A DNA stretch of 64,000 nt from Candidatus Polarisedimenticolia bacterium. Its GTDB lineage: Bacteria > Acidobacteriota > Polarisedimenticolia > Gp22-AA2 > AA152. Location: NCBI GenBank assembly GCA_036004685.1, contig DASYRE010000049.1:1-64000 (forward strand). Reading direction: 5' to 3'. Under the pieces are notes generated by a model. The model was not told where the DNA came from, searched no databases, and was given only the letters and a program-made list of their open reading frames with translations. Shown one piece after another: positions 1 through 64,000 of this stretch (position 1 is its first letter; every line of letters begins with the position of its first letter). Both the position numbers and the translations under genes were made by a program.

Positions 1-133
1 AATCATGTTACATTCGGCCCCCGATCCATCCCGGCTCGCCGCGTTGCGCCTCGCTTGCGTACCGCCTTGGGTACGCGACGCTCTGGCGCGCCTTGCGATC
101 CGGGCGCCTCGGCGACCTCGGTGTTAACATGAT
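1..133. repeat. MITE/REP-like palindromic element
   Basis: The first ten bases (AATCATGTTA) and bases 124-133 (TAACATGATT) are a perfect 10-base inverted repeat. The centre at 55-74 is a tight hairpin (GCGTACC, loop, GGTACGC). The two arms between these ends are also partly complementary, so the whole stretch can be drawn as one long imperfect hairpin. There is no convincing gene inside. The layout suits a small non-autonomous mobile or REP-like element lying just after the stop of the neighbouring receiver gene. The window edge cuts the left side, so target-site duplications cannot be judged. Confidence 0.5.
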
Positions 134-148
134 TTCCGAAATGCAACA

Positions 149-598
149 CTAGAGGCCGCGCTCCTTGAGAACCCGCATCAGCTCGAGGATGTTGAAGGGC
201 TTCCGGAGGACCATGGCGCCCGTTCGCCGGGTCACACGGCGGAGCTGGTGTTCCCGCGCCTCGCCCGAGATGAAGACCACCCGATCGCGAAAATAGGGAT
301 TGAGCTGCAGGACCCGATCGTAGAGGAGCAGACCATCCTCCTCGGGCAGGACGAGATCCACGACGAGACCGTCGAAATTCGCCTCCGCGATGCGCTCCAT
401 CGCCTCGTCGGAGTTGAACGCCGTCTCGACCCGGTAGCCGGCGCCCGACAAGACCTCCTGCAATAGTTCCTGGACTCCGGGATCGTCGTCGACCACCAGC
501 AGGCGCCGGGGATTCGCCTCCTCCGGGGCCAGAATTCCTTCCGCATGCTCCACCTGACCCGACAGATGGAGATCGTTGAGACGCGCTCTCGGATCCAT
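149..598 (-). CDS. Stand-alone response-regulator receiver protein
   Basis: A 149-residue protein made almost wholly of one CheY-like receiver domain (about residues 32-149). The acidic pocket is at D37-D39, the phosphoacceptor aspartate at D81 (VVDLVLPEEDG), the switch hydroxyl at S111 (FISGEA) and the conserved lysine at K133 (RKPF). No output domain is present, so it probably relays phosphate within a phosphorelay or binds a partner protein. The start is the ATG at 598, preceded by a clear GGGGGAG ribosome site; an upstream in-frame ATG at 646 lacks one. No histidine kinase is adjacent, so its partner is unknown. Confidence 0.85.
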   Translation of the reverse strand: MDPRARLNDLHLSGQVEHAEGILAPEEANPRRLLVVDDDPGVQELLQEVLSGAGYRVETAFNSDEAMERIAEANFDGLVVDLVLPEEDGLLLYDRVLQLNPYFRDRVVFISGEAREHQLRRVTRRTGAMVLRKPFNILELMRVLKERGL

Positions 599-854
599 TT
601 TCTCCCCCTTCCACGATTCTCGCCTGACGCGATGGCTCAGGCGCACGAAGGTGAATATGGGCCGGAGGAGGATCTTTTCAATTCGAATTCTGAAATCCGC
701 GGAAAGACGGAAGTGCGGTATTTTTGGACACTTGCGAGGTCCGTGCGGGTCCGGCGTGGTTTTCAGCTGGGAGGATGGCGGGATTGCTAGAGAGCGGGAG
801 TTTTCTCCCCGCCGGGCGGCCGATGTGGCCGCCGATTCCGGGGCGAATCGGATT

Positions 855-930
855 TGGTGGAGCTGACGGGGATCGAACCCGTGACCTCATGACTGCCAGT
901 CATGCGCGCTCCCAGCTGCGCTACAGCCCC
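855..930 (-). tRNA. tRNA-Ala (GGC)
   Basis: A 76-nt cloverleaf read on the minus strand. The acceptor stem GGGGCTG/CAGCTCC carries the G3:U70 wobble, which is the identity element of alanine tRNAs. The anticodon arm CATGA-CTGGCAG-TCATG gives anticodon GGC, the T arm has GTTCGATCC, and the 3' CCA is encoded. It decodes GCC/GCU. Confidence 0.97.
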
Positions 931-945
931 ATCAGGAAGGGCGCG

Positions 946-974
946 AGTATAGCCGAAGGCCCCCGGGGGCGCAA
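946..974 (-). promoter_or_regulatory. Promoter for tRNA-Ala
   Basis: On the minus strand a -10 TATACT (946-951) is preceded by a weak -35 TTGCGC (969-974) at a 17-base spacing. The predicted start lies a few bases upstream of the mature tRNA 5' end at 930. The -35 is poor, so this rests mainly on the -10 and its position. Confidence 0.5.
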
Positions 975-986
975 GGATTGACCCGG

Positions 987-2345
987 CTACTGGATGTAGC
1001 CCAGAGACTTCAGACGCTCGATCACGTTCGAGTCGACCTCCTGGTCCGCCGCCGCGGGGGAAGGAGCCGGGCGCGGCGGGTAGGCGTCGACGTAGGCCGC
1101 TTTCCGGCGTTCCGCCCCGAGCTCGGAGAAGGCTCCCGCCAGGATCTTTCCGGGAAGCTGTCGCGAGATCGGCTCGCCGATCAGGGCGAAGACGGTGGGA
1201 AGAACGTCGACGAGTGTGGCTCCTTCGATGGTCGCTCCGGGAGCGATGCCGCGTCCGTAGAGGGCGAGGATTCCCTCCAGCCGATGATGGCCCGAGGTCG
1301 TCGGCTTGCCGGGGAAGAAGACCGGCTTGAATCCGTGGTCCGAAAGCACGACGAGCGTGGAGTGCTGGTCCATGCGGGACATGAACTCGCCCAGAATCTC
1401 GTCGATGTATTCGTAATAGCCCGGAATCACCCCCTTCAAGATCTCAATCTCGGCCGGAGGCGTCGCGTAGGGCTCGTCCTGGGGGTAGGTGAACTTCCAG
1501 AAGCGGTGGCTCACGACGTCGATTCCCCCGAAGTACACCGCGAAGAGATCGACGCTGTGGCGGGCGTACAAATGAAGGCCGATGCGGCGGTAGGTCTCGT
1601 CGGAGGCGAGACTCCACAGGAATCCCTCGACGCATTCCCGGGCCTCGGGGCTCACCCGCGGGAGCGCGGAGGCGTCGTAGAAGCGCCCGACCAGCGCCCG
1701 ATCCAAGGCTTCCGGCTTCACCTTCAGGGGCTCGATCTCCCGCATCAGGGAATCGGGAAAGGTCTGCCGGGGGATTCCCTCGACCACGGTCCCCTTCAGC
1801 GGACGCCCCGTGGACCAGTTGAAAACGTACGGGAGATAGGAGGTCACCATGTACCCATGGATCGGCTCGGCGGGCCAGGTGGCGAGCCACGCGACGACGC
1901 CCGCGGTCCTGCCTCCGTCGCGGTTTCCCAGGATGTTCCAGAAGGCCGGAGCCGACCGCATGTCGGACGTGACCGGCCGGTAGCCGCCGCCGGGAAGCCG
2001 CACGATGAAATCGGCGATTCCGTGGCTCGCGGGCGGCAGCCCGGTCGCGATCGTGGTCCAGAGCGCGGGAGAGAGAGTCGGCTCCATGGAGAGCAGCACC
2101 CCTGACGCCCCTCCGTCGACCATTTTCCGGAAGTGGGGCATCCGGCCCGCGTCCATCAGCGGCCGGATGACGCGCCAATCGGCCCCATCCACCCCGAAGA
2201 CGATCACCTTGAAGCGCTCGGAGAGCGGAGGCAGGCCTGGCGAGGACGTTCCCCCCCTCCCCGAACAGCCCGCCGACAGCGCCATCACGACCAGCGCCGC
2301 GGCCGCCATCCATCTCGACGATTCGGCCGGTTTTTGAGGAATCAC
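987..2345 (-). CDS. Type I phosphodiesterase/nucleotide pyrophosphatase-like lipoprotein
   Basis: A 452-residue member of the alkaline-phosphatase superfamily. A hydrophobic signal ends in a lipobox (LSAGC, Cys27), so it is probably a membrane-anchored periplasmic lipoprotein. The fold's metal and nucleophile regions are visible: FGVDGADW near residue 50, the catalytic Thr/Ser region EPTLSPALWTT near 88-98, and the late metal motif LSDHGF. The family hydrolyses phosphodiesters or phosphoglycans; the substrate cannot be told from sequence. The chosen GTG start at 2345 gives a long n-region. An ATG at 2309 would also give a usable signal peptide. Confidence 0.8.
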   Translation of the reverse strand: MIPQKPAESSRWMAAAALVVMALSAGCSGRGGTSSPGLPPLSERFKVIVFGVDGADWRVIRPLMDAGRMPHFRKMVDGGASGVLLSMEPTLSPALWTTIATGLPPASHGIADFIVRLPGGGYRPVTSDMRSAPAFWNILGNRDGGRTAGVVAWLATWPAEPIHGYMVTSYLPYVFNWSTGRPLKGTVVEGIPRQTFPDSLMREIEPLKVKPEALDRALVGRFYDASALPRVSPEARECVEGFLWSLASDETYRRIGLHLYARHSVDLFAVYFGGIDVVSHRFWKFTYPQDEPYATPPAEIEILKGVIPGYYEYIDEILGEFMSRMDQHSTLVVLSDHGFKPVFFPGKPTTSGHHRLEGILALYGRGIAPGATIEGATLVDVLPTVFALIGEPISRQLPGKILAGAFSELGAERRKAAYVDAYPPRPAPSPAAADQEVDSNVIERLKSLGYIQ

Positions 2346-2370
2346 GCGCCTTCCGAAAGGATCCGATCGC

Positions 2371-2400
2371 TTGTCATTATATCGGTTCCTCGGCTATTGT
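2371..2400 (+). promoter_or_regulatory. Promoter for selC
   Basis: TTGTCA (2371-2376), 18 bases, TATTGT (2395-2400). The expected transcription start is about five bases before the mature tRNA at 2412. It overlaps a divergent promoter for the phosphodiesterase gene. Confidence 0.6.
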
Positions 2401-2403
2401 ATC
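2376..2403 (-). promoter_or_regulatory. Divergent promoter for the phosphodiesterase lipoprotein gene
   Basis: On the minus strand a perfect TATAAT (2376-2381) sits 16 bases after GATACA (2398-2403). Its -10 shares bases with the selC -35 on the other strand, so the two promoters may compete for RNA polymerase. Confidence 0.5.
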
Positions 2404-2411
2404 GGGTCCCC

Positions 2412-2509
2412 GGAAGCGCATCGGTGCTGGTGTGCCGCCTGGACTTCAAATCCAGTGGGACGTGGCGAGAGCCGGGTCCGGTGGGTTCGATTCCCACACG
2501 CTTCCGCCA
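2412..2509 (+). tRNA. selC: Selenocysteine tRNA (UCA anticodon)
   Basis: A 98-nt tRNA with the special shape of bacterial tRNA-Sec. The anticodon arm CTGGA-CTTCAAA-TCCAG has anticodon TCA, which reads UGA. The D stem is six base pairs with a four-base loop (CGGTGC-TGGT-GTGCCG). The variable arm is long, the T arm is GTGGG-TTCGATT-CCCAC, and the 3' end is GCCA. The acceptor begins GGAAGCG/CGCTTCC. The eighth pair expected in this class is C opposite A here, a mismatch. The gene implies that the organism makes selenoproteins, so UGA in some of its genes may encode Sec. None of the selA/B/D genes is in this window. Confidence 0.95.
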
Positions 2510-2589
2510 GCGGGTCGACTCCTTAGGTCGGTGATTGAATCGAGACATCCAGCTCAATCTGTTCCCCATTTGATTTCCCTGGAGGTGCC

Positions 2590-3063
2590 ATGAGACGTGG
2601 TTGGTTTGCGGTTGTTCTGCTGGCGGCGGTCGCTGTGCTTCCCCAAACGGCCTGGGCGCAAGGATCCAAAAGCGTGGACGGAACGGTCTGGACCAAGCTC
2701 AACGCCGACAACAAGGCGCTGTTCACCCTTGGATACTTCACGGGCATTCAGATATTCGCGAAGTTCGCTCCGGGTCCCTGCACCGGCTGCGTCGCCGAGT
2801 GCATGGACGAATCCTCCGCCAAGCTCGTGCCGGTCGGCACCGCGATTCCCCAGGTGGTCCAGGTCGTCGATTCGATCTATCAGGATCCCGCCAACGAGGT
2901 CATTCCCGTGCAGTGGGCCCTGAAGCTCGCCGCGCAAAAGTCGAAGGGGATTTCGGACGAGGAGTTCAAAAAGGCGCTGGCCGAGGCCCGGCAGGGAAGC
3001 GCCCCGGCGGCCCCGGAAGCTCCTCCGGCCGCTCCGCAGCCCGCTCCCGCCCCCAAACCCTGA
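2590..3063 (+). CDS. Secreted hypothetical protein with CxxC/C cluster and Pro/Ala tail
   Basis: A 157-residue protein behind a good GGAGGTGCC ribosome site. It has a signal peptide ending near ...AWAQ. The mature region carries a cysteine cluster (PCTGCVAEC, about residues 63-71) that could bind metal or form disulfides. The last 30 residues are an Ala/Pro-rich low-complexity tail. I do not recognise the family. It follows selC by about 80 bases, but nothing shows that the two are functionally linked, and there is no internal UGA. Confidence 0.7.
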   Translation: MRRGWFAVVLLAAVAVLPQTAWAQGSKSVDGTVWTKLNADNKALFTLGYFTGIQIFAKFAPGPCTGCVAECMDESSAKLVPVGTAIPQVVQVVDSIYQDPANEVIPVQWALKLAAQKSKGISDEEFKKALAEARQGSAPAAPEAPPAAPQPAPAPKP

Positions 3064-3557
3064 GACCTGCGCTCCGCTCACCTCAGGCCCAACGCGCGAC
3101 GGCCGGAGAGACAAGGGTTCGTTCTGCCGGGATCGCCTGGACGGCAACCTCAGAGATCACCGACCAAAGTCGGATTTCCGATCCTGACGCGCCCCTTCCA
3201 CGCAAGGCTCTCCGAGCCCTGCCTGCACCACTCCAGGATGTAGCCCCGGCAGCGCCGCTGACAACTCCGGAACAGCCTCCCATGAAGCAGCCGGGCGCCC
3301 TTCCGGCGCTGCGGAGGAAAAACGCCAAGCGGCTCGCTCGTGGCGCCCGCGCGCCAATCGGCCGAGCGATCCGGCCGTGGATGACACAAAAGGACAGGTC
3401 GGTGTCCTCAATCTGCCCGCCGATTCCCTGTTTCCGCTGCGCGGCTGGACATGTCATCGGTGCGTCGACCCAGCCAAGAAAGCAACGCTTGCCGTTGGAA
3501 CAAAAGGACTTATATTCAAACCAGCCAGTTCCGTTGCGCCTCGCCGCAGGAGACCGG
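3064..3557. other. Intergenic stretch without a recognisable gene
   Basis: 494 bases in which no frame shows a ribosome site plus family-like sequence; the open frames here read as random Pro/Arg-rich peptides. The right end holds a possible sigma70 promoter for the TPR gene: TTGCCG (3489-3494), 16 bases, TATATT (3511-3516). Otherwise I see nothing in it. Confidence 0.5.
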
Positions 3558-4034
3558 ATGTTTGACGCGGAAGGATTGGATCTTCTTCAGCTCGCCAGGA
3601 AACAGGTCCTGAAGGGGGACTATGCGGAAGCGCTGCGCAGCTTCCAGCTGGCGCTTCAGCTTCTCGTGTTCGACGGCAACCTCGCGGTCCATCCGCAGTA
3701 CCTCTCCCATTACGGCGTCGCCCTGGCGGGATCCGCGGGGAAGATTGAAGAAGGACGCCGTCTCTGCGAGCGCTCGATTCAATTGGAGCCCTACGAGCCC
3801 GAGCATTACCTCAATCTCGGCGTGGTGCTGCTGATGCGCGGCGACCAGGCCGGCGCGTTGACGGCGTTCTCGCGGGGGCTGGCCGTCCGCTCCGATCATC
3901 CCGATCTGCTCGAAAGGATCCGGACGGCCGAGCGCCGGCGCACCGTCCTCTTTCCTGCCCTCCACCGAGATCACGTCCTGAATCGTTGTCTCGGGAAAAT
4001 CATCGCGGCGCGCCGCCTCACCCGACTCTCCTGA
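3558..4034 (+). CDS. Small TPR-repeat protein
   Basis: A 158-residue protein starting at an ATG after AGGAG. It is built of helical pairs typical of tetratricopeptide repeats: KGDYAEALRSFQLALQL, then LCERSIQLEPYEPEHYLNLG, then GDQAGALTAFSRGL. The C-terminus is basic. No signal peptide is seen, so it is probably cytoplasmic and acts as a protein-binding adaptor. An upstream extension in the same frame is meaningless coding sequence. The partner is unknown. Confidence 0.75.
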   Translation: MFDAEGLDLLQLARKQVLKGDYAEALRSFQLALQLLVFDGNLAVHPQYLSHYGVALAGSAGKIEEGRRLCERSIQLEPYEPEHYLNLGVVLLMRGDQAGALTAFSRGLAVRSDHPDLLERIRTAERRRTVLFPALHRDHVLNRCLGKIIAARRLTRLS

Positions 4035-4047
4035 TCCGTTCGCCTTC

Positions 4048-4076
4048 TTCCACCCCGAAGGGGTCCCCGCTATAAT
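4048..4076 (+). promoter_or_regulatory. Promoter of the rhodanese-glycosyltransferase cluster
   Basis: A perfect TATAAT at 4071-4076 with a weak -35 TTCCAC at 4048-4053, 17 bases apart. The transcript would start about 38 bases before the rhodanese ATG. Confidence 0.55.
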
Positions 4077-4121
4077 GGCGTCCTCCTCCGTGAGTGAGGA
4101 AGGCCTCCTTCGGGGTGATCC

Positions 4122-4568
4122 ATGCCGATTCAAAGTGCCTCCGCGGAACGGGCCGCCGAGTTGCTCTCCTCCGAGCAAGGCTATGTCTATCTGGACGTCC
4201 GGTCGATCCCGGAGTTCGCGCAGGGACATCCCCGCTCCGCCCGCAACGTCCCCCTCCTGCATGCCGAGCCCGGCTCCCGGCAGCTCGTTCCCAATCCGGA
4301 CTTCCTGAGAGTGGTGCAGGCCAACTTCCCTCCCGAGTCCCGCCTCCTCCTCGGCTGTCTCTCCGGCGGGCGCTCGCTGAGGGCGGCCGAAATACTCGAG
4401 GAAGCCGGATACCAGAATTTGCTGAACGTCCGGTGCGGGTTCGGCGGGGCGCGTGACGACTTCGGGCGAGTGACCGAGCCGGGATGGGAGGCCCTGGGCC
4501 TGCCCGTGGAACGTGAAGAGACTCCCGGACGTTCCTATCAGACCCTGCTGCGGCGGGCGGACGCTTGA
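4122..4568 (+). CDS. Rhodanese-domain protein
   Basis: A 148-residue single-domain rhodanese. The N-terminal YLDVRSIPEFAQGHPRSA is the CH2A motif with its conserved Asp-Val-Arg. The active-site loop CLSGGRS supplies the catalytic cysteine and a six-residue phosphate/sulfur-binding cradle. Such proteins carry persulfide sulfur in the cytoplasm. It is first in a rightward cluster, and its stop overlaps the start of the glycosyltransferase gene by four bases (TTGA), so the two may be translated together. That link may be one of transcription only. Confidence 0.88.
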   Translation: MPIQSASAERAAELLSSEQGYVYLDVRSIPEFAQGHPRSARNVPLLHAEPGSRQLVPNPDFLRVVQANFPPESRLLLGCLSGGRSLRAAEILEEAGYQNLLNVRCGFGGARDDFGRVTEPGWEALGLPVEREETPGRSYQTLLRRADA

Positions 4569-5548
4569 CCGTTTCTTCTTCGGAGCGGCCTCACCTCGCG
4601 GCGAGCCGTGCCCTCGCCTCCCACCTGTCGGTCGTCATTCCGGTCTTCAACGAGGAGGAGAACCTGCCGGAGCTGAACCGCCGTCTCCGTGAAACGCTGG
4701 AGGGAGCCGGCATTCCCTACCGACTGCTGTTCGTCAATGACGGAAGCCGCGATCGATCTCTCGATTGGCTGCGCGCCCTGTGCACCGCCGACTCGCGCGT
4801 CAGGGTCCTTTCCTTCTCGCGGAATTTTGGCCATCAGATCTCGATCAGCGCCGGCATCGCCCATGCCGACGGCGACGCCGTGGTCGTCATGGATGCCGAC
4901 CTCCAGGATCCTCCCGAAGTGATTCCTCACCTTCTCGAGCGTTGGGCCGAGGGCAGCGACGTTGTCTACGCCGTCCGCAGGAGGAGAAAGGAGGGGGGAG
5001 CAAGGCGTGCCGCTTACAAACTTTTCTACCGGATCCTGTGCGGCATCAGCAGCGTCGAGATCCCGCACGACTCGGGCGATTTCTCCCTCATGGACTCGCG
5101 GGTGGTGGCGCACCTTCGGAGCTTTCCCGAGCGCAACCGGTTCCTGCGCGGACTGCGGGCGTGGGTCGGATTCCGCCAGACGGAATGGGTTTACGAACGG
5201 ATGGCCCGGGCTTCCGGCGAGCCGAAATACCGGATCCGCCACCTGGTGAAGCTGGCTCTGGACGGTTTCTTCGCCTTCTCCACCGTCCCGCTCCAGATCG
5301 CGACCTACCTCGGGTTCATGGCGGCGGGCCTCGGCTTTCTCTATCTCCTCTTCGCGCTCGCCAGCCGATTCCTCTACAACACCCCGGCGGGCTGGACGTC
5401 TCTCGCCGCCATCATCCTATTCCTGGGCGGGACGCAGCTGTTGATCCTGGGTATCCTCGGCGAGTACCTGGGACGGGTCTACGAAGAGGTCAAACAACGC
5501 CCTCTCTACATCCTGGACGAGAGGATCGGCTTTCCGGATCAGGGTTGA
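4565..5548 (+). CDS. GT2 polyprenyl-phosphate glycosyltransferase (GtrB/DPM1-like)
   Basis: A 327-residue family-2 glycosyltransferase. The N-terminal GT-A fold begins with VIPVFNEEENLPEL and carries the metal-binding DAD motif in VVVMDADLQDPPEV. Two hydrophobic segments near residues 235-260 and 275-300 anchor it in the membrane, as in enzymes that move a sugar from a nucleotide sugar to undecaprenyl phosphate. The start is a TTG overlapping the preceding stop, with only a weak ribosome site. The neighbouring GT39-type transferase could use the lipid-linked sugar it makes. Confidence 0.88.
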   Translation: MTVSSSERPHLAASRALASHLSVVIPVFNEEENLPELNRRLRETLEGAGIPYRLLFVNDGSRDRSLDWLRALCTADSRVRVLSFSRNFGHQISISAGIAHADGDAVVVMDADLQDPPEVIPHLLERWAEGSDVVYAVRRRRKEGGARRAAYKLFYRILCGISSVEIPHDSGDFSLMDSRVVAHLRSFPERNRFLRGLRAWVGFRQTEWVYERMARASGEPKYRIRHLVKLALDGFFAFSTVPLQIATYLGFMAAGLGFLYLLFALASRFLYNTPAGWTSLAAIILFLGGTQLLILGILGEYLGRVYEEVKQRPLYILDERIGFPDQG

Positions 5549-5573
5549 TCCCTTTGTCGTCGAGGAGCGGTCC

Positions 5574-6332
5574 ATGGATCCTTCGATGTACCGGGCGTTC
5601 GCGGAGCTGCATGAGCGCCGTCACTGGTGGTTCGTCGGCCGGCGGCGGATCGTGGCCTCGATCCTGGCATCGGTCCTCGGAGATCGCCGCAACCTCGAGA
5701 TCCTGGACATCGGTTGCGGGACCGGAGGAATGATCCCGCTGTTGAGGCCGTTCGGCCGCGTGACCGCGATCGATCCCTCGGAGGAGGCGATCCTCTACTC
5801 GAGCGAGCGCTATTCCGGCCAGGCCATTCTTCGGCGGGTGGATTTCCCAAGGGAGCCGCCGCCGCGGGAGCGTTACGATTTGGTGACCCTTTTCGACGTC
5901 CTCGAGCACCTCGACGACGACCGGGAGGCCTTGTCTAAAGCAGCTCGCCTGCTCGGACCCGGAGGACGGCTCATCCTCACCGTTCCGGCGCACCGCTCGC
6001 TCTGGTCTCCCCATGACGAAATCAATCAGCATCGCCGGCGTTACGCCCGGGCCGAGCTTCAGGGCCGCATCCGGGAGGCGGGCCTCAGGCTCCTGCGGAT
6101 GACCTATTTCAATGCCTTGCTGTTGCCGGCCGTCTGGGCCGCGCGCCGCATCCGCCGGGGGGCGGCCCTGGAGGGGGATCGACGCTCCGACTTCAGGATC
6201 CAGACGGGCTGGATGAACAACTTCCTGGCTGCGGTGTTCGGTGCGGAGCGCTTCCTCCTACGCGCCTTCGACCTTCCCCTCGGCGTTTCGCTGCTGGCGA
6301 TCGCCGCCCCCGGAGAGCCTGCGGTCCGATGA
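5574..6332 (+). CDS. Class I SAM-dependent methyltransferase
   Basis: A 252-residue protein with the glycine-rich SAM motif LDIGCGTGGMIPLL (about residues 42-55), an acidic residue after strand 2 (AIDPSEEA) and the post-motif FDVLEHLDDD typical of methyltransferase type 11/12 proteins. GGAG precedes the ATG. It overlaps the next gene by four bases (ATGA). Lying between two glycosyltransferases, it may methylate a sugar, lipid carrier or quinone-like intermediate; the substrate is not visible. Confidence 0.85.
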   Translation: MDPSMYRAFAELHERRHWWFVGRRRIVASILASVLGDRRNLEILDIGCGTGGMIPLLRPFGRVTAIDPSEEAILYSSERYSGQAILRRVDFPREPPPRERYDLVTLFDVLEHLDDDREALSKAARLLGPGGRLILTVPAHRSLWSPHDEINQHRRRYARAELQGRIREAGLRLLRMTYFNALLLPAVWAARRIRRGAALEGDRRSDFRIQTGWMNNFLAAVFGAERFLLRAFDLPLGVSLLAIAAPGEPAVR

Positions 6333-7747
6333 AGAAGAGCCATCTCGGAATCATCCTGCTCCTGTCGCTGGCGGTTCGCGTTCCGCTCCTGGTCTTCCAG
6401 CACGATGCCTATCTCACCGGCGGGATCACTACCTCGCTCGGGCTGGTCGCGCGGAATCTTCTGGAAGGAAGGGGCCTCTCCGAGACGACGGGGCCGTTCA
6501 GCATCCTGCAGCTCTACGACCGCCAGGTCGGCGAGAAAAGGCTGATCGACATCCAGGACTTCCCCGACCCTCCGGACCAGTCGACGAAGCCGCTGATCCA
6601 GAGGATGCCCGGTTATCCGTTTCTCCTGGCCGCCCTCTGGAAGGTCACCGGCGAGTACCGCTATCTGCCCGTCCAGATCCTTCAGGTGGGCCTCAGCGCC
6701 CTGCTGCCGCTGCTCCTTGCCGGCACGGCCCGCCGCCTGTTCGGCTCCGCGGCCGGGCTCGCCGCGGGGGTGCTGGCCGCGCTGAACGTGCCGGAGGCGC
6801 GCCTGTCGCTCGTTCCTCTCTACGATTGGTGGCTCGTGCCCATCGCCGCGCTCTACGCGTGGATTCTGGTGCGCAGCGCGCCGCGCGGCTACCCGGCCCG
6901 CGACTTCCTGCTCCTGGGCATGGTGGGGGCGGCCGGCGTCTACCTGAAGCCGACAGTGGCCGCCCTGCCCCTGTTCGTGGTCGCGGCTCTCCTGCCGCGA
7001 CTCTCGCGCCGTCAGCTGGTTCTGCGCGGCGCCCTGGCGTTCGGGATTCCGCTCCTGGCGTTGCTCCCTTGGGCCGCGCGGAACCACCGCGTCTTCCACC
7101 GTCCCATCCTCACGACGACTTTCTTCTGGGCGACGATCTGGGAGGGCTACGGGGAGATCCCGAACCGCTTTGGCGCGGTGCTGGACGACCGGCGAACCTA
7201 CATGCAGGTCCTCTCCCGGGACAAGCTGCTGGAATACGGGACGCCGGAGTACGACGACTACTTCCGCGCGAAGGTGCTCTCGGTGATGGCTTCCAATCCC
7301 GGCTTCGTCGCCGGCCTCTGGGCGCAGCGACTCATCAGAGGCCTTCTGTTCCCCGACAACTCCTGGGGCATTCCATGGGCGGAGGACCTCGAGGCCAGCT
7401 ACATCTACTTCCAGTCGACCCATGGCGGCGGACCGCTCGCCTATCTCCGGGCCAGGCCCGGGGTCGCCGTGGTGAAAGTGGCCCGGAAGATCTGGGAGCC
7501 CTTGCTTCTTGTCCTGGCCCTGCTGACTCTGGGAGCGGATCGGGCACGCTTTAAGGAGTTCCTGCCGCTGGTCGCCATTCCCCTGGCCGGGCTCGCCGCG
7601 ACGATTCCGCTCCACTTGGAGAGCCGATACTTGCTGCCCGCCACGCAGATCTGGATCCTCTTCGCGGCGGCCCCCGTTGCCGCCTGGCTCGTCCCGGGAT
7701 CGCCGGGGTCGGGAGGAAGAGCCGAGGCGCCCGAAGCGCCCCCATGA
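6329..7747 (+). CDS. GT39/ArnT-like integral membrane glycosyltransferase
   Basis: A 472-residue polytopic protein with many hydrophobic helices and a large periplasmic loop after the first helix, as in GT-C glycosyltransferases of the PMT/ArnT type that use polyprenyl-phosphate sugars. The C-terminus is a Gly/Glu/Ala-rich tail. It is joined by ATGA overlaps to both neighbours, which suggests one translationally coupled unit. The acceptor (protein, lipid A or polysaccharide) cannot be told. Confidence 0.78.
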   Translation: MKKSHLGIILLLSLAVRVPLLVFQHDAYLTGGITTSLGLVARNLLEGRGLSETTGPFSILQLYDRQVGEKRLIDIQDFPDPPDQSTKPLIQRMPGYPFLLAALWKVTGEYRYLPVQILQVGLSALLPLLLAGTARRLFGSAAGLAAGVLAALNVPEARLSLVPLYDWWLVPIAALYAWILVRSAPRGYPARDFLLLGMVGAAGVYLKPTVAALPLFVVAALLPRLSRRQLVLRGALAFGIPLLALLPWAARNHRVFHRPILTTTFFWATIWEGYGEIPNRFGAVLDDRRTYMQVLSRDKLLEYGTPEYDDYFRAKVLSVMASNPGFVAGLWAQRLIRGLLFPDNSWGIPWAEDLEASYIYFQSTHGGGPLAYLRARPGVAVVKVARKIWEPLLLVLALLTLGADRARFKEFLPLVAIPLAGLAATIPLHLESRYLLPATQIWILFAAAPVAAWLVPGSPGSGGRAEAPEAPP

Positions 7748-8763
7748 TTCCGCGCCGGCTCTCGACCGGGATCGACGCCTACAGGATCTGGTACAAGATC
7801 ACCTTCCAGAGGGGCCGGATCCTGTCGACCGATCCCGAGGCATGGCGTCGCTACTCCGACCCCGCCGTCTTCTCGTCGGCCGGAGCCTTCTTCTCCTGTG
7901 ATGGCACCCCGCCCGCGGTCCGGATCTCCGAGGAACCGGTCCGGGCGGGAGCGCGCGTGCGGCGGCTCGAGTTCGCCAGCAAGCGCCCGCTCAGCTTCCC
8001 CGAGACGAATCGCGCGGTGGGACATCTCTACACGCCGCTGGAGCGGCCCGACGCGCCGGTCGTCGTCCTGAGCCATGGATGGGCCCACCGGGGCCGGCGC
8101 GGCATCGAGCGGCTCTACGTCCGCCCGCTCCTGAGGCGCAACCTGGCCGTGCTGCTTCCGGCGCATCCGCTGCATTACGAGCGGACCCCCCGGGGGACTT
8201 ACAGCGGCGAGATGATGGTTTCGGGGGACGCCGCGCTGACCGTCGAGGCTTTCCGGCAGGCGGTGACCGACGCCAACGCCGCCGTCAATTATCTGATCGC
8301 ATCGGGAAGGAGGCGGTGGGGGCTGTTCGGATACTCTCTCGGCGGTTACATCGCCGGACTGCTGGCCGCCGCTCGCCGGGACGCCGCCTTCCTCGTCATC
8401 GCCGGCTGCGGCGACTCCGTCATGTCGCCGATCCTGGAGACCCGGTTGGGACGGAACGTCCGGGAAGATCTCTCCCATTCGGGCCTGCTCGATCGCCAGA
8501 AGCTGGAGCTGTTCTGGGGAACGATTTCCCCCTCCCGCTGGAGCCCGGCGCTGCCGCTCGACCGGATCCTGCTGGTCGCGGGGCGATACGATCGGATCAT
8601 GCTCCCCGAATCGGTGGAGCGGCTCTGGCGTGCCTGGAATCGCCCCGCGATCCACTGGCTCCCGCGGGGCCACTACACTCTTCTCGCCGCTCCGGGCGCC
8701 TTGCTGCGTCATGCCCTGCCTTTCATGGAGCGCCAGCTTGCGGGAGAGTTTTCCACGGCGTGA
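7744..8763 (+). CDS. Alpha/beta-hydrolase family protein
   Basis: A 339-residue alpha/beta hydrolase. VVVLSHGWAHRG forms the oxyanion-hole HG motif. The nucleophile elbow is GYSLGG (about residue 200), an acid follows in VAGRYDRIM, and the catalytic histidine lies in LPRGHYTLL. No signal peptide is seen. It ends the coupled cluster that starts with rhodanese. It may remove an acyl or ester group from the glycoconjugate made upstream, but that is only suggested by position. Confidence 0.8.
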   Translation: MIPRRLSTGIDAYRIWYKITFQRGRILSTDPEAWRRYSDPAVFSSAGAFFSCDGTPPAVRISEEPVRAGARVRRLEFASKRPLSFPETNRAVGHLYTPLERPDAPVVVLSHGWAHRGRRGIERLYVRPLLRRNLAVLLPAHPLHYERTPRGTYSGEMMVSGDAALTVEAFRQAVTDANAAVNYLIASGRRRWGLFGYSLGGYIAGLLAAARRDAAFLVIAGCGDSVMSPILETRLGRNVREDLSHSGLLDRQKLELFWGTISPSRWSPALPLDRILLVAGRYDRIMLPESVERLWRAWNRPAIHWLPRGHYTLLAAPGALLRHALPFMERQLAGEFSTA

Positions 8764-8857
8764 GATCGGGAGGGGACGAATCCGGCGCCCGGCTTCGAGT
8801 CGCCGGAAACGGGAACGAGACGGCGAAATCATAGCGCCGTCGAAAACGGGCTGAAGA

Positions 8858-10792
8858 TCAGAGATTGCTGGGAAGGTCATCACCGAGGAGCGTGCTCTCG
8901 CCGAAGAGAGAGAATCCGCCGCCCCACACGATCGAGTCGGCGCTGATCCCGCCGCCCCACACGATCGAATCGGCGCTCATGCCGCCACCCCACACGATCG
9001 AGTCGGCGCTCATGCCGCCGCCCCACACGATCGAGTCGGCGCTCATGCCACCGCCCCACACAATCGAGTCGGCCCTCATGCCGCCGCCCCACACGATCGA
9101 GTCGGCCCTCATGCCGCCGCCCCACACAATCGAGTCGGCCCTCATGCCGCCGCCCCACACGATCGAGCTGGCCCCGGCGTTGCCCGGTGCGACGCTTCCG
9201 CTGGAGGAGGCCGCGGCGCGGCGGCCCCATACCGTCGCGTCGCCCCAGACGGCGCCGGTGCCGCGCTGCGGATCGGAACCCCAGATTACGTCGCCGCCCC
9301 AGACCGCCGCGTCGCCCCAGAGGGTTCCCGGGTCCTGGAAGAGGATTCCGGTCTCCGTCCACGTCGCCTTGGGGGAAAGCGCCGGAAGCAGGGCGACGTC
9401 TGCGAGGCCCAGGGCCGTGATGAGATCGGCGAACCCGGCGCCTTCGGAGAAGACGTCGTAGCCCAGGCGCTTCTCGGCCCCCTTCATCAGACGGGCCTTC
9501 ACCGTGTCCGGGGTGATGAGAGGCTGAGCCTGGATCATCAGCGCCGCCATGCCGGAGACGACGCCCGCCGACATGCTCGAGCCGCTCAGCTCGAAGTAGG
9601 GGGAGTCGAGCTGTGCCGCCGCGGGGTCGCTCCGATAGGCGCCCTGCTTTACGCGCAGCGCCGCATAGGCCGTGTCGAGAGCCGAGCCTTCGGCGCGCAG
9701 CGAGATGGTCCGGTTGCCCGGCGCCACCAGATCGGGCTTGACGACGTGATCCAGGTAGGTCGGTCCGCGGGAAGTATAAGAAGTCAGAACGTCGTCAGGC
9801 CGGACCGCGCTCCGGTAATTGTTGGAGGCTCCCACCGTGATGATCGAGGGATCGTTGCCGGGGCTGTGAATCGTCGCGTAGCCTCCCGTCCCCGAGTTCC
9901 CCGCGGCCGCCACCACGACGATGCCGGACCTCCAGGCGAGTTCGACCGCCTGGCAGAGGGGATCGTCGACGTACGATTGCTCCACCGAATGGCCCAGCGA
10001 CAGGTTCATCACGCGGATGTTGTAGGCAGACCGGTTCAGGACGACCCAGTTGATGCCGGCCAGAACGTCGCTGACCCGGCCGCTTCCATCCGGGCCCAGG
10101 ACGCGCACCGAGACGAGCTTCGCCTTGGGGGCGATTCCATTGAAACGCCTGAAGGACTGCGAGTCGCTGCTGGCGCTGCCGTCGCCGGCGATGATTCCGG
10201 CGACGTGCGTCCCGTGGCCGTAGTAATCCGCGAATCCCTTCTCGTGACCGACCACCTCCACTTCCGCCACCTGGCGGCTGCCGATGTCGGAATGATTGGC
10301 GATCCCGGAGTCGACCACCGCCACCGTCACTCCGGCGCCGTTAAGAGAGGACCCGAGAGGCGTGGTCTGGCGCGCCGCCTGGTCGGCGCCCACCGTGACG
10401 TAGTTCAGGTCGTTGAAGGATCGGACGATGAAGTCGTAGGAGACGTGGCGGACGTTCCTGCCGCGGGAGAGCGAGCGCAGCGAGCCTGCCGGAACCGATG
10501 CCGAATAGGCGCCGAGCTGGCTGAAGCGCCGGCCGGCGCGGACTCCAAGCAACTGCGCCGCGGCGTCGTCCGCCTCATCGGAAGGCTCGGTCGTCGACAC
10601 GATCACGGGAACCATGTCATCCGGCTCGAGAGCTTCAAGGAGCTTGATCAGCCGCGGGCTCAAGCGCGAATCGTCGGAACTTTCGGCCGCCTGCGCCGCC
10701 GGCCAGCTGGCCCAGTCGAAGATCCCTCCCGAAAGGATCAGGACGAGCGCCAGAATGATCGCCATCCTTCGATTTCGTTTGCGAGCCGGCAT
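8858..10792 (-). CDS. Secreted subtilisin-like (S8) protease with WGGG repeat tail
   Basis: A 644-residue serine protease. A basic N-terminus and signal peptide (to about residue 36) precede a short propeptide-like region. The catalytic Asp is in VAVVDSGIANHSD, the His in YGHGTHVAGI, the oxyanion Asn in VAAAGNSGTGG, and the nucleophile Ser in SGSSMSAGVVSGMA. After the catalytic domain come several VWGD/VWGG half-repeats, then eight near-identical 11-residue units (ADSIVWGGGM) and a short tail. Similar IVWG arrays are known in acidobacterial S8 peptidases; their job is not known. A GGGGAGG ribosome site precedes the ATG. The tail may mediate surface attachment or self-assembly, which is inference. 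Confidence 0.92.
   Translation of the reverse strand: MPARKRNRRMAIILALVLILSGGIFDWASWPAAQAAESSDDSRLSPRLIKLLEALEPDDMVPVIVSTTEPSDEADDAAAQLLGVRAGRRFSQLGAYSASVPAGSLRSLSRGRNVRHVSYDFIVRSFNDLNYVTVGADQAARQTTPLGSSLNGAGVTVAVVDSGIANHSDIGSRQVAEVEVVGHEKGFADYYGHGTHVAGIIAGDGSASSDSQSFRRFNGIAPKAKLVSVRVLGPDGSGRVSDVLAGINWVVLNRSAYNIRVMNLSLGHSVEQSYVDDPLCQAVELAWRSGIVVVAAAGNSGTGGYATIHSPGNDPSIITVGASNNYRSAVRPDDVLTSYTSRGPTYLDHVVKPDLVAPGNRTISLRAEGSALDTAYAALRVKQGAYRSDPAAAQLDSPYFELSGSSMSAGVVSGMAALMIQAQPLITPDTVKARLMKGAEKRLGYDVFSEGAGFADLITALGLADVALLPALSPKATWTETGILFQDPGTLWGDAAVWGGDVIWGSDPQRGTGAVWGDATVWGRRAAASSSGSVAPGNAGASSIVWGGGMRADSIVWGGGMRADSIVWGGGMRADSIVWGGGMSADSIVWGGGMSADSIVWGGGMSADSIVWGGGISADSIVWGGGFSLFGESTLLGDDLPSNL
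8916..9169. repeat. 33-bp in-frame tandem repeat, eight copies
   Basis: The CACACRATCGAG core recurs eight times at an exact 33-base spacing, from 8925 to 9156. It encodes the SIVWGGG units at the C-terminus of the S8 protease. Copies differ mostly at third positions and at Arg/Ser before Ala-Asp, which fits slippage or gene-conversion growth under protein-level selection. Confidence 0.95.
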
Positions 10793-11217
10793 ACAGCCTC
10801 CCCTTTTTCTCCGCCGCGCCTATTCGCGCTGCCTAGAGCGCCTTGTCAGACGCCCGTCAGCGCATATCAATGACTGCAACGCGGGTACCAGAGGCGCGTC
10901 AGAGGGTTGGCGGCAAACCGAGCCGGTTGATTCGGAAGAGGTTGAGCGTCGCGAGGAAAGGGAACGATGCCTTTCGGACAGCTTCCCGGGAGCGGGCCGC
11001 GTGTGGGGGTTTCGCTCCGATTGATCCCGGCCGGCCGCCGGTGCGGCCCGGAACTCTCTCAATCGCTTCAGTTGGATTCGGTGACGGGCTTCTGGGCAGG
11101 GATGTCCAATTCCGCTTCAGTTTTCGGAGCCGAGGCCGCGGCGGCGCTCGCCGGACCCGCTCGCCTTTACACCGCCTGAAGGGGCCGGTAAGATGCCGCC
11201 CTTGCGGGAGCGTCGTC
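10793..11217. other. Divergent intergenic region
   Basis: 425 bases between the leftward protease and the rightward DUF3187-like gene. No frame has a ribosome site with family-like sequence. The only assignable signal is the promoter at its right end (11166-11194). Confidence 0.5.
11166..11194 (+). promoter_or_regulatory. Promoter of the DUF3187-like gene
   Basis: TTTACA (11166-11171), 17 bases, TAAGAT (11189-11194). The predicted start near 11201 leaves a short leader that still includes the GGGAG ribosome site at 11206-11210. This supports the TTG start at 11218. Confidence 0.6.
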
Positions 11218-12333
11218 TTGGCGAGATTCGCAGCGGCGATCGTTCTTCTACTCCTGACGGCATCCCCCGCGCTGGGCGCGCCCGGCATCGGATTGGACGA
11301 TGCGCCCGCCGCGGAGCGCGGCCCCTTCGAGGAGAGGAACCAGCTTCCCTTCGATCTCCTCTTCCTCGCCTTCCCGGCGCGCGGCGGCCGTACGCTGCTC
11401 CCGGGCGAGCAGCAGTTTCTCGTCAGCCAAACCTATTCCAACACCTTGATCGGCTCCGACATCTTCTTCACCGATCTCGACCCCGCCTCCGGCGCGCGCC
11501 AGCATCTTTCTCCGATGCTGGTCGCCGCGGCCCAGGCCTCCCATCCCGGACGGAGCCTGTTCTTCTTGGACCTGGAGCATGGCCGCACCGAGCTGCGCTG
11601 GCGCGCGGGGGTTTTCCGCTGGCTCGAGCTGGGGGCGGAGGTTCCCTTTCTCTCGTACCGGGGAGGCTCGTTCGACGGACTGATCGAGAGCTATCACCGC
11701 CGCCTCGGACTGCCGTCGGGAGGACGCGACCTCTTCGTCCGGGACAGAGTCGGCATCGCGCTGACGTGGGATGATGAAATCTATTTCGCCGGCGCCAGCC
11801 CCAGCCTGTTTCAGATCGGCGACGTGTCGCTCTTCGGGAGGATCCCGCTCCGGCAATCGCCGCGCGGCGATCTGGCGCTCTCGGCGGCGGTCAAGCTCCC
11901 GACGGGGAACGCCGAGAACCTGGGCGGCAGCGGCGGCGCCGACTACGGGCTCGAGGTGGAAGGCACGGGGAGGTGGGGCCGCCAGCGCCTTCACGGCGCT
12001 GCGGGATGGGTGCTGCCGGGAGGCTGGTCGCTGTTCCCGCGCTTCGAGCCGGCGAGGATGTGGAGCCTGTTGGCCGGCTACGAGTTTCTCTCAAAGCGCC
12101 GTCTTTCCTGGATTGTCCAGGTGCAGTCTCAGAGCAGCGTCTTCCATGGATGGCGACAAGCCGACCCCGATCTCTCCAGGCCGAGCAGCGAGCTGCTGGT
12201 GGGATTGAAGCGATCCGGCCGGAACGAGATCTGGACCTTCGAGGCCGCCGTCATCGAGGGACTGTTCGACCAGAACAACGCGGTCGACATCGGGATCCGG
12301 ACGGGCGTGTCGCGGCGTTTCCCGGGACGCTGA
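11218..12333 (+). CDS. DUF3187-like outer-membrane protein
   Basis: A 371-residue protein. The TTG start at 11218 is chosen because GGGAG sits seven bases before it and it opens directly onto a clean signal peptide ending ...ALGA; upstream reading in the same frame is not protein-like. The mature part has the GGRTLLPGEQQFLVSQTYSN type of opening seen in DUF3187 proteins. It then alternates short amphipathic strands with turns to the end, as in a beta-barrel. The family has no established function. Its site would be the outer membrane. Confidence 0.7.
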   Translation: MARFAAAIVLLLLTASPALGAPGIGLDDAPAAERGPFEERNQLPFDLLFLAFPARGGRTLLPGEQQFLVSQTYSNTLIGSDIFFTDLDPASGARQHLSPMLVAAAQASHPGRSLFFLDLEHGRTELRWRAGVFRWLELGAEVPFLSYRGGSFDGLIESYHRRLGLPSGGRDLFVRDRVGIALTWDDEIYFAGASPSLFQIGDVSLFGRIPLRQSPRGDLALSAAVKLPTGNAENLGGSGGADYGLEVEGTGRWGRQRLHGAAGWVLPGGWSLFPRFEPARMWSLLAGYEFLSKRRLSWIVQVQSQSSVFHGWRQADPDLSRPSSELLVGLKRSGRNEIWTFEAAVIEGLFDQNNAVDIGIRTGVSRRFPGR

Positions 12334-12345
12334 ACCGGCGGGAAG

Positions 12346-14067
12346 TCAGGGGCTCGCGGCCGCAGGCCGGCCCGGCGCTCCCGGGGGCGGCTCGGTGATC
12401 GCCAGGGTTTGATCCGCGGCCACGCCTTGGAGCACCTGGATCGCTCCGGAGGGCCAGCGAATCTCCACGCGGTCGGCTCTTGGCGAGTCACCCAGGCCGA
12501 AGTGGAGGATGAGCTCGTTCTGGGAGAGATAAGAAGTCCCGCTCCGGATCTCGTCGATCTGGCGTCTCTTTCCCACCGTCACGACCGCCCGCGCTCCGAT
12601 GGCGTCCCGGTTCGAGCGCCTCCCGGAAAACCGGAGGCGCAAGAAGTGGCTCCGGTTGCCGCCGTCGTTGCGCAGCAGCGCGGCCGGTGAATCGTGGTTG
12701 CTGAGGACGACGTCGAGATCGCCGTCGCCATCCAGGTCGGCCACCGCCATTCCCCTTCCCACCTGTGCGGTGGAGAAATACGGGCCCCTCTCGGGACCGA
12801 CTTCACGCATCTTTCCGTGGCCCTGGTTCTCGAACAAGAAGGCCCGCTGTTCGTAGCTGAGCGAGTCGTTGAACTGCTTGATGTTGTCGATGATGTGACC
12901 GTTCGTCACGAACAGGTCCTGATCGCCGTCGTTGTCGATGTCGAACAGGTTCGTGCCGAAGCCGACGAACGGGATGCTGATCTCGCCGATCCCGGACGGA
13001 AAGGTGGCGACCTCGAAGCGCAGCCCGCCAAGATTCCGCCAGAGCTCGTTCGGCTCCCCCGAGAGGTTCGTGACGATGAGGTCGAAGCGGCCGTCGTTGT
13101 CGTAGTCGCCGGAATCCACTCCCATCCCGGCCTCGGGCCTGCCGTCCTCGCTGTAGCCGGTGCCCGACTCCAGCGTCACGTCGGTGAACGTGCCGTTCCC
13201 GTTGTTTCGGTAGAGGACGCCCGGCACGGAGTCCTTGGCCACGTAGACGTCGAGATCGCCGTCCAAGTCGAGATCGCTCCAGACCACTCCCAGCCCCTTC
13301 CCCCAGTGCTCGGTGAGCCCCGCCTTGCGCGTCACCTCGGTGAAGGTGCCGTCGCCGTTGTTGTGATAGAGAGTGTCCGGCACCCCTTCGTAGGCGTCGG
13401 GGTGGCAATAAGCCCGGATCTTGCGCACCGGATCGCCGCACCATTTGTTGTGATCCAGGTTGAAGTCGACGTAGTTCGCGACGAACAGGTCGAGGCGCCC
13501 GTCGCCGTCGTAATCGGCGAACGCGGCGCTGGTGCTCCACAGGGGGTCGGTGACGCCCGCCTGCTTCGTGACGTCGCGGAACGTGCCGTCCCCGTTGTTC
13601 CGGTAGAGGATGTTGGGGCCGAAGTTCGTCACGTACAGATCGATTCGACCGTCGTTGTCGTAATCTCCCGCGGCGCATCCCATTCCATACCCGTACCCGG
13701 CGACTCCCGCCTGCCGCGTGACGTCGGCAAAACGCCCTTTCCCGTCGTTCCGATACAGGACGTTGCCGGGGCGCCCGGCTCCGCTCCGGACCGGACCCGA
13801 TTGCACGAAGTAGAGATCGGGATCTCCGTCCGCGTCATAGTCCAGAACGCACACCCCCGAGCCCATGTCCTCGATCATGTTCTTCTCCGCCGTCGCGCCC
13901 GACACGTGACGGAAGGCGATCCCCGAAGCGGCCGCCACCTCCGTGAAAGTCGGCTTGGCCGGCTTGGAGGCGGTGGGTCCGGCCGCCGGACCGGGGCCCG
14001 ACAGCGCCAGCAGGAAGCAGACGCAAGGAATCGCCGCGCCTCGCCTAGAAACCGGTCTTGTTCTCAC
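12346..14067 (-). CDS. CRTAC1-type FG-GAP/ASPIC-UnbV secreted protein
   Basis: A 573-residue exported protein. After a signal sequence come repeated FG-GAP/VCBS units with Ca-binding DxDxDGxxD loops (for example DYDADGDPDLYF, DYDNDGRIDLYV, DLDGDLDVYV) that would form a beta-propeller. The C-terminal ASPIC/UnbV domain (about residues 480-560) includes IRSGTSYLSQNE. These proteins are extracellular and of unknown role. It is last in a three-gene leftward operon, and its start overlaps the end of the TPR lipoprotein gene by 23 bases, so co-translation is likely. Confidence 0.9.
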   Translation of the reverse strand: MRTRPVSRRGAAIPCVCFLLALSGPGPAAGPTASKPAKPTFTEVAAASGIAFRHVSGATAEKNMIEDMGSGVCVLDYDADGDPDLYFVQSGPVRSGAGRPGNVLYRNDGKGRFADVTRQAGVAGYGYGMGCAAGDYDNDGRIDLYVTNFGPNILYRNNGDGTFRDVTKQAGVTDPLWSTSAAFADYDGDGRLDLFVANYVDFNLDHNKWCGDPVRKIRAYCHPDAYEGVPDTLYHNNGDGTFTEVTRKAGLTEHWGKGLGVVWSDLDLDGDLDVYVAKDSVPGVLYRNNGNGTFTDVTLESGTGYSEDGRPEAGMGVDSGDYDNDGRFDLIVTNLSGEPNELWRNLGGLRFEVATFPSGIGEISIPFVGFGTNLFDIDNDGDQDLFVTNGHIIDNIKQFNDSLSYEQRAFLFENQGHGKMREVGPERGPYFSTAQVGRGMAVADLDGDGDLDVVLSNHDSPAALLRNDGGNRSHFLRLRFSGRRSNRDAIGARAVVTVGKRRQIDEIRSGTSYLSQNELILHFGLGDSPRADRVEIRWPSGAIQVLQGVAADQTLAITEPPPGAPGRPAAASP

Positions 14068-15160
14068 CGATCGCCTCCAGCCGGTCGAACGCCTCCCGCT
14101 CGCGGCGGCTCTTTTCCTCTTCGCCGCTCTGCTGATAGAGCACGGCCAGGAGGTAGTGCGCCTCGGTCAGCTTCGGGTCGCTCGCCACCGCCTTTTCCAG
14201 CGCCGCCCTCGCCTCTTCCGGCCGTTTCATCTTGAGCAGGCATTGCGCCCTCCCCAGCTGGTAGCGGCCCGACTCCGGAGAAATCGCCAGCAGCCGGTCG
14301 TATTCCTTGAGCGCCGCGACGTAGTCCGCCGTGAGGAAGAGCTCCCGCGCGTTTCCTTCGGCCGCCCGGTCCTTCGCCTGCCGGTCCCACAGGCGCACGA
14401 AGATCTCCTGCTCCCGCGCCGCCTCGGCCTTTTTCCCGCGCCGTGCGTAGACCTTGGCGAGATTGAAATGGGCCTGGCTGTTCTCCGGCGCCAGCGCGAT
14501 CGCCCTCCCCAGCTCCTCCTCGGCGCGGCCATCGTCCCCGCCGCGCATGAAGCAGAGTCCGAGCATGTAGTGCGCCTCGGCGTGGCCGGGCATCTCCACG
14601 AGGAGGCGTCCCAGAAGGCTGCGGGCCTCCGCGTAATCGCCGGCGCGGTAGCGGACCAATCCGAGGTTGTAAAGAGATTGCGGATCTTGCGGATGGCGCT
14701 CCAGCACTTCACGGAAGAGCCGGGTCGCCTCCTCGTAGTCTCCCAGCCGCAGGGCGATGCGGGCGAGGCCGAGGCGCGGCTCCGGGGCTTCGGGGTGGAT
14801 CGCCAGCAGGCGCCGGTACTCCTCCTTCGCCGGGGCGTACTGTCTGGCCTGCGTCAGCGCGGCGCCGAGAAGAGTCGACACGCGGGTGTCGGCCGGAACG
14901 AGATCGCGCGCTTTCTGGAAGGAGGAGGCGGCTTCGTGGTATCTCCCCTGCCGGTACTCGCCCACTCCCTCGTTCACCCATCGTGCCGCTTCGGCCGGGA
15001 GACCCCAGTCGGGATGGGACGGCGTCGGGGGGCCGGACGGCTTTGCCGGCGCCGTCCGGGTGGCCGGGCTGGAAGCCTCGCGACGGCCGCAGCCGGAAGC
15101 CAGGAGTAGACAGATTCCCGCGCCGGCGGCCACGCGCCGCAGCGCTCCTCCGCGGCTCAT
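14045..15160 (-). CDS. TPR-repeat lipoprotein
   Basis: A 371-residue lipoprotein. The ATG at 15160 has a GGGAGA ribosome site and opens on a signal ending in LLASGC (Cys about 25). The rest is a run of about eight tetratricopeptide repeats (for example GLARIALRLGDYEEATRLFR, LYNLGLVRYRAGDYAEARSL, AHFNLAKVYARRGKKAEAAR). It would be a periplasmic or outer-membrane scaffold. The start overlaps the stop of the small membrane protein gene (ATGA). TPR partners of CRTAC1-type propellers recur in environmental genomes, but their role is unproven. Confidence 0.85.
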   Translation of the reverse strand: MSRGGALRRVAAGAGICLLLASGCGRREASSPATRTAPAKPSGPPTPSHPDWGLPAEAARWVNEGVGEYRQGRYHEAASSFQKARDLVPADTRVSTLLGAALTQARQYAPAKEEYRRLLAIHPEAPEPRLGLARIALRLGDYEEATRLFREVLERHPQDPQSLYNLGLVRYRAGDYAEARSLLGRLLVEMPGHAEAHYMLGLCFMRGGDDGRAEEELGRAIALAPENSQAHFNLAKVYARRGKKAEAAREQEIFVRLWDRQAKDRAAEGNARELFLTADYVAALKEYDRLLAISPESGRYQLGRAQCLLKMKRPEEARAALEKAVASDPKLTEAHYLLAVLYQQSGEEEKSRREREAFDRLEAIGENKTGF

Positions 15161-15363
15161 CGCCCCGTCTCTCCCTTGGCGGCGTCCCCCCGGGAGCCGC
15201 GCGAAAGGAGGAGGACCCTCTTGACCACCGGATGTCCGACCGCGACCGCCGCGAGGAGCAGGAGAATCAAGGGGTAGAGAATCGTTCCGACGATCATGGC
15301 CGCGGCGCAGAGAGTGAACGACCCGACGACGCTCCATCGTTTCCTTGTTCCACCGGCTCGCAT
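15157..15363 (-). CDS. Small membrane protein (68 aa)
   Basis: A 68-residue protein with a basic N-terminus, one or two hydrophobic helices spanning about residues 13-45, and a basic C-terminal tail. A strong GGGGAG ribosome site precedes the ATG, and it overlaps the TPR lipoprotein start by four bases. It heads the leftward operon. I do not recognise the family. Confidence 0.65.
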   Translation of the reverse strand: MRAGGTRKRWSVVGSFTLCAAAMIVGTILYPLILLLLAAVAVGHPVVKRVLLLSRGSRGDAAKGETGR

Positions 15364-15434
15364 GTCGTTCTCCCCGCGATCAGCTCGGCGAGGATAGCAT
15401 ATCCCGGGAAGGGCTTCGGGACGGCCGCTCCACG

Positions 15435-15463
15435 TTGACGCTCCTCGGAGGCGACCGTATAAT
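15435..15463 (+). promoter_or_regulatory. Near-consensus promoter of the multiheme operon
   Basis: TTGACG (15435-15440), exactly 17 bases, TATAAT (15458-15463). The leader to the cytochrome ATG is about 90 bases. One of the best promoters in the window, so the operon is probably well expressed unless repressed. Confidence 0.82.
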
Positions 15464-15558
15464 TTTCGCCAGGGTCCGACCCGCGCGCGACGACGGGCGG
15501 GAACGGACGGCGGAATGCCGAGGCCTCGCACGGCCCAACCTCTGCATCGAGAACCAGG

Positions 15559-17478
15559 ATGACGACCGGCCCAGGCAGCCCCCAGGGGAAGGGAATCCTG
15601 TTTCCTGCCCTTGCCTTGGGGATCCTGCTCCTCGTGGCGCTGGGCGTCTCGCTGGTGTCGGGCCGCGGCGGCTATTCCCTGGGCTCCTCCGGCCGCACCG
15701 ATTGTCTTCGCTGCCACGCGCGGCCCGCCGATCTGAAAGGCGGAGGCGATCCCGGGCTGGTCGAGCAATGGCGCCGATCGGTGCACTTCCGCCGGGGGGT
15801 CGGGTGCGAGGACTGCCACGGAACGGACCACCAGAAGATGATCGAGACGCACGGAGAGGTCTCCGCGGGAAGGTGCGGAGCGTGCCACGCCGACCGGGTC
15901 CGCGAGTTCGCGAACCAGGGTCATGCCATCGCCTCGACCATGGCGGAATCGAATGCCCGGTTCCTGGCGCAATCCCCGGAGATGCGGCAGCAGGGGTGCA
16001 TGGGATGCCACGCCATCGGCAAGCGCTTTGCGGACGGCAGCGTCGGGAAATGCAACGCCTGCCACGTCGGCCACGCCTTCTCCGCCGAGCAGGCCCGTGA
16101 GCCGGAAGCCTGCATCACCTGCCACGTCGGGCCCGATCACCCGCAGAACGAATCCTACGAGGAGTCGAAGCACGGAATCGCCTACCGGGCGACGCGGGAC
16201 GTCAAGCAAGCCCCCACCTGCGCCTCCTGCCACATGCCCGGCGGGACCCATGACGTCACCTTCGGGATGACGCTGGGAGGCGCGGCCTTCGGGGGCGCGC
16301 TGGAGGGGGAGAGTCACAAGCTCCCCATGAAGACGCTCAGCCGGGCCGAGTTCGATCGCAAGCGCCGCGAGATGCTCCAGGTCTGCAGCGACTGCCATGC
16401 CACCTCCTTCGCGCGCGACTCTCTCGCCGGCGCCGATGCGATCAAGAAGCAGACCGACGCTCTCGTCGACCGGGCGGCGGGGATCGTCGAAGCCGTATGG
16501 CGGGCGGGAGCGCTCGATCCCCGTCCGGAAGATCGGCCTTCGAATCCGGTGGAAGGAGCGGTGCTGGTCCTCGGGACCCATCAGCTCTACGAGGAGACCT
16601 CCCCCCTGGAGCAGCGTTTCTTCGAGCTCTCCGCTTTCTTCGGGCCGACGACCTGGAAAGGGGCCTATCATCACTCTCCCGACCACACCCACTGGCTGGG
16701 GAACATGAAGGCCAAAGAGAGCCTCATCTACATCGAGGCAGAGGCGCGCCGCCTCACGGGGATCTCGTTCGCCAGAACGGAGTCGAATTGGCCCGCTCCG
16801 CCCGCACCGGATCTCGCCCGCGCCGCCTCTCCACCGACCCAGACCCGGCCGGCCCAGACGCGGCCCGCCGCGGCCGGCGTTCCGGCCCGTCCGGCGCCGC
16901 TCCCGCCGGCCTCGGAGACCCGCTCCCCCACCGATCCGGTCCACCCCGCCGCGCCGTTCTCGCGGACGTTTATCCCCCCTTCGGCTCTCGGAGTGCCCTT
17001 CAAGGCGGGCGCGCGGTATCTGGGAGATCGCTACTGCGAGGGATGTCACGCGGACGTCTACGGCTCCTGGCGCAGGACGGAGATGGCCGCCACGTTCGGC
17101 GCCCTTTTTCCCGGCGCCGATCGGGAGCCGAAGGTGAAGAGCCTCGGAATCGATCCCGACGCCGACTTCACCCACGATCGCACCTGCTTCCCCTGCCACA
17201 CGACCGGGTACGGCCAGCCCGGGGGATTCATTTCCCTGGAGAAGACGCCGAGCCGTCTCGGCGTGCAGTGCGAGTCGTGTCATGGCCCGGCGAGCGAATA
17301 CATGGACCACATGAACGCCCGGAAAGGAGGCGGCAAGGTGGCCAGCCCCGGCCTGGTCCTCGCCGACCAGCGCGTCTGCCTGCAGTGCCACCATCCGTCC
17401 GATCCCTGCCCCGATCCCAAGTACGTCTTCGATTACGCCTTGATGAAGACGAAGGGATTGCATGAAATCCACCGCTAA
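15559..17478 (+). CDS. 12-heme c-type cytochrome: HAO-like octaheme fused to c554-like tetraheme
   Basis: A 639-residue membrane-anchored cytochrome. One N-terminal helix (about 14-33) is followed by twelve CxxCH heme sites, starting at residues 49, 83, 106, 147, 165, 185, 221, 276, then 493, 543, 571 and 607. The first eight, with SKHGIAYRA, CASCHMPGGTHDV and the HHSPDHTHWLG segment near 375, resemble octaheme hydroxylamine-oxidoreductase-like proteins. A Pro/Ala-rich linker (about 415-470) leads to four hemes beginning YLGDRYCEGCHADVYGSW, as in cytochrome c554. In ammonia oxidisers HAO and c554 are separate redox partners, so the fusion suggests intramolecular electron transfer. The catalytic activity is unproven: the HAO P460 crosslinking tyrosine cannot be placed without alignment. 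Confidence 0.85.
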   Translation: MTTGPGSPQGKGILFPALALGILLLVALGVSLVSGRGGYSLGSSGRTDCLRCHARPADLKGGGDPGLVEQWRRSVHFRRGVGCEDCHGTDHQKMIETHGEVSAGRCGACHADRVREFANQGHAIASTMAESNARFLAQSPEMRQQGCMGCHAIGKRFADGSVGKCNACHVGHAFSAEQAREPEACITCHVGPDHPQNESYEESKHGIAYRATRDVKQAPTCASCHMPGGTHDVTFGMTLGGAAFGGALEGESHKLPMKTLSRAEFDRKRREMLQVCSDCHATSFARDSLAGADAIKKQTDALVDRAAGIVEAVWRAGALDPRPEDRPSNPVEGAVLVLGTHQLYEETSPLEQRFFELSAFFGPTTWKGAYHHSPDHTHWLGNMKAKESLIYIEAEARRLTGISFARTESNWPAPPAPDLARAASPPTQTRPAQTRPAAAGVPARPAPLPPASETRSPTDPVHPAAPFSRTFIPPSALGVPFKAGARYLGDRYCEGCHADVYGSWRRTEMAATFGALFPGADREPKVKSLGIDPDADFTHDRTCFPCHTTGYGQPGGFISLEKTPSRLGVQCESCHGPASEYMDHMNARKGGGKVASPGLVLADQRVCLQCHHPSDPCPDPKYVFDYALMKTKGLHEIHR

Positions 17479-19768
17479 TCCCTTCCCGGGGGGGGCGGCC
17501 ATCCCGCTGCTCGTGGTTCTCTGCCTCGCGCCGGCCGCCTGCCGGAGAGCGGCCCTCGCGCCGGGGCCCGAGGCCACTTACGTCGGCGCGGAGCGTTGCG
17601 CGGGATGCCACGCCGAGATCACCGGCCGCTGGAAGGCGACGGCTCACGGCAATCACGCCTTCGTCGCCTCGGACGCCGTGGTCAAAGGGGACTTCAAGCA
17701 CAAGAACGTCTACGTCTACCGAGGAGTGACCTCCCGGATGTGGACGGCGGACGGAAAGTACTTCATGGAGACGGAGGGGCCGGACGGCGCGCCGCACGCC
17801 TACCCGATCGATATCGTCCTCGGATGGCGCCAGACGCAGGTCTACCTGACCCGTTTTCCCGACGGCCGCTACCAGACGCTGCCGACCTACTTCGACGTCA
17901 AGGAGAACGCCTGGTTCGACCAGACCGAGGGGGTCGTCCCGAGCGGCGGGAAGAAGCTGACCCCCCGCGACCAGCTCTTCTGGGCGAATCGCGGGCGCAC
18001 CTGGAATTCCGGTTGCAGCGGCTGCCACGGAAGCCAGGTCGAGAAGAACTACGATCCCCGGTCCAATTCGTATCACACCACCTGGACCGACCTGACGATC
18101 AATTGCGAGACCTGCCACGGACCCGGGAGCCTGCATGTCGAGGCCTGGACCCGGGCCGGGACCGGAGGCGAGGTGGACGAGGCGAAAGCGGGACTCGTCA
18201 AGCTGGAGGCGCTCACGCCGGAAAGGCAGGTGGAGGTCTGCGCCCGGTGCCACGCCGCCAAAACCCCCATCGCGCGGGGATGGCAGCCCGGCAAACCGCT
18301 TCTCGAGTATTTTCAGCCGGCGGTCCCCGGGATGGAGCAGCAGTTCTTCTCCGACGGCCGCAACAAGGGGCTGAACTACGATTACGTCGCCTTCATCCAG
18401 AGTCTCTGCTACCGGCAAGGGAACCTGACTTGCACGGGATGCCACGCCGCCCACGGGGCGGGCAATCCGATCGATCTGATCGAGCCGGAGGAGCGGCTGG
18501 ACCGGGTCTGCGCGCCCTGTCACGCCGACATCGCCGCCGATGCTCCAGCGCACACCCATCACGCCGCCGGGAAGAGGGGAAGTCTCTGCGTCGACTGCCA
18601 CATGCCCAACGTGGACATCCTGGGGAAGCGCATCCAGGCGCGGGATCATTCCCTCTCCGTTCCCGTCCCCGGGAACACCAAGAATTTCGGGATTCCGAAC
18701 GCCTGCAATACCTGCCACCGCGATCGCGATCCTGAATGGTCGGCCAAGACCATCCAGGAGTGGTACCGCACCGACCAGCAGGATCGGATCCGTCTGACCG
18801 CCGCGTTCTTCTTCGGCTCGCGGAAGGCTCCCGAGGCCGCGCCGGTCCTTCTGGACCTGTTCAGGAATCGTGAAGCCCTCTCCCCGCCCCGCCGCGCCGG
18901 GATTCCCGCGATCCTGGCGGAGTACAACGACCCGGCGCTCCTGGCGCCTCTCGTCCCGGCGCTCCTCGATCCCCAGGAGGCGCTTCTCGTGCGCTACAAG
19001 GTGGCCGCCGCCATGGCTACGGTCCCCGCGCCGGCCACCGATCAGGCCCTGCTGCGGGCGCTTACCCGGCCGGAGCCGGCGGTCTCGCGGCTCGCCGGGA
19101 TCGAGCTCGCCCGGCGCGGCGTGAAGCCGCGCGATCCGGCGCTGCGCGCCGCGATCGGCCGAATCGTCAAGGAGCACGAAGAGCAGGTGGAGAAAGTGCG
19201 CGCCGACGTCCCCGAGGATCTCGCGAGCCTGGGGGACATCTACGCCAAGCGGGGTGAGGAAGACCGCGCGGTGGAGAAGTACGAAGCGGCGCTGAGGCTG
19301 AACTCCGAGCTTCCGGAGGTCCAGATCCGGCTGGGCACCTTGTACGCGCGCCGAAAGGAGGTCGAGCGCGCCGCGGCCTGCTTCCGGGCGGCCGCCGAAT
19401 TCCTGCCGCGCAGCGGCGTGCCCCTCTTCAACCTCGGGAGTCTCTATCTGCAGACGGGACGGAGCGCCGAGGCGATCCCTCACCTGACGAGGGCTCTCGA
19501 AATCGATCCCGGCTATCGGGAGGCCCGCTACAATCTCGCCGTGGCGCAGCTGGAGGACCGGCGCTTCGCCCCCGCGCTGGAAAACCTGAAGCGGCTCGCC
19601 CCGAGCCGGCCGGGGGATCCGATGATTCAGTATTATCTCGGCCGCGCCTTCGAGGGTCTGGGGCGCAAGGACGCCGCCGCCGACTCCTACCGCAAAGCGT
19701 TGGAAATCGCTCCCGATCTGTCGGACGCGCGAGGAGCGCTGGCGAAGCTGCAGGGGCCGCCGGGGTAG
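17462..19768 (+). CDS. Octaheme cytochrome-TPR lipoprotein
   Basis: A 768-residue protein overlapping the previous gene by 17 bases. The signal ends in a lipobox (APAAC). The N-terminal half holds eight CxxCH sites (CAGCH near residue 46, then CSGCH, CETCH, CARCH, CTGCH, CAPCH, CVDCH, CNTCH). The middle is an Ala/Leu-rich helical, HEAT-like stretch (about 430-565). The C-terminal 190 residues are five or so TPR units (for example LPEVQIRLGTLYARRKEVER). It is likely to receive electrons from the 12-heme partner at the cell surface, with the TPR part docking other proteins. Confidence 0.87.
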   Translation: MKSTANPFPGGAAIPLLVVLCLAPAACRRAALAPGPEATYVGAERCAGCHAEITGRWKATAHGNHAFVASDAVVKGDFKHKNVYVYRGVTSRMWTADGKYFMETEGPDGAPHAYPIDIVLGWRQTQVYLTRFPDGRYQTLPTYFDVKENAWFDQTEGVVPSGGKKLTPRDQLFWANRGRTWNSGCSGCHGSQVEKNYDPRSNSYHTTWTDLTINCETCHGPGSLHVEAWTRAGTGGEVDEAKAGLVKLEALTPERQVEVCARCHAAKTPIARGWQPGKPLLEYFQPAVPGMEQQFFSDGRNKGLNYDYVAFIQSLCYRQGNLTCTGCHAAHGAGNPIDLIEPEERLDRVCAPCHADIAADAPAHTHHAAGKRGSLCVDCHMPNVDILGKRIQARDHSLSVPVPGNTKNFGIPNACNTCHRDRDPEWSAKTIQEWYRTDQQDRIRLTAAFFFGSRKAPEAAPVLLDLFRNREALSPPRRAGIPAILAEYNDPALLAPLVPALLDPQEALLVRYKVAAAMATVPAPATDQALLRALTRPEPAVSRLAGIELARRGVKPRDPALRAAIGRIVKEHEEQVEKVRADVPEDLASLGDIYAKRGEEDRAVEKYEAALRLNSELPEVQIRLGTLYARRKEVERAAACFRAAAEFLPRSGVPLFNLGSLYLQTGRSAEAIPHLTRALEIDPGYREARYNLAVAQLEDRRFAPALENLKRLAPSRPGDPMIQYYLGRAFEGLGRKDAAADSYRKALEIAPDLSDARGALAKLQGPPG

Positions 19769-19798
19769 CTCTTCCCGCCCGGCTCGGTCGCGGCGCGC

Positions 19799-19814
19799 CG
19801 TCGGAATTCCGACG
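19799..19814. promoter_or_regulatory. 16-base perfect palindrome
   Basis: CGTCGGAATTCCGACG is fully symmetric and ends 31 bases before the -35 of the HAMP protein promoter. There is no T-run, so it is not a terminator. It may be an operator. Confidence 0.35.
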
Positions 19815-19845
19815 TTCCACGCTCGAGACGTCGCGGCCCGTTCCT

Positions 19846-19874
19846 TTGACAATCCCGGTGTCGGACCCTAGATT
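19846..19874 (+). promoter_or_regulatory. Promoter of the HAMP membrane protein gene
   Basis: TTGACA (19846-19851), 17 bases, TAGATT (19869-19874). It shows that the TTG at 19846, an apparent in-frame start, is really the -35 box. Confidence 0.72.
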
Positions 19875-19917
19875 TCACGCCGAGTCGGCTCGCATGGCGG
19901 GGACCGGAGGATGCGGC

Positions 19918-20598
19918 GTGAAGTTGGAAAGCGCGGAAAGGGGATGGGAACGCTCTGAACGGGCCGCTCCGGCCGCCGCGTCCGGCGGACTGGTCCGGAG
20001 CCTCCTGCAGAAAGTCTTCGGCCGGCGCCGGCGCATCCTCGTTAATCTCCGTTACCAGCTCAAGATGGCCATGATAGGCACGATCGGAATGGGATTCCTG
20101 GTCGGCCTGATGATCCTGATCCTGTACCGAATCAACGCGCAGAATTCCCGGGAACTCCTGGAGGTGGCGCCTTTCCTCAAGGAGAGCCTGGCGGTGCGCG
20201 ACCGCAACCAGCTCCTGGTGATGCTCGCGGGCGGAATCGTTTTCATGGCCGGCGTGTTCCTCGTCGAGATCCTCGAATCCCACAAGACGGCCGGGGTCAT
20301 CCACAACGTGCGAAGACGGCTGGAGGAGGTGCGCTCCGGCCGCTTCAGCGCGCGCGTCAAGCTTCGCAAGCACGACAACTTTCCGGAGCTTGCGGAATCG
20401 TTCAACGACATGGTCTCGGTCATCCGCTCCCGGACCGAAGGGGATCTCGCCACGCTCGGCCGGATGGCGTCGCTCGCCGCCGACCTGCTCCGCGAGGAGG
20501 TCCGCGGCAATCGCGAGGGACTCCGCCAGATTGCCCACACGCTCCGGCAGTCGCTGGAAGACGCCCGGCGCCACAAATCGGAGCTGCTGCGGCCCTGA
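19918..20598 (+). CDS. Two-helix HAMP-domain membrane protein
   Basis: A 226-residue protein starting at a GTG with GGAGG seven bases upstream. Two transmembrane helices (about 50-72 and 98-118) bracket a short periplasmic loop. A HAMP-like linker follows (VRRRLEEVRSGRFSARVKLRKHDNFPELAESFNDM), then a helical tail likely to be a coiled coil. There is no kinase, cyclase or methyl-accepting signalling domain. It probably senses or structures something at the inner membrane and signals through a partner. Confidence 0.75.
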   Translation: MKLESAERGWERSERAAPAAASGGLVRSLLQKVFGRRRRILVNLRYQLKMAMIGTIGMGFLVGLMILILYRINAQNSRELLEVAPFLKESLAVRDRNQLLVMLAGGIVFMAGVFLVEILESHKTAGVIHNVRRRLEEVRSGRFSARVKLRKHDNFPELAESFNDMVSVIRSRTEGDLATLGRMASLAADLLREEVRGNREGLRQIAHTLRQSLEDARRHKSELLRP

Positions 20599-20665
20599 TC
20601 TCGTCGCCGCGAGCTCCTCCAGCTGAACTCTTCCGGGCGGCGTTACGAATGAACGCAGATTGTTG

Positions 20666-20694
20666 TTGACTTCTCGGGACGGCGACGGTATGCT
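20666..20694 (+). promoter_or_regulatory. Promoter of the cold-shock gene
   Basis: TTGACT (20666-20671), 17 bases, TATGCT (20689-20694). Transcription would begin near 20701, giving a leader of about 168 bases before the GTG start, which is typical of regulated cold-shock mRNAs. Confidence 0.75.
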
Positions 20695-20728
20695 ACAGCT
20701 CGTGTCTGCGAGGAGTTACCCGGCTTGA

Positions 20729-20812
20729 ATGGCAAATAACCACGAAAGCGCTTCTCGGCTTTGGTGGTTTTTTTTTGCCTTGAGACGGGCTTCAGCCACG
20801 GCGGTGCGATAG
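20729..20812 (+). CDS. Possible 27-codon leader peptide
   Basis: ATG to TAG inside the cold-shock leader, with GAGGAG 13 bases upstream. It reads through the terminator-like hairpin, encoding Leu-Trp-Trp-Phe-Phe-Phe over the right arm and T-run. This may be chance, since the T-run dictates the Phe codons. If translated, ribosome position could control the hairpin. Confidence 0.25.
20738..20776 (+). terminator. Terminator-like hairpin within the csp leader (candidate attenuator)
   Basis: AACCAC-G-AAAGC pairs with GCTTT-G-GTGGTT (12 positions, one G-G mismatch, eight-base loop), followed by nine T residues (20768-20776). It lies between the csp promoter and the csp start, so it may stop transcription conditionally, for example depending on temperature or leader translation. 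Confidence 0.6.
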
Positions 20813-20868
20813 CCGCCTCGAACCAAGGCAAGGCCTTGTATCTTAGTCGAAAGGAGGTAGTTACAGTA

Positions 20869-21069
20869 GTGCCCAAAGGAAAAGTGAAGTGGTTCAACAA
20901 CGCCAAAGGGTACGGCTTCATCCAGCAGGAAGACGGAAGCGACATCTTCGTCCATTTTTCTGCCATCAAGGGTGAGGGGTACAAGACCCTCGAAGAGGGT
21001 CAGGTGGTGGAATTCGACATCACTCAGGGACCGAAAGGTCTCCAGGCGGAGAACGTCGTTAAGGCCTAA
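20869..21069 (+). CDS. Cold-shock protein (CspA family)
   Basis: A 66-residue CSD protein with both RNA-binding motifs: KGYGFIQ (RNP1) and DIFVHF (RNP2). It begins [14 protein letters not shown] as usual. CspA-type proteins bind single-stranded RNA and melt structure, also antiterminating transcription. The GTG start at 20869 is set by homology and by AAAGGAGG upstream (spacing 11, rather long). It is a single-gene transcript closed by the terminator at 21098. Confidence 0.96.
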
Positions 21070-21097
21070 GCTCCTTTCGACTTTTGCTCCAATTGAA

Positions 21098-21126
21098 CCC
21101 CGGCGGACGCCCGCCGGGGTTTTTTA
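21098..21126 (+). terminator. Intrinsic terminator after csp
   Basis: A perfect nine-pair stem CCCCGGCGG/CCGCCGGGG with loop ACGC, followed by a run of T from 21120. It lies 30 bases after the csp stop. Confidence 0.92.
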
Positions 21127-21134
21127 TTGTCTTT

Positions 21135-21602
21135 TTATTGTGCCGGAGCGGCGTCCACGGAGGGACCCGGGTCGTGCAGATCGGGGTGCTTCTTGAAATA
21201 ACGCTGGATGACCCATTCGGGCGTCTTCGCCGCCTCGCCCGCTCCGAACTTGCTTTCGAACACCCCGTCACCGTCCGTGTCGACGATCGCGTAGACGTCG
21301 GTGGGCTTCCCGTCCTTCCCCTTGATGTGGAACTGGCAGGCGAAGACCTCCCCTTCGATCTCCAGGGTCTCGAAGACCACGTCCTGATCCTTCTTCTTGT
21401 AGATCTTCATCAAGGTCTCCTTCCCGGCGATGCGGCCGGTGGCGTCCACGGGTCGGATCGCCTTCTTCTCGGCGCGGGCCGGATTGGGAAAGAGCCAGCC
21501 GCCCTTCTTGATCTGCGCCGCCGCCAGGGGAAGGGATCCGACGGCCGCCACGAGCAGCAGGGAAAACGCTCTTCTCATCATAATCCGACGCTTTTTCCTC
21601 AC
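21135..21602 (-). CDS. Secreted hypothetical protein
   Basis: A 155-residue protein with a basic n-region and a hydrophobic signal ending ...LAAAQ. The mature part is a small mixed alpha/beta domain with a Ca-loop-like DTDGDGVFESKFG near residues 108-120. No known family is recognised. The GTG at 21602 lies only about 10 bases from an extended -10, so either this leaderless-type start or the ATG at 21581 could be used; both keep the signal peptide. Confidence 0.65.
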   Translation of the reverse strand: MRKKRRIMMRRAFSLLLVAAVGSLPLAAAQIKKGGWLFPNPARAEKKAIRPVDATGRIAGKETLMKIYKKKDQDVVFETLEIEGEVFACQFHIKGKDGKPTDVYAIVDTDGDGVFESKFGAGEAAKTPEWVIQRYFKKHPDLHDPGPSVDAAPAQ

Positions 21603-21611
21603 GGGTGCGCC

Positions 21612-21620
21612 ATCCTAGCA
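21612..21620 (-). promoter_or_regulatory. Extended -10 (TGCTAGGAT)
   Basis: On the minus strand TGC-TAGGAT lies just upstream of the secreted protein gene. It is one of several similar extended -10 boxes in the window. Confidence 0.4.
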
Positions 21621-21673
21621 TGAGGCTTGGAGATCGTCCAAAATCGCGGCTTCCGTGGCAACGCTCCGGAGCG

Positions 21674-22306
21674 TCAGGCCTCCAGATCGCCGTCGGGGCT
21701 GGAGTTGGCGAGGATGGTCTTGTAATAAGGAAGGAGCCGTTCCTCGTAGACCGCGATGAGCTTGTCCAGTAGCTCGACGGGATTCTCGCTGTAGACGACC
21801 TGAGCCCCCGTATTCTTCTGGATGAAGGAGATGATCGTCTCGATTCGATCGGTGATGCCGCCCGTCCCCTTGAGAACCCCGATGACCTTCGCTTCGTCGA
21901 AAGCGATGGCGAACTCTCCCAGCGTCCCGGATCGGCCGCCCATGAAGACGACCATGTCGCAGGAGCGGATGTTCTCGATCTCCCGGCCCATCAGACCGCT
22001 TCCCGTATAGATGATGGCGTCGTACCCGTGATAGGGAGAGGCGTACTTCATGGCGTGCTCTTCGAAATTCAGGGCGGGCGAGATCCCGACCACCAACCCT
22101 CCCGATTCCTTGGCGCCGAGGACCGCCTGGTGAGGAAGGCCGGGACAGGCGCCGGTAATCAGGACGCAGCCGCGGCGGGCGATCTCCTGGCCCATGCGGT
22201 AGGCCTTCTGGAGGATCTCCCGGCTGATGTCTCCGCCGGCGGAGCCCATCACGCCCACGGTGATCCTGAGGAGCGTGTGGACCGGGTCGTCTTTGCTTGC
22301 GCTCAT
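21674..22306 (-). CDS. LOG/SLOG-family nucleotide-binding protein (TIGR00725-like)
   Basis: A 210-residue Rossmann-like protein. It opens TVGVMGSAGGD, with ITGACPGLPHQAV in the middle, and carries the family signature GGRSGTLGEF (about residues 122-131), which corresponds to PGGxGTxxE of the LOG/lysine-decarboxylase-like proteins. LOG enzymes release ribose phosphate from nucleotide monophosphates; this subgroup is mostly uncharacterised. No ribosome site is seen, and the -10 box is only 10 bases from the ATG, so the mRNA may be leaderless. Confidence 0.82.
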   Translation of the reverse strand: MSASKDDPVHTLLRITVGVMGSAGGDISREILQKAYRMGQEIARRGCVLITGACPGLPHQAVLGAKESGGLVVGISPALNFEEHAMKYASPYHGYDAIIYTGSGLMGREIENIRSCDMVVFMGGRSGTLGEFAIAFDEAKVIGVLKGTGGITDRIETIISFIQKNTGAQVVYSENPVELLDKLIAVYEERLLPYYKTILANSSPDGDLEA

Positions 22307-22315
22307 CGGGCGCGG

Positions 22316-22344
22316 AGTCTAGCACAGCGGGTGGCGCGCGCCAA
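22316..22344 (-). promoter_or_regulatory. Promoter of the LOG-like gene
   Basis: Minus-strand TTGGCG (22339-22344), 17 bases, TGC-extended TAGACT (22316-22321). The predicted start falls 2-4 bases before the ATG at 22306. Confidence 0.55.
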
Positions 22345-22381
22345 GACGAGGAGCTTCGACCGGCCGGGGATCAGTCCGGGT

Positions 22382-22411
22382 TTGACCCTGCCCGGGAGCG
22401 GCTCTTATAAT
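22382..22411 (+). promoter_or_regulatory. Promoter of the thioredoxin-fold lipoprotein gene
   Basis: TTGACC (22382-22387), 18 bases, TATAAT (22406-22411). The leader is about 35 bases. Confidence 0.75.
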
Positions 22412-22452
22412 GCGCCGCCACGGGGACGTCCCCGCAACTTCGGACAATCTCG

Positions 22453-23034
22453 ATGAAGCTTCGCTTCCTACGCTCGGCCGGAATCGCCGCCGCCGTGTTC
22501 GCCGCTCTCGCCGCCGGCGGCTGTTCGCCGGGGACCGGGGCCTTCACGCTTCCCGACGATCCCCTCGTAGGCCGGCCGGCGCCCCCCTTCGTCTTCCACA
22601 ACGTGCACCAACGCCCCTTTCCGTCGCTGAACTTCGCGGGCAAGACGCTGGTGCTCATTTTCGTCCGGGCGGGGCAGCCCGAGGTCCAGTCGCTGCTCCT
22701 GGAGATGGAAAGGATGCACCGGGAGCCGGAGTTCACCGCGGTCCAGTTCGTGGCCATCGCCCCGGAGCAGGATCCGATCACCCAGCCCTTTTGGATCGGA
22801 CTGCGCAACACCCTGCCTCTGGCGCTCGACTACACCGACACGGCCGGACGTTACGGGGCGGGATCGCTCCCGATGATCGTGGTCCGCGATTTCCGGGAGA
22901 TCATCCGCCTGAGGCTGGACGGCTTTACGGGAAAGGACTTCCGCCCGAAAATCGCGGCCGTTCGCAAGACCGTCCGGGAATCCGAGAACTTCCGGACGCA
23001 ACCCTCTTCCGCCTCCCCCTCCCCCACTCCCTGA
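22453..23034 (+). CDS. Thioredoxin-fold (AhpC/TSA-like) lipoprotein lacking catalytic cysteines
   Basis: A 193-residue lipoprotein (lipobox AAGGC, Cys about 24). The mature start LVGRPAPPFVFHNVHQRPF and the strand LVLIFVRAGQPEVQSLLLEM match the opening of peroxiredoxin/TlpA folds. Where the family has the CxxC or peroxidatic Cys, this protein has A-G-Q-P-E. A cis-Pro (GSLPMIVV) is kept. So the fold is present but thiol chemistry is not; it may bind a partner or metal. No ribosome site is obvious. The tail is Ser/Pro-rich. Confidence 0.72.
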   Translation: MKLRFLRSAGIAAAVFAALAAGGCSPGTGAFTLPDDPLVGRPAPPFVFHNVHQRPFPSLNFAGKTLVLIFVRAGQPEVQSLLLEMERMHREPEFTAVQFVAIAPEQDPITQPFWIGLRNTLPLALDYTDTAGRYGAGSLPMIVVRDFREIIRLRLDGFTGKDFRPKIAAVRKTVRESENFRTQPSSASPSPTP

Positions 23035-23037
23035 GCC

Positions 23038-23709
23038 TCAATCCTTCGCGCTCTTGCCCGGGTCGACTCCAAGGCGCCGGCGGGCGAGCGCGCGAAGCGC
23101 CAGAGCGATCGCCGCGAGGCCCAGGAGGAGCAGGACCGTCGTCCGCGCTCTCACCAGGTGAATCAGGGCGGTCTCAAGATGCGGTCCGGAGAGATGGCCG
23201 ATCAGGAGGAAGAGCGGCACGCTGATGACCGCTCCCGCGAAATCGTAGAGGAGGAATCTCGCCCGCGACATCTCCATAATGCCGGAGGTGACGAACACCG
23301 GTCCGCGAAGCCCGGAGACGAACCTGGCGAAAAAGACCATCTTCTCCCCGTGACGATCGAACTTGCCCCGGATCCAGCGGTATCTCTTTTCGGTGAGCAC
23401 CCGGGAGAAGCGCTTCTGCTTCCAGATCCTCGGGCCCAGGAGCCTCCCCAGGGAGTGCCCCAGAAAGTCCCCCGTCAGGACTCCGAGGATCCCCACTGCC
23501 ACGGCCGGCACGGGATGAAGCAGGCTGCGGTTGATGAGATAGCCCGCGGCCAGCAGGGTGAGGTCCTCCGGCAGCGGGATTCCCAGGGCGGAGACTACCA
23601 GCATGAGGTAGATCCCCAGATAGACGAGCTCCGGACCCCATTCCTGGATTCTGTCGGCGACGGTCAGGAAATCCAAGGCTGGTTTGACTCGGAGGGAGTC
23701 TTCTCCCAC
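23038..23709 (-). CDS. DedA-family membrane protein
   Basis: A 223-residue polytopic protein of the DedA/VTT family. It keeps the acidic re-entrant motif GIPLPEDL (about residue 47) and the basic motif FARFVSGLRGPVF (about 127-139), both essential in the family for flipping polyprenyl phosphate or phospholipids across the inner membrane. It is convergent with the preceding lipoprotein gene, with three bases between stops. The GTG start at 23709 has no clear ribosome site. Confidence 0.9.
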   Translation of the reverse strand: MGEDSLRVKPALDFLTVADRIQEWGPELVYLGIYLMLVVSALGIPLPEDLTLLAAGYLINRSLLHPVPAVAVGILGVLTGDFLGHSLGRLLGPRIWKQKRFSRVLTEKRYRWIRGKFDRHGEKMVFFARFVSGLRGPVFVTSGIMEMSRARFLLYDFAGAVISVPLFLLIGHLSGPHLETALIHLVRARTTVLLLLGLAAIALALRALARRRLGVDPGKSAKD

Positions 23710-23728
23710 AATGTCAGGGTTGGTTTTG

Positions 23729-23743
23729 GACTATAGCATAATC
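23729..23743. promoter_or_regulatory. AT-rich imperfect palindrome, candidate Zur-type operator
   Basis: GACTATAGCATAATC: 10 of its 15 positions are symmetric about the centre. Four of the other five differ only by transitions, and the fifth is the central base. It lies between the divergent dedA and metal-uptake genes, covers the likely -10 region (CATAAT, 23737-23742), and is 13 bases before the small HxH/CxxC gene. Assignment to Zur is inference from context. Confidence 0.35.
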
Positions 23744-23755
23744 AGGGAGCGGTCG

Positions 23756-24124
23756 ATGGCGTGCTTCGCCGCGCGGAGTTCGAGCTCGATGATCGGGCGG
23801 GCAACCGCCGCGATCGCGCTGTTCTCGCTGCTCCTGCTGACCCTGACCTCGGATCTTCACGTCCATCCTGGCTCGAAATCCTGGATTCCCTCCGGCGGCC
23901 CGATGCGGATGGAATCGTCGTCCACCTCGTCTCCGGCGCTGCCGGGCCGGGCCTCCCCCTGCCTTGCCTGTCTTCACTCGCGCGCCCACTCACTCGGTCC
24001 CTGCGAGAGTGTCTTCGAGGAGAAGCCGGTCTCGATCTCCCTGAACCGTCCACCGAACCCGCTTCCGCCTCCCCCGGCCCCCACGGTTCCCCGGACGGAG
24101 CCCCGCGCCCCTCCCGCCTGCTGA
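23756..24124 (+). CDS. Small secreted HxH/CxxC protein heading the metal-uptake cluster
   Basis: A 122-residue protein with GGGAG before the ATG. A signal or anchor helix (about 17-33) is followed by DLHVHPG, then a CLACLHSRAH segment near residue 80, a lone Cys, and a Pro-rich tail. The His/Cys pattern suggests metal binding and resembles small DUF2946-type proteins near metal transporters; the match is by look only. Genes for a porin, a ZnuA-like protein and a ZnuB-like protein follow. Confidence 0.6.
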   Translation: MACFAARSSSSMIGRATAAIALFSLLLLTLTSDLHVHPGSKSWIPSGGPMRMESSSTSSPALPGRASPCLACLHSRAHSLGPCESVFEEKPVSISLNRPPNPLPPPPAPTVPRTEPRAPPAC

Positions 24125-24266
24125 CTCAGCCGACCATCGCTGGGAAGACGCTCCGGCATCAGCCTTGCCGGCGCGATCCCGAACTTTCCTGAACGGCGAG
24201 TATCCAGGACCGTCCCGCGCTCCCCGAGCCATGGGAACCGCGTTTAGGGACGAATGGGAGACAGTC

Positions 24267-25511
24267 ATGATGAGGCGTTCATTCCGGGGCTTGGCGGCGA
24301 CGTGGGTCGTCCTCTCGGCGCTCGCCCCGGCCGTAGCCCAGGATCAGCCACCTCCCGCCTCCGCGGAGGAGGTCCGTATCCTTCGTCAGGAGATCGCAAC
24401 CCTGAAGAGCCAGGTCGAGGCCCTCACGGCGCAGCTCGCGGCGCTCGGGCCGCCTTCGGCGGCGGCGCCGGCCGCGCCGCCGGGGGGATCGGCGCCGCCG
24501 GTCCCGGAGCCCCCCCCCGCCGTGGCGGCGCCCTCGCAGACCTCGAACTACTTCAACCCCAGCATCGCCGCCATCGGCAACTTTCTCGGAGTCGGCGGCT
24601 CGAATCACACCGAGAACCTCCCGAGCATGAGCCTGCGGGAAAGCGAGGTCTCCTTGCAGGCCGTCGTCGATCCCTACGCGCGCGCCGACTTCTTTCTGTC
24701 CTTCGGGGAGGAGGGGGTCGAAGTCGAGGAAGGGTTCGCGACCTTCACGACGCTTCCGGGAGGGTTCTTGGCCAAAGTGGGCCGGATGCGCCCCTCCTTC
24801 GGCAAGATCAACACCCTGCACCTGCACGTGCTGCCGTGGGCGGATGAGCCCTTGACCATCGTCAATTTCCTCGGCGGCGACGAAGGCTGGGTGGGGACCG
24901 GCGTGTCGGTCGCCCGGATGATTCCCTTGCCCGGGGACATTTTCTCCGAAGTGACGCTGCAGGCGTTCCGGGGAGAAGCGGAGGGCCTCTTCGAAGCTCC
25001 GAGCCGCGGGGATCTCGCCTACAACGGCCACTATCGCGTCTTCAGCGATTTGACCGAAGCGGCGAATCTCGACGTGGGCCTCTCCTACGCTCAGGGACCG
25101 AACGGCCTCACCGAGCGCTCCGACACCCGCCTGGAGGGGATCGATGCCACCTTCCGGTGGAAGCCGCTCCGAACCGCGACTTACCGCTCGGCGAGCGTCC
25201 GGGGGGAGTACGTGCGGAGCCGCCAGGAGCAGCTCTCCGGAGCGGAGATCGCGGACGGCTGGTTCCTCTCCGCCGAATACCAGCTCGCGAAGCGCTGGTT
25301 CGCCGGCGCGCGGGTCGAGCGCGCCGACCGCGCCGACGACGCGGCGCTCCAGGACCGCGGCCTCGCGGCGATCCTGACTTTCTGGCCGAGCGAGTTCTCG
25401 CAGCTGCGCGGCGAGCTGCGCCGGCGGACGTACGCCGGCGGCGAGACCGCGAACGAGGCGCTCCTTCAAATCCAGTTCGCCATCGGCGCCCACGGCGCCC
25501 ATCCCTTCTGA
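24267..25511 (+). CDS. Outer-membrane porin-like protein with N-terminal coiled coil
   Basis: A 414-residue protein. ATG at 24267 follows GGGAG by six bases and opens on a signal ending ...AVAQ. A heptad-rich coiled coil (about 30-55) and an Ala/Pro linker (55-85) lead to a beta-barrel-like region of alternating residues that ends in a terminal Phe, the usual outer-membrane insertion signal. Its place before znuA-like and znuB-like genes suggests passage of Zn or Mn, or of a chelate, through the outer membrane. Confidence 0.75.
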   Translation: MMRRSFRGLAATWVVLSALAPAVAQDQPPPASAEEVRILRQEIATLKSQVEALTAQLAALGPPSAAAPAAPPGGSAPPVPEPPPAVAAPSQTSNYFNPSIAAIGNFLGVGGSNHTENLPSMSLRESEVSLQAVVDPYARADFFLSFGEEGVEVEEGFATFTTLPGGFLAKVGRMRPSFGKINTLHLHVLPWADEPLTIVNFLGGDEGWVGTGVSVARMIPLPGDIFSEVTLQAFRGEAEGLFEAPSRGDLAYNGHYRVFSDLTEAANLDVGLSYAQGPNGLTERSDTRLEGIDATFRWKPLRTATYRSASVRGEYVRSRQEQLSGAEIADGWFLSAEYQLAKRWFAGARVERADRADDAALQDRGLAAILTFWPSEFSQLRGELRRRTYAGGETANEALLQIQFAIGAHGAHPF

Positions 25512-25519
25512 GAGACCCC

Positions 25520-26440
25520 ATGAAACGACTCGTGGCATTGCTCGTGATTCTCTTCGCGCCCGCGTTCGCCGGCTCGAGTTCTGCGAAAGTTCGGATCGTC
25601 TCGACCCTCGACGACTTCTCCTCCATCGCCGAGTCGATCGGCGGCGTTCTCGTCGAGGCCGATTCCCTCGCCAAGGGGTATCAGGATCCGCATTTCGTCG
25701 ACGCCAAACCCTCTTTCATCCTGAAGCTCTCCCGGGCCGATCTGCTGATCGTCGCCGGGCTCGAGCTGGAGATCGGCTACCTTCCGCCGCTGATCGACCA
25801 GAGCCGGAACGGGCGCATCCATCCCGGCAATCCCGGCTATCTGGACGTGTCGAACGGTTGCGAGATCCTCCAGCGGCCGACCGGCCAGGTGACGCGCGCC
25901 ATGGGCGACGTGCACCCGTTCGGCAATCCCCACTACTGGCTCGATCCCGACAACGGGCGGACCATCGCGCGCTCGATCGCCGCGAAGCTCGCGGAGCTCG
26001 ATTCGGGCAATCGGGCCGCTTACGAGAAGAACCTCGCCGCGTTCGAGGCGAAGCTCGGCGAGAAGGACCGGGAGTGGCAGGCGAAGCTGGCTCCCTTCGC
26101 CGGAGCCGAGATCGTCACCTTCCACAATTCGTGGCCGAACTTCGCCAAGCACTTCCGCCTGAACGTCGCGGGGAACATCGAGCCCAAGCCGGGAATCCCG
26201 CCGACCCCCAGCCACACCCTCGAGATCATCAACCTGATCAAGAGCCGGAGCATCCGCGCGATCCTGGTGGAGCCCTATTTCGACCTGAAGACCCCCAAGT
26301 TCGTCGCCGGCAAGACGGGAGCCACCGTCCTGGTCTTCTATCCCTCGGTCGGAGGCACTCCCGAGATCAAGGATTATTTCGCCGTCTTCGACGCCGACGT
26401 CGGGGCGCTTGCCAAGGTCCTGGGAGGCAAAGACCGATGA
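25520..26440 (+). CDS. ZnuA-like metal ABC-transporter binding protein
   Basis: A 306-residue periplasmic cluster-A-I/C9 binding protein. The signal runs to about residue 20. Candidate ligands are His in KGYQDPHFVDAKPS, His in GNPHYWLDPDN, His in VTFHNSWPNFAKH and the acidic residues in VEPYFDLKTP. The His-rich loop of classical Zn-specific ZnuA is absent, so Mn or Zn are both possible. It is eight bases after the porin gene and overlaps the permease gene by four (ATGA). Confidence 0.88.
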   Translation: MKRLVALLVILFAPAFAGSSSAKVRIVSTLDDFSSIAESIGGVLVEADSLAKGYQDPHFVDAKPSFILKLSRADLLIVAGLELEIGYLPPLIDQSRNGRIHPGNPGYLDVSNGCEILQRPTGQVTRAMGDVHPFGNPHYWLDPDNGRTIARSIAAKLAELDSGNRAAYEKNLAAFEAKLGEKDREWQAKLAPFAGAEIVTFHNSWPNFAKHFRLNVAGNIEPKPGIPPTPSHTLEIINLIKSRSIRAILVEPYFDLKTPKFVAGKTGATVLVFYPSVGGTPEIKDYFAVFDADVGALAKVLGGKDR

Positions 26441-27339
26441 GCCTGACGGAGCTTCTCCTTCCGGCTTTCGTCGCCAGCCTGATCCTGACCGGAATCCACG
26501 CCTACCTGGGCGTTCACGTCGTCGAGCGGGGCGTGATCTTCGTCGACCTGTCGCTCGCGCAGATCGCGGCGCTGGGCACCACCGTGGCCTACCTGATGGG
26601 CCACGACCTCCACTCGGGGACCGCCTACTTCTACTCCCTGGGATTCACGTTCCTGGGAGCCGCCGTCTTCTCGTTCTCGCGCGTGCACCGCAAGACCCGG
26701 ATCCCCCAGGAAGCGGTCATCGGGATCGTGTACGCCGTGTCCGCCGCCGTGGCGATCCTGGTCATGTCGAAGGCCACTCAGGAGACCGAGCACCTCAAGG
26801 AGATGCTCGTCGGCAACATCCTCTCGGTGACCTGGCCGGAGCTGCTCAAGACGGCGATCCTGTACGCGCTGGTCGGGGTGTTCCACTACATCTTCCGCAA
26901 GCGGTTCCTCCTGATCTCGCTCGACGAGGCCGAGGCCGAGCGGCGGGGCTGGAACATCCGCTTCTGGGATTTTCTCTTCTACGTCTCCTTCGGCTTCGTC
27001 GTCACCTCGTCGGTTGCCATCGCCGGGGTCCTGCTGGTCTTCTGCTTCCTGATCGTCCCTTCGGTCGCGGCCATGCTCTTCTCCGAGAAGCTGGGGACGC
27101 GCCTCGCCCTCGGATGGACCATGGGAGCGCTCGTCTCGGGCGGGGGGGTGGCGCTCTCCTACGCGCTCGACGTTCCTACCGGGGCGACGATCGTGGCGAC
27201 CTTCGGCGTGGCCCTCCTCCTCGTGGCGGGACTGTGGGCGGTGCTACGACGGACGCAGGGGGCCGCGCTCGCGGCGAGCCGGGCCGACACGTTTCCCGGC
27301 CGGGATGAGGCCGGCCCCGCGGCGCCGGCCGGCGGTTGA
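26437..27339 (+). CDS. ZnuB-like metal ABC-transporter permease
   Basis: A 300-residue ABC-3 family permease with about eight hydrophobic helices, including VERGVIFVDLSLAQIAALG near the N-terminus and GVLLVFCFLIVPSVAAMLF late, both typical of metal-chelate permeases. The C-terminus is an Ala/Pro/Gly-rich tail. No ATP-binding subunit gene lies on either side, so ZnuC must be encoded elsewhere. Confidence 0.92.
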   Translation: MSLTELLLPAFVASLILTGIHAYLGVHVVERGVIFVDLSLAQIAALGTTVAYLMGHDLHSGTAYFYSLGFTFLGAAVFSFSRVHRKTRIPQEAVIGIVYAVSAAVAILVMSKATQETEHLKEMLVGNILSVTWPELLKTAILYALVGVFHYIFRKRFLLISLDEAEAERRGWNIRFWDFLFYVSFGFVVTSSVAIAGVLLVFCFLIVPSVAAMLFSEKLGTRLALGWTMGALVSGGGVALSYALDVPTGATIVATFGVALLLVAGLWAVLRRTQGAALAASRADTFPGRDEAGPAAPAGG

Positions 27340-27424
27340 GCCGTGGGTCCAAGGTTGGTAGGATGCGCGCTCTATGCGCGCCCATCTGCCGCCCCGGGGT
27401 AGGGATCGGACGCCCTCTTCACCC

Positions 27425-28285
27425 ATGGCGGCGTATCTCGCCATCGCGGCCGCCACGATTCTCTGGAGCGTGAACTATTCCTTCGCGAAGATGGCGGTCC
27501 TCGAGATCGACCCCTTCGCGGTGGCGTTCGTCCGCGTCCTCGTGGCCACGCCTCTCTTCTTCATGGCGCTCGCCTGGCAGGGACAGCCGATCCTGCCGAC
27601 GGTCGCGGAGCTGCGGGCCGCCCTGCCGCTGGGCGTAACCGGCGTCCTCGCCAACCAGATCTTCTTCATCACCGGAATCCGGCGGACGACTCCCGCCCAC
27701 TCCGCCCTCGTCGTCTCGCTCCTCCCGGTGGCAGCGCTCCTTCTCGCGGCCTTCCTTCTCGGGGAGAAGCTCACGCCCCTGAAAGTCACGGGCGTCCTGG
27801 TGGCCTTCGCCGGGATCTTCCTGATCAGCATCCGGGACGGATGGAGCTTCTCGCGCGACACGCTCGGCGGGGACCTGCTCACCCTGTGCGGCGTGTGCGC
27901 CTTCGCGTACTACACGGTGGCCGGCAAGAAAGTCATTCCCCGGATCGGCGTCCTCAGGACGACCGCCCTTTGCTTCTTGATCGGAGGCGCGCTGATGCTC
28001 CCGCTGGTGATCTCCCGGGCGCTTCATCAGGACTGGGGGAGCGTCTCGCCGCGCGGCTGGGGAGCGCTGGCCTACGTGGTTTTCGCGGCGACGTTTCTCT
28101 GCTATCTGCTCTACTATGGAGCCCTTTCCCGTATCGAGTCGGGCAAGGTGGCCGCCTTCACCTACCTCCAACCGGTCCTTGCCGGAATCACTTCCTATCT
28201 GATTCTCGACGAATCGATTCAAGGCCATTTCGTCCTCGGGGGGATCGCGGTGCTCACCGGCGTGTATCTGACCGAGCGGGGATGA
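27425..28285 (+). CDS. EamA/DMT-family transporter
   Basis: A 286-residue inner-membrane protein with ten predicted helices in two EamA repeats (starts ILWSVNYSFAKMAV and GDLLTLCGVCAFAYYTVAGK). The family exports amino acids, purines or other metabolites. The ATG at 27425 is chosen for length; an in-frame ATG at 27374 exists, and neither has a good ribosome site. The substrate is unknown. Confidence 0.85.
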   Translation: MAAYLAIAAATILWSVNYSFAKMAVLEIDPFAVAFVRVLVATPLFFMALAWQGQPILPTVAELRAALPLGVTGVLANQIFFITGIRRTTPAHSALVVSLLPVAALLLAAFLLGEKLTPLKVTGVLVAFAGIFLISIRDGWSFSRDTLGGDLLTLCGVCAFAYYTVAGKKVIPRIGVLRTTALCFLIGGALMLPLVISRALHQDWGSVSPRGWGALAYVVFAATFLCYLLYYGALSRIESGKVAAFTYLQPVLAGITSYLILDESIQGHFVLGGIAVLTGVYLTERG

Positions 28286-28295
28286 CCGTTCCGGG

Positions 28296-28324
28296 TGGAC
28301 TCACCAGGACGCGTTCGCTATGAT
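28296..28324 (+). promoter_or_regulatory. Promoter of the amidohydrolase gene
   Basis: TGGACT (28296-28301), 17 bases, TATGAT (28319-28324). It overlaps the in-frame ATG at 28320, ruling that out as the start. Confidence 0.6.
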
Positions 28325-28349
28325 GGGCGCTCTCTGCGGAGCGCTCTTC

Positions 28350-30068
28350 GTGAATTTTCCCGTCCGAACTGCGTGCGTCTTCCTGGCCGTCCTGGCGATC
28401 GCCCTGTCCGGATGCGCGCCGAGCGAAAGGAAGGAGTCCTTGAAAAAGGCCGACCTCATCCTGGTGAACGGCCGGATCCACACTCTCGATCCGGCGATCC
28501 CGGATTCCACCGCCGTCGCGATCTCCGGGGATCGGATCGAAAGAGTCGGCCCGGACGCCGAGATCGTCAAGCTCGCGGGGCCCGGCTCGAAGAAGCTGGA
28601 CCTGCAGGGCCGCGCGGTCATCCCAGGGCTGATCGACGCGCACGTCCATCTCATGCGCACCGGGGAAAGCCTCGCGGAGTTGGATCTGCGCGGACTCGGC
28701 TCCGCCGCGGAGGCGGCGGCGAAGGTCGCGGAGGCCGCCGCGCGCACGGCGCCGGGAGACTGGATCCAGGGATCCGGCTGGGATCAGAACCATTGGCAGC
28801 CCCCCGAATTCCCCACCACCTCGGTCCTCGACGCGGTCTCTGCGAGCAATCCGGTGGTCCTGCGCCGCGTGGACGGCCATGCCCTCTGGGTGAACCAAGC
28901 CGCGCTGGATGCCGCCGGCATCACGCGCGGCACCTCGGATCCGAAAGGGGGAAGGCTGCTAAGGGATCGGGCGACGGGGAAGCCGACCGGGGTACTGCTC
29001 GACGACGCCATGCCTCTCGTGCTCGACAAGGTTCCCACGCCGAGCAAGGAGACGAAGCAGAAATGGATCGAGGAGGCCGGGAGGAAGTTCCTCGCCGCGG
29101 GGGTCACGTCCGTTCACGACGCCGGCGTGGAGCCCGAGGACATCGATCTCTACAAGATGATGGTGGAGGGGGGCAGGCTCCCGGTGCGCGTCTATGCCAT
29201 GCTCGGAGGATCGAACCGGAAGCTGCCCGATTACTTCGCCATCGCGCCGATCCACGGCTACGGCGACCGGCGCTTCACGTTCCGCGCGCTGAAGCTCGGC
29301 GTCGACGGCGCGCTCGGCTCCCGCGGCGCCGCGCTTCTCGCTCCCTACTCGGACGATCCGAAAAACGGAGGGCTGATCACGATGCCCGCCGAGCAGCTCG
29401 AGCAGATCTCCCGGGAAGCGCTGCGGCGCGGCTACCAGGTCTGCGTGCACGCGATCGGCGATCGGGCCAACCGGATGGTCCTGGACGCGTTTCAGGGCGC
29501 CCTCAGCCTGGTGCCGTCGGCCGACCCCCGGTTCCGGATCGAGCACGCCCAAATCCTCTCCGCCGATGACCTCCCGCGGCTCGGCCGCCTCGGCATCATC
29601 GCCTCGATGCAACCCGTCCACGCCACGTCCGACATGCCGTGGGTCCCGGCGCGCCTGGGGCCGGACCGGATCGCCGGGGCCTACGCCTGGCGCTCGCTGC
29701 TCGAATCCTCCGCCCGGCTCGCCTTCGGCTCCGATGCCCCCTGGGACAGCCGTAACCCCTTCGACGGACTGTTCGCGGCGGTGACCCGCCAGGATCATTC
29801 CCTGAAGCCCGAGGGAGGATGGCTTCCCGAGCAGCGGATCTCGCGCCGGGCGGCGCTCGAGGCCTTCACGATCGGCGGCGCCTATGCGGCCTTCGAAGAG
29901 AAGGAGAAAGGGACGATCACGCCCGGGAAGCTGGCCGATCTCGTGGTGCTGGATCGCGACTACTTCGAAGTGCCCGAAGCGGAGATCTGGAAGCTGGCTC
30001 CGGAGATTACCATTCTGGGAGGGAAGGCGGTCTACACGCGCTCGGGGACGGCCGGGGACGCTCGCTGA
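28350..30068 (+). CDS. YtcJ-like amidohydrolase (family 3) lipoprotein
   Basis: A 572-residue metal-dependent hydrolase. The GTG at 28350 has GGAG eight bases upstream and opens on a lipoprotein signal (ALSGC). The TIM-barrel metal sites are visible: DAHVHL, the His of VHAIGDRAN, the His of RIEHAQIL, and the Asp of FGSDAPW. The final residues form the second half of the small beta-sandwich (VVLDRDYFEVP). Such enzymes cleave exocyclic amide or formamide bonds; the natural substrate is not known. Confidence 0.88.
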   Translation: MNFPVRTACVFLAVLAIALSGCAPSERKESLKKADLILVNGRIHTLDPAIPDSTAVAISGDRIERVGPDAEIVKLAGPGSKKLDLQGRAVIPGLIDAHVHLMRTGESLAELDLRGLGSAAEAAAKVAEAAARTAPGDWIQGSGWDQNHWQPPEFPTTSVLDAVSASNPVVLRRVDGHALWVNQAALDAAGITRGTSDPKGGRLLRDRATGKPTGVLLDDAMPLVLDKVPTPSKETKQKWIEEAGRKFLAAGVTSVHDAGVEPEDIDLYKMMVEGGRLPVRVYAMLGGSNRKLPDYFAIAPIHGYGDRRFTFRALKLGVDGALGSRGAALLAPYSDDPKNGGLITMPAEQLEQISREALRRGYQVCVHAIGDRANRMVLDAFQGALSLVPSADPRFRIEHAQILSADDLPRLGRLGIIASMQPVHATSDMPWVPARLGPDRIAGAYAWRSLLESSARLAFGSDAPWDSRNPFDGLFAAVTRQDHSLKPEGGWLPEQRISRRAALEAFTIGGAYAAFEEKEKGTITPGKLADLVVLDRDYFEVPEAEIWKLAPEITILGGKAVYTRSGTAGDAR

Positions 30069-30074
30069 GCGGCG

Positions 30075-30314
30075 CTAAGGTTTTCGGGAGGAAGCCTGGC
30101 GTGCCGCCAGGCGGGCCTTCGTGGCGGCGATCTGCTTCTCGAGCTCGTCGATCTCCCGCTGCCGGCGGTCGACCTCCGGCTGCATTTCCCTTCGGACTTC
30201 CTGTCTCGCCGCCTCCAGGGCCTCCTCCTCGCTCGTCCGGCATCCGGTGAGGAGAAGGGCGACCGAGGCGAGTGCCGCGAGTCGCCTACCGGCCATCGCC
30301 GCCCGCGCCTTCAT
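30075..30314 (-). CDS. Small coiled-coil lipoprotein
   Basis: A 79-residue protein with a lipobox (LLTGC, Cys about 25) and then one continuous charged helix with heptads (EVDRRQREIDELEKQIAATK). It resembles small Lpp-like or periplasmic coiled-coil lipoproteins. Its start overlaps the upstream gene end by 29 bases. It is convergent with the amidohydrolase gene. Confidence 0.68.
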   Translation of the reverse strand: MKARAAMAGRRLAALASVALLLTGCRTSEEEALEAARQEVRREMQPEVDRRQREIDELEKQIAATKARLAARQASSRKP

Positions 30315-30687
30315 GCCCGGCTTCCGCGGCGTTGAGGCGCCGCAGCTCCTGCTTCAGGGAGGCGATGCTGCGGTCCATCGCCTCGAGGCTCTTCTGGATG
30401 GCCCGCCGGGTCTCTCCGCGCGCCTTTTCCAGGGCCGGCTTGCTGACTTGAACGCCGCGGTACCAGATCTTCTGGCTTTCGTGGCCGACCACTTTCCCCG
30501 CGGCCGCGGCGCTCCGGCCCACCTGCTTTCCGGCCTGACCGATCGCTTTGCCCATTTTCTTGAAGGAGCCTTTGACGGAGTCGTCTGCCGCGTAGGCCGA
30601 GAGCGCGGTGGTCGAGAGCAGGAGGGCGAGGAGGACGAGCAAGGTGACGATGGCGATGCGACGCGCGCCGGGATGGTGCTTTTCCAT
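30286..30687 (-). CDS. Secreted helical hypothetical protein
   Basis: A 133-residue protein with a GGAGG ribosome site, a signal or anchor helix (about 10-30, ending AYAA), then Gly/Ala/Lys-rich helix (KKMGKAIGQAGKQVGRSAAA) and a long coiled-coil-like C-terminus. It probably acts with the downstream coiled-coil lipoprotein in the cell envelope. The family is not recognised. Confidence 0.62.
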   Translation of the reverse strand: MEKHHPGARRIAIVTLLVLLALLLSTTALSAYAADDSVKGSFKKMGKAIGQAGKQVGRSAAAAGKVVGHESQKIWYRGVQVSKPALEKARGETRRAIQKSLEAMDRSIASLKQELRRLNAAEAGHEGAGGDGR

Positions 30688-30774
30688 CGGAGTGCCTCCG
30701 GCATAGAATCGTGCCGTCCCCGGGTCAACCGGCCCGGATCGTCCGATGAGCTATTCTAACAAAAAAGGAGCGCC

Positions 30775-31143
30775 GTGCGACGCGAGGCATTTCGCCGCCT
30801 GGTCTCCGAGGCGCTGGGGAACCTGCCCGAGGAGTTCCTGGCCAGGATGGACAACGTCGAGGTGGTGGTGGAGCGCCGGCCCACCGCCGGGCAGGAAGCC
30901 GCGGGCGGCGAGGGAGAGGACGAGGGGTTGTTGATGGGGCTCTACGAAGGGGTTCCTCTCCCCTCCCGGACGAGCGCCTACGGAGGCGTCCTGCCCGATC
31001 GCATCACGCTTTTTCAGGAGAACATCGAGGCGGTCTGCGACACCGACGAGGAAATCGTGGAGGAGATCCGCAAGACCGTCCTGCACGAGGTCGCCCATCA
31101 CTTCGGAATCGACGACGAGCGTCTCCACGAGCTTGATTACTGA
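30775..31143 (+). CDS. Zincin-type metallopeptidase-like protein
   Basis: A 122-residue protein of the short Zincin_1 (DUF1025) type. The C-terminal motif VLHEVAHHFGIDDERLHEL gives HExxH plus the third ligand region. The usual opening with NLPEEFLARMDNVEVVVE is present, and GLYEGVPLPSR is kept. AAGGAG stands five bases before the GTG start. There is no signal peptide, so it is cytoplasmic. The substrates of this family are unknown. Confidence 0.88.
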   Translation: MRREAFRRLVSEALGNLPEEFLARMDNVEVVVERRPTAGQEAAGGEGEDEGLLMGLYEGVPLPSRTSAYGGVLPDRITLFQENIEAVCDTDEEIVEEIRKTVLHEVAHHFGIDDERLHELDY

Positions 31144-31190
31144 ACTTTGGTCCGCGTGATCCGCCGGAAAACGCCCGCCTTGCATTTTCA

Positions 31191-31220
31191 TTGACAGGCG
31201 GGCGGCGCCGCCCCTATAAT
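31191..31220 (+). promoter_or_regulatory. Consensus promoter of the HMGL-type synthase operon
   Basis: TTGACA (31191-31196), 18 bases, TATAAT (31215-31220): both hexamers perfect. The predicted start near 31227 excludes upstream in-frame start codons and supports the ATG at 31293. Confidence 0.85.
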
Positions 31221-31292
31221 TTTCTATCCCCGAACGCACAAGCGGCGCCCATTCGAGCCATCCATCAAGAGCGCCTGCCCACCGGGAACAGG

Positions 31293-32537
31293 ATGCCGAG
31301 CCAGCCCGAAATCGATCGCGACGCTTTGATATTCGACTGGAATCCCGAAGGGGGAGCCCCGCTCTCCCGGCCGGTCGAGCTGGACGATGAAACGCTCCGC
31401 GACGGCATCCAGGGACCGTCGGTCACCGACCCCTCGATCGAAGAGAAGAAGGAGCTCCTGGTCCTGATGGACGCCTTGGGAATCGACACCGCCGACGTCG
31501 GCCTTCCGGGGGCCGGGCCGCGGGCCGTGGAGGACGTGACGGCCTTGGTCTCCTTCCTGCGGGACTCGAAACTGAGGCTGAAGCCCAATTGCGCGGCGCG
31601 GACGATGATCCGGGACGTGGAGCCGATCGCGCGCATCACCCAGAAGACCGGCGTCCCCATCGAAGCCTGCCTGTTCATCGGCTCTTCCCCCATTCGCCAG
31701 TATTCGGAGGATTGGACTCTGGACACCCTCCTGAAACACACCCGCGAGTCGGTCACCTTCGCGGTGGCCGAGGGACTTCCGGTGATGTACGTGACGGAAG
31801 ACACGACGCGCGCCCATCCCGAGGCGCTCCGGGCCCTCTACACCGAGGCGATCGCTTGCGGGGCGCGCCGAGTCTGCGTCTGCGACACGGTGGGACACAT
31901 CCTGCCCGAGGGCGTCGACCGACTGGTGCGCTTCGTCCGGGGGCTCGTCGAGAGCGCCGGAGCGCCGATCAAGGTGGACTGGCACGGACACCGGGACCGC
32001 GGCCTGGCGGTGGTGAACACCCTCGCGGCCATTCGCGCCGGAGCGGATCGCGTCCACGGCTGCGCCCTCGGCGTCGGCGAGCGCGCCGGGAACACGCCCA
32101 TCGACCTGGTGCTCGTGAACCTGAAGCTCCTGGGATGGATCGACCGCGACCTGACGCGCCTGCGCGAGTACTGCGAGAAGGCGGCCCAGGCGTTGCGGAT
32201 CACGATCCCCCGGAACTATCCGGTGATCGGGGCGGACGCGTTCGAGACGGGGACGGGAGTGCACGCCGCCGCGCTGATCAAGGCCTTCCGGAAGGGCGAC
32301 CGCTGGCTCGCGGACCGCGTCTATTCCGGCGTGCCCGCCGAAGAGTTCGGGATGAAGCAGAGGATCCGCGTCGGCCCCATGTCGGGGCGTTCCAACGTCA
32401 CGTTCTGGCTCGAGGAGCACGGCATGGAACCGCATCCGGAGGTGGTCGAGCGCATCTTCACGGCCGCCAAGCAGTCGAACCGACTTCTGGACGACCAGGA
32501 AATCGCGGCGCTCGCCCGCGGGGAGGAGGAGCCGTGA
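31293..32537 (+). CDS. HMGL-type acyltransferase (isopropylmalate/homocitrate synthase family)
   Basis: A 414-residue TIM-barrel enzyme. DETLRDGIQ carries the catalytic Arg-Asp; the metal-binding HxH is in WHGHRDRGLAVVNTLAA, and ALGVGERAGNTPID is the family signature. Such enzymes condense acetyl-CoA with a 2-oxo acid. The C-terminus holds a short helical extension but no LeuA regulatory domain, so it is unlikely to be feedback-controlled like leucine-pathway LeuA. Homocitrate, citramalate or (Re)-citrate synthase are all possible. It is coupled by a GTGA overlap to the zinc-ribbon gene. Confidence 0.82.
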   Translation: MPSQPEIDRDALIFDWNPEGGAPLSRPVELDDETLRDGIQGPSVTDPSIEEKKELLVLMDALGIDTADVGLPGAGPRAVEDVTALVSFLRDSKLRLKPNCAARTMIRDVEPIARITQKTGVPIEACLFIGSSPIRQYSEDWTLDTLLKHTRESVTFAVAEGLPVMYVTEDTTRAHPEALRALYTEAIACGARRVCVCDTVGHILPEGVDRLVRFVRGLVESAGAPIKVDWHGHRDRGLAVVNTLAAIRAGADRVHGCALGVGERAGNTPIDLVLVNLKLLGWIDRDLTRLREYCEKAAQALRITIPRNYPVIGADAFETGTGVHAAALIKAFRKGDRWLADRVYSGVPAEEFGMKQRIRVGPMSGRSNVTFWLEEHGMEPHPEVVERIFTAAKQSNRLLDDQEIAALARGEEEP

Positions 32538-32968
32538 CGCACCGCAAAGCGAGGCTGGGCGACGTCCTCGACGACTTCTGCCCGCGTTGTCGTCTCCTGA
32601 TGAACCATGGCGTGGTGGGCCTGGTCGAGGGAGAGGTGAAAAAAGTCCGCTGCCTCACCTGCTTTTCGGAACACCCTTACCGCCACGGCCGGGCGGGCCG
32701 GCCGCAAAATCGAGAGAAGCGAGAGATGAAGAAACTGTTCGATCAGGTCCTGAAGAGCAAGGCGCCCGCGGCCGGACCGGGGGAATTCAGCCATCGCCCG
32801 CCGGTCACCGGACGGCGCGTCCGGATCGCCCGGCCGGAAGACCCGGAGCACCGCCCGCACCGATCCAAGGCCGTCGATCCCCCGGCCGCCACGCTTCCGC
32901 CTCCCCCCAAGGGGAAGAACAAGGTGGCTTCGTGGCGGAAGGCCTGGGAAGACAGGCTGAAGAAATAG
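32534..32968 (+). CDS. Zinc-ribbon hypothetical protein
   Basis: A 144-residue protein starting at a GTG inside the preceding stop (GTGA), with GGAGGA upstream. The N-terminal DFCPRCRLLMNHGVVG and VRCLTCFSEHPYR form a CxxC...CxxC zinc ribbon (about residues 16-43). The rest is basic and Pro-rich and probably disordered, ending in a short basic helix. It could bind nucleic acid. The link to the synthase is by translation only. Confidence 0.72.
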   Translation: MTHRKARLGDVLDDFCPRCRLLMNHGVVGLVEGEVKKVRCLTCFSEHPYRHGRAGRPQNREKREMKKLFDQVLKSKAPAAGPGEFSHRPPVTGRRVRIARPEDPEHRPHRSKAVDPPAATLPPPPKGKNKVASWRKAWEDRLKK

Positions 32969-32986
32969 CGGGAGGCGCGCCGGAAG

Positions 32987-33190
32987 CTAGTTCTCTTCCT
33001 CCGTCGAGTTCTCGATCTCTTCCCAGGAAAGCAGCCCCTCATCGACGAGCGTTCCCAGGGCGTCCAGGAAGTCCTCCGACCCGCCGCCTTCCGGGGCCCG
33101 GTGGATCGCCTCCGTCACCTCGGCGCAAATCTGGTCGGGGGTCAGAGAGCGGAACCGCTGGAGCGTCTCAGGGTCGAACTTGATCGGCAT
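32987..33190 (-). CDS. Small acidic hypothetical protein
   Basis: A 67-residue protein starting at an ATG with GGGAG upstream. It is helical and acidic (RFRSLTPDQICAEVTEAIH ... WEEIENSTEEEN), with no signal or membrane segment. An in-frame upstream extension lacks a ribosome site. I do not recognise the family. Confidence 0.65.
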   Translation of the reverse strand: MPIKFDPETLQRFRSLTPDQICAEVTEAIHRAPEGGGSEDFLDALGTLVDEGLLSWEEIENSTEEEN

Positions 33191-33310
33191 GGGGTTCTCC
33201 CTCGGCCGCACGGCCCGTAAGACCGGGAACGGTGTCGACTGGGAAACGGGGCTGTTTGGGAATCTGCTTCGCAAGCCTATGACTTCTGCGGGTCCCCGTC
33301 AAGCCCTTGG

Positions 33311-33339
33311 ATGACAGCCGGCAGGTCCTCTGACATAAT
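33311..33339 (+). promoter_or_regulatory. Promoter of the MBL-fold hydrolase gene
   Basis: ATGACA (33311-33316), 17 bases, CATAAT (33334-33339). Transcription would begin about 6 bases before the ATG at 33352. Confidence 0.6.
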
Positions 33340-33351
33340 CGCCGCGGATCG

Positions 33352-34107
33352 ATGGAGCACGGAACGATGGCGGCCGAGCCCGAACAACTCTATTTCAGGC
33401 AGCTTCTCGCGGGGCGCGATTTCGCGCCGGGCGATCCGGTCGCCTCCCAGATGGTCAATTTCGCCTATCTGATCGGCGATCGCGTGACGCGGGAATGCGT
33501 CGTCGTGGATCCCGCCTGGGACGTCGGCGCTCTCGTGGACGTCGCGCGCCGCGACGACATGCGAATCGTCGGGGCCCTCGGGAGCCATTATCACCCCGAT
33601 CATCTGGGCGGGGAGATGATGGGCTACGTAGTGGAAGGGGCGAGACGCCTCCTGGAGATTGTGGGCGTCAAGATCCACGTCCACGCCTGCGAGGTGCCCT
33701 GGGTCGAACAGGTCACCGGCCTGTCGCGCTCGGATCTGCAGCCTCATTCCGGCGGAGACGTCCTGACGGTGGGGAAGATCCCCGTCGAGTTCCTCCACAC
33801 GCCCGGGCACACCGAGGGGAGCACCTGTTTCCTGGTGGCGGGCGAGCGGCTGGTGGCGGGAGACACTCTGTTCGTCGGGGCTTGCGGAAGGGTCGATCTT
33901 CCGGGAAGCGACCCCGAGGAGATGTACCGGAGCCTCACCCAGCGCCTGGCGAAGCTTCCCGACGACGTCGTCCTCTATCCGGGACACGACTATGGGGCGC
34001 GCCCGACTTCCACGCTAGGCGAGGAGCGGCGCAGCAACTACTCTCTGAAGGTCCCGACCCTGGAGCAATGGTTTCGGATGATGGGAGGCGGATCCCGTCG
34101 CGTCTGA
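33352..34107 (+). CDS. MBL-fold hydrolase (glyoxalase II/persulfide dioxygenase-like)
   Basis: A 251-residue metallo-beta-lactamase-fold protein with all metal sites: SHYHPDHLGG (HxHxDH), the His of TPGHTEGS, the Asp of AGDTLFVG and the His of LYPGHDYG. Length and motifs fit the glyoxalase II/ETHE1-like group, which act on glutathione or persulfide thioesters. Two starts are possible: the ATG at 33352, almost leaderless, or the ATG at 33367, which has GGAG nine bases upstream. Confidence 0.85.
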   Translation: MEHGTMAAEPEQLYFRQLLAGRDFAPGDPVASQMVNFAYLIGDRVTRECVVVDPAWDVGALVDVARRDDMRIVGALGSHYHPDHLGGEMMGYVVEGARRLLEIVGVKIHVHACEVPWVEQVTGLSRSDLQPHSGGDVLTVGKIPVEFLHTPGHTEGSTCFLVAGERLVAGDTLFVGACGRVDLPGSDPEEMYRSLTQRLAKLPDDVVLYPGHDYGARPTSTLGEERRSNYSLKVPTLEQWFRMMGGGSRRV

Positions 34108-34118
34108 AGTCGCCGGGC

Positions 34119-35669
<1,551 letters not shown>

Positions 35670-35703
35670 CTCGGACTCCTAAGGAAATCGCGATCATGCG
35701 GTG

Positions 35704-35712
35704 ATTCTAGCA
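35704..35712 (-). promoter_or_regulatory. Extended -10 (TGCTAGAAT) for pruA
   Basis: On the minus strand TGC-TAGAAT lies 35 bases before the pruA start, leaving room for the AGGAG ribosome site. No good -35 is seen. Confidence 0.5.
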
Positions 35713-35737
35713 TCGGCCGCGCCGGGGCCGCAAAGCC

Positions 35738-36460
35738 TCACCCCTCGCCCCCCGGCGCCGACTCGATCGCCTCCCGGATCGCGGCCTGCCCCCGCCGGAG
35801 CACCGGCTCCCCGTGGGACACGAGGAGGATCTCCACGGGAAGATTCCCGAGGCGCCGGACCGACTCGACGTAGGGTCCCGCGTACCGGGCCCGGCCTTCC
35901 GGCGTCGGCTCCGCCCAGGATCGCGGGGCCAGGCGGACGCGTCCCCCTCCGGCGCCAATCAAGGCGTCGGCGAGTACCAGGGCGCGGCGCGCCGGAATCT
36001 CGTAGGCCACTTCGGGAATCTCCGGTCCGGGAATCTCGTGACCGCGCAGGCCGCCGGGAAGCCGCTCGCCGCTCCGAAAGAGCCTGTCCGGCGCGAGGCT
36101 CAAGCGCGGCCGAGCCTCTTCCGGCGCCCAGATCGATGCGCCGGCGCCGCGCCGGTAGCGCTCCCGGATTTCGGCGGCGCTGCGCTGATGGTAGGAGCCG
36201 GTGAGCAGGATCGCCACGGCGCGGCCGCGGCGCGCCACGTCCCGGTCCAGCGCTTTCCAGAACGCGGCGGCCTCGGGCGTTCCCGCCGGCGGCGCGAGCG
36301 GATCGAAGAGGAGGATTCCTTCCGGAGAGTCTTCGGGGGCTTCATAATAGACGCAAGCCACGTCGCGCTCCCATCCTCCCGGCCCCCCCTTCTCGGGGCG
36401 CCACTCGGGATGAGGGGCCGTCCACCTCCAGAGTCCCGACTCGATCTTCTCCGCCTGCAT
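35738..36460 (-). CDS. Degenerate metallo-beta-lactamase-fold protein
   Basis: A 240-residue protein whose order of segments follows the MBL fold: an ILLFDPL strand, then AILLTGSYHQRSAAEIRERY where HxHxDH should be, ALVLADALIG where the metal Asp should be, and VEILLVSHGEPVL near the end. Most zinc ligands are lost (only one His of the first cluster), so hydrolytic activity is doubtful. It may be a binding protein. The ATG at 36460 is preceded by GGAGGCGGCG. Confidence 0.6.
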   Translation of the reverse strand: MQAEKIESGLWRWTAPHPEWRPEKGGPGGWERDVACVYYEAPEDSPEGILLFDPLAPPAGTPEAAAFWKALDRDVARRGRAVAILLTGSYHQRSAAEIRERYRRGAGASIWAPEEARPRLSLAPDRLFRSGERLPGGLRGHEIPGPEIPEVAYEIPARRALVLADALIGAGGGRVRLAPRSWAEPTPEGRARYAGPYVESVRRLGNLPVEILLVSHGEPVLRRGQAAIREAIESAPGGEG

Positions 36461-36595
36461 CGCCGCCTCCTTTCCAGCCGTCCCGGAAGTTGATCCTGCA
36501 TGGCGCGCCCGCCGGAGCTCCCGGATCCTCGGAGCTCCGCGCCCCGATCCGATGCGCTTCCCGCCCGGCGCGATGGCGGAAGGCGAGCGCGGTTG

Positions 36596-36604
36596 TGCTA
36601 GGCT
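36596..36604 (+). promoter_or_regulatory. Extended -10 (TGCTAGGCT) upstream of the Kef-type gene
   Basis: TGC-TAGGCT about 40 bases before the chosen start; the same motif family as at 21612, 22316, 35704 and 42646. No good -35. Confidence 0.35.
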
Positions 36605-36645
36605 ACCCCCGGATTCGGCGCCCGCGGGCCCCGATGGGGGAACGG

Positions 36646-38679
36646 ATGGCCCAACTTCCGCTGCTCTGGGACCTGCTCGTCATCTTCGCCCTCTCCGTGG
36701 CGGTGGTCTTCGTCTTCCAGAAGCTCCGCCAGCCCGTCATCGTCGGGTTCCTGGCGACCGGCGTCATCTTCGGCCCTCACGGCGTCGGGCTCATCCGCCA
36801 CAGCGACGAGGTGGAAACGCTCGCCGAGATTGGCGTCATTCTCCTTCTCTTCACCATCGGAATCGAGTTTTCTTTCACGCGCCTGTCGCGGATGCGGCGC
36901 GAGATGCTCCTCGGAGGCTCCATCCAGGTCTTCGGGACGGCGCTCCTCGCCTTCCTGGCCAGCCTTCCCTTCCAGCTCCACTGGACCGAATCGCTGGTTC
37001 TCGGCTTCTTGATCGCCTTCTCGAGCACCGCGATCGTCCTGCGGGTCTTCGCCGAGCGCGGCGAGATGATGACGCCGCAGGCGAAGCTCACGCTGGGGAT
37101 CCTAATCTTCCAGGATTTCTGCGTGGTGCCGGTGATGCTCCTACTGCCAATCCTGGCGGATTGGGAGCATGCGACCGCCCTCAAGCTCGCCCAGGTCCTC
37201 GGCGTCTCCCTCCTCGCCGTCGGCGCGATCGTCCTGGCGGCCCGCTTCGCCATCCCGCCGTTCCTCCGCCTGGTGGTCGCGACCCGCAGCCGGGAGGTGT
37301 TTCTGATCGCCGTGATCCTGGTCGTCCTGGGGACCGCCTTCGCCAGCTCGGTCGCGGGCCTTTCCCTGGCGCTGGGGGCGTTCATCGCCGGGCTGGTCGT
37401 TTCCGAATCGGAGTACGGGCTCCAGGTCCTTGCCGACGTCCTCCCGTTCCGCGACTCGCTCAACTGTCTCTTCTTCGTCTCCATCGGCATGCTCATGGAC
37501 GCGAAGTTCTTCCTGCACAACTGGGGGGCGCTGACCCTGTTCCTGCTCCTGCTCCTCGGCGTGAAGTTCCTCATCGTCACCCCGCTGGCCGGATTCCTCG
37601 GCTACCCCCTGCGGGTCGCGACGCAGGCCGGCGTGGCGCTGGCGCAGACCGGGGAGTTCTCGTTCGTCCTGGCGCTGGTCGCCCGCGAGCAGGGGCTCCT
37701 CTCGGACGCGGTCTACCAGACTTTCCTCGCCGGAAGCGTCCTGTCGATGCTCCTGTCACCCTTTCTGATTCGTCTCTCCTCGCTGGCGGGGGAGCGTCTG
37801 GAGGGAATCCCCGATCTCCGGCGCTTTTTCCCCGGAAAGGTCTCGGCCGATCTGGAGTCTCAGATTTACTCGGCCGAAGCGCGGCCGATCCTCATCGTCG
37901 GCTTCGGCCTTAACGGGCGAAACCTGGCGAAGGTCCTCAAGCGGATGGAGATTCCCTACCGGGTGCTGGAGCTGAACGCCGACAGCGTGAAGCAGGCGGC
38001 GCGCCAGGGAGAGCCGATCGTCTACGGCGACTCCACCAGCCGGGAGGTCCTCAAGAAGATCGGGATTCGATCGGCGCGGGCGATGGTGGTCGCCATCTCC
38101 GACGCGGCCGCCACGCAGAGGACGGTGCAGCTGGCGCGCGCCCTCAACCCGAATGTCCCCATCCTGGTCCGCACGAAGTACGTGATGGAGATCGATCCCC
38201 TCTACAAGCTGGGCGCCGACGAAGTGATTCCTGAGGAGTTCGAGGCGTCGGTGGAGGTGTGCAACCGGACCCTGCGGCGAGTCGGCATCCCGGGAAACCT
38301 GATCGCCCGCGAGCTGCGGGAGATTCGGGAGGAGCGTTACGGCATGTTCCGCGAGACGCAGCGCCGGCCCACGCACGTGGAGGACCTTCCCGAGGGAATT
38401 CTCGGCGCGAACGTCGAAACCCACACCCTCCTGCCGGGAGCCTGGGCCGTCGGCCGGACGCTGCGCGAGCTGGAGCTGAGGGCGGTGACCGGAGCCTCGG
38501 TCATCGCCTTGATGCAGGACGGCCGGGTCCAGTCGAGCCCCGATCCCGACGGCTCGCTCGCCGAGCGCGACACGCTGGTGCTGATGGGAAATGGAGAGCA
38601 GATCGCCCTGGCCTGCCACCTGCTCGACCAGGGGCCGGAGGGCTCTCCGGTGCGGGAAAAGAGTCCCGCCGCCTCCTGA
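36646..38679 (+). CDS. Kef-type cation/proton antiporter with RCK domains
   Basis: A 677-residue protein. A Na+/H+-exchanger-type region of about twelve helices (residues 8-385, including the GVIFGPHGVGLI loop) is followed by an RCK N-domain with the nucleotide-binding VGFGLNGRNLAK (about 410-525) and an RCK-C domain (about 560-650). This is the YbaL/KefB architecture, exchanging K+ for H+ under control of NAD(H) or a similar ligand. The ATG at 36646 is chosen for its GGGGGAACGG site over the ATG at 36634. Confidence 0.9.
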   Translation: MAQLPLLWDLLVIFALSVAVVFVFQKLRQPVIVGFLATGVIFGPHGVGLIRHSDEVETLAEIGVILLLFTIGIEFSFTRLSRMRREMLLGGSIQVFGTALLAFLASLPFQLHWTESLVLGFLIAFSSTAIVLRVFAERGEMMTPQAKLTLGILIFQDFCVVPVMLLLPILADWEHATALKLAQVLGVSLLAVGAIVLAARFAIPPFLRLVVATRSREVFLIAVILVVLGTAFASSVAGLSLALGAFIAGLVVSESEYGLQVLADVLPFRDSLNCLFFVSIGMLMDAKFFLHNWGALTLFLLLLLGVKFLIVTPLAGFLGYPLRVATQAGVALAQTGEFSFVLALVAREQGLLSDAVYQTFLAGSVLSMLLSPFLIRLSSLAGERLEGIPDLRRFFPGKVSADLESQIYSAEARPILIVGFGLNGRNLAKVLKRMEIPYRVLELNADSVKQAARQGEPIVYGDSTSREVLKKIGIRSARAMVVAISDAAATQRTVQLARALNPNVPILVRTKYVMEIDPLYKLGADEVIPEEFEASVEVCNRTLRRVGIPGNLIARELREIREERYGMFRETQRRPTHVEDLPEGILGANVETHTLLPGAWAVGRTLRELELRAVTGASVIALMQDGRVQSSPDPDGSLAERDTLVLMGNGEQIALACHLLDQGPEGSPVREKSPAAS

Positions 38680-38704
38680 CGCCTCCGGCGATTCCCCGCC
38701 GGGC

Positions 38705-41473
38705 CTAGCGCCTCGCCCCGCTCCCCCCATCGAATTTGCCGGAACCGGCCTCCCGCGGCACAGGCGTCCGCGAAGGTTCCGCGACCGCTTCGGAGCGCGA
38801 CACCGGGACGATCACGGCGGCGCCCGCCAGCGAGACGTTCCCCGACGCGTCGGAGATTCGGTAGACGATCGTGTAGGTGCGCCCGTCTCCCGCCTCGGAT
38901 CGTTCCGCTCGGAGCAGCAGGTCGAAATCGGCGGTCCCGAGGGAGGCCCCCTGGATGTCGCCGACGGTGGCTCCGTCCGCCAGGCCGGCGGCGTCGTCGG
39001 GCTCGTCGCTCGACACGCTCATCAGAAGCGCGCGGGCGCCGCCGCAAGCGTCGGTCGCCTCGACGGCGGCATGGATGACGGCCATCCGGTGGTTCGGCGG
39101 CCAGAGCAGGGAGGGAGTGAGCCGTAGGGTCGCCGCCGGAGGTTGCGTGTCGACGATCGACACGCTCGCGGTCGCGAGCGCCTCGGCGCCGCCGCGATCG
39201 ACCGCGCGCAGCGTGATCGCGTGGGCGCCGAGGCCCAGGATCACCTGGATCGTCTCGCCCGTCCCCAACGAGGTCTGTCCCGACTGACCGTAATTCTCGA
39301 GCCATTCGAAGGACCGGATGTCGTCGTGGGTCCCCGGGCTCGAGTCGGGATCGGCCGAGCCCGATCCGTCCAGCGTGATGGCCGTCCCCGCGGCGGAAGC
39401 GCACTCCGCCCGCGACGGCACCGCCACGTGCGCCACGGGAGGACGGTTCGCCGGTACGCCGGCGTAGACGAACGCCCGGCCGGGGCCGCGGCCATCGGTG
39501 GGAGCGCCGAGCACGACGTCCGCAAAGCCGTCTCCATTCACGTCCCCGGCCCCGGCGACCGCCTGGCCGAGCATTTCGAAGGAGCTTTCACCGTCGAGGA
39601 TGAGCGACGTGGGCGACTGCGGACCCGCCGCGGAGCCGCGGTAGAGATAGCCTCGGCCGACCGACTCCTCCTCGAGGCTCCGATCGAAATCGGGCTCGCC
39701 CACGAGGAGGTCGTCGAATCCGTCCCCGTCCACGTCGCCCGCCCCGGAGGCGCACGTTCCGAAATGCGCCAGCAGGTGCGCGCCGACCGCCGTCCAGGCC
39801 GGCATCGCAGCCACTCCCGAGGGGGAGCCCAGGTAGACCTGCGCGACTCCCTGCTCTCCTCCGAAGCCGTTGAAGCCGCCGATCAGGACGTCGGCGTGGC
39901 CGTCCCCGTTCACGTCGCCCGCCGCCGCCACGGCCGAGCCGAGGAACGCGAAGCGGTTGACGAGGTTGGAGGTCCAGGCCGGCTCGGCGCCGAGGCCCGT
40001 CGCGGAGCCCCGGTAGACCAGAGCCTTCCCGGCATTGGGCCGATCGAGCGGCTCCGGATAGTCGTAGCCGGGCTCTCCGATGATCACGTCGTCGTAGCCG
40101 TCGCCGTCGACGTCCCCCGCCGGGGCGACGGCGTACCCGAATGCCGAGCCGGGCTGGTCGCCTTGCGCGATCCAGGACGGCGAAGACGCGGGACCGGAGG
40201 GCGATCCTCCGAACAGAAACACCTTTCCGGGAGCGTCCCCTCCCAGGGAGGAGCCGGTCGAGCCGATCAGGATGTCGCCGAAGCCGTCGCCGTCGACGTC
40301 CCCGGCAGCCGCCACCGACAATCCGGCCCCCGCCGCCGTCGCCGCGGGATCGGAGCTCCAGTCGGGCGAGACGGCAAGGCCGGCAGGCGAGCCCAGGAAG
40401 ACGAACGCGCGGCTCACCCCCGAGACAATGACATCGTCCAGGCCGTCTCCATTGACGTCGCCGGCGCCCGCGATCCTTCCGGCAAAACCGTAACCGATCT
40501 CGTCCCCTTCCGCGACCCAGGCGGCGATCGTCTCGATACCCGCGGGACCTCCCCGGTAGAGATAGGCGCGCCCGAAGCGGAAATCGCCGTTGTCATGATA
40601 GGGCGCGCCAACGAGCAGGTCTCCGTACCCGTCGCCGTCGACATCGCCCGCCGCCGCGACCCATTGCCCGAACCGGTCCCCCGATGCCGAGCCTGATAGA
40701 ACCGCGCTCGGAGAGGTGAAGAGCGGATCGACCTGAAGAGGATAGAGGGCCTCTTCATCGTCGATCCGGATCGACATCCGGAGGCCGTCCAGGACGATCT
40801 CGGCCGGAACCACGGCGCCGGTCGCGTCGGTCACTCTCAGGCGTGAGTATTTCAAGGCCGGCTCGCCCACCGAGTTCCGGAAGAGAATCGCGCCTCCTCC
40901 CTCGACCGGGGCCGCTCCTCCTCCCTTCGCCAGCGTCATCTCGAGGAGAACCGGAAGTCCCGTCCCCCGGCCCGGCGGGGGCCGGAAGACGGAGAATCCT
41001 TGCTCGATTCCTTCCTCCCCGCTCACGTACCACTCCGTCACCCCTTCGCGCCGTATCTCGAAACGATTCCCCTTCGATCCTGCCCTTCCGGGCCCCAGCG
41101 CGGCGACCGAGTCCTGTCTCCCGAATCCCGAAACCCGCAGGCGGAGCTTCCAGCCGACGTCCTGGCGGGAGGGGGCCGAGATCTCCACTCCCCGATCGCT
41201 CCCCCGGAGAAGCAGGCCGCCGCCGGAGCGCGCCCAGAACCCTCGATCCTTGAGCTGGCGGAAATTGCGGTCCATGGCGCTCCGGGAGGCCGTTTCCTCC
41301 CCGGAGTCGCCGCCGATTCGGGCAGCGCGATCGGGCGCCCGCGATGCCGAAAGGATCGGCCCGCCGGCCAGAGGCGCTCCGAAGAGAGGCTCCTTCCGGT
41401 CGGCCGGCCGGGCCGGGGTGACGAGAGTCAGAAGGAGCGGGATGAGGCTCGCGAAAGTCCGCAAACGGAGCAA
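38705..41473 (-). CDS. Large secreted FG-GAP repeat protein
   Basis: A 922-residue exported protein, starting at TTG with GGAG upstream and a signal peptide ending ...ARPA. After about 240 residues of beta-rich N-domain come seven integrin-alpha-like FG-GAP repeats (GDVDGDGYGDLLVGAP-type units, about 250-690), a PKD/Ig-like segment, and a HYR-like region with LLWPPNHRM. It would be a Ca-binding propeller at the cell surface, perhaps for adhesion. It stands alone. Confidence 0.85.
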   Translation of the reverse strand: MLRLRTFASLIPLLLTLVTPARPADRKEPLFGAPLAGGPILSASRAPDRAARIGGDSGEETASRSAMDRNFRQLKDRGFWARSGGGLLLRGSDRGVEISAPSRQDVGWKLRLRVSGFGRQDSVAALGPGRAGSKGNRFEIRREGVTEWYVSGEEGIEQGFSVFRPPPGRGTGLPVLLEMTLAKGGGAAPVEGGGAILFRNSVGEPALKYSRLRVTDATGAVVPAEIVLDGLRMSIRIDDEEALYPLQVDPLFTSPSAVLSGSASGDRFGQWVAAAGDVDGDGYGDLLVGAPYHDNGDFRFGRAYLYRGGPAGIETIAAWVAEGDEIGYGFAGRIAGAGDVNGDGLDDVIVSGVSRAFVFLGSPAGLAVSPDWSSDPAATAAGAGLSVAAAGDVDGDGFGDILIGSTGSSLGGDAPGKVFLFGGSPSGPASSPSWIAQGDQPGSAFGYAVAPAGDVDGDGYDDVIIGEPGYDYPEPLDRPNAGKALVYRGSATGLGAEPAWTSNLVNRFAFLGSAVAAAGDVNGDGHADVLIGGFNGFGGEQGVAQVYLGSPSGVAAMPAWTAVGAHLLAHFGTCASGAGDVDGDGFDDLLVGEPDFDRSLEEESVGRGYLYRGSAAGPQSPTSLILDGESSFEMLGQAVAGAGDVNGDGFADVVLGAPTDGRGPGRAFVYAGVPANRPPVAHVAVPSRAECASAAGTAITLDGSGSADPDSSPGTHDDIRSFEWLENYGQSGQTSLGTGETIQVILGLGAHAITLRAVDRGGAEALATASVSIVDTQPPAATLRLTPSLLWPPNHRMAVIHAAVEATDACGGARALLMSVSSDEPDDAAGLADGATVGDIQGASLGTADFDLLLRAERSEAGDGRTYTIVYRISDASGNVSLAGAAVIVPVSRSEAVAEPSRTPVPREAGSGKFDGGSGARR

Positions 41474-41599
41474 GGGGGGGCTTCTCCTTGGTGACCGAGC
41501 GGCTTTCCGGGGCCGTCGATCGCCGGACCGGGGCCTGAACGATACGCTGAAAGCGGCTCCCCGGCAACGTCACATTTCGTTAGAAGCCCCTCCCCGCAA

Positions 41600-41619
41600 G
41601 GCTTACAGAACCGTAAGCC
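41600..41619. other. Perfect hairpin between leftward genes
   Basis: GGCTTAC-AGAACC-GTAAGCC, a seven-pair stem, lies between the dehydrogenase stop and the FG-GAP start. No T-run follows on either strand, so it may be a processing or regulatory structure rather than an intrinsic terminator. Confidence 0.35.
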
Positions 41620-41651
41620 GCCGGTGCCGGCGCCGCGATCCAAGGGCGGCG

Positions 41652-42638
41652 TCAATAGCCGGCGTGCTTGTCCACTTCATGGAGGAGCGACTCCCCCCTC
41701 AGGTACCGGCCGAGGTTCACGATGAAGATCGACGTCGCCCGGTCCAGGTAGTGCGGGTGAAGCCCGCCGATGTGCGGGGTGAGCAGGACGTTGGGAAGCC
41801 GGTGGAGGGGCGAAGTGGCGGGCAGGGGCTCCTCGGCGAAGACGTCGAGGCCGGCGGCCGCGATCCGCCCCGACTCGAGGGCCCGGACGAGGGCGTCTTC
41901 GCGGATCAGCCCGCCGCGCGCGATGTTGATCAGAAGAGCTCCAGGCTTCATGCCGGCGAGCGCTTCGTCGTCCAGCATCCCAGCGGTCTGCGGCGTGAGC
42001 GGCAGGGCGATCACCAGAACGTCGGCGGAGGCCAGGAACTCCCTTCGGTGGGACGGGCCGAACAGGCGGTCGCAGAGGCCTTCACCGCCGGTCCGGTTGC
42101 GCCGCAGCGCGTGAATCTTCATGCCGAAGCCCCGGGCTCTCCGGGCGAGCTCCTCGCCGATGCTCCCGTACCCCAAGATCCCGAGCGTCCTCCCGTCCAG
42201 CTCCACGGGCATCGGGTTTCCTTGGAAGTAGCGCTCCCGGTTCCAGGCTCCCGACCCGGCCTCGCGCAGGGCGACGGCGAGCCCGCGCGAGAACGCGAGG
42301 ATCATTCCCATCGCGTGATCCGCCAGGGCGGCCGACGACACGCCCCGCGAGCAGGTGACGCGCACGCCGCTGCGCACCAGGGCCGGATGCAGGACCTCGT
42401 CGACGCCCGCGGAGGGAGTGTGCAGCCACCGGAGCCGCAGGGCCGCGGCGAAGTGCCGCTCGGGGAGGCTCCAGGTGTAAAGCACCTCCGATCCGGCCAG
42501 GTGCTCGAGCGACTCCTCCTTGCTCCTCGCCGAGATCACCCGGACTTGCGGGAACTTCTCGGCCAGGAGCCGCGGATACCGCTCGTCGAGGCTCCAGACG
42601 CGATGCGGGGAGGCGAGATAGATGAGCACGTCGATCAT
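41652..42638 (-). CDS. D-isomer-specific 2-hydroxyacid dehydrogenase
   Basis: A 328-residue NAD(P)-dependent enzyme. The cofactor motif is [10 protein letters not shown] (about residue 142). The catalytic Arg is in NIARGGLI, the Glu in DVFAEEPLP and the His in TPHIGGLHP, a full set. It reduces 2-oxo acids or oxidises D-2-hydroxy acids; the substrate is unknown. No ribosome site is seen, and an extended -10 lies eight bases before the ATG, so the mRNA may be leaderless. Confidence 0.88.
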
Positions 42639-42645
42639 CGCGCGG

Positions 42646-42654
42646 ATTCTAGCA
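42646..42654 (-). promoter_or_regulatory. Extended -10 (TGCTAGAAT) of the dehydrogenase gene
   Basis: Minus-strand TGC-TAGAAT; the predicted transcription start coincides with the ATG at 42638. The -35 is poor. Confidence 0.5.
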
Positions 42655-42675
42655 GAAGGGCCGTCCGACCTGCGT

Positions 42676-42705
42676 TTGACACTCCGAAGGAGCGGATGCT
42701 ATAAA
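42676..42705 (+). promoter_or_regulatory. Promoter of uvrA
   Basis: TTGACA (42676-42681), 18 bases, TATAAA (42700-42705), with TGC extending the -10. The predicted start is at or next to the uvrA ATG. No LexA-like palindrome is evident. Confidence 0.8.
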
Positions 42706-42711
42706 CTTCGG

Positions 42712-45603
<2,892 letters not shown>

Positions 45604-45770
45604 TCCTTCGCCGACTCTCGCCTTCCCGGCGGCTGCCAAGGGGCGCCGCACGCTGCCGCGATCTCCCGCGCCCCGCGCTTCAGGTGAGGGAGCGCGCCAG
45701 AATCACCGCGACCCTTCGAGCGCGGCTTCGGCCGGTGACGGCCGGGCCGGTCGGGAAGGTCTCCATCGGC

Positions 45771-47930
45771 TCAGCGGCAGATCGATTGCGAGCGGTCTAT
45801 TTCCGTCCCGTCGGAGCGGAAGCCGGAGGGGGACTCGACGTCGTCGACGTGGGCGGTGACGAGGAGGTAGAGGTCGGCGCCGGGCTGGCCCGACGGAGGA
45901 ATCAGGATCGAGAGGCGGCCCGGCCCGGCGCTCTGGACGGGAGCGTCGCAAAGGGGGCCGGCCGGCGCGCCGGCGCCGTGATCGTAGGCCCCCGCGGGGA
46001 GCGTCGAAAGCCGTCCCATATAGAGGTTGTAGCGCTGTGCCCCCGCGACGGCCGCGAAAGAGACGAGCAGGGATCCGTCGGCAAGCCGTTCCACCTTCAA
46101 GGCCTCGGCGCCGCCCCCTCCGTTCCCCCCCGCGCCGGACACCTCCGGAGGTCTCGTCTTCTCCCAGCCGTACAGATCCAGCCAGGCGGCATCCAGCTCC
46201 ACCTGATAGCCGTCATTGCCGGACGTGCCCGCCACGGGAGCCGAGGCGACCCGGATCGTGGTTCCGGGAAGCTCGTCATGGGTCAGCGCGGGCCATTGAT
46301 ATTCAGCCGCGCCGGGCGGGAGCGTGGGATTCTTCGTCAGCAGGGCGCTCACTTCCCGGAACAACGCGACGTTCGGGAGGGCGAGGAGCTTCTCGGCGGG
46401 AAAGTCGGAGTTTTCCGGGGGCTGGTTCGGACCGCCGCCTCCCACGATCGGCGTGAAGAAGTTCCAGTTCATGGGGGAGTAGCTGAACCCCGGCGGCGGC
46501 CGGAACTGCCCGGTGACCGAGGCCTCCATGCGATAGAAGTCGTCCCCCACCGCGCCGGTCGTGCGATAGCGGACTCCCGCGAGCACCCGCACGATTTGAA
46601 TCTCGTCGTACCAGTCGGGGAACCCGGAGAGCCGGAACTCTTCGCCGCCGGCGCCCAGGGTGATCTGGGCGGCTGCGCCTCCGTCCTGATCGGACGTCGC
46701 GGCGGCGGCATCGATCGCCGTCGCCCCGCCCAGAGTCTGCCAGACCGTCGGAAAGAGCCGGCGCACGCGGCGGAGGTACCCGTAGTCCGCGCCCGCGATC
46801 GAGGTCCGTCCCAGCGCATCCTTGGGGCCGAGATTCACGCCTCCCACGGATTCCCAGAGCTTCTCGCGGACGATGCTGTAGCCGGCGTTGTTGGGATGGA
46901 TGTTGTCCAGATGGAAGATGTCCCGGCAGATCTTCCCTTCGAATCCGGAGCAGCCCCCCTGCTGGTCCTCGTGCGCAAATTCCGCCGCCGCCTCGGCGAT
47001 CGAGACGCGGCGCGACTGCCCCCAGGCGAGATCCCGCAGGATCCGGTCGACGATCGGCAGCCACGCTCGATGAAAGTCGCTGCTGTTACCGGTCGAGCAG
47101 TTGTAGGCCAGGTTGTCGTAGAGGCTGTTCAGGACGATGTCAGCTCCCGGCACCTGCGAGCTCAGGACCGAGAGGATCTCCTGCAGGTTCTGCCGGGCGT
47201 CCAGGACCTCCGCGACGGCCCGGTTGATCTGGGCCTGAGTCGGATTGGCGGGCGGATCGACGTCGAGCAGATCGTTGCCGATCGCCGAGATCGTGATGAG
47301 CTGCGGCTGCGCCTCGATCGCGCGGAAGACGTTGTTCATGTTGTTCGTCTCGTCGACCAGGAGGTCGTCCGTGGTCTCGCCGAGCTGCGCCGCCTGGTCG
47401 AGGGTGGAAGTCGCCGCCGGGAAGGCGCACAGCAGCCGCGATTGCACCTGTTGGGTGTACCAGAAGGCTCCGGAGGAGGAGCAGAAGTTGAAGTTCCGCG
47501 CGATGCTGTCCCCCATCGCCGTGATGCGGAAGGTCCCGCTCTGGAGACGCGCGATCCCCTGGTCGAGCTTGGCGAAGCGGGGCTGACCGACCGGCGCCGT
47601 GTAGCCGGGAGTCGAAGGGGGAAAGCCGTCGGAGCGCGCCGGGCCGAGGCGCCATTCCGGGGGATCCAGCGGCTGCAGGACGTAGCATCCGCTGCCTGGT
47701 GAGAAGAGATACGCTCCCGCGGCGTCGGTCGGGATCGTGGTGTCGGTCACGGGTCCGGCGTCCTTCTTCCCCGCCAGCCGGAACGCGACTCCGGGAAGCG
47801 GCGGCTCTCCGGGGTCCTGGACGCCGTTGCCGTTCCGGTCCTCGAAGGCATGCCCGGATACCGTCTGAGCGAGAGCGGGAAGCGCCACGCAGGCGAGCAG
47901 CGCCGCCGCCGTGAGCCGGCTCCGCCTCAC
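45771..47930 (-). CDS. Secreted SGNH/GDSL hydrolase with CnaB-like N-domain
   Basis: A 719-residue exported protein. The signal ends ...[24 protein letters not shown] starts an SdrD-B/CnaB-like domain (about 25-105). The hydrolase block I is [10 protein letters not shown] (Ser142), an Asn block is [10 protein letters not shown], and block V is [10 protein letters not shown]. The C-terminal 230 residues are beta-rich, with an Fn3-like end. It is likely to be an extracellular esterase or lipase. The GTG start overlaps the upstream stop (GTGA). Confidence 0.82.
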
Positions 47931-48418
47931 CGCTCCCTCTCGAAACGGCGGTGCAGCTCGTAGGAGCCCCCGGATCCGTCGGGTCCGACGGCGCGAATCG
48001 TCACCGTGCCCAGGAGGACGGCACCGGCCTCGGAGAGTCGGTACTCCTCGATGATTTCGTAGACTTCTTCGTCCGGCGAAGCAGCTCTCGTCCGGCAGAC
48101 GGCTCTCACCCGATCATTCTCTGGGGCGATCACCATCTGCCGGATCTCGAGCGGGCGCGGGCCATGCTCGGTCAGCAGCGCCGGCCACGGCAGCGCGCTC
48201 GCAGCGTCGTTCCCCGCCCAGATCCGGCCGGTCAGACGGCCGCCGCTCACGAAGAACTCGAGGCGCACCGGCGCCTCCGCGGTGGCGAGGTTCGCCTTGC
48301 CTGACCCGTAGACCTGCTCCGCCAGCTTCCAACGCCCCGCCACCGTGGGAATGGGCAATCCGGCGAGGCAGAGCAAAGCTCCGGCGGCGAGAGCGCCGCG
48401 CAACTTCCTCGAAGTCAT
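47927..48418 (-). CDS. Secreted hypothetical protein
   Basis: A 163-residue protein starting at an ATG with GGAG six bases upstream. The signal peptide ends near ...TVAG. The mature part is beta-rich (VRLEFFVSGGRLTGRIWAG), as in small lipocalin-like or carbohydrate-binding sandwiches. It is translated together with the SGNH hydrolase, so it may serve the same substrate. The family is not recognised. Confidence 0.65.
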   Translation of the reverse strand: MTSRKLRGALAAGALLCLAGLPIPTVAGRWKLAEQVYGSGKANLATAEAPVRLEFFVSGGRLTGRIWAGNDAASALPWPALLTEHGPRPLEIRQMVIAPENDRVRAVCRTRAASPDEEVYEIIEEYRLSEAGAVLLGTVTIRAVGPDGSGGSYELHRRFERER

Positions 48419-48497
48419 GGAAATCTCCGTCAAAGCACGAGGATGATACCTCCGCGGGGCTGGAAGAGTCGAGGCTCGTTCCGCATGCTCTCTGGAA

Positions 48498-48503
48498 TAT
48501 AAT
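48498..48503 (+). promoter_or_regulatory. -10 box of the kinase-propeller gene
   Basis: Perfect TATAAT, 11 bases before the ATG at 48515. No convincing -35. The leader would be about five bases. Confidence 0.5.
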
Positions 48504-48514
48504 GCTCGGCCATC

Positions 48515-51217
48515 ATGCGGCTCGCTCCCGGTTTTCGCCTCGGCCCCTACGAAATCCTCTCCCTCGCCGGCGCGGGCGGAATGGGCGAGGTCTACCGCGC
48601 GCTGGACATGAGGCTGGCGCGGGAGATAGCTCTCAAGGTGTTGCCCGAAGCTTTCGCGCGCGATCCCGAGCGCCTATCGCGGTTCGAGCGGGAAGCGCGG
48701 GTTCTCGCGTCGCTCAATCACCCCGGCATCGGAATCATCCACGGCCTCGAGAACATCGACGGAGTGCGGTTTCTGGTTCTGGAGCTGATTCCCGGCGAGA
48801 CCCTGCAGGAGCGCCTGTCGCGGGGAGCCCTGCCGGCCGATGAGGCCCTGAATCTCGGCCGCCAAATCGCCGCAGCGCTGGAGGCGGCCCATGACAAGGG
48901 AGTGACCCACCGGGATCTCAAGCCCGCCAACGTCAAGCTTCCCGCGGAAGACAAGATCAAACTGCTCGATTTCGGCCTCGCGAAGGCCTTCAGCGAAGCG
49001 CTTCCTTCACGGGACGCAACGCTCTCCCCGACGATCACCAGCGGCGGAACGCGCCACGGCGTCATTCTCGGGACGGCCGCCTACATGAGCCCGGAGCAAG
49101 CGCGGGGGAAACCGACGGATCGCCGTACCGACATCTGGGCTTTCGGCTGCGTCCTCTATGAGATGCTCTCCGGCTTCAGGCCGTTCGCCGGCGAGACCGT
49201 CTCCGACACCATCGCCCGGATCCTGGAGCGCGAGCCCGACTGGAAGGCGCTTCCCCCCGCCACGCCGCCGAGGATTCGGAGCCTCCTCGGACGCTGCCTC
49301 CGAAAGGACGCCGACCGGCGGCTTCACGACATCGCCGACGGCCGCATCGAGATCGAGGACGCCCTGGCCGAGCCTCCCGGAACGAAAGCGGCAATCTCCC
49401 CGCTCGGCACGGAGCGGCACCGGAGGAAGTGGGTGACCTGGGGGGCAGCGGCTGTGACCATCGCGCTGCTCTCCTCCCTGACGACGGCAGTCCTTCTCCG
49501 GAAGGGCTCAGGCGGCTCATCCGACCGCCTTCGGCTTTCGGAGGTCGCCCGCCTCACGCACGATCCCGGGCTTTCGGAATGGCCCACCTGGTCCCCTGAC
49601 GGCAGCCTGTTGGCGTTCGCTTCGAACCGCGGTGGCAATTTCGAGATTTACGTGCGCCGCGTGGACGGCGGGCAGGAAGTCAACGTCACGAACGATCCCT
49701 CGGAGGATTTTCAACCGGCGTTCTCGCCCGACGGCAAGTCGCTGGCGTTCGTTTCCACACGCTCCTCGCGCAGCAGCATGATCAAGATCGGCGGATTCCT
49801 TTCCTACGAGTTCCGGAAGTTCGGCGGCGATCTTTGGGTCGTTCCGGCGCTAGGCGGATCCGCCCGGCGCATCGCCCGGGACGCCAATACGCCGGCCTGG
49901 CATCCCGAGGGGACGAAGATCGCCTACGTCAGCGGCCTGGAGGGGCACCGCTCGATCCTTCAGGTCGCGGCGGATGGCGGCGAGCCGCAGGCTCTGCTCC
50001 CGGGAGCCGCCTCGCGCTGGGAGATCGTCCGTCTTCTCTATTCGCCGAGCGGCCGGTGGGTCTATTTCTCCACCTTCGATCCGGAGCGCGTGCTGGTCCT
50101 GTCCACCGCCGGCGGCGCGCCGCGCGAGATCGCTAAAGGGGCGCATCCCGCCTGGGACGGGCAGCGGCTGCTGTTCGCGAGCCGCGACCTGCGCGGCGGG
50201 ACGCGCCTGCAGGCCGTGCCGATCGACGAGGCGCGCGGCGCGCCGCGCGGGGAGCCCCAGACGGTCGGCCTCATGACCGGGACCCTTCGCGATCTCGCGC
50301 TTCCTCGTGACGGGCGGCGTCTCGCCGTGACCGAGCTGGAAGGGGCGATGAACCTGACACTCCTGCCGCTTTCCGGCGACGGCGCTTCGGCTGGAGGACC
50401 GGAGCTGCCGCTCAGCCAGGGCCAGGTGGTGGACGGCCGCCCCTCGTTCTCCCCCGACGGCCGCTGGATCGCTTTCACCAGCGATCGCCTCGGCAAGCAG
50501 GAGCCGTGGCTCCTGCATCGCGAGTTCCGCAAGCTGGAGCGCCTCCAATTCCCCGGCGAAGACCTCGGCTCCCTCGGCATCCGCTGGTTCCCGGACAGCC
50601 GCGAGTTAATCACGACGCGGATGTTCGACGTCGCCGCCGGCCTGAGCTACTCGATCTGGCGCGCCGCGGTCGATGGAAGCCGATTCGAGGAGATTCTTCC
50701 CCCGATGTCCTGGGCGACGGAGGTCTCGCTCTCGCGCGACGGAGGGACGATGGTCTACACGAACCGGGATGCCGGGGGAAGCCAGCTCTACCTGTTCGAT
50801 CTCGCCACGCGCCGGTCGACGCCGCTCACCTCCACGCCGGGCGACAAGGCGGATGCGGTTTTCTCACCCGACGGACGCTTCGTCGCCTTCACCTCCAACG
50901 TCACAGGGGCCAGCCAGGTCTATCGCGTGCCGATCGCGGGGGGTGCGCCGGAGAGGATGACGTCCGGCGACGAACGGATGCGCCATCTTTTCTACTCGCC
51001 CGACGGCCGCTGGCTCTACGTCCAGCCCAGCCACCGGAACATCTGGCGCCTGCCGGCCGCCGGAGGAGCGCTGCAGCAGGTGACGCGCTTTCCGGAATCG
51101 GACCTCTTCCTCGAAGAGCCCGCCATCTCTCCCGACGCCCGGATGCTCGCCTACTGCCGCAACCACAGCGCGTCGTCGCTCTGGCTGCTGACCCTCGCGA
51201 CGCCGCCCGCGCGCTGA
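48515..51217 (+). CDS. Ser/Thr protein kinase with TolB/PD40 propeller
   Basis: A 900-residue transmembrane receptor-type kinase. The N-terminal kinase domain (about 9-275) has the Gly loop GAGGMGEVY, VTHRDLKPANVKL (catalytic loop), LLDFGLAKAF (DFG) and YMSPEQARGKPTD. One helix near 307-328 crosses the membrane. The outer half is a run of PD40/WD40-like units (for example SPDGSLLAFASNRGGNFEIY, SPDGRWIAFTSDRL) forming one or two propellers. It likely senses an envelope ligand and phosphorylates cytoplasmic targets. It has no ribosome site. Confidence 0.93.
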   Translation: MRLAPGFRLGPYEILSLAGAGGMGEVYRALDMRLAREIALKVLPEAFARDPERLSRFEREARVLASLNHPGIGIIHGLENIDGVRFLVLELIPGETLQERLSRGALPADEALNLGRQIAAALEAAHDKGVTHRDLKPANVKLPAEDKIKLLDFGLAKAFSEALPSRDATLSPTITSGGTRHGVILGTAAYMSPEQARGKPTDRRTDIWAFGCVLYEMLSGFRPFAGETVSDTIARILEREPDWKALPPATPPRIRSLLGRCLRKDADRRLHDIADGRIEIEDALAEPPGTKAAISPLGTERHRRKWVTWGAAAVTIALLSSLTTAVLLRKGSGGSSDRLRLSEVARLTHDPGLSEWPTWSPDGSLLAFASNRGGNFEIYVRRVDGGQEVNVTNDPSEDFQPAFSPDGKSLAFVSTRSSRSSMIKIGGFLSYEFRKFGGDLWVVPALGGSARRIARDANTPAWHPEGTKIAYVSGLEGHRSILQVAADGGEPQALLPGAASRWEIVRLLYSPSGRWVYFSTFDPERVLVLSTAGGAPREIAKGAHPAWDGQRLLFASRDLRGGTRLQAVPIDEARGAPRGEPQTVGLMTGTLRDLALPRDGRRLAVTELEGAMNLTLLPLSGDGASAGGPELPLSQGQVVDGRPSFSPDGRWIAFTSDRLGKQEPWLLHREFRKLERLQFPGEDLGSLGIRWFPDSRELITTRMFDVAAGLSYSIWRAAVDGSRFEEILPPMSWATEVSLSRDGGTMVYTNRDAGGSQLYLFDLATRRSTPLTSTPGDKADAVFSPDGRFVAFTSNVTGASQVYRVPIAGGAPERMTSGDERMRHLFYSPDGRWLYVQPSHRNIWRLPAAGGALQQVTRFPESDLFLEEPAISPDARMLAYCRNHSASSLWLLTLATPPAR

Positions 51218-51352
51218 GCCCCGTGGCGGGGGCTCCCTCGGGAGGCCGCCCTCCGGGTTCCTCCGTTTTGCGACCGGGCAGTCCGGGAATAGGATGGCGG
51301 GCATCCCGGCGATTTCGACGCAGTGACTTCATTCACTGCACAGGAGGCTCGC

Positions 51353-51991
51353 ATGAAAATCGGCATTCTCGGATCGGGCGAGGTGGCCCGGACGCTGGCG
51401 GGCGGCTTTCTCAAGCATGGCCACGAAGTGATGATGGGAACGCGGTCGCCGGCGAAGCTCGTGGACTGGGCCAGGGAGAATCCGGCCGGGCGGGTCGGCA
51501 GGTTCGCCGAAGCGGCCCGCTTCGGGGAGGCCATTGTCCTGGCAGTGAAGGGGACGGCGGCAGCCGACGCGCTGCGCGCCGCCGAGCCGCCGAACCTGGC
51601 CGGCAAGCCGGTCATCGACGCGACCAACCCGATTGCCGAGGCGCCGCCCGTCGCCGGCGTTCTGCGGTTCTTCACGACCCTCGAGGACTCCTTGATGGAG
51701 CGGCTCCAGCGCGAGTTCGACGGCGCCCGCTTCGTCAAGGCCTTCAACTCCGTCGGCAGCGCCCTGATGGTGAATCCGCAGCTCCGAGGCGGACCGCCGA
51801 CGATGTTCGTCTGCGGGAACGACGAGACGGCGAAGAAGATCGTCTACGGAATCCTGGAGCAGTTCGGCTGGGAAGCCTGTGATCTAGGCGGCGCGGAGGC
51901 GGCCCGCGCCATCGAGCCGCTGTGCATCCTCTGGTGCATCCCCGGCTTCCTGCGCAACGATTGGCGGCACGCTTTCAAGCTGCTCGCCTAG
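51353..51991 (+). CDS. F420/NADP-oxidoreductase-like dinucleotide-binding protein
   Basis: A 212-residue Rossmann protein with AGGAGG upstream. It opens MKIGILGSGEVARTLAGGF (NADP-binding GxGxxA), with MMGTRSPAKL typical of the F420-dependent NADP reductase (Npr/Fno) and ProC-like group. It covers little beyond the nucleotide domain and a short helical C-part. Whether it uses F420 is unknown, and no F420 genes are nearby. Confidence 0.8.
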   Translation: MKIGILGSGEVARTLAGGFLKHGHEVMMGTRSPAKLVDWARENPAGRVGRFAEAARFGEAIVLAVKGTAAADALRAAEPPNLAGKPVIDATNPIAEAPPVAGVLRFFTTLEDSLMERLQREFDGARFVKAFNSVGSALMVNPQLRGGPPTMFVCGNDETAKKIVYGILEQFGWEACDLGGAEAARAIEPLCILWCIPGFLRNDWRHAFKLLA

Positions 51992-52010
51992 CCCCGCGGC
52001 TACCCGCCGC

Positions 52011-52448
52011 TCAGTCGGCGTTCGATTGCGAAATCTTCCGGATGACGTCGGCCGTCTTTTGCGGCTCGTTCAGGCGCGTGGCCAGATCGGCCTGGGCGAT
52101 GATCCCGACGATGCGGTCGTCCGCGTCGACGACGGGGATGCGGCGCAGCTGATTCTCGCCCATCGCCTCGAGGGCCTTCTGGACGTCGTCGTCGGCGCGG
52201 CACGTCACCAGGCGGCGGGTCATGACTTCATCGATCTTCGTCGTCAGCACGTCACGCCCTTCCGCCACCATCTTCACCGCCAGGTCGCGGTCGGTGACCA
52301 TGCCGATCAGTCGGCGGCTTTGCTCGCTTTCGACGATCGGCACCGGACCGACGTCCTCCCGCTTCATGATCTGAGCGACCTTGCTCGCCAGATCGCCCGG
52401 CATGCAAACCACTGGATTCTTGGTCATCACTTCATGGCATTTCCTCAT
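52011..52448 (-). CDS. Tandem CBS-domain protein
   Basis: A 145-residue protein consisting of one Bateman pair: CBS1 (MTKNPVVCMPGD ... GMVTDRDLAVKMV) and CBS2 (MTRRLVTCRADD ... GIIAQADLA). These bind adenine nucleotides or similar ligands and regulate partners. AAGGAG precedes the ATG at 52448. Confidence 0.9.
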   Translation of the reverse strand: MRKCHEVMTKNPVVCMPGDLASKVAQIMKREDVGPVPIVESEQSRRLIGMVTDRDLAVKMVAEGRDVLTTKIDEVMTRRLVTCRADDDVQKALEAMGENQLRRIPVVDADDRIVGIIAQADLATRLNEPQKTADVIRKISQSNAD

Positions 52449-52779
52449 GCTGGTCTCCTTGAGATTCTGCAGATTCTGCAGGGTCGTGGCTTGAAATCCC
52501 GGCCGTGGCTTGCCATTTTTTCCGCTCCTCAAGCCCGGGCCGGCGGGGAAGATATCTTCTTCTTTCATCCCGCCTTCTGAATCCTCTCCGAGACGATTCT
52601 CGGCCAGCATACGGTCGGGACCCATGGGGCATAACCCTACCTTAACTATCTCCTCACGGTCTCCCGCGGCCGGGAACGGCTCCGAGGGCAGGGTAGGGTT
52701 TGACCTTATGGGCCGCCGGCGTTTTCCGGCTGATACTCGCCGAGTGTGAAGCGAGGACCACGGCGAAAGGAGAGACTCG
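52449..52779. other. Divergent intergenic region with small repeats
   Basis: 331 bases between the leftward CBS gene and the rightward microprotein. It holds a tandem nine-base repeat (AGATTCTGC twice, near 52462) and a nine-base inverted repeat (AACCCTACC at 52633-52641 and GGTAGGGTT at 52692-52700) that could be a paired operator. No gene or firm promoter is seen. Confidence 0.4.
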
Positions 52780-52866
52780 ATGAGCAATATGGGGCTGCTG
52801 TTATTGATCGTCGTTCTCCTGTTGTTGTTCGGAGGCGGCGGCTATTACTGGAGTCGGCGGTGGTAG
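52780..52866 (+). CDS. 28-residue single-helix membrane microprotein
   Basis: ATG to TAG, with a strong AAGGAG seven bases upstream. The peptide is one Leu/Val/Ile helix (residues 4-17) followed by GGGGYY and a basic Trp-rich end. It resembles a shortened DUF3309-type protein, a family of tiny membrane proteins of unknown role. The hydrophobic composition and good ribosome site argue that it is real. Confidence 0.65.
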   Translation: MSNMGLLLLIVVLLLLFGGGGYYWSRRW

Positions 52867-52884
52867 GTGTTCGCCGCGAGAACG

Positions 52885-52917
52885 CGGGGCCTCCCGGGCA
52901 GCGCACGGCAGGCCCCG
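52885..52917. terminator. Possible hairpin between convergent genes
   Basis: CGGGGCCT and AGGCCCCG form an eight-pair stem with a 17-base loop, between the convergent stops of the microprotein and the secreted protein. There is no T-run, so termination by this hairpin is doubtful. Confidence 0.3.
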
Positions 52918-52928
52918 TTCCCGGGGAG

Positions 52929-53333
52929 TTACTTCAGCTTCTCGCCCTTGAAGGTGTAGGTCCAGACCTCGCCGTTCAACTTCGTCCAGATCCGCTTCCC
53001 TTCGATGGTGTTCTCATGAATCGTCCCGGTCCACACCGAGGTGCCCTCCGTCGGGCTCGACTGTTCCGTCTTGAAGGTCCACTCCTTCTTGTCGGACTTC
53101 TCGACAGTATAGGGAGAAGCGTCGAACGCTCCGAGCGAGTCGGTGAGGGTCACCTTTCCGTCGGCGAACGTCATCGTGGGCTTGAACTCCTCCGCCCCCT
53201 TCCCTTTGGCCATGTCGTCCGGATGGGCATGCAGCTTCCAGCTCGTGCCGTCCAGGACCGCGACTTGATGGCCCGCCATCGCGGCGGTCGAGGCAAGAAT
53301 CATAAATGCCGCAAGCCAAGCGGGATTCCTCAT
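52929..53333 (-). CDS. Small secreted hypothetical protein
   Basis: A 134-residue protein behind AAGGAGG. The signal ends ...AAMAG. The mature part is a small beta-sandwich-like domain (LDGTSWKLHAHPDD ... SVWTGTIHENTIEGKRIW ... WTYTFKGEKLK), as in lipocalin-like or META-like folds. It contains three His near the N-terminus (HQ, HAH), which could bind metal. The family is not recognised. Confidence 0.68.
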   Translation of the reverse strand: MRNPAWLAAFMILASTAAMAGHQVAVLDGTSWKLHAHPDDMAKGKGAEEFKPTMTFADGKVTLTDSLGAFDASPYTVEKSDKKEWTFKTEQSSPTEGTSVWTGTIHENTIEGKRIWTKLNGEVWTYTFKGEKLK

Positions 53334-53448
53334 GCAAACCTCCTTCGGATCGAAAGTCGGTGCGGTGACCGCGCGGGGTTGTCGGCCGCCGCCCCGGCAG
53401 GATTCGGGGTTCAGGCATGCACGATACGGCAGGCACCTCCGAACGACG

Positions 53449-53466
53449 ATGGGGTCTATACCCCAT
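53449..53466. promoter_or_regulatory. 18-base palindrome, candidate operator
   Basis: ATGGGGT-CTAT-ACCCCAT, seven-base perfect arms around four bases, midway between two divergent genes for secreted or membrane proteins. The likely regulator is unknown. Confidence 0.4.
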
Positions 53467-53604
53467 GGCGTTCACGCTCGCCAGTCGGAGCCGCGCCCTT
53501 TGAACCGGTTCTCAGGCCCGATCAACGGGCGGAGGAGTCCCTCCGCCCTCACGTCCCGGCGTCCCATGGAGCGGGACTCGTACGCTCATGATTTGGAGGA
53601 AACA

Positions 53605-53961
53605 ATGAAAGCTCGGACTCTTCTCCTGGTGCTGGCACTCGGAATACTCATGGCGGCCCCGGCGCACGCGGGAATCCAATCCGTCGGCAGCCCGGCCGCG
53701 GCGGCGCTCCAGACGCTCCGGTTCGATCCCGCCGGCGCCTGGAACTCCCCGTTCACGCTGGCGTCGATGCAGCAGCAGCCGGCCAGCGATCCCCCCAAGA
53801 GCGTCGACGTCGACATCGACGTCAACCGCCACGAAGGCAGAGCTTGGTACCTGAATCCGGTGTGGATGGCGATTGGCGGCCTCGGCTTGGCCCTGGTCAT
53901 CATCTTGATCGTGATGGCCGCGCGGGGAGGAAGCGGAGGAACGACGGTGGTCCGGAGCTGA
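53605..53961 (+). CDS. Small exported protein with C-terminal membrane helix
   Basis: A 118-residue protein with GGAGGA before the ATG. A signal peptide ends ...AHAG. The middle is low-complexity, with the acidic stretch KSVDVDIDVNRHEGRAWY. A C-terminal helix (about 84-106) precedes a Gly/Ser tail, so it may be anchored in the inner membrane facing the periplasm. The family is not recognised. Confidence 0.65.
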   Translation: MKARTLLLVLALGILMAAPAHAGIQSVGSPAAAALQTLRFDPAGAWNSPFTLASMQQQPASDPPKSVDVDIDVNRHEGRAWYLNPVWMAIGGLGLALVIILIVMAARGGSGGTTVVRS

Positions 53962-53969
53962 CGGCCCGA

Positions 53970-54273
53970 TTACCGGCCTGAGGACGTCCGCTTCCCAAGG
54001 GAAGCGATCGACGCCAACTCGGGAAGATCGGGATCGGCGTCGCGCCAGGCTCGCCGCGCGGCGTCGAGCGCTCGATCGGCCCCGTTTGGATCGCCCTGGT
54101 GCCGCAGAACGAGCGCCAGGGCGAGGTGGCTTCCACCGTAGGCCGCGTCATGGTCGAGCCTCTGCTTCGCCGTGTACTCGGCCAGATCCCAGCGGATCTT
54201 CCGTCCCGGCCGGAACCGGAGAAGCCATGAAGACCGTCACGGCCAGGATCGTCGCGACAACGGTTCGGATCAT
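53970..54273 (-). pseudogene. Frameshifted small secreted TPR-like protein gene
   Basis: GGAGG precedes an ATG at 54273 opening on a good signal peptide (ILAVTVFMASPVPAG). After about 22 codons the coding sense moves to another frame, which reads KIRWDLAEYTAKQRLDHD, then a helical repeat (SHLALALVLRHQGDPNGADR) to a TAA at 53970. The span is 304 bases, one more than a multiple of three, so a single extra base near 54214 would explain it. The first frame stops early at a TGA. Either a real mutation or a sequencing error. Confidence 0.6.
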
Positions 54274-54316
54274 GGCGCGTCCTCCGTTTCCCGAGAGGCA
54301 TCGAGCGGCCCGGCCG

Positions 54317-54928
54317 TCACTTCTGGAGATACTTCCAGTTTCGGACTTTTCCTTCGGCCATCCAGGCGACGGCGGTCTCCAGCCGGCGCCGGCGCGTCGC
54401 CTCGGTCTTCGCCTCCGTCATCCACTCCACGTATTCCCGCCGGTGGCTCGGGCTGAAGCCTTCGAAGATCGTCCGAGCCTTGCGATTCTTGCTCAGGGCC
54501 ACCTGAAGGTCTTCAGGGACCCGCAGCGAGCGCCCGCTTTTGGGCTTCGGGCGCGGCAGCTTCACCCCGGCGTCGTTCAGCGCGACGGCGTCCTTGACGT
54601 ACCGCCTCAGCGCCTTCTCGCCGGGCAGGTCCGATAACGACGTGATCCGGCCGAATTCCCCCATCGCCGTCTCCCGGATCGCGGCGCGGCCCTTGTGCTT
54701 CTCCGCCAACAGCGTCCCCTTCCAGAAGCCGAAGGCGCAATGCTGCTTGAAGGAGGCCATGCTGCAGAGGATCCCCTTGTGCATGAAATGGGGAAAGCCC
54801 CATTTCAACGTCTCGTCCACCTCGGGACAGGCGGCATGCACGACCTCGCGAAGATGATTCAGGATGGGGCGGGCGAAAACGGCTGACTTCTCGATGTAGG
54901 CGTCGACGCGCGGATCCTTTCGTCCCAT
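54317..54928 (-). CDS. YdeI/DUF1801-family protein
   Basis: A 203-residue cytoplasmic protein. The N-terminal DUF1801 part (VDAYIEKSAVFARPILNHLREVV ... ETLKWGFPHFMHKGILCSMASF) is followed by the YdeI-type C-part with FSPSHRREYVEWMTEAKTEATRRRRL. The family is linked to stress and periplasmic/outer-membrane homeostasis in some species, but no reaction is known. The ATG at 54928 has GGGAG upstream. Confidence 0.85.
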   Translation of the reverse strand: MGRKDPRVDAYIEKSAVFARPILNHLREVVHAACPEVDETLKWGFPHFMHKGILCSMASFKQHCAFGFWKGTLLAEKHKGRAAIRETAMGEFGRITSLSDLPGEKALRRYVKDAVALNDAGVKLPRPKPKSGRSLRVPEDLQVALSKNRKARTIFEGFSPSHRREYVEWMTEAKTEATRRRRLETAVAWMAEGKVRNWKYLQK

Positions 54929-55016
54929 AGGGCGCTCCCTCTCCGATCGATGTGGGTCCGACCTCTCCGCGTGGTGCTCGGCTCGACTCGTCAAGCAGGC
55001 TGCCCCGGGCGCAGGC

Positions 55017-55943
55017 TCAAGACGCCCGTCCGGTTTGCGCCGCGAGCGCTTTCCGATGGACCAGATCGGCGGCGGCCACGTCTTCCACGGCGACCCCGAC
55101 CGATTTGAACAAGGTGATCTCCTGATCGGAGCCGCGCCCCGGCCGGGTCCCGGCGAGGACCTCACCGATCTCGGCGAAGACGCTCCCGGCGGCGATGACG
55201 TCGCCCGACTCCCGTCCCGCCGCTTCCCGCGATTCGACGTAGAGGCGGGCGGCGCGCAGCGCGGCGTCGTCCAGCTCCCTCCAGTCGGGTCGGCAGGCGC
55301 CCACCGCGTTGACGTGCGCCCCGGGGGAGAGCCAATCGCCGCGCAGGACGGGCTGCGTCGAGCTGGTCGCCACGACGACCACCTCCGCGCCGCGGACCGC
55401 CTCCTCCGCCGTCGGCGTGGCGCGGATGCCGTGGCGCGCCATGAATGCGGCGCCGCTCCGGGGGCTCCACACCCGGACGTCCCGGAACTCCCGGATCAAG
55501 CGCAGCGCCTCAAGGTGGCTGCCCGCCTGGACTCCGGCTCCCAGAAGCGCCAGGACGGAGGCCCCGGGACGGGCCAGGCACCGCGTGGCGACGGCGGAGA
55601 CCGCCGCGGTGCGCATCTCGGTGATGAGGCGGCCGTCGATCACAACGAGCGGCTCCCCCGTCTCGGGCCGGAAAAGCAGAATCACCGCGTGATGCGTCGG
55701 GATGCCGCGATTCCCTGGATAGAACGTGACGAGCTTGGCGCCGAGGGCGCCATGATAGGCGGGCATGCTTCCCAGGAATCCGGCGTGCTCGGCGACGTGC
55801 AGCACCGTCCGCAACGGCTGCACCGCCCTGCCGCCGGAGAGGCCGGACAGGGCGCGCTCCATGGCGGGAATCAGATCCTCCATTCGGAGCAACCGGCGCA
55901 CGGCCTCTTCATCGACGATCATCGGAAGGATCATCGGCGTCAC
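55017..55943 (-). CDS. Ornithine cyclodeaminase/mu-crystallin family protein
   Basis: A 308-residue protein of the OCD/mu-crystallin/alanine dehydrogenase group. It has the N-terminal dimer part with GAKLVTFYPGN, the catalytic-region ITEMRTAAVSAVATR, and the Rossmann motif LLGAGVQAGSHLEAL. Such enzymes cyclise ornithine or reduce imines such as P5C-like ketimines. The GTG at 55943 with GGAGGGAAA upstream overlaps the amidohydrolase stop (GTGA); the ATG at 55934 is an alternative. Confidence 0.87.
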   Translation of the reverse strand: MTPMILPMIVDEEAVRRLLRMEDLIPAMERALSGLSGGRAVQPLRTVLHVAEHAGFLGSMPAYHGALGAKLVTFYPGNRGIPTHHAVILLFRPETGEPLVVIDGRLITEMRTAAVSAVATRCLARPGASVLALLGAGVQAGSHLEALRLIREFRDVRVWSPRSGAAFMARHGIRATPTAEEAVRGAEVVVVATSSTQPVLRGDWLSPGAHVNAVGACRPDWRELDDAALRAARLYVESREAAGRESGDVIAAGSVFAEIGEVLAGTRPGRGSDQEITLFKSVGVAVEDVAAADLVHRKALAAQTGRAS

Positions 55944-57961
55944 TTTCCCTCCGCCACGCCGAGCGCCTGGTAGAGCGCTGAAGACTGGTACACGACCCCG
56001 TCCTTCACGACGGTCTTCACCCGCCGGAGGTCGCCGACGCGCCGGGAGGGATCCCCGTCGATGAGAATCACGTCGGCGAACTTGCCGGGCGCGATCGATC
56101 CATACCAGAAATCCCGGTGCATGACCCGGGCGGCGCCCAGCGTCGCAATCTGCAGGACCCGCGGTGCCGGAATGCCCGCCTGCTCGTAGAGCTCCAGCTC
56201 CCGGAGCAGGGAAAAACCGGCGAGCGAGTCGGTGCCCGCGACGATGCGAACGCGAGCGTCGTCCAAGGCTTTGGCCATCCTCAACATTTGGCGGAAGGAA
56301 TCCTGATAGCGCCGGTCCATGCCCTCCGGGACCGCCAGCCCTCCGTAGAAGAAGCCTCTGCGGATCTGCGAGGGCACCCGGTCGGCGACCTCCGCGAATC
56401 CCGGCGCGACCTTCCCCGGACGGGCCGTGAACATCCCTTCGAAGACGTTGAGCGTCGGATCCACGACCGTCTGGCGCTCCCGGAGCAGGCGGATCAATGC
56501 CTTCACCGGTGAGGAGTCGACGTCGATTCCAGCGCCGCGCGCCGCGACGGCCGTGAAGCGAGCCGGCGTGCGGGTGTCCTTCACGTCCGGCATGAAATTC
56601 AGGAAGATGAAATTCATGTGCTGGATCTCGTCGGCGCCGGCGCGCACGAACTGCTGGGCGTTCATGAACGCCGGCACGTGTCCGCTGACACGCAGCCCGC
56701 GACGTTTGGCCATCACGACGATCGGCGAAACCAGCGCCGGCTTGATCGAGCTGTAGATCTTGATCTGGGCGTAGCCGAGCGTGGCGTATCGATCGATCGC
56801 CTCCCGAGCCTCCGCCTCCGAATCGGCGAAGACCTTCGTCGGCGCGGCGTAGGGGCCCCGTCCGTCCAGAATTCCGGCCATCAGCACGCGCGGCCCGATT
56901 TCGGTGCCGTGGTCGAACCGTTCGCGCAATGCGAGGAGACGCTCGCCGTCGTTGCCGAGATCGCGCACCGAGGTCACGCCCGCCCCCAGGTGGAGCAGAC
57001 CGTCGTTCGGCTGCAGATGAACGTGCATGTCCCACAGACCGGGCAGGAGAGTTCGGCCGGCCGCGTCGACCACCTCGGCGCCCTTCGGAAGGACGACCTT
57101 GCCGTCCGCTCCGACAGCGGCGATCCGCTTTCCCTTGATCACGACGGTGGTCCCGGGACGCATGCTCGCCCGAGCGCTGTCGAACACGTTGGCGTGGACG
57201 AACACCAGAGGCCCGGCCGGCCGGTAAGCCAGCGTCTGCGCCAGCGTTTCCGCCCGCCGTTCGTCAAATTCATCCTGCGCCGTCGCCAGAGCCTCGACCG
57301 CCGGTTCCCAGCCTTCCCGAACGACGGCGAGCCAGCTGCCGTTCACCACGGCAAAGAACTTCCCGTCCTGATCGAGCCAGAGGGGGCTCGGCGAGAAGTC
57401 GAGTCCGGTTATGGCGAACTGCACGACGGTGCGTGACTTCCCTTCCACCTCGATTTTCAGCTCACCCCGCTTGTCGATGGCGGCATTGCCGGCGGGCAGA
57501 AGGGGAAGGCGGCCTCCGGCGGCCAGCAGCGCCCGGGCCAGAACGGCGCTCTCTTCCGGAACCCCCGAAAGGCTCACGTAGAATGCCTTTCCGGAGATCT
57601 CCCTCTCACCCGCCTCGGCGCGGTTCTTCCAGCGGGCCTTGCCTTTCGCCCGGTAGAAACGCTCCTGGACGGGCGCCTTCAGGTAGTCGTTTCCGGAATT
57701 CTCCAGTCGGACGGGAAGACCGTTTTCGTCGAGGACAATCTTTTCATTGACTTGCGGACCCCGGCCGCGGTCGTTGTATTCCCAGTACAGACGAAGGCTG
57801 CCGTCCGGATTCACGGAGGAGGTCGCGAAGCCCGCCTTGTTCCCCGCCAGCAGGATCGTGTAGCGGACAGAGCGCGCCTTCCCCGGGAAGCCAACCGGCG
57901 GTGCGGACGCGGCCGCCGCGACCACCATCGGCAGAACGACGATCCACGCCAGCCTTTTCAT
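55940..57961 (-). CDS. Secreted amidohydrolase with N-terminal beta domain
   Basis: A 673-residue exported protein with a signal peptide to about residue 22. The first 235 residues form a beta-rich domain (YTILLAGNKAGFATSSV...) not usual for the family. The amidohydrolase part follows with DMHVHLQ, VSGHVPAFMNA, ADEIQHMNF and VAGTDSLAGF as metal ligands, as in imidazolonepropionase/prolidase-like enzymes. A dipeptide or cyclic-imide substrate is possible. It is co-translated with the OCD gene. Confidence 0.85.
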   Translation of the reverse strand: MKRLAWIVVLPMVVAAAASAPPVGFPGKARSVRYTILLAGNKAGFATSSVNPDGSLRLYWEYNDRGRGPQVNEKIVLDENGLPVRLENSGNDYLKAPVQERFYRAKGKARWKNRAEAGEREISGKAFYVSLSGVPEESAVLARALLAAGGRLPLLPAGNAAIDKRGELKIEVEGKSRTVVQFAITGLDFSPSPLWLDQDGKFFAVVNGSWLAVVREGWEPAVEALATAQDEFDERRAETLAQTLAYRPAGPLVFVHANVFDSARASMRPGTTVVIKGKRIAAVGADGKVVLPKGAEVVDAAGRTLLPGLWDMHVHLQPNDGLLHLGAGVTSVRDLGNDGERLLALRERFDHGTEIGPRVLMAGILDGRGPYAAPTKVFADSEAEAREAIDRYATLGYAQIKIYSSIKPALVSPIVVMAKRRGLRVSGHVPAFMNAQQFVRAGADEIQHMNFIFLNFMPDVKDTRTPARFTAVAARGAGIDVDSSPVKALIRLLRERQTVVDPTLNVFEGMFTARPGKVAPGFAEVADRVPSQIRRGFFYGGLAVPEGMDRRYQDSFRQMLRMAKALDDARVRIVAGTDSLAGFSLLRELELYEQAGIPAPRVLQIATLGAARVMHRDFWYGSIAPGKFADVILIDGDPSRRVGDLRRVKTVVKDGVVYQSSALYQALGVAEGK

Positions 57962-57983
57962 GCTCAGCCCCTTCGCCGTCGAT

Positions 57984-59519
57984 TCAAATGTACATCTTCA
58001 GCCGCGGCCACGCCTCGCGGATCGACATTTTGGGACGGCGGGCGATGGAGACGTCCAGGCCGCGCTCGTAGGGCATCGACCAGGGCGAATCGGTCTGCCC
58101 GACGATTTCGATTTCCTCGAAAAACTCCGCGTTGTCCTGGCGATCGCCGCCGATGATGATGAGGACGTTCCAGTCGTCGCCTCCCGGGCCCCACAGCCAG
58201 TAGCTGTTGTGGCCGCTCAGCGCGCGCGGCAGGCCGAGCCGGCGGCCCAGGACGTCGATCGCTCCCGCCTCGCCATAGTTCTGGCCGAACACGCGGCAGT
58301 GCCGGCGCTCGTCCGGACTCAGCCGCCGGTACGCCTCGGCCACGAGCTGAGTCATCTGCTCCCATCCGAACATGTCGGCGTAGTGCTGGGGCAGCGGGCC
58401 CATTCGATGCCGCTCCTCGGTCTTGGGCGACAGTCCCAGCGCGGACTGGTATCGCACGAAGGTCTCCACCGGCAGGATCGGCAGCGCCATCGGCAGGGCC
58501 ACGAGCCCCAGCCCCACGACCAGCACGGCCAGCGCCGGCCGCATCCACCGCCGGCCCGCCGTCGCGGTCACCCCTTCCAGGGCCACTCCTCCGAGCGCCA
58601 GGAGCATCGGATAGGCGACCGCCAGATAGGAGGCGCGGCTCCGGCCGCCCGCGACGAGCAGCGCGAGGACCGCGAAGTAGATCCACACCAGCGCCCGCCA
58701 GCGCCGCCCTTCCCGGGCGAAGAGACCGAAGAGGATTCCGGCGATCCAGACCGGCGCGGCGCCCGGGTTCATCTGGAGAATCTGCTCGAGCAGGAAGCGC
58801 AGCGGCGAGACCTCCGCCATCTTCTGCGTCGTGGCGTTGTGCATGAACTCGAGGGTCGGCCATCCGTGTCGCGCTTCCCAGAGAACGTAGGGCAGGAAGA
58901 TGACCCCGGCGATCCCCCCCGCCAGCCACGGCCCGATCGTGCGAAGCGCCCGGCGGTGCGGCGTCAGGAGCAGTCCCGCCAACAGGCCGGCGCCGAACCA
59001 GAGCATGCTGATCTTGTTGAGGAGTCCGAGCCCCGTCACCACCCCCAGGACCACCCAAGGTCGCGTTCCGCCACCGTCGAGAGCCCGCACTAGCGTCCAG
59101 ACAGCCAGCGTCCAGAACAGAACGTCGAACGCGTTCATGGAGTAGTACCGATCTTGGCCGAGAAACACCGGGGCCATCAGCGCGCCCAGCGCCGCGAGGC
59201 CCTGCGCGAAACGCCCGCCCCCGAGCCGGCGCGCCATCAGACCGACGAGAACGATCGTCGCCACGCCGGAGAGGACCGGCACGATCCGCAGCGCCGCCAG
59301 CGAGTCGCCGAAGGCCGCCCGCACCGCTGCCAGCACGGCGATGGAAAGCGGCGGATGATCCACGTATCCCCAATCGAGATGCTCGGTGCTCGCCAGGTAG
59401 TAGAGCTCGTCCCGAAAATAGCCGTAGTGATTGATGGCGGCCAGGTGCAGCAGCAGCTTCAGCGCGGCGAGGACGCCGAGAGTTCCCACCGCCAGTCTCG
59501 GCTCGGGGCTTCGCTGCAT
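57984..59519 (-). CDS. GT39/ArnT-like membrane glycosyltransferase
   Basis: A 511-residue polytopic protein. The first periplasmic loop has YFRDELYYLAS and GYVDHPPLSI, the Asp/Glu motif of GT-C enzymes that use polyprenyl-phosphate sugars. About ten helices are followed by a soluble C-terminal domain. The ATG at 59519 has GGAGG seven bases upstream and is preferred to the GTG at 59534. It is the first gene of the leftward operon with the amidohydrolase and OCD genes. Confidence 0.85.
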   Translation of the reverse strand: MQRSPEPRLAVGTLGVLAALKLLLHLAAINHYGYFRDELYYLASTEHLDWGYVDHPPLSIAVLAAVRAAFGDSLAALRIVPVLSGVATIVLVGLMARRLGGGRFAQGLAALGALMAPVFLGQDRYYSMNAFDVLFWTLAVWTLVRALDGGGTRPWVVLGVVTGLGLLNKISMLWFGAGLLAGLLLTPHRRALRTIGPWLAGGIAGVIFLPYVLWEARHGWPTLEFMHNATTQKMAEVSPLRFLLEQILQMNPGAAPVWIAGILFGLFAREGRRWRALVWIYFAVLALLVAGGRSRASYLAVAYPMLLALGGVALEGVTATAGRRWMRPALAVLVVGLGLVALPMALPILPVETFVRYQSALGLSPKTEERHRMGPLPQHYADMFGWEQMTQLVAEAYRRLSPDERRHCRVFGQNYGEAGAIDVLGRRLGLPRALSGHNSYWLWGPGGDDWNVLIIIGGDRQDNAEFFEEIEIVGQTDSPWSMPYERGLDVSIARRPKMSIREAWPRLKMYI

Positions 59520-59574
59520 CCTAGTTGCCTCCACGCCAACAACTCAGAGCTTCAGAGAGGATCGGCGCCTGGCC

Positions 59575-61003
59575 TCACGAGCGGCTCTTCAGGATGGCGG
59601 TGAGGAGGTCCTTTTTTCCCGGGATTCTCTCCAGGCGCGGATACTTTTCCCCCTCATGGTAGTCGAGGGAGTAGGCGCGGATGAACTCGCCGTTCTCGAG
59701 GAGAAGCTCCAGGGGCTTCGTCGATTTCTTCGTGGCGGCGACGGCGGCGCGGAGATTTTCCGTCGACCAGTCCTCCGACCAGCGGCGTCCGTTGACGGCG
59801 AGAATCTTCATGTCCGGCCCGACCCCCGCGTGGTGGGCGGGCTTGCCCGGAACGACATCTTTAATGGTGCCGTCCTTCGCCACCACGATTCCGAGGGAGG
59901 CGCTCAGGTCGGTCTCCTTGTCGTTTTTCTCATAGGCCTTCTGGAGAGCGGAAGGAGTTCCGGCAAAGGTGAGACGCCAGCCGCTGCGCTCCAGGCCCTG
60001 GGTCGGAGGATGGGGCGAAAGCGATTCCACCCGATCCCGGAAGAAGGCCGCCCAGTCGTAGGGAGCCACGCGGTTCAGTCCCGCCACCACATCCTCAGCG
60101 CAGGTCGTCGTCGAGGAGGGCTCTTTCGGGAACGCGATCGTCGCTGGATTCGTGATGCTCCAATCCGAAGTGAGCCACACCATCGCTCAGCGCGAAGAGA
60201 AACCGGTAGGAGCGGTAGTGACGCGCGCCGAAGAGCGCCCCGGCTTCCGCGACGAGACGGTCGTACGAGGCGCGTGTCTGGGGAGGGACCTGGAGCGCCT
60301 CGTCGCTCTCTGCGGCCATCTCCACGAAATGAGGGACGGCGCTTCCCTTGCCGATGGGCAGCTCACGGAAATGAGCCCCGCAGATCACGGGAGAATCCAC
60401 CAGCGTCTCGAGCGAGACGGCCTCGAACAGAGTCCTGCGCCCGGAGGAGGAGGCCACCGGCAAGGAGGTCCCCAGCTTCCATCCGGCGGGAAGAGTCAGG
60501 CTCGCCTGATAGAGGAGGTCCCGGACCGGAATCCCGGCCGGATAGACGAGCACCTGGTTCCAGTTGATCGTCGCCAGCTCGGAGGTGGAGGAAGCGGCGG
60601 AGCTGAATCCTTCCACGGAGGAAGGCGGGAGGAGAAAGTCGAGGGAGACCTCCAGCTCCGAGGCCCCGGTCGGAACTTCGCAGTGCAGGGTATACATCTC
60701 GGCATCGTCCCGCTTCCAGTCGACGCTCTTTCCGCCCGCCGCGAACTTCAAGCCAGCCAGATCGGTGACGGGACCGGTGGGCCCGTGCTCTCCGGGGATC
60801 CATTTCGGGTAGTTGAGCGTCACGGCGCCGGGCTGGACGGGGATCACCAGTTTCGCGTGGAGGATCTTCCGCCCCACTTCGGAGGCATCGAGGTCGAGCC
60901 TCACGGGACGCGCCGTCTCGGCCGGACCAGACGCCGCCGTGAAGGAGCCGGCCCCGAACACCCACGCCAGGCCCAGGACGACCGGATGGAGCCAGGATCT
61001 CAT
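59575..61003 (-). pseudogene. M61 glycyl-aminopeptidase remnant lacking its catalytic core
   Basis: The first 302 codons (AGGAGG ribosome site, signal peptide) encode the M61 N-domain and run to FGLEHHESSDDRVPERALLD, then stop at a TGA (60095-60097). In another frame the sequence resumes with EDVVAGLNRVAPYDWAAFFRD and continues through the PDZ domain (LGIVVAKDGTIKDVVPGKPA) to the normal end at 59575. The segment between, which in the family holds HExxH, is missing (by family length, roughly 150-190 residues). So this is a deletion plus frame change, and no active peptidase can result. Confidence 0.85.
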
Positions 61004-61231
61004 CAGAGCCTCCTGAGGGGAATCATGATTTGGTTGGCAAGCCGGGTCCGCTTCGGGGAATGCCCTAGCGGCCCCCTACCTTATAACGGGTGGCCCCGCG
61101 GAAAGAAATGTCCCGAGCATTTCGCCCCTCCCGGCGAGCCTTCCTTTCTGATACCCTTCGCCATCACGCAGGTTGCACAGATTGTTGCCAGGGCATCCCG
61201 GTAGATCGCCGCGCGTGAAGGAGGAAACCCC

Positions 61232-61794
61232 GTGCCGCCGCGAGCCCAGACGCCTCTCGTCTTGATCGCCGCGACCCTCCTCGCTCTTTGCTTCGGGGCG
61301 GGCGCTCGGCCGCTGCCGCAGGGCCCATCGGTCTCCGGCGCAGCGCCGGCTCCAGACGGACGAGCCTCACACGGGCTCAGCATGGAGGAGCTGCATCGGA
61401 ACGGAGGCGTTCCGTACGGGTGGAAGTTCACGCTGCCGAATGGGGACGCGGAGCAAGGCCGCCGGGTATTCGCCGACCTCGAATGCTTCAAGTGCCATAC
61501 CGTCGCCGGAGAGAACTTCCCGCCCGCTGGAGTGGATCCGGAAAACGCCGGGCCCGAGCTCACGGGGATGGGCGGCCATCATCCGGCGGAATACTTCGCG
61601 GAATCGCTCCTCACTCCCAATGCCGTCATCGTCAAGGGGCCCGGGTACGCCGGTCCCGACGGGCGTTCGATCATGCGGCTTACGCCGATTCCTTGTCGGT
61701 CACCCAGCTGGTCGATCTCGTCGCTTACCTCAAGAGTCTCACCGCCGGCGGACCGCATGGCGGCGCCGCGCCTTGCCACGATGCCTCCCCCTGA
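61232..61794 (+). pseudogene. Frameshifted class-I cytochrome c gene
   Basis: AAGGAGG precedes the GTG start and a signal peptide. The mono-heme domain has CFKCH (about residue 87). After GPDGRSIM (near 61675) the frame loses sense; moving one frame restores AYADSLSVTQLVDLVAYLKSL, the usual cytochrome c C-terminal helix, ending at 61794. Loss of one C in ATGCCGGCT (seen as ATGCGGCT) explains it and would restore the heme ligand motif MPAYAD. It may be a sequencing error or a recent mutation. The neighbours suggest a copper/respiratory role. Confidence 0.75.
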
Positions 61795-61849
61795 GCGTGA
61801 CGGGGACGGCCGGCGCTTTCTTGACCGCCCATGCGGAGGGAGATGACGG

Positions 61850-62476
61850 ATGCCTCGAGACGGACGATTCGGGAAAGCCTGCGCGCCTTGGATGGCGGCG
61901 CTCCTGCTGGCGGCTCCGATGGCGGCCTCGGCCCATGAGACGCAGAGCGTCGCCGCGTTCCGTCTGACCATCGGGTGGGGCGACGAGCCCGTGTTCAGCG
62001 GGCTTAAGAACAGCGTCGAGGTCGACGTGGCCGACGCTGCCGGCAGGCCCGTCACGGATCCCGGGGGCTCCCTATCCGCGGAGATCTCCTTCGGCAACCA
62101 GCGGATCGTCCTGCCGCTGCAGCCGGCCGGCGAGCGCCCGGGCAAGTTCCGCGCCTGGCTCGTGCCCACGCGATCGGGCAGCTACACCTTTCACATCACC
62201 GGGAGCTTGAAAGGCCAGGCGATCGATGCCACGTCCACCTGTTCCGACCGGACGTTCGATTGCGTCGCCGACGCTTCCGAGATTCAGTTCCCGGCGAAGG
62301 ATCCCTCGGCGGGCCAGCTCGCCGAGAGGCTCGGCCGGGAGCTGCCGCGGGCGCAGCGCGCCCTGGACGCCGCCGCGAGCGCGCGCACCCTCGCGATCGT
62401 CGGGATCGCCGTCGCCGCGCTGGCTCTCGTCGGCGCCCTAGGGCTCGGCGCGCGAAAGGGCCGGAAGGGCGCCTGA
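61850..62476 (+). CDS. Periplasmic hypothetical protein with C-terminal helix
   Basis: A 208-residue protein. A signal peptide ends ...ASAHE. The mature beta-rich domain (VEVDVADAAGRPV ... PLQPAGERPGKFRAWLVPTRSGSYTFHITG) is like Ig-type or YtkA-like periplasmic sandwiches. A helix near 182-202 anchors the C-terminus. GGGAGA precedes the ATG. It lies between a cytochrome c and a CopC-CopD gene, so a role in copper handling for respiration is plausible but unproven. Confidence 0.7.
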   Translation: MPRDGRFGKACAPWMAALLLAAPMAASAHETQSVAAFRLTIGWGDEPVFSGLKNSVEVDVADAAGRPVTDPGGSLSAEISFGNQRIVLPLQPAGERPGKFRAWLVPTRSGSYTFHITGSLKGQAIDATSTCSDRTFDCVADASEIQFPAKDPSAGQLAERLGRELPRAQRALDAAASARTLAIVGIAVAALALVGALGLGARKGRKGA

Positions 62477-62477
62477 G

Positions 62478-64000
62478 GTGGGGTGTCGCCGCGTCGTTTT
62501 TCTCGTGCTCGCCACGCTCCTGGGCGGACCCGGCCGCGACGACGCTTGGGCGCATGCGGGACTCCGACTCTCCGATCCCCTCGCGGGGGTAACGCTGGGC
62601 GACACGCCGAAGGCCGTGCGCTTGTCCTTCACGGAAAAGCCTGAAGTGTCGCTGTCGGTCATTCGCGTCCTGGACACCGACGGTGTGGCCTACCAAATCG
62701 GCCGGCCCGAACGGATTGCGGGTGACCCCCTTTCTCTTAGCCTGCGCGTCCGGCACCTCGATCGTGGCATCTACACGGTGAGCTGGCGAGTCGTCTCCGC
62801 CGTCGACGCCCATGCGACCGCGGGGGCGTTTACCTTCGGAGTTCGCGTCGCGCCCACGGGTTCGGCTGCTGCGGCGCCGACCATGAATCTGGCCGCCTCT
62901 CCCTTCGAGCTGCTGGCGCGCTGGATCCTCATCGTCGGCCTGGTCGCGCTGCTCGGGGCCGCGTCGGCAAGTGTGGCGCGCTTCGGCGGGCGGAGCGATC
63001 TGCCGCTGGCTGCCGGCGGATGGCTTCTCGCCCTGATCGGTCTCGTCCTGCTGGCGGAAGCGCAAAGGCGCAATGCCGCGGCCCCGTTCGCCAAGCTCCT
63101 GAGCACCTCCGTCGGGCGGGCACTGATCGGGCGGGCGATCGCCCTCGGCGCTGCGGGATGCGCGCTCCTCGCGGCCCGATGGGTGGCGCGGTTTCGTCGG
63201 ACCGCGATGGCGGGAGCTGCGCTCTCTGCGCTCGCGGCCGTGGCGGTGCACGTCGCCGCCGGGCATGCCGCGGCCGGTAGTTGGCTGCCGGTCGTGGGCG
63301 TGGGCGCCCAGTGGGCGCACTTCAGCGCGGCGGGGATTTGGCTCGGCGGGCTGGCTGCGCTGCTGCTCGGTGTCCGGGGCGCTCCCTCGGCAACCAAGAC
63401 GGTGGCCGTGCGCCGCTTCTCGAACATCGCCGCGGCCGGTCTGTTCGTCGTGGCCACGACGGGGGTCGCGCGGACCCTCGGTGAGCTTGCGTCGTGGCGG
63501 GACCTTGTCGCCACCGGATATGGCCGGGCGGTGTCGGCCAAGATCGCATTGATCGTCCTCATCGCCGCGTTCGGCGCGCTCAACCGCTGGCGCAGCGTGC
63601 CCGCGGCGGCGACCGACCTGAATCTCCTGCGCCGGTCCGGAAGCGGCGAGCTGGGTCTCACCGCGATGGCGCTGGCGGCGGCGGCCGCGCTGGGTACCCT
63701 GCCCCCTCCGGCGCGATTGGCCGTTCCGCCCGGGCTCTCCGTCGCGGGCGCCGATTTCGGCACGACGGTGCGCGTTCGCCTGACGGCTCCCTCCGACCAG
63801 CCCGGCCCTAATCGCTTCACCGTCCATGTAGACGACTACGATTCGCAGACCCCGGTGCGCGCCCGGCGCGTGAGCCTGCGATTTACGCCCCTCGACGACT
63901 CCGGAGTCGAGTCGACGTCCCTGGCTCTCTTGCCGGGTCCCGGCGATTCCTACATTGGATCGGGTGGCAATCTGTCGTTCGATGGCCGCTGGCGGGTTAC
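62478..64000 (+). CDS. CopC-CopD fusion copper protein (partial, runs off the window)
   Basis: An open frame from a GTG one base after the previous stop to the window end, at least 507 residues. After a signal peptide the mature N-terminus starts HAGLRLSDP, the CopC copper-site His. GIYTVSWRVVSAVDAHATAGAFTFGV is the CopC C-terminal motif, with the second His. From about residue 145 there are eight or so helices of the CopD permease (for example GAQWAHFSAAGIWLGGL with its His). A beta-rich C-terminal domain follows and is cut by the window edge. It would bind and import copper. Confidence 0.87.
   Translation, partial: MGCRRVVFLVLATLLGGPGRDDAWAHAGLRLSDPLAGVTLGDTPKAVRLSFTEKPEVSLSVIRVLDTDGVAYQIGRPERIAGDPLSLSLRVRHLDRGIYTVSWRVVSAVDAHATAGAFTFGVRVAPTGSAAAAPTMNLAASPFELLARWILIVGLVALLGAASASVARFGGRSDLPLAAGGWLLALIGLVLLAEAQRRNAAAPFAKLLSTSVGRALIGRAIALGAAGCALLAARWVARFRRTAMAGAALSALAAVAVHVAAGHAAAGSWLPVVGVGAQWAHFSAAGIWLGGLAALLLGVRGAPSATKTVAVRRFSNIAAAGLFVVATTGVARTLGELASWRDLVATGYGRAVSAKIALIVLIAAFGALNRWRSVPAAATDLNLLRRSGSGELGLTAMALAAAAALGTLPPPARLAVPPGLSVAGADFGTTVRVRLTAPSDQPGPNRFTVHVDDYDSQTPVRARRVSLRFTPLDDSGVESTSLALLPGPGDSYIGSGGNLSFDGRWRV

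Follow-up and report, generated by a model that had tools for sequence, protein, structure and literature searches.

A fused HAO-cytochrome c554 protein and an OcwA/MccA-like octaheme protein as a candidate nitrogen-oxide redox unit in a soil acidobacterium

Organization of the divergent locus

The locus lies in the window (the 64,000-nucleotide stretch of DNA analysed here, from a draft MAG). A trio of leftward genes, for a 68-aa membrane protein, a TPR lipoprotein and a CRTAC1 propeller, faces a rightward pair encoding the 12-heme and 8-heme/TPR cytochromes, the divergent starts being separated by 195 bp.

12346-14067, minus strand: CRTAC1-type secreted propeller; six FG-GAP_3 stretches plus UnbV_ASPIC
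14045-15160, minus strand: TPR lipoprotein; start at 15160, lipobox LASGC, TPR_2 E 1.8e-39
15157-15363, minus strand: 68-aa membrane protein; ORF with a homologue in the related genome G001 (E 2e-10)
15435-15463, plus strand: sigma-70-type promoter TTGACG-17-TATAAT of the cytochrome operon; 11/12 match to consensus
15559-17478, plus strand: 12-heme HAO-c554 fusion cytochrome, 639 aa; exactly 12 CXXCH motifs, N-terminal hydrophobic helix
17462-19768, plus strand: 8-heme OcwA/MccA-like protein with HEAT and TPR repeats, 768 aa; exactly 8 CXXCH motifs, HEAT_2 and TPR

A preliminary description of this DNA had reported these genes, and its ORFs, strands and coordinates all check out; the 20 hemes that it ascribed to the locus were recovered as 12 plus 8 CXXCH motifs. 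It had left the identities of the two cytochromes unrecognised: by sequence comparison, they are a HAO-c554 fusion and an OcwA/MccA-like protein. Its near-consensus promoter likewise holds, given the 11/12 match and conservation as TTGACG-17/18-TATACT in both relatives with the locus (G001 and G002). A 7.8-kb stretch contained two promoter-like sites of this quality, where 0.3 would be expected. The promoter points right only, and no promoter directed leftward was found. The 8-heme gene overlaps the 12-heme gene by 17 bp, and the start of the TPR lipoprotein gene overlaps the stop of the 68-aa membrane protein gene. Between family members, dN/dS (NG86) ranges from 0.13 to 0.33 in the four large genes, being about 0.13 for the fusion; these genes are therefore under purifying selection.

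A 12-heme protein joining HAO-like and c554-like domains

The 12-heme protein can be divided as follows.

15697-16758, plus strand: octaheme HAO-like domain, residues 47-400; PF13447 E 1.8e-19
15997-16011, plus strand: heme-4 motif CMGCH, residues 147-151; catalytic-heme position of HAO, fourth of the eight aligned CXXCH motifs
16759-17010, plus strand: Pro/Ala-rich linker, residues 401-484, seen in the alignment and shorter in G001 and G002
17011-17418, plus strand: tetraheme cytochrome c554-like domain, residues 485-620; PF13435 E 4e-31 (whole protein)

The HAO-like domain matches PDB entries 6t5e, 4n4j and 6h5l with E values of 1e-24 to 1e-27, and its top Foldseek match is 6h5l, the reducing Kustc0457/0458 complex (E 2.9e-11, TM 0.41/0.50). 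The long C-terminal helices of the HAO fold are present in the AF2 model (residues 282-315, 349-370 and 374-400, mostly at pLDDT 83-93). Hemes 1-8 of HAO align one-to-one, and in order, with the motifs at C49, 83, 106, 147, 165, 185, 221 and 276. The active-site pair D193-H194, located after heme 6, corresponds to D267/H268 of Nitrosomonas HAO (NeHAO; 1fgj chain numbering) and is invariant in 15 aligned sequences. The residue aligned with NeHAO Tyr467 is H378 (W379 if a one-residue gap shifts) and never Tyr; the P460 cross-linking Tyr is missing from the window protein and from both relatives. Replacement of this Tyr by His or Trp has been tied to reductive HAOs (PMC12758564, PMC8940962), and the pattern is that of the 12-heme protein. 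The HAO-like domain probably works as a nitrogen-oxide reductase. The Tyr is likewise missing from standalone HAO-like proteins of the phylum, so that its loss does not set the fusion apart. The Tyr of an 'NPDY' motif in these relatives was considered as the P460 Tyr and rejected, the Nitrosomonas alignment placing the true site 2-3 residues further; with it went the idea that a missing Tyr distinguishes the fusion.

The second domain matches cytochrome c554 (PDB 1bvb) with an E value of 2e-17 over residues 485-587, which span the first three hemes. Its four CXXCH motifs (C493, 543, 571 and 607), together with the sequence match, identify it as c554-like; the AF2 model of this half is unreliable (pLDDT mostly <50). 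The fusion is an intact single ORF in two genomes, while a third contains an unbroken HAO C-terminus and c554 ORF. In the G002 copy, one c554 heme motif has lost its His (CEGCD).

In ammonia oxidizers, HAO to c554 is the physiological electron order. With both fused here, the protein could conceivably oxidize hydroxylamine (or hydrazine) and send the electrons out through c554, as in Nitrosomonas. Such an oxidative use is very unlikely, however, as the protein has no P460-type Tyr, the residue by which oxidative HAOs are recognised (PMC12758564, PMC8940962).

An octaheme domain of the OcwA/MccA branch with a HEAT/TPR extension

Two regions make up most of the 8-heme protein.

17567-18769, plus strand: octaheme domain, residues 36-436; beta-rich insertion between heme 1 and heme 2
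18779-19753, plus strand: HEAT-like, then TPR repeat region; PF13646, TPR families and Foldseek TPR matches

Foldseek searches with the AF2 model (pTM 0.74) were swamped by TPR matches, and a profile of the heme domain was used in their place. This profile matches OcwA (6i5b) with an E value of 1.5e-34 and MccA (4rkm) with one of 1e-12. Strands at residues 83-153 of the AF2 model form the beta insertion after heme 1 that characterizes the OcwA/MccA branch. OcwA has nine hemes and reduces nitrite and hydroxylamine but not sulfite (PMC6703420); the window protein, with 8 CXXCH motifs, does not reach the nine. Its lipobox is poor here (Pro at -3) and good in G001 (LVLSC); the protein is probably a lipoprotein. 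The match to MccA, a sulfite reductase that also has eight hemes, could mean that the 8-heme protein is an enzyme acting on sulfite or another oxyanion, with the 12-heme protein as its electron supply. We consider this the least probable of the alternatives, since the OcwA match is much better and OcwA does not reduce sulfite.

Distribution of the cytochromes and of the TPR-CRTAC1 pair

Among 41 genomes of the class and 199 of the phylum, the HAO-c554 fusion was confined to this bacterial family. In three genomes of the family the fusion is retained, together with the promoter and with the 8-heme gene immediately downstream. HAO-like relatives outside the fusion stand alone or in other operons; other phyla were sampled through Geomonas, which holds the closest standalone relative in a named genome, and a Chlorobiota MAG. 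At the loci inspected outside the family, 8-heme homologues never lie beside a CRTAC1, TPR lipoprotein or HAO-like gene. Our literature search found no paper on a HAO-c554 fusion or on CRTAC1-TPR-cytochrome loci.

The CRTAC1 protein matches PF13517 (E 1.9e-57), PF07593 (E 1.4e-23) and cartilage acidic protein 1 (PDB 9etn, E 2e-30). Its FG-GAP repeats and UnbV_ASPIC domain place it in the CRTAC1/ASPIC family, and it accounts for one of the 8 ASPIC matches in this genome. The TPR lipoprotein has orthologues in G001 and G002, and inspection by eye of the intergenic DNA of G002 shows an ORF similar in kind to that of the 68-aa membrane protein. TPR-CRTAC1 pairs are repeated on three contigs of this genome (C15, C16 and C25) and in relatives; among the copies inspected in this genome, only the one at this locus has cytochromes alongside.

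The preliminary description had suggested a single envelope machine made by both operons, with TPR scaffolds on either side; on this view, the cytochromes would be held by the two TPR proteins together with the CRTAC1 propeller. The operons are indeed divergent neighbours in three family genomes; however, the entire surrounding block (20 kb) is collinear inside the family, and the shared order there is therefore no evidence for a functional link and was set aside as such. At the loci inspected outside the family the two units are separate, and this check, which the preliminary description had itself named, speaks mostly against a single machine. The closest TPR-CRTAC1 pair of the sister family (CRTAC1 about 57% identical) has no cytochrome nearby. 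A different pair in that family lies about 2 kb or less from an 8-heme redoxin-c554 protein, but a tree shows it to be a remote paralogue, and it was rejected as an orthologous arrangement. A 5-heme TPR protein gene overlapping a CRTAC1 gene in another genome (G034) also favors association; yet of the roughly 140 CRTAC1 matches listed for genomes outside the family, about 5 at most have a c554/HAO-like match at a distance of some 6 kb or less, and three of these represent one conserved locus. A single machine thus appears improbable. Most likely, the leftward genes form an independent module, one of several such combinations of a lipoprotein with a secreted propeller, and neighbour the cytochromes by chance.

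Proposed function of the cytochrome operon

The interpretation that we favor, with a probability of roughly one half, is that the rightward operon encodes a two-protein periplasmic or envelope redox unit, composed of a reductive-type HAO-c554 reductase and an OcwA/MccA-like partner, with the TPR-CRTAC1 module separate. At its core would be the membrane-anchored 12-heme protein, which combines a Tyr-less HAO-like reductase domain with a c554-like electron-transfer domain in one chain. The c554 domain would take up electrons and pass them along the HAO heme chain to heme 4, the proposed site of reduction of a small nitrogen oxide (nitrite, NO or hydroxylamine). The co-transcribed octaheme lipoprotein, with its HEAT/TPR arm, might act as a docking partner delivering or receiving electrons. 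Substrate, electron direction and the role of the 8-heme protein are what we infer here. The partnership rests on the adjacent operon in three related genomes, because outside the family the 8-heme protein has no HAO-like neighbour. No dedicated quinol donor (NrfH/NapC/NrfD) was seen in the locus. Neither a separate NrfA nor Hcp was found in this genome, and the fusion may therefore be its only reductase of this kind. The earlier hint at nitrogen oxides gains substance from the HAO-like and c554-like domains, and that at external acceptors from the OcwA-like protein.

The latter hint leads to a rival explanation, namely that the 12- and 8-heme proteins conduct electrons across the envelope to minerals or shuttles and that the HAO fold is only a heme wire. 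The 8-heme domain has its closest solved relative in OcwA, a terminal reductase of the cell surface, the HAO-like relative in Geomonas points the same way, and an MtrB/PioB porin is found beside a 10-heme cytochrome elsewhere in the genome (contig C25). Against this, no MtrB-like porin was recognised among the scanned neighbours of the locus (DUF3187, subtilase, HAMP, DUF2782), as an Mtr-type conduit would have, and the HAO Asp-His pair, which a mere wire would not need, is retained. Extracellular electron transfer therefore seems unlikely, if less so than the other alternatives.

Carried further, the reductive interpretation leads to a tentative proposal: a previously undescribed single-chain 12-heme nitrogen-oxide reductase (HAO plus c554), complexed with an OcwA/MccA-like TPR octaheme lipoprotein, might have evolved in a soil Acidobacteriota lineage as a 20-heme pair for nitrite, NO or hydroxylamine turnover. 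Textbooks present HAO as the enzyme, and c554 as the electron carrier, of ammonia oxidizers; here the two occur fused, Tyr-less and in an uncultivated soil acidobacterium. The fusion offers a single testable protein for the wiring of HAO-type enzymes when run as reductases, and could serve to flag nitrogen-oxide turnover that has gone unrecognised in soil. HAO HMM matches in such genomes are not to be taken as ammonia oxidation.

Comparison with known systems

Both halves of the 12-heme protein are homologous to Nitrosomonas proteins, HAO and cytochrome c554, which, unlike them, are separate proteins of an oxidative system with a P460 Tyr467 cross-link whose Tyr is absent here. Epsilonproteobacterial Hao (eHao) and anammox HAOr, both reductive, resemble the window protein in being octaheme and having no Tyr at the key site, but we know of no fused c554 domain in either. 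Kuenenia Kustc0457/Kustc0458 (PDB 6h5l) shares with it a Tyr-less octaheme HAO-like subunit and an electron path extended by an additional cytochrome; in the window protein that cytochrome is c554-like, has four hemes and belongs to the same chain, whereas Kustc0458 is a separate diheme protein. The leftward operon contains the same two-gene unit as the CRTAC1/ASPIC-TPR gene pairs. The 8-heme protein shares with OcwA of Thermincola (6i5b) and with MccA (4rkm) a c554-like plus NrfA-like heme chain and the beta insertion between hemes 1 and 2 (PMC6703420). It differs from OcwA in having eight hemes rather than nine, in its long HEAT/TPR extension and in being a probable Gram-negative lipoprotein, OcwA coming from a Gram-positive organism.

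Gene organization and promoter

Re-inspection of the open reading frames confirmed all five genes on the strands given, with 195 bases separating the divergent operons.

15157-15363 (-): 68-aa membrane protein
14045-15160 (-): TPR lipoprotein
12346-14067 (-): CRTAC1 propeller
15559-17478 (+): 12-heme cytochrome
17462-19768 (+): 8-heme/TPR cytochrome

The twenty hemes of the preliminary description were recovered as exactly 12 and exactly 8 CXXCH motifs in the two cytochrome genes. Its near-consensus promoter is likewise present (TTGACG-17-TATAAT, 15435-15463; 11 of 12 consensus bases); 7.8 kb of sequence contains two sites of this stringency, where 0.3 would be expected. The promoter serves the rightward genes alone. 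The sequence TTGACG-17/18-TATACT precedes the 12-heme gene in two relatives, where the surrounding intergenic DNA has diverged. Purifying selection acts on all four large genes, as dN/dS is about 0.13 (12-heme), 0.33 (8-heme), 0.23 (CRTAC1) and 0.32 (TPR gene). The compared genomes are mostly drafts, and genes in the inspected loci were called by a simple codon-usage script in place of a standard gene finder. Elsewhere in the window, a subtilase gene (8858-10765, -) encodes seven near-identical "ADSIVWGGGM"-type repeats at its C-terminus.

A fused HAO-like/c554-like cytochrome

The 12-heme protein joins two domains through a Pro/Ala-rich linker.

Residues 47-400: HAO-like octaheme domain (PF13447; PDB matches)
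Residues 485-620: cytochrome c554-like tetraheme domain (PDB 1bvb, E 2e-17; PF13435)

The first matches HAO, HOX, HDH and Kustc0457 structures at E 1e-16 to 1e-27, and in the alignment each of its eight motifs has its own counterpart among HAO hemes 1-8, in order. An assembly artefact is unlikely, because the fusion is one unbroken ORF in both the window and the family relative G002, and in a second relative, G001, where contig ends break the gene, the HAO C-terminus and c554 still share one ORF. In the G002 copy (L039 10178-11956, +) the first c554 heme motif reads CEGCD in place of CEGCH, suggesting that one heme ligand has been lost or misread.

The fusion occurs in three of the four family genomes examined, and searches of 41 class genomes and 199 phylum genomes found it nowhere else; beyond the phylum, coverage consisted of GTDB r220, scanned with a single two-peptide pattern, and two further genomes. 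Outside the fusion genomes the halves are separate genes. A tree places the HAO half with standalone proteins from Geomonas and from G100, a member of another family of the phylum (support 90/89, long branches). In both of these genomes the gene for a 9-heme HAO-like protein shares 4 bases with the gene upstream of it, which encodes a ~375-aa protein assigned to no family (L097 6949-9341, +; L092 8143-10589, -), whose Geomonas copy gives faint beta-propeller hints. Near an HAO-like match in G033 lie neighbouring genes with 23 and 40 CXXCH (L044 470-5493, +). Another HAO-like octaheme gene belongs to an operon that also encodes NrfD, a 4Fe-4S protein, a molybdopterin oxidoreductase and two 4-heme cytochromes (L069 3578-11722, +).

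The leftward genes as a probable separate module

The divergent order expected in relatives is kept inside the family; it is not a specific signal there, since gene order is collinear over the whole block between about 4.1 and 23.7 kb of the window. Outside the family, inspected 8-heme homologues have no adjoining CRTAC1, TPR lipoprotein or HAO-like gene.

Eight UnbV_ASPIC matches, spread over six loci, were found in the window's genome. Similar TPR-CRTAC1 pairs recur on its contigs C15, C16 and C25, with no cytochromes found beside them in the stretches inspected; the sister family's nearest pairs (CRTAC1 about 57% identical) are also cytochrome-free, and where a pair there does have an 8-heme redoxin-c554 protein nearby, its CRTAC1 falls on a remote branch. 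The leftward pair is therefore best seen as a module of its own, and the proposal that both operons form one envelope machine is not supported. A weak counter-signal is that CRTAC1 lies near c554-type multiheme/TPR genes in about five of the roughly 140 matches listed (G004, G005 and G007, at one conserved place; G034; G048), by rough estimate no more than chance. In G034, a CRTAC1 gene is overlapped by one for a membrane protein that has 4-5 hemes as well as TPR (L068 4437-9087, +); a homologue lies on C36 of the window's genome (L100 7154-10096, +) without adjoining CRTAC1.

The sister-family redoxin-c554 protein combines an AhpC/TSA redoxin with c554-like heme domains in a single chain (L064 11281-13314, +; L065, L066, L070), carrying 8 CXXCH, or 6 in a copy truncated by the end of its contig; in the corresponding position the window has a redoxin gene alone (22453-23034). 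On C25 (54.1-57.5 kb; L099 2106-5499, -) an MtrB/PioB-type outer-membrane porin (PF11854, E 4.8e-85) adjoins a 10-heme cytochrome, likely forming a porin-cytochrome conduit; a 5-heme gene lies a short distance away.

Predicted function of the cytochromes

Tyr467 of Nitrosomonas HAO (chain 1fgj), the P460 cross-link residue, aligns with H378 of the 12-heme protein, or with W379 if a one-residue gap is shifted. The site reads PDHTHWLG, without Tyr, in the window protein and two relatives, and the active-site pair D193-H194 is invariant across 15 aligned sequences. Published work assigns Tyr at this site to oxidative HAOs, and His (PMC12758564) or Trp (PMC8940962) to reductive ones.

Sequence anatomy, fusion, promoter, distribution and selection are direct observations; from them we infer the substrate, direction, localisation and partnership of the cytochromes as follows. 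Electrons from the quinol pool would pass through a putative donor to the c554 domain and from there through the hemes of the HAO domain to heme 4, the periplasmic site at which nitrite, NO or hydroxylamine would be reduced. The putative lipoprotein encoded by the overlapping 8-heme gene probably uses its HEAT/TPR arm to dock, and would serve as electron donor, electron acceptor or a second reductase. Given two heme-copper oxidase matches and no separate NrfA or Hcp found in the window's genome, it is plausible that this otherwise aerobic soil bacterium detoxifies nitrogen oxides or uses them under microaerobic conditions.

In the AlphaFold2 model of the 12-heme protein, only the HAO half is well predicted (many blocks at pLDDT 70-93; c554 half mostly <50). 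Searched against the PDB, the model finds its best match in Kustc0457/0458, a reducing HAO-like complex (E 2.9e-11, TM 0.41/0.50). The heme-domain profile of the 8-heme protein, which has homologues in 21 of 60 relatives, best matches OcwA (6i5b, E 1.5e-34), with MccA (4rkm, E 1e-12) also among the top matches. Its model has a beta-rich insertion between hemes 1 and 2 (strands 83-153), a feature that the OcwA paper ascribes to both OcwA and MccA (PMC6703420). OcwA, a terminal reductase of the cell surface, is also active in reducing nitrite and hydroxylamine (PMC6703420); the 8-heme protein differs from it in having one heme fewer and an added HEAT and TPR arm.
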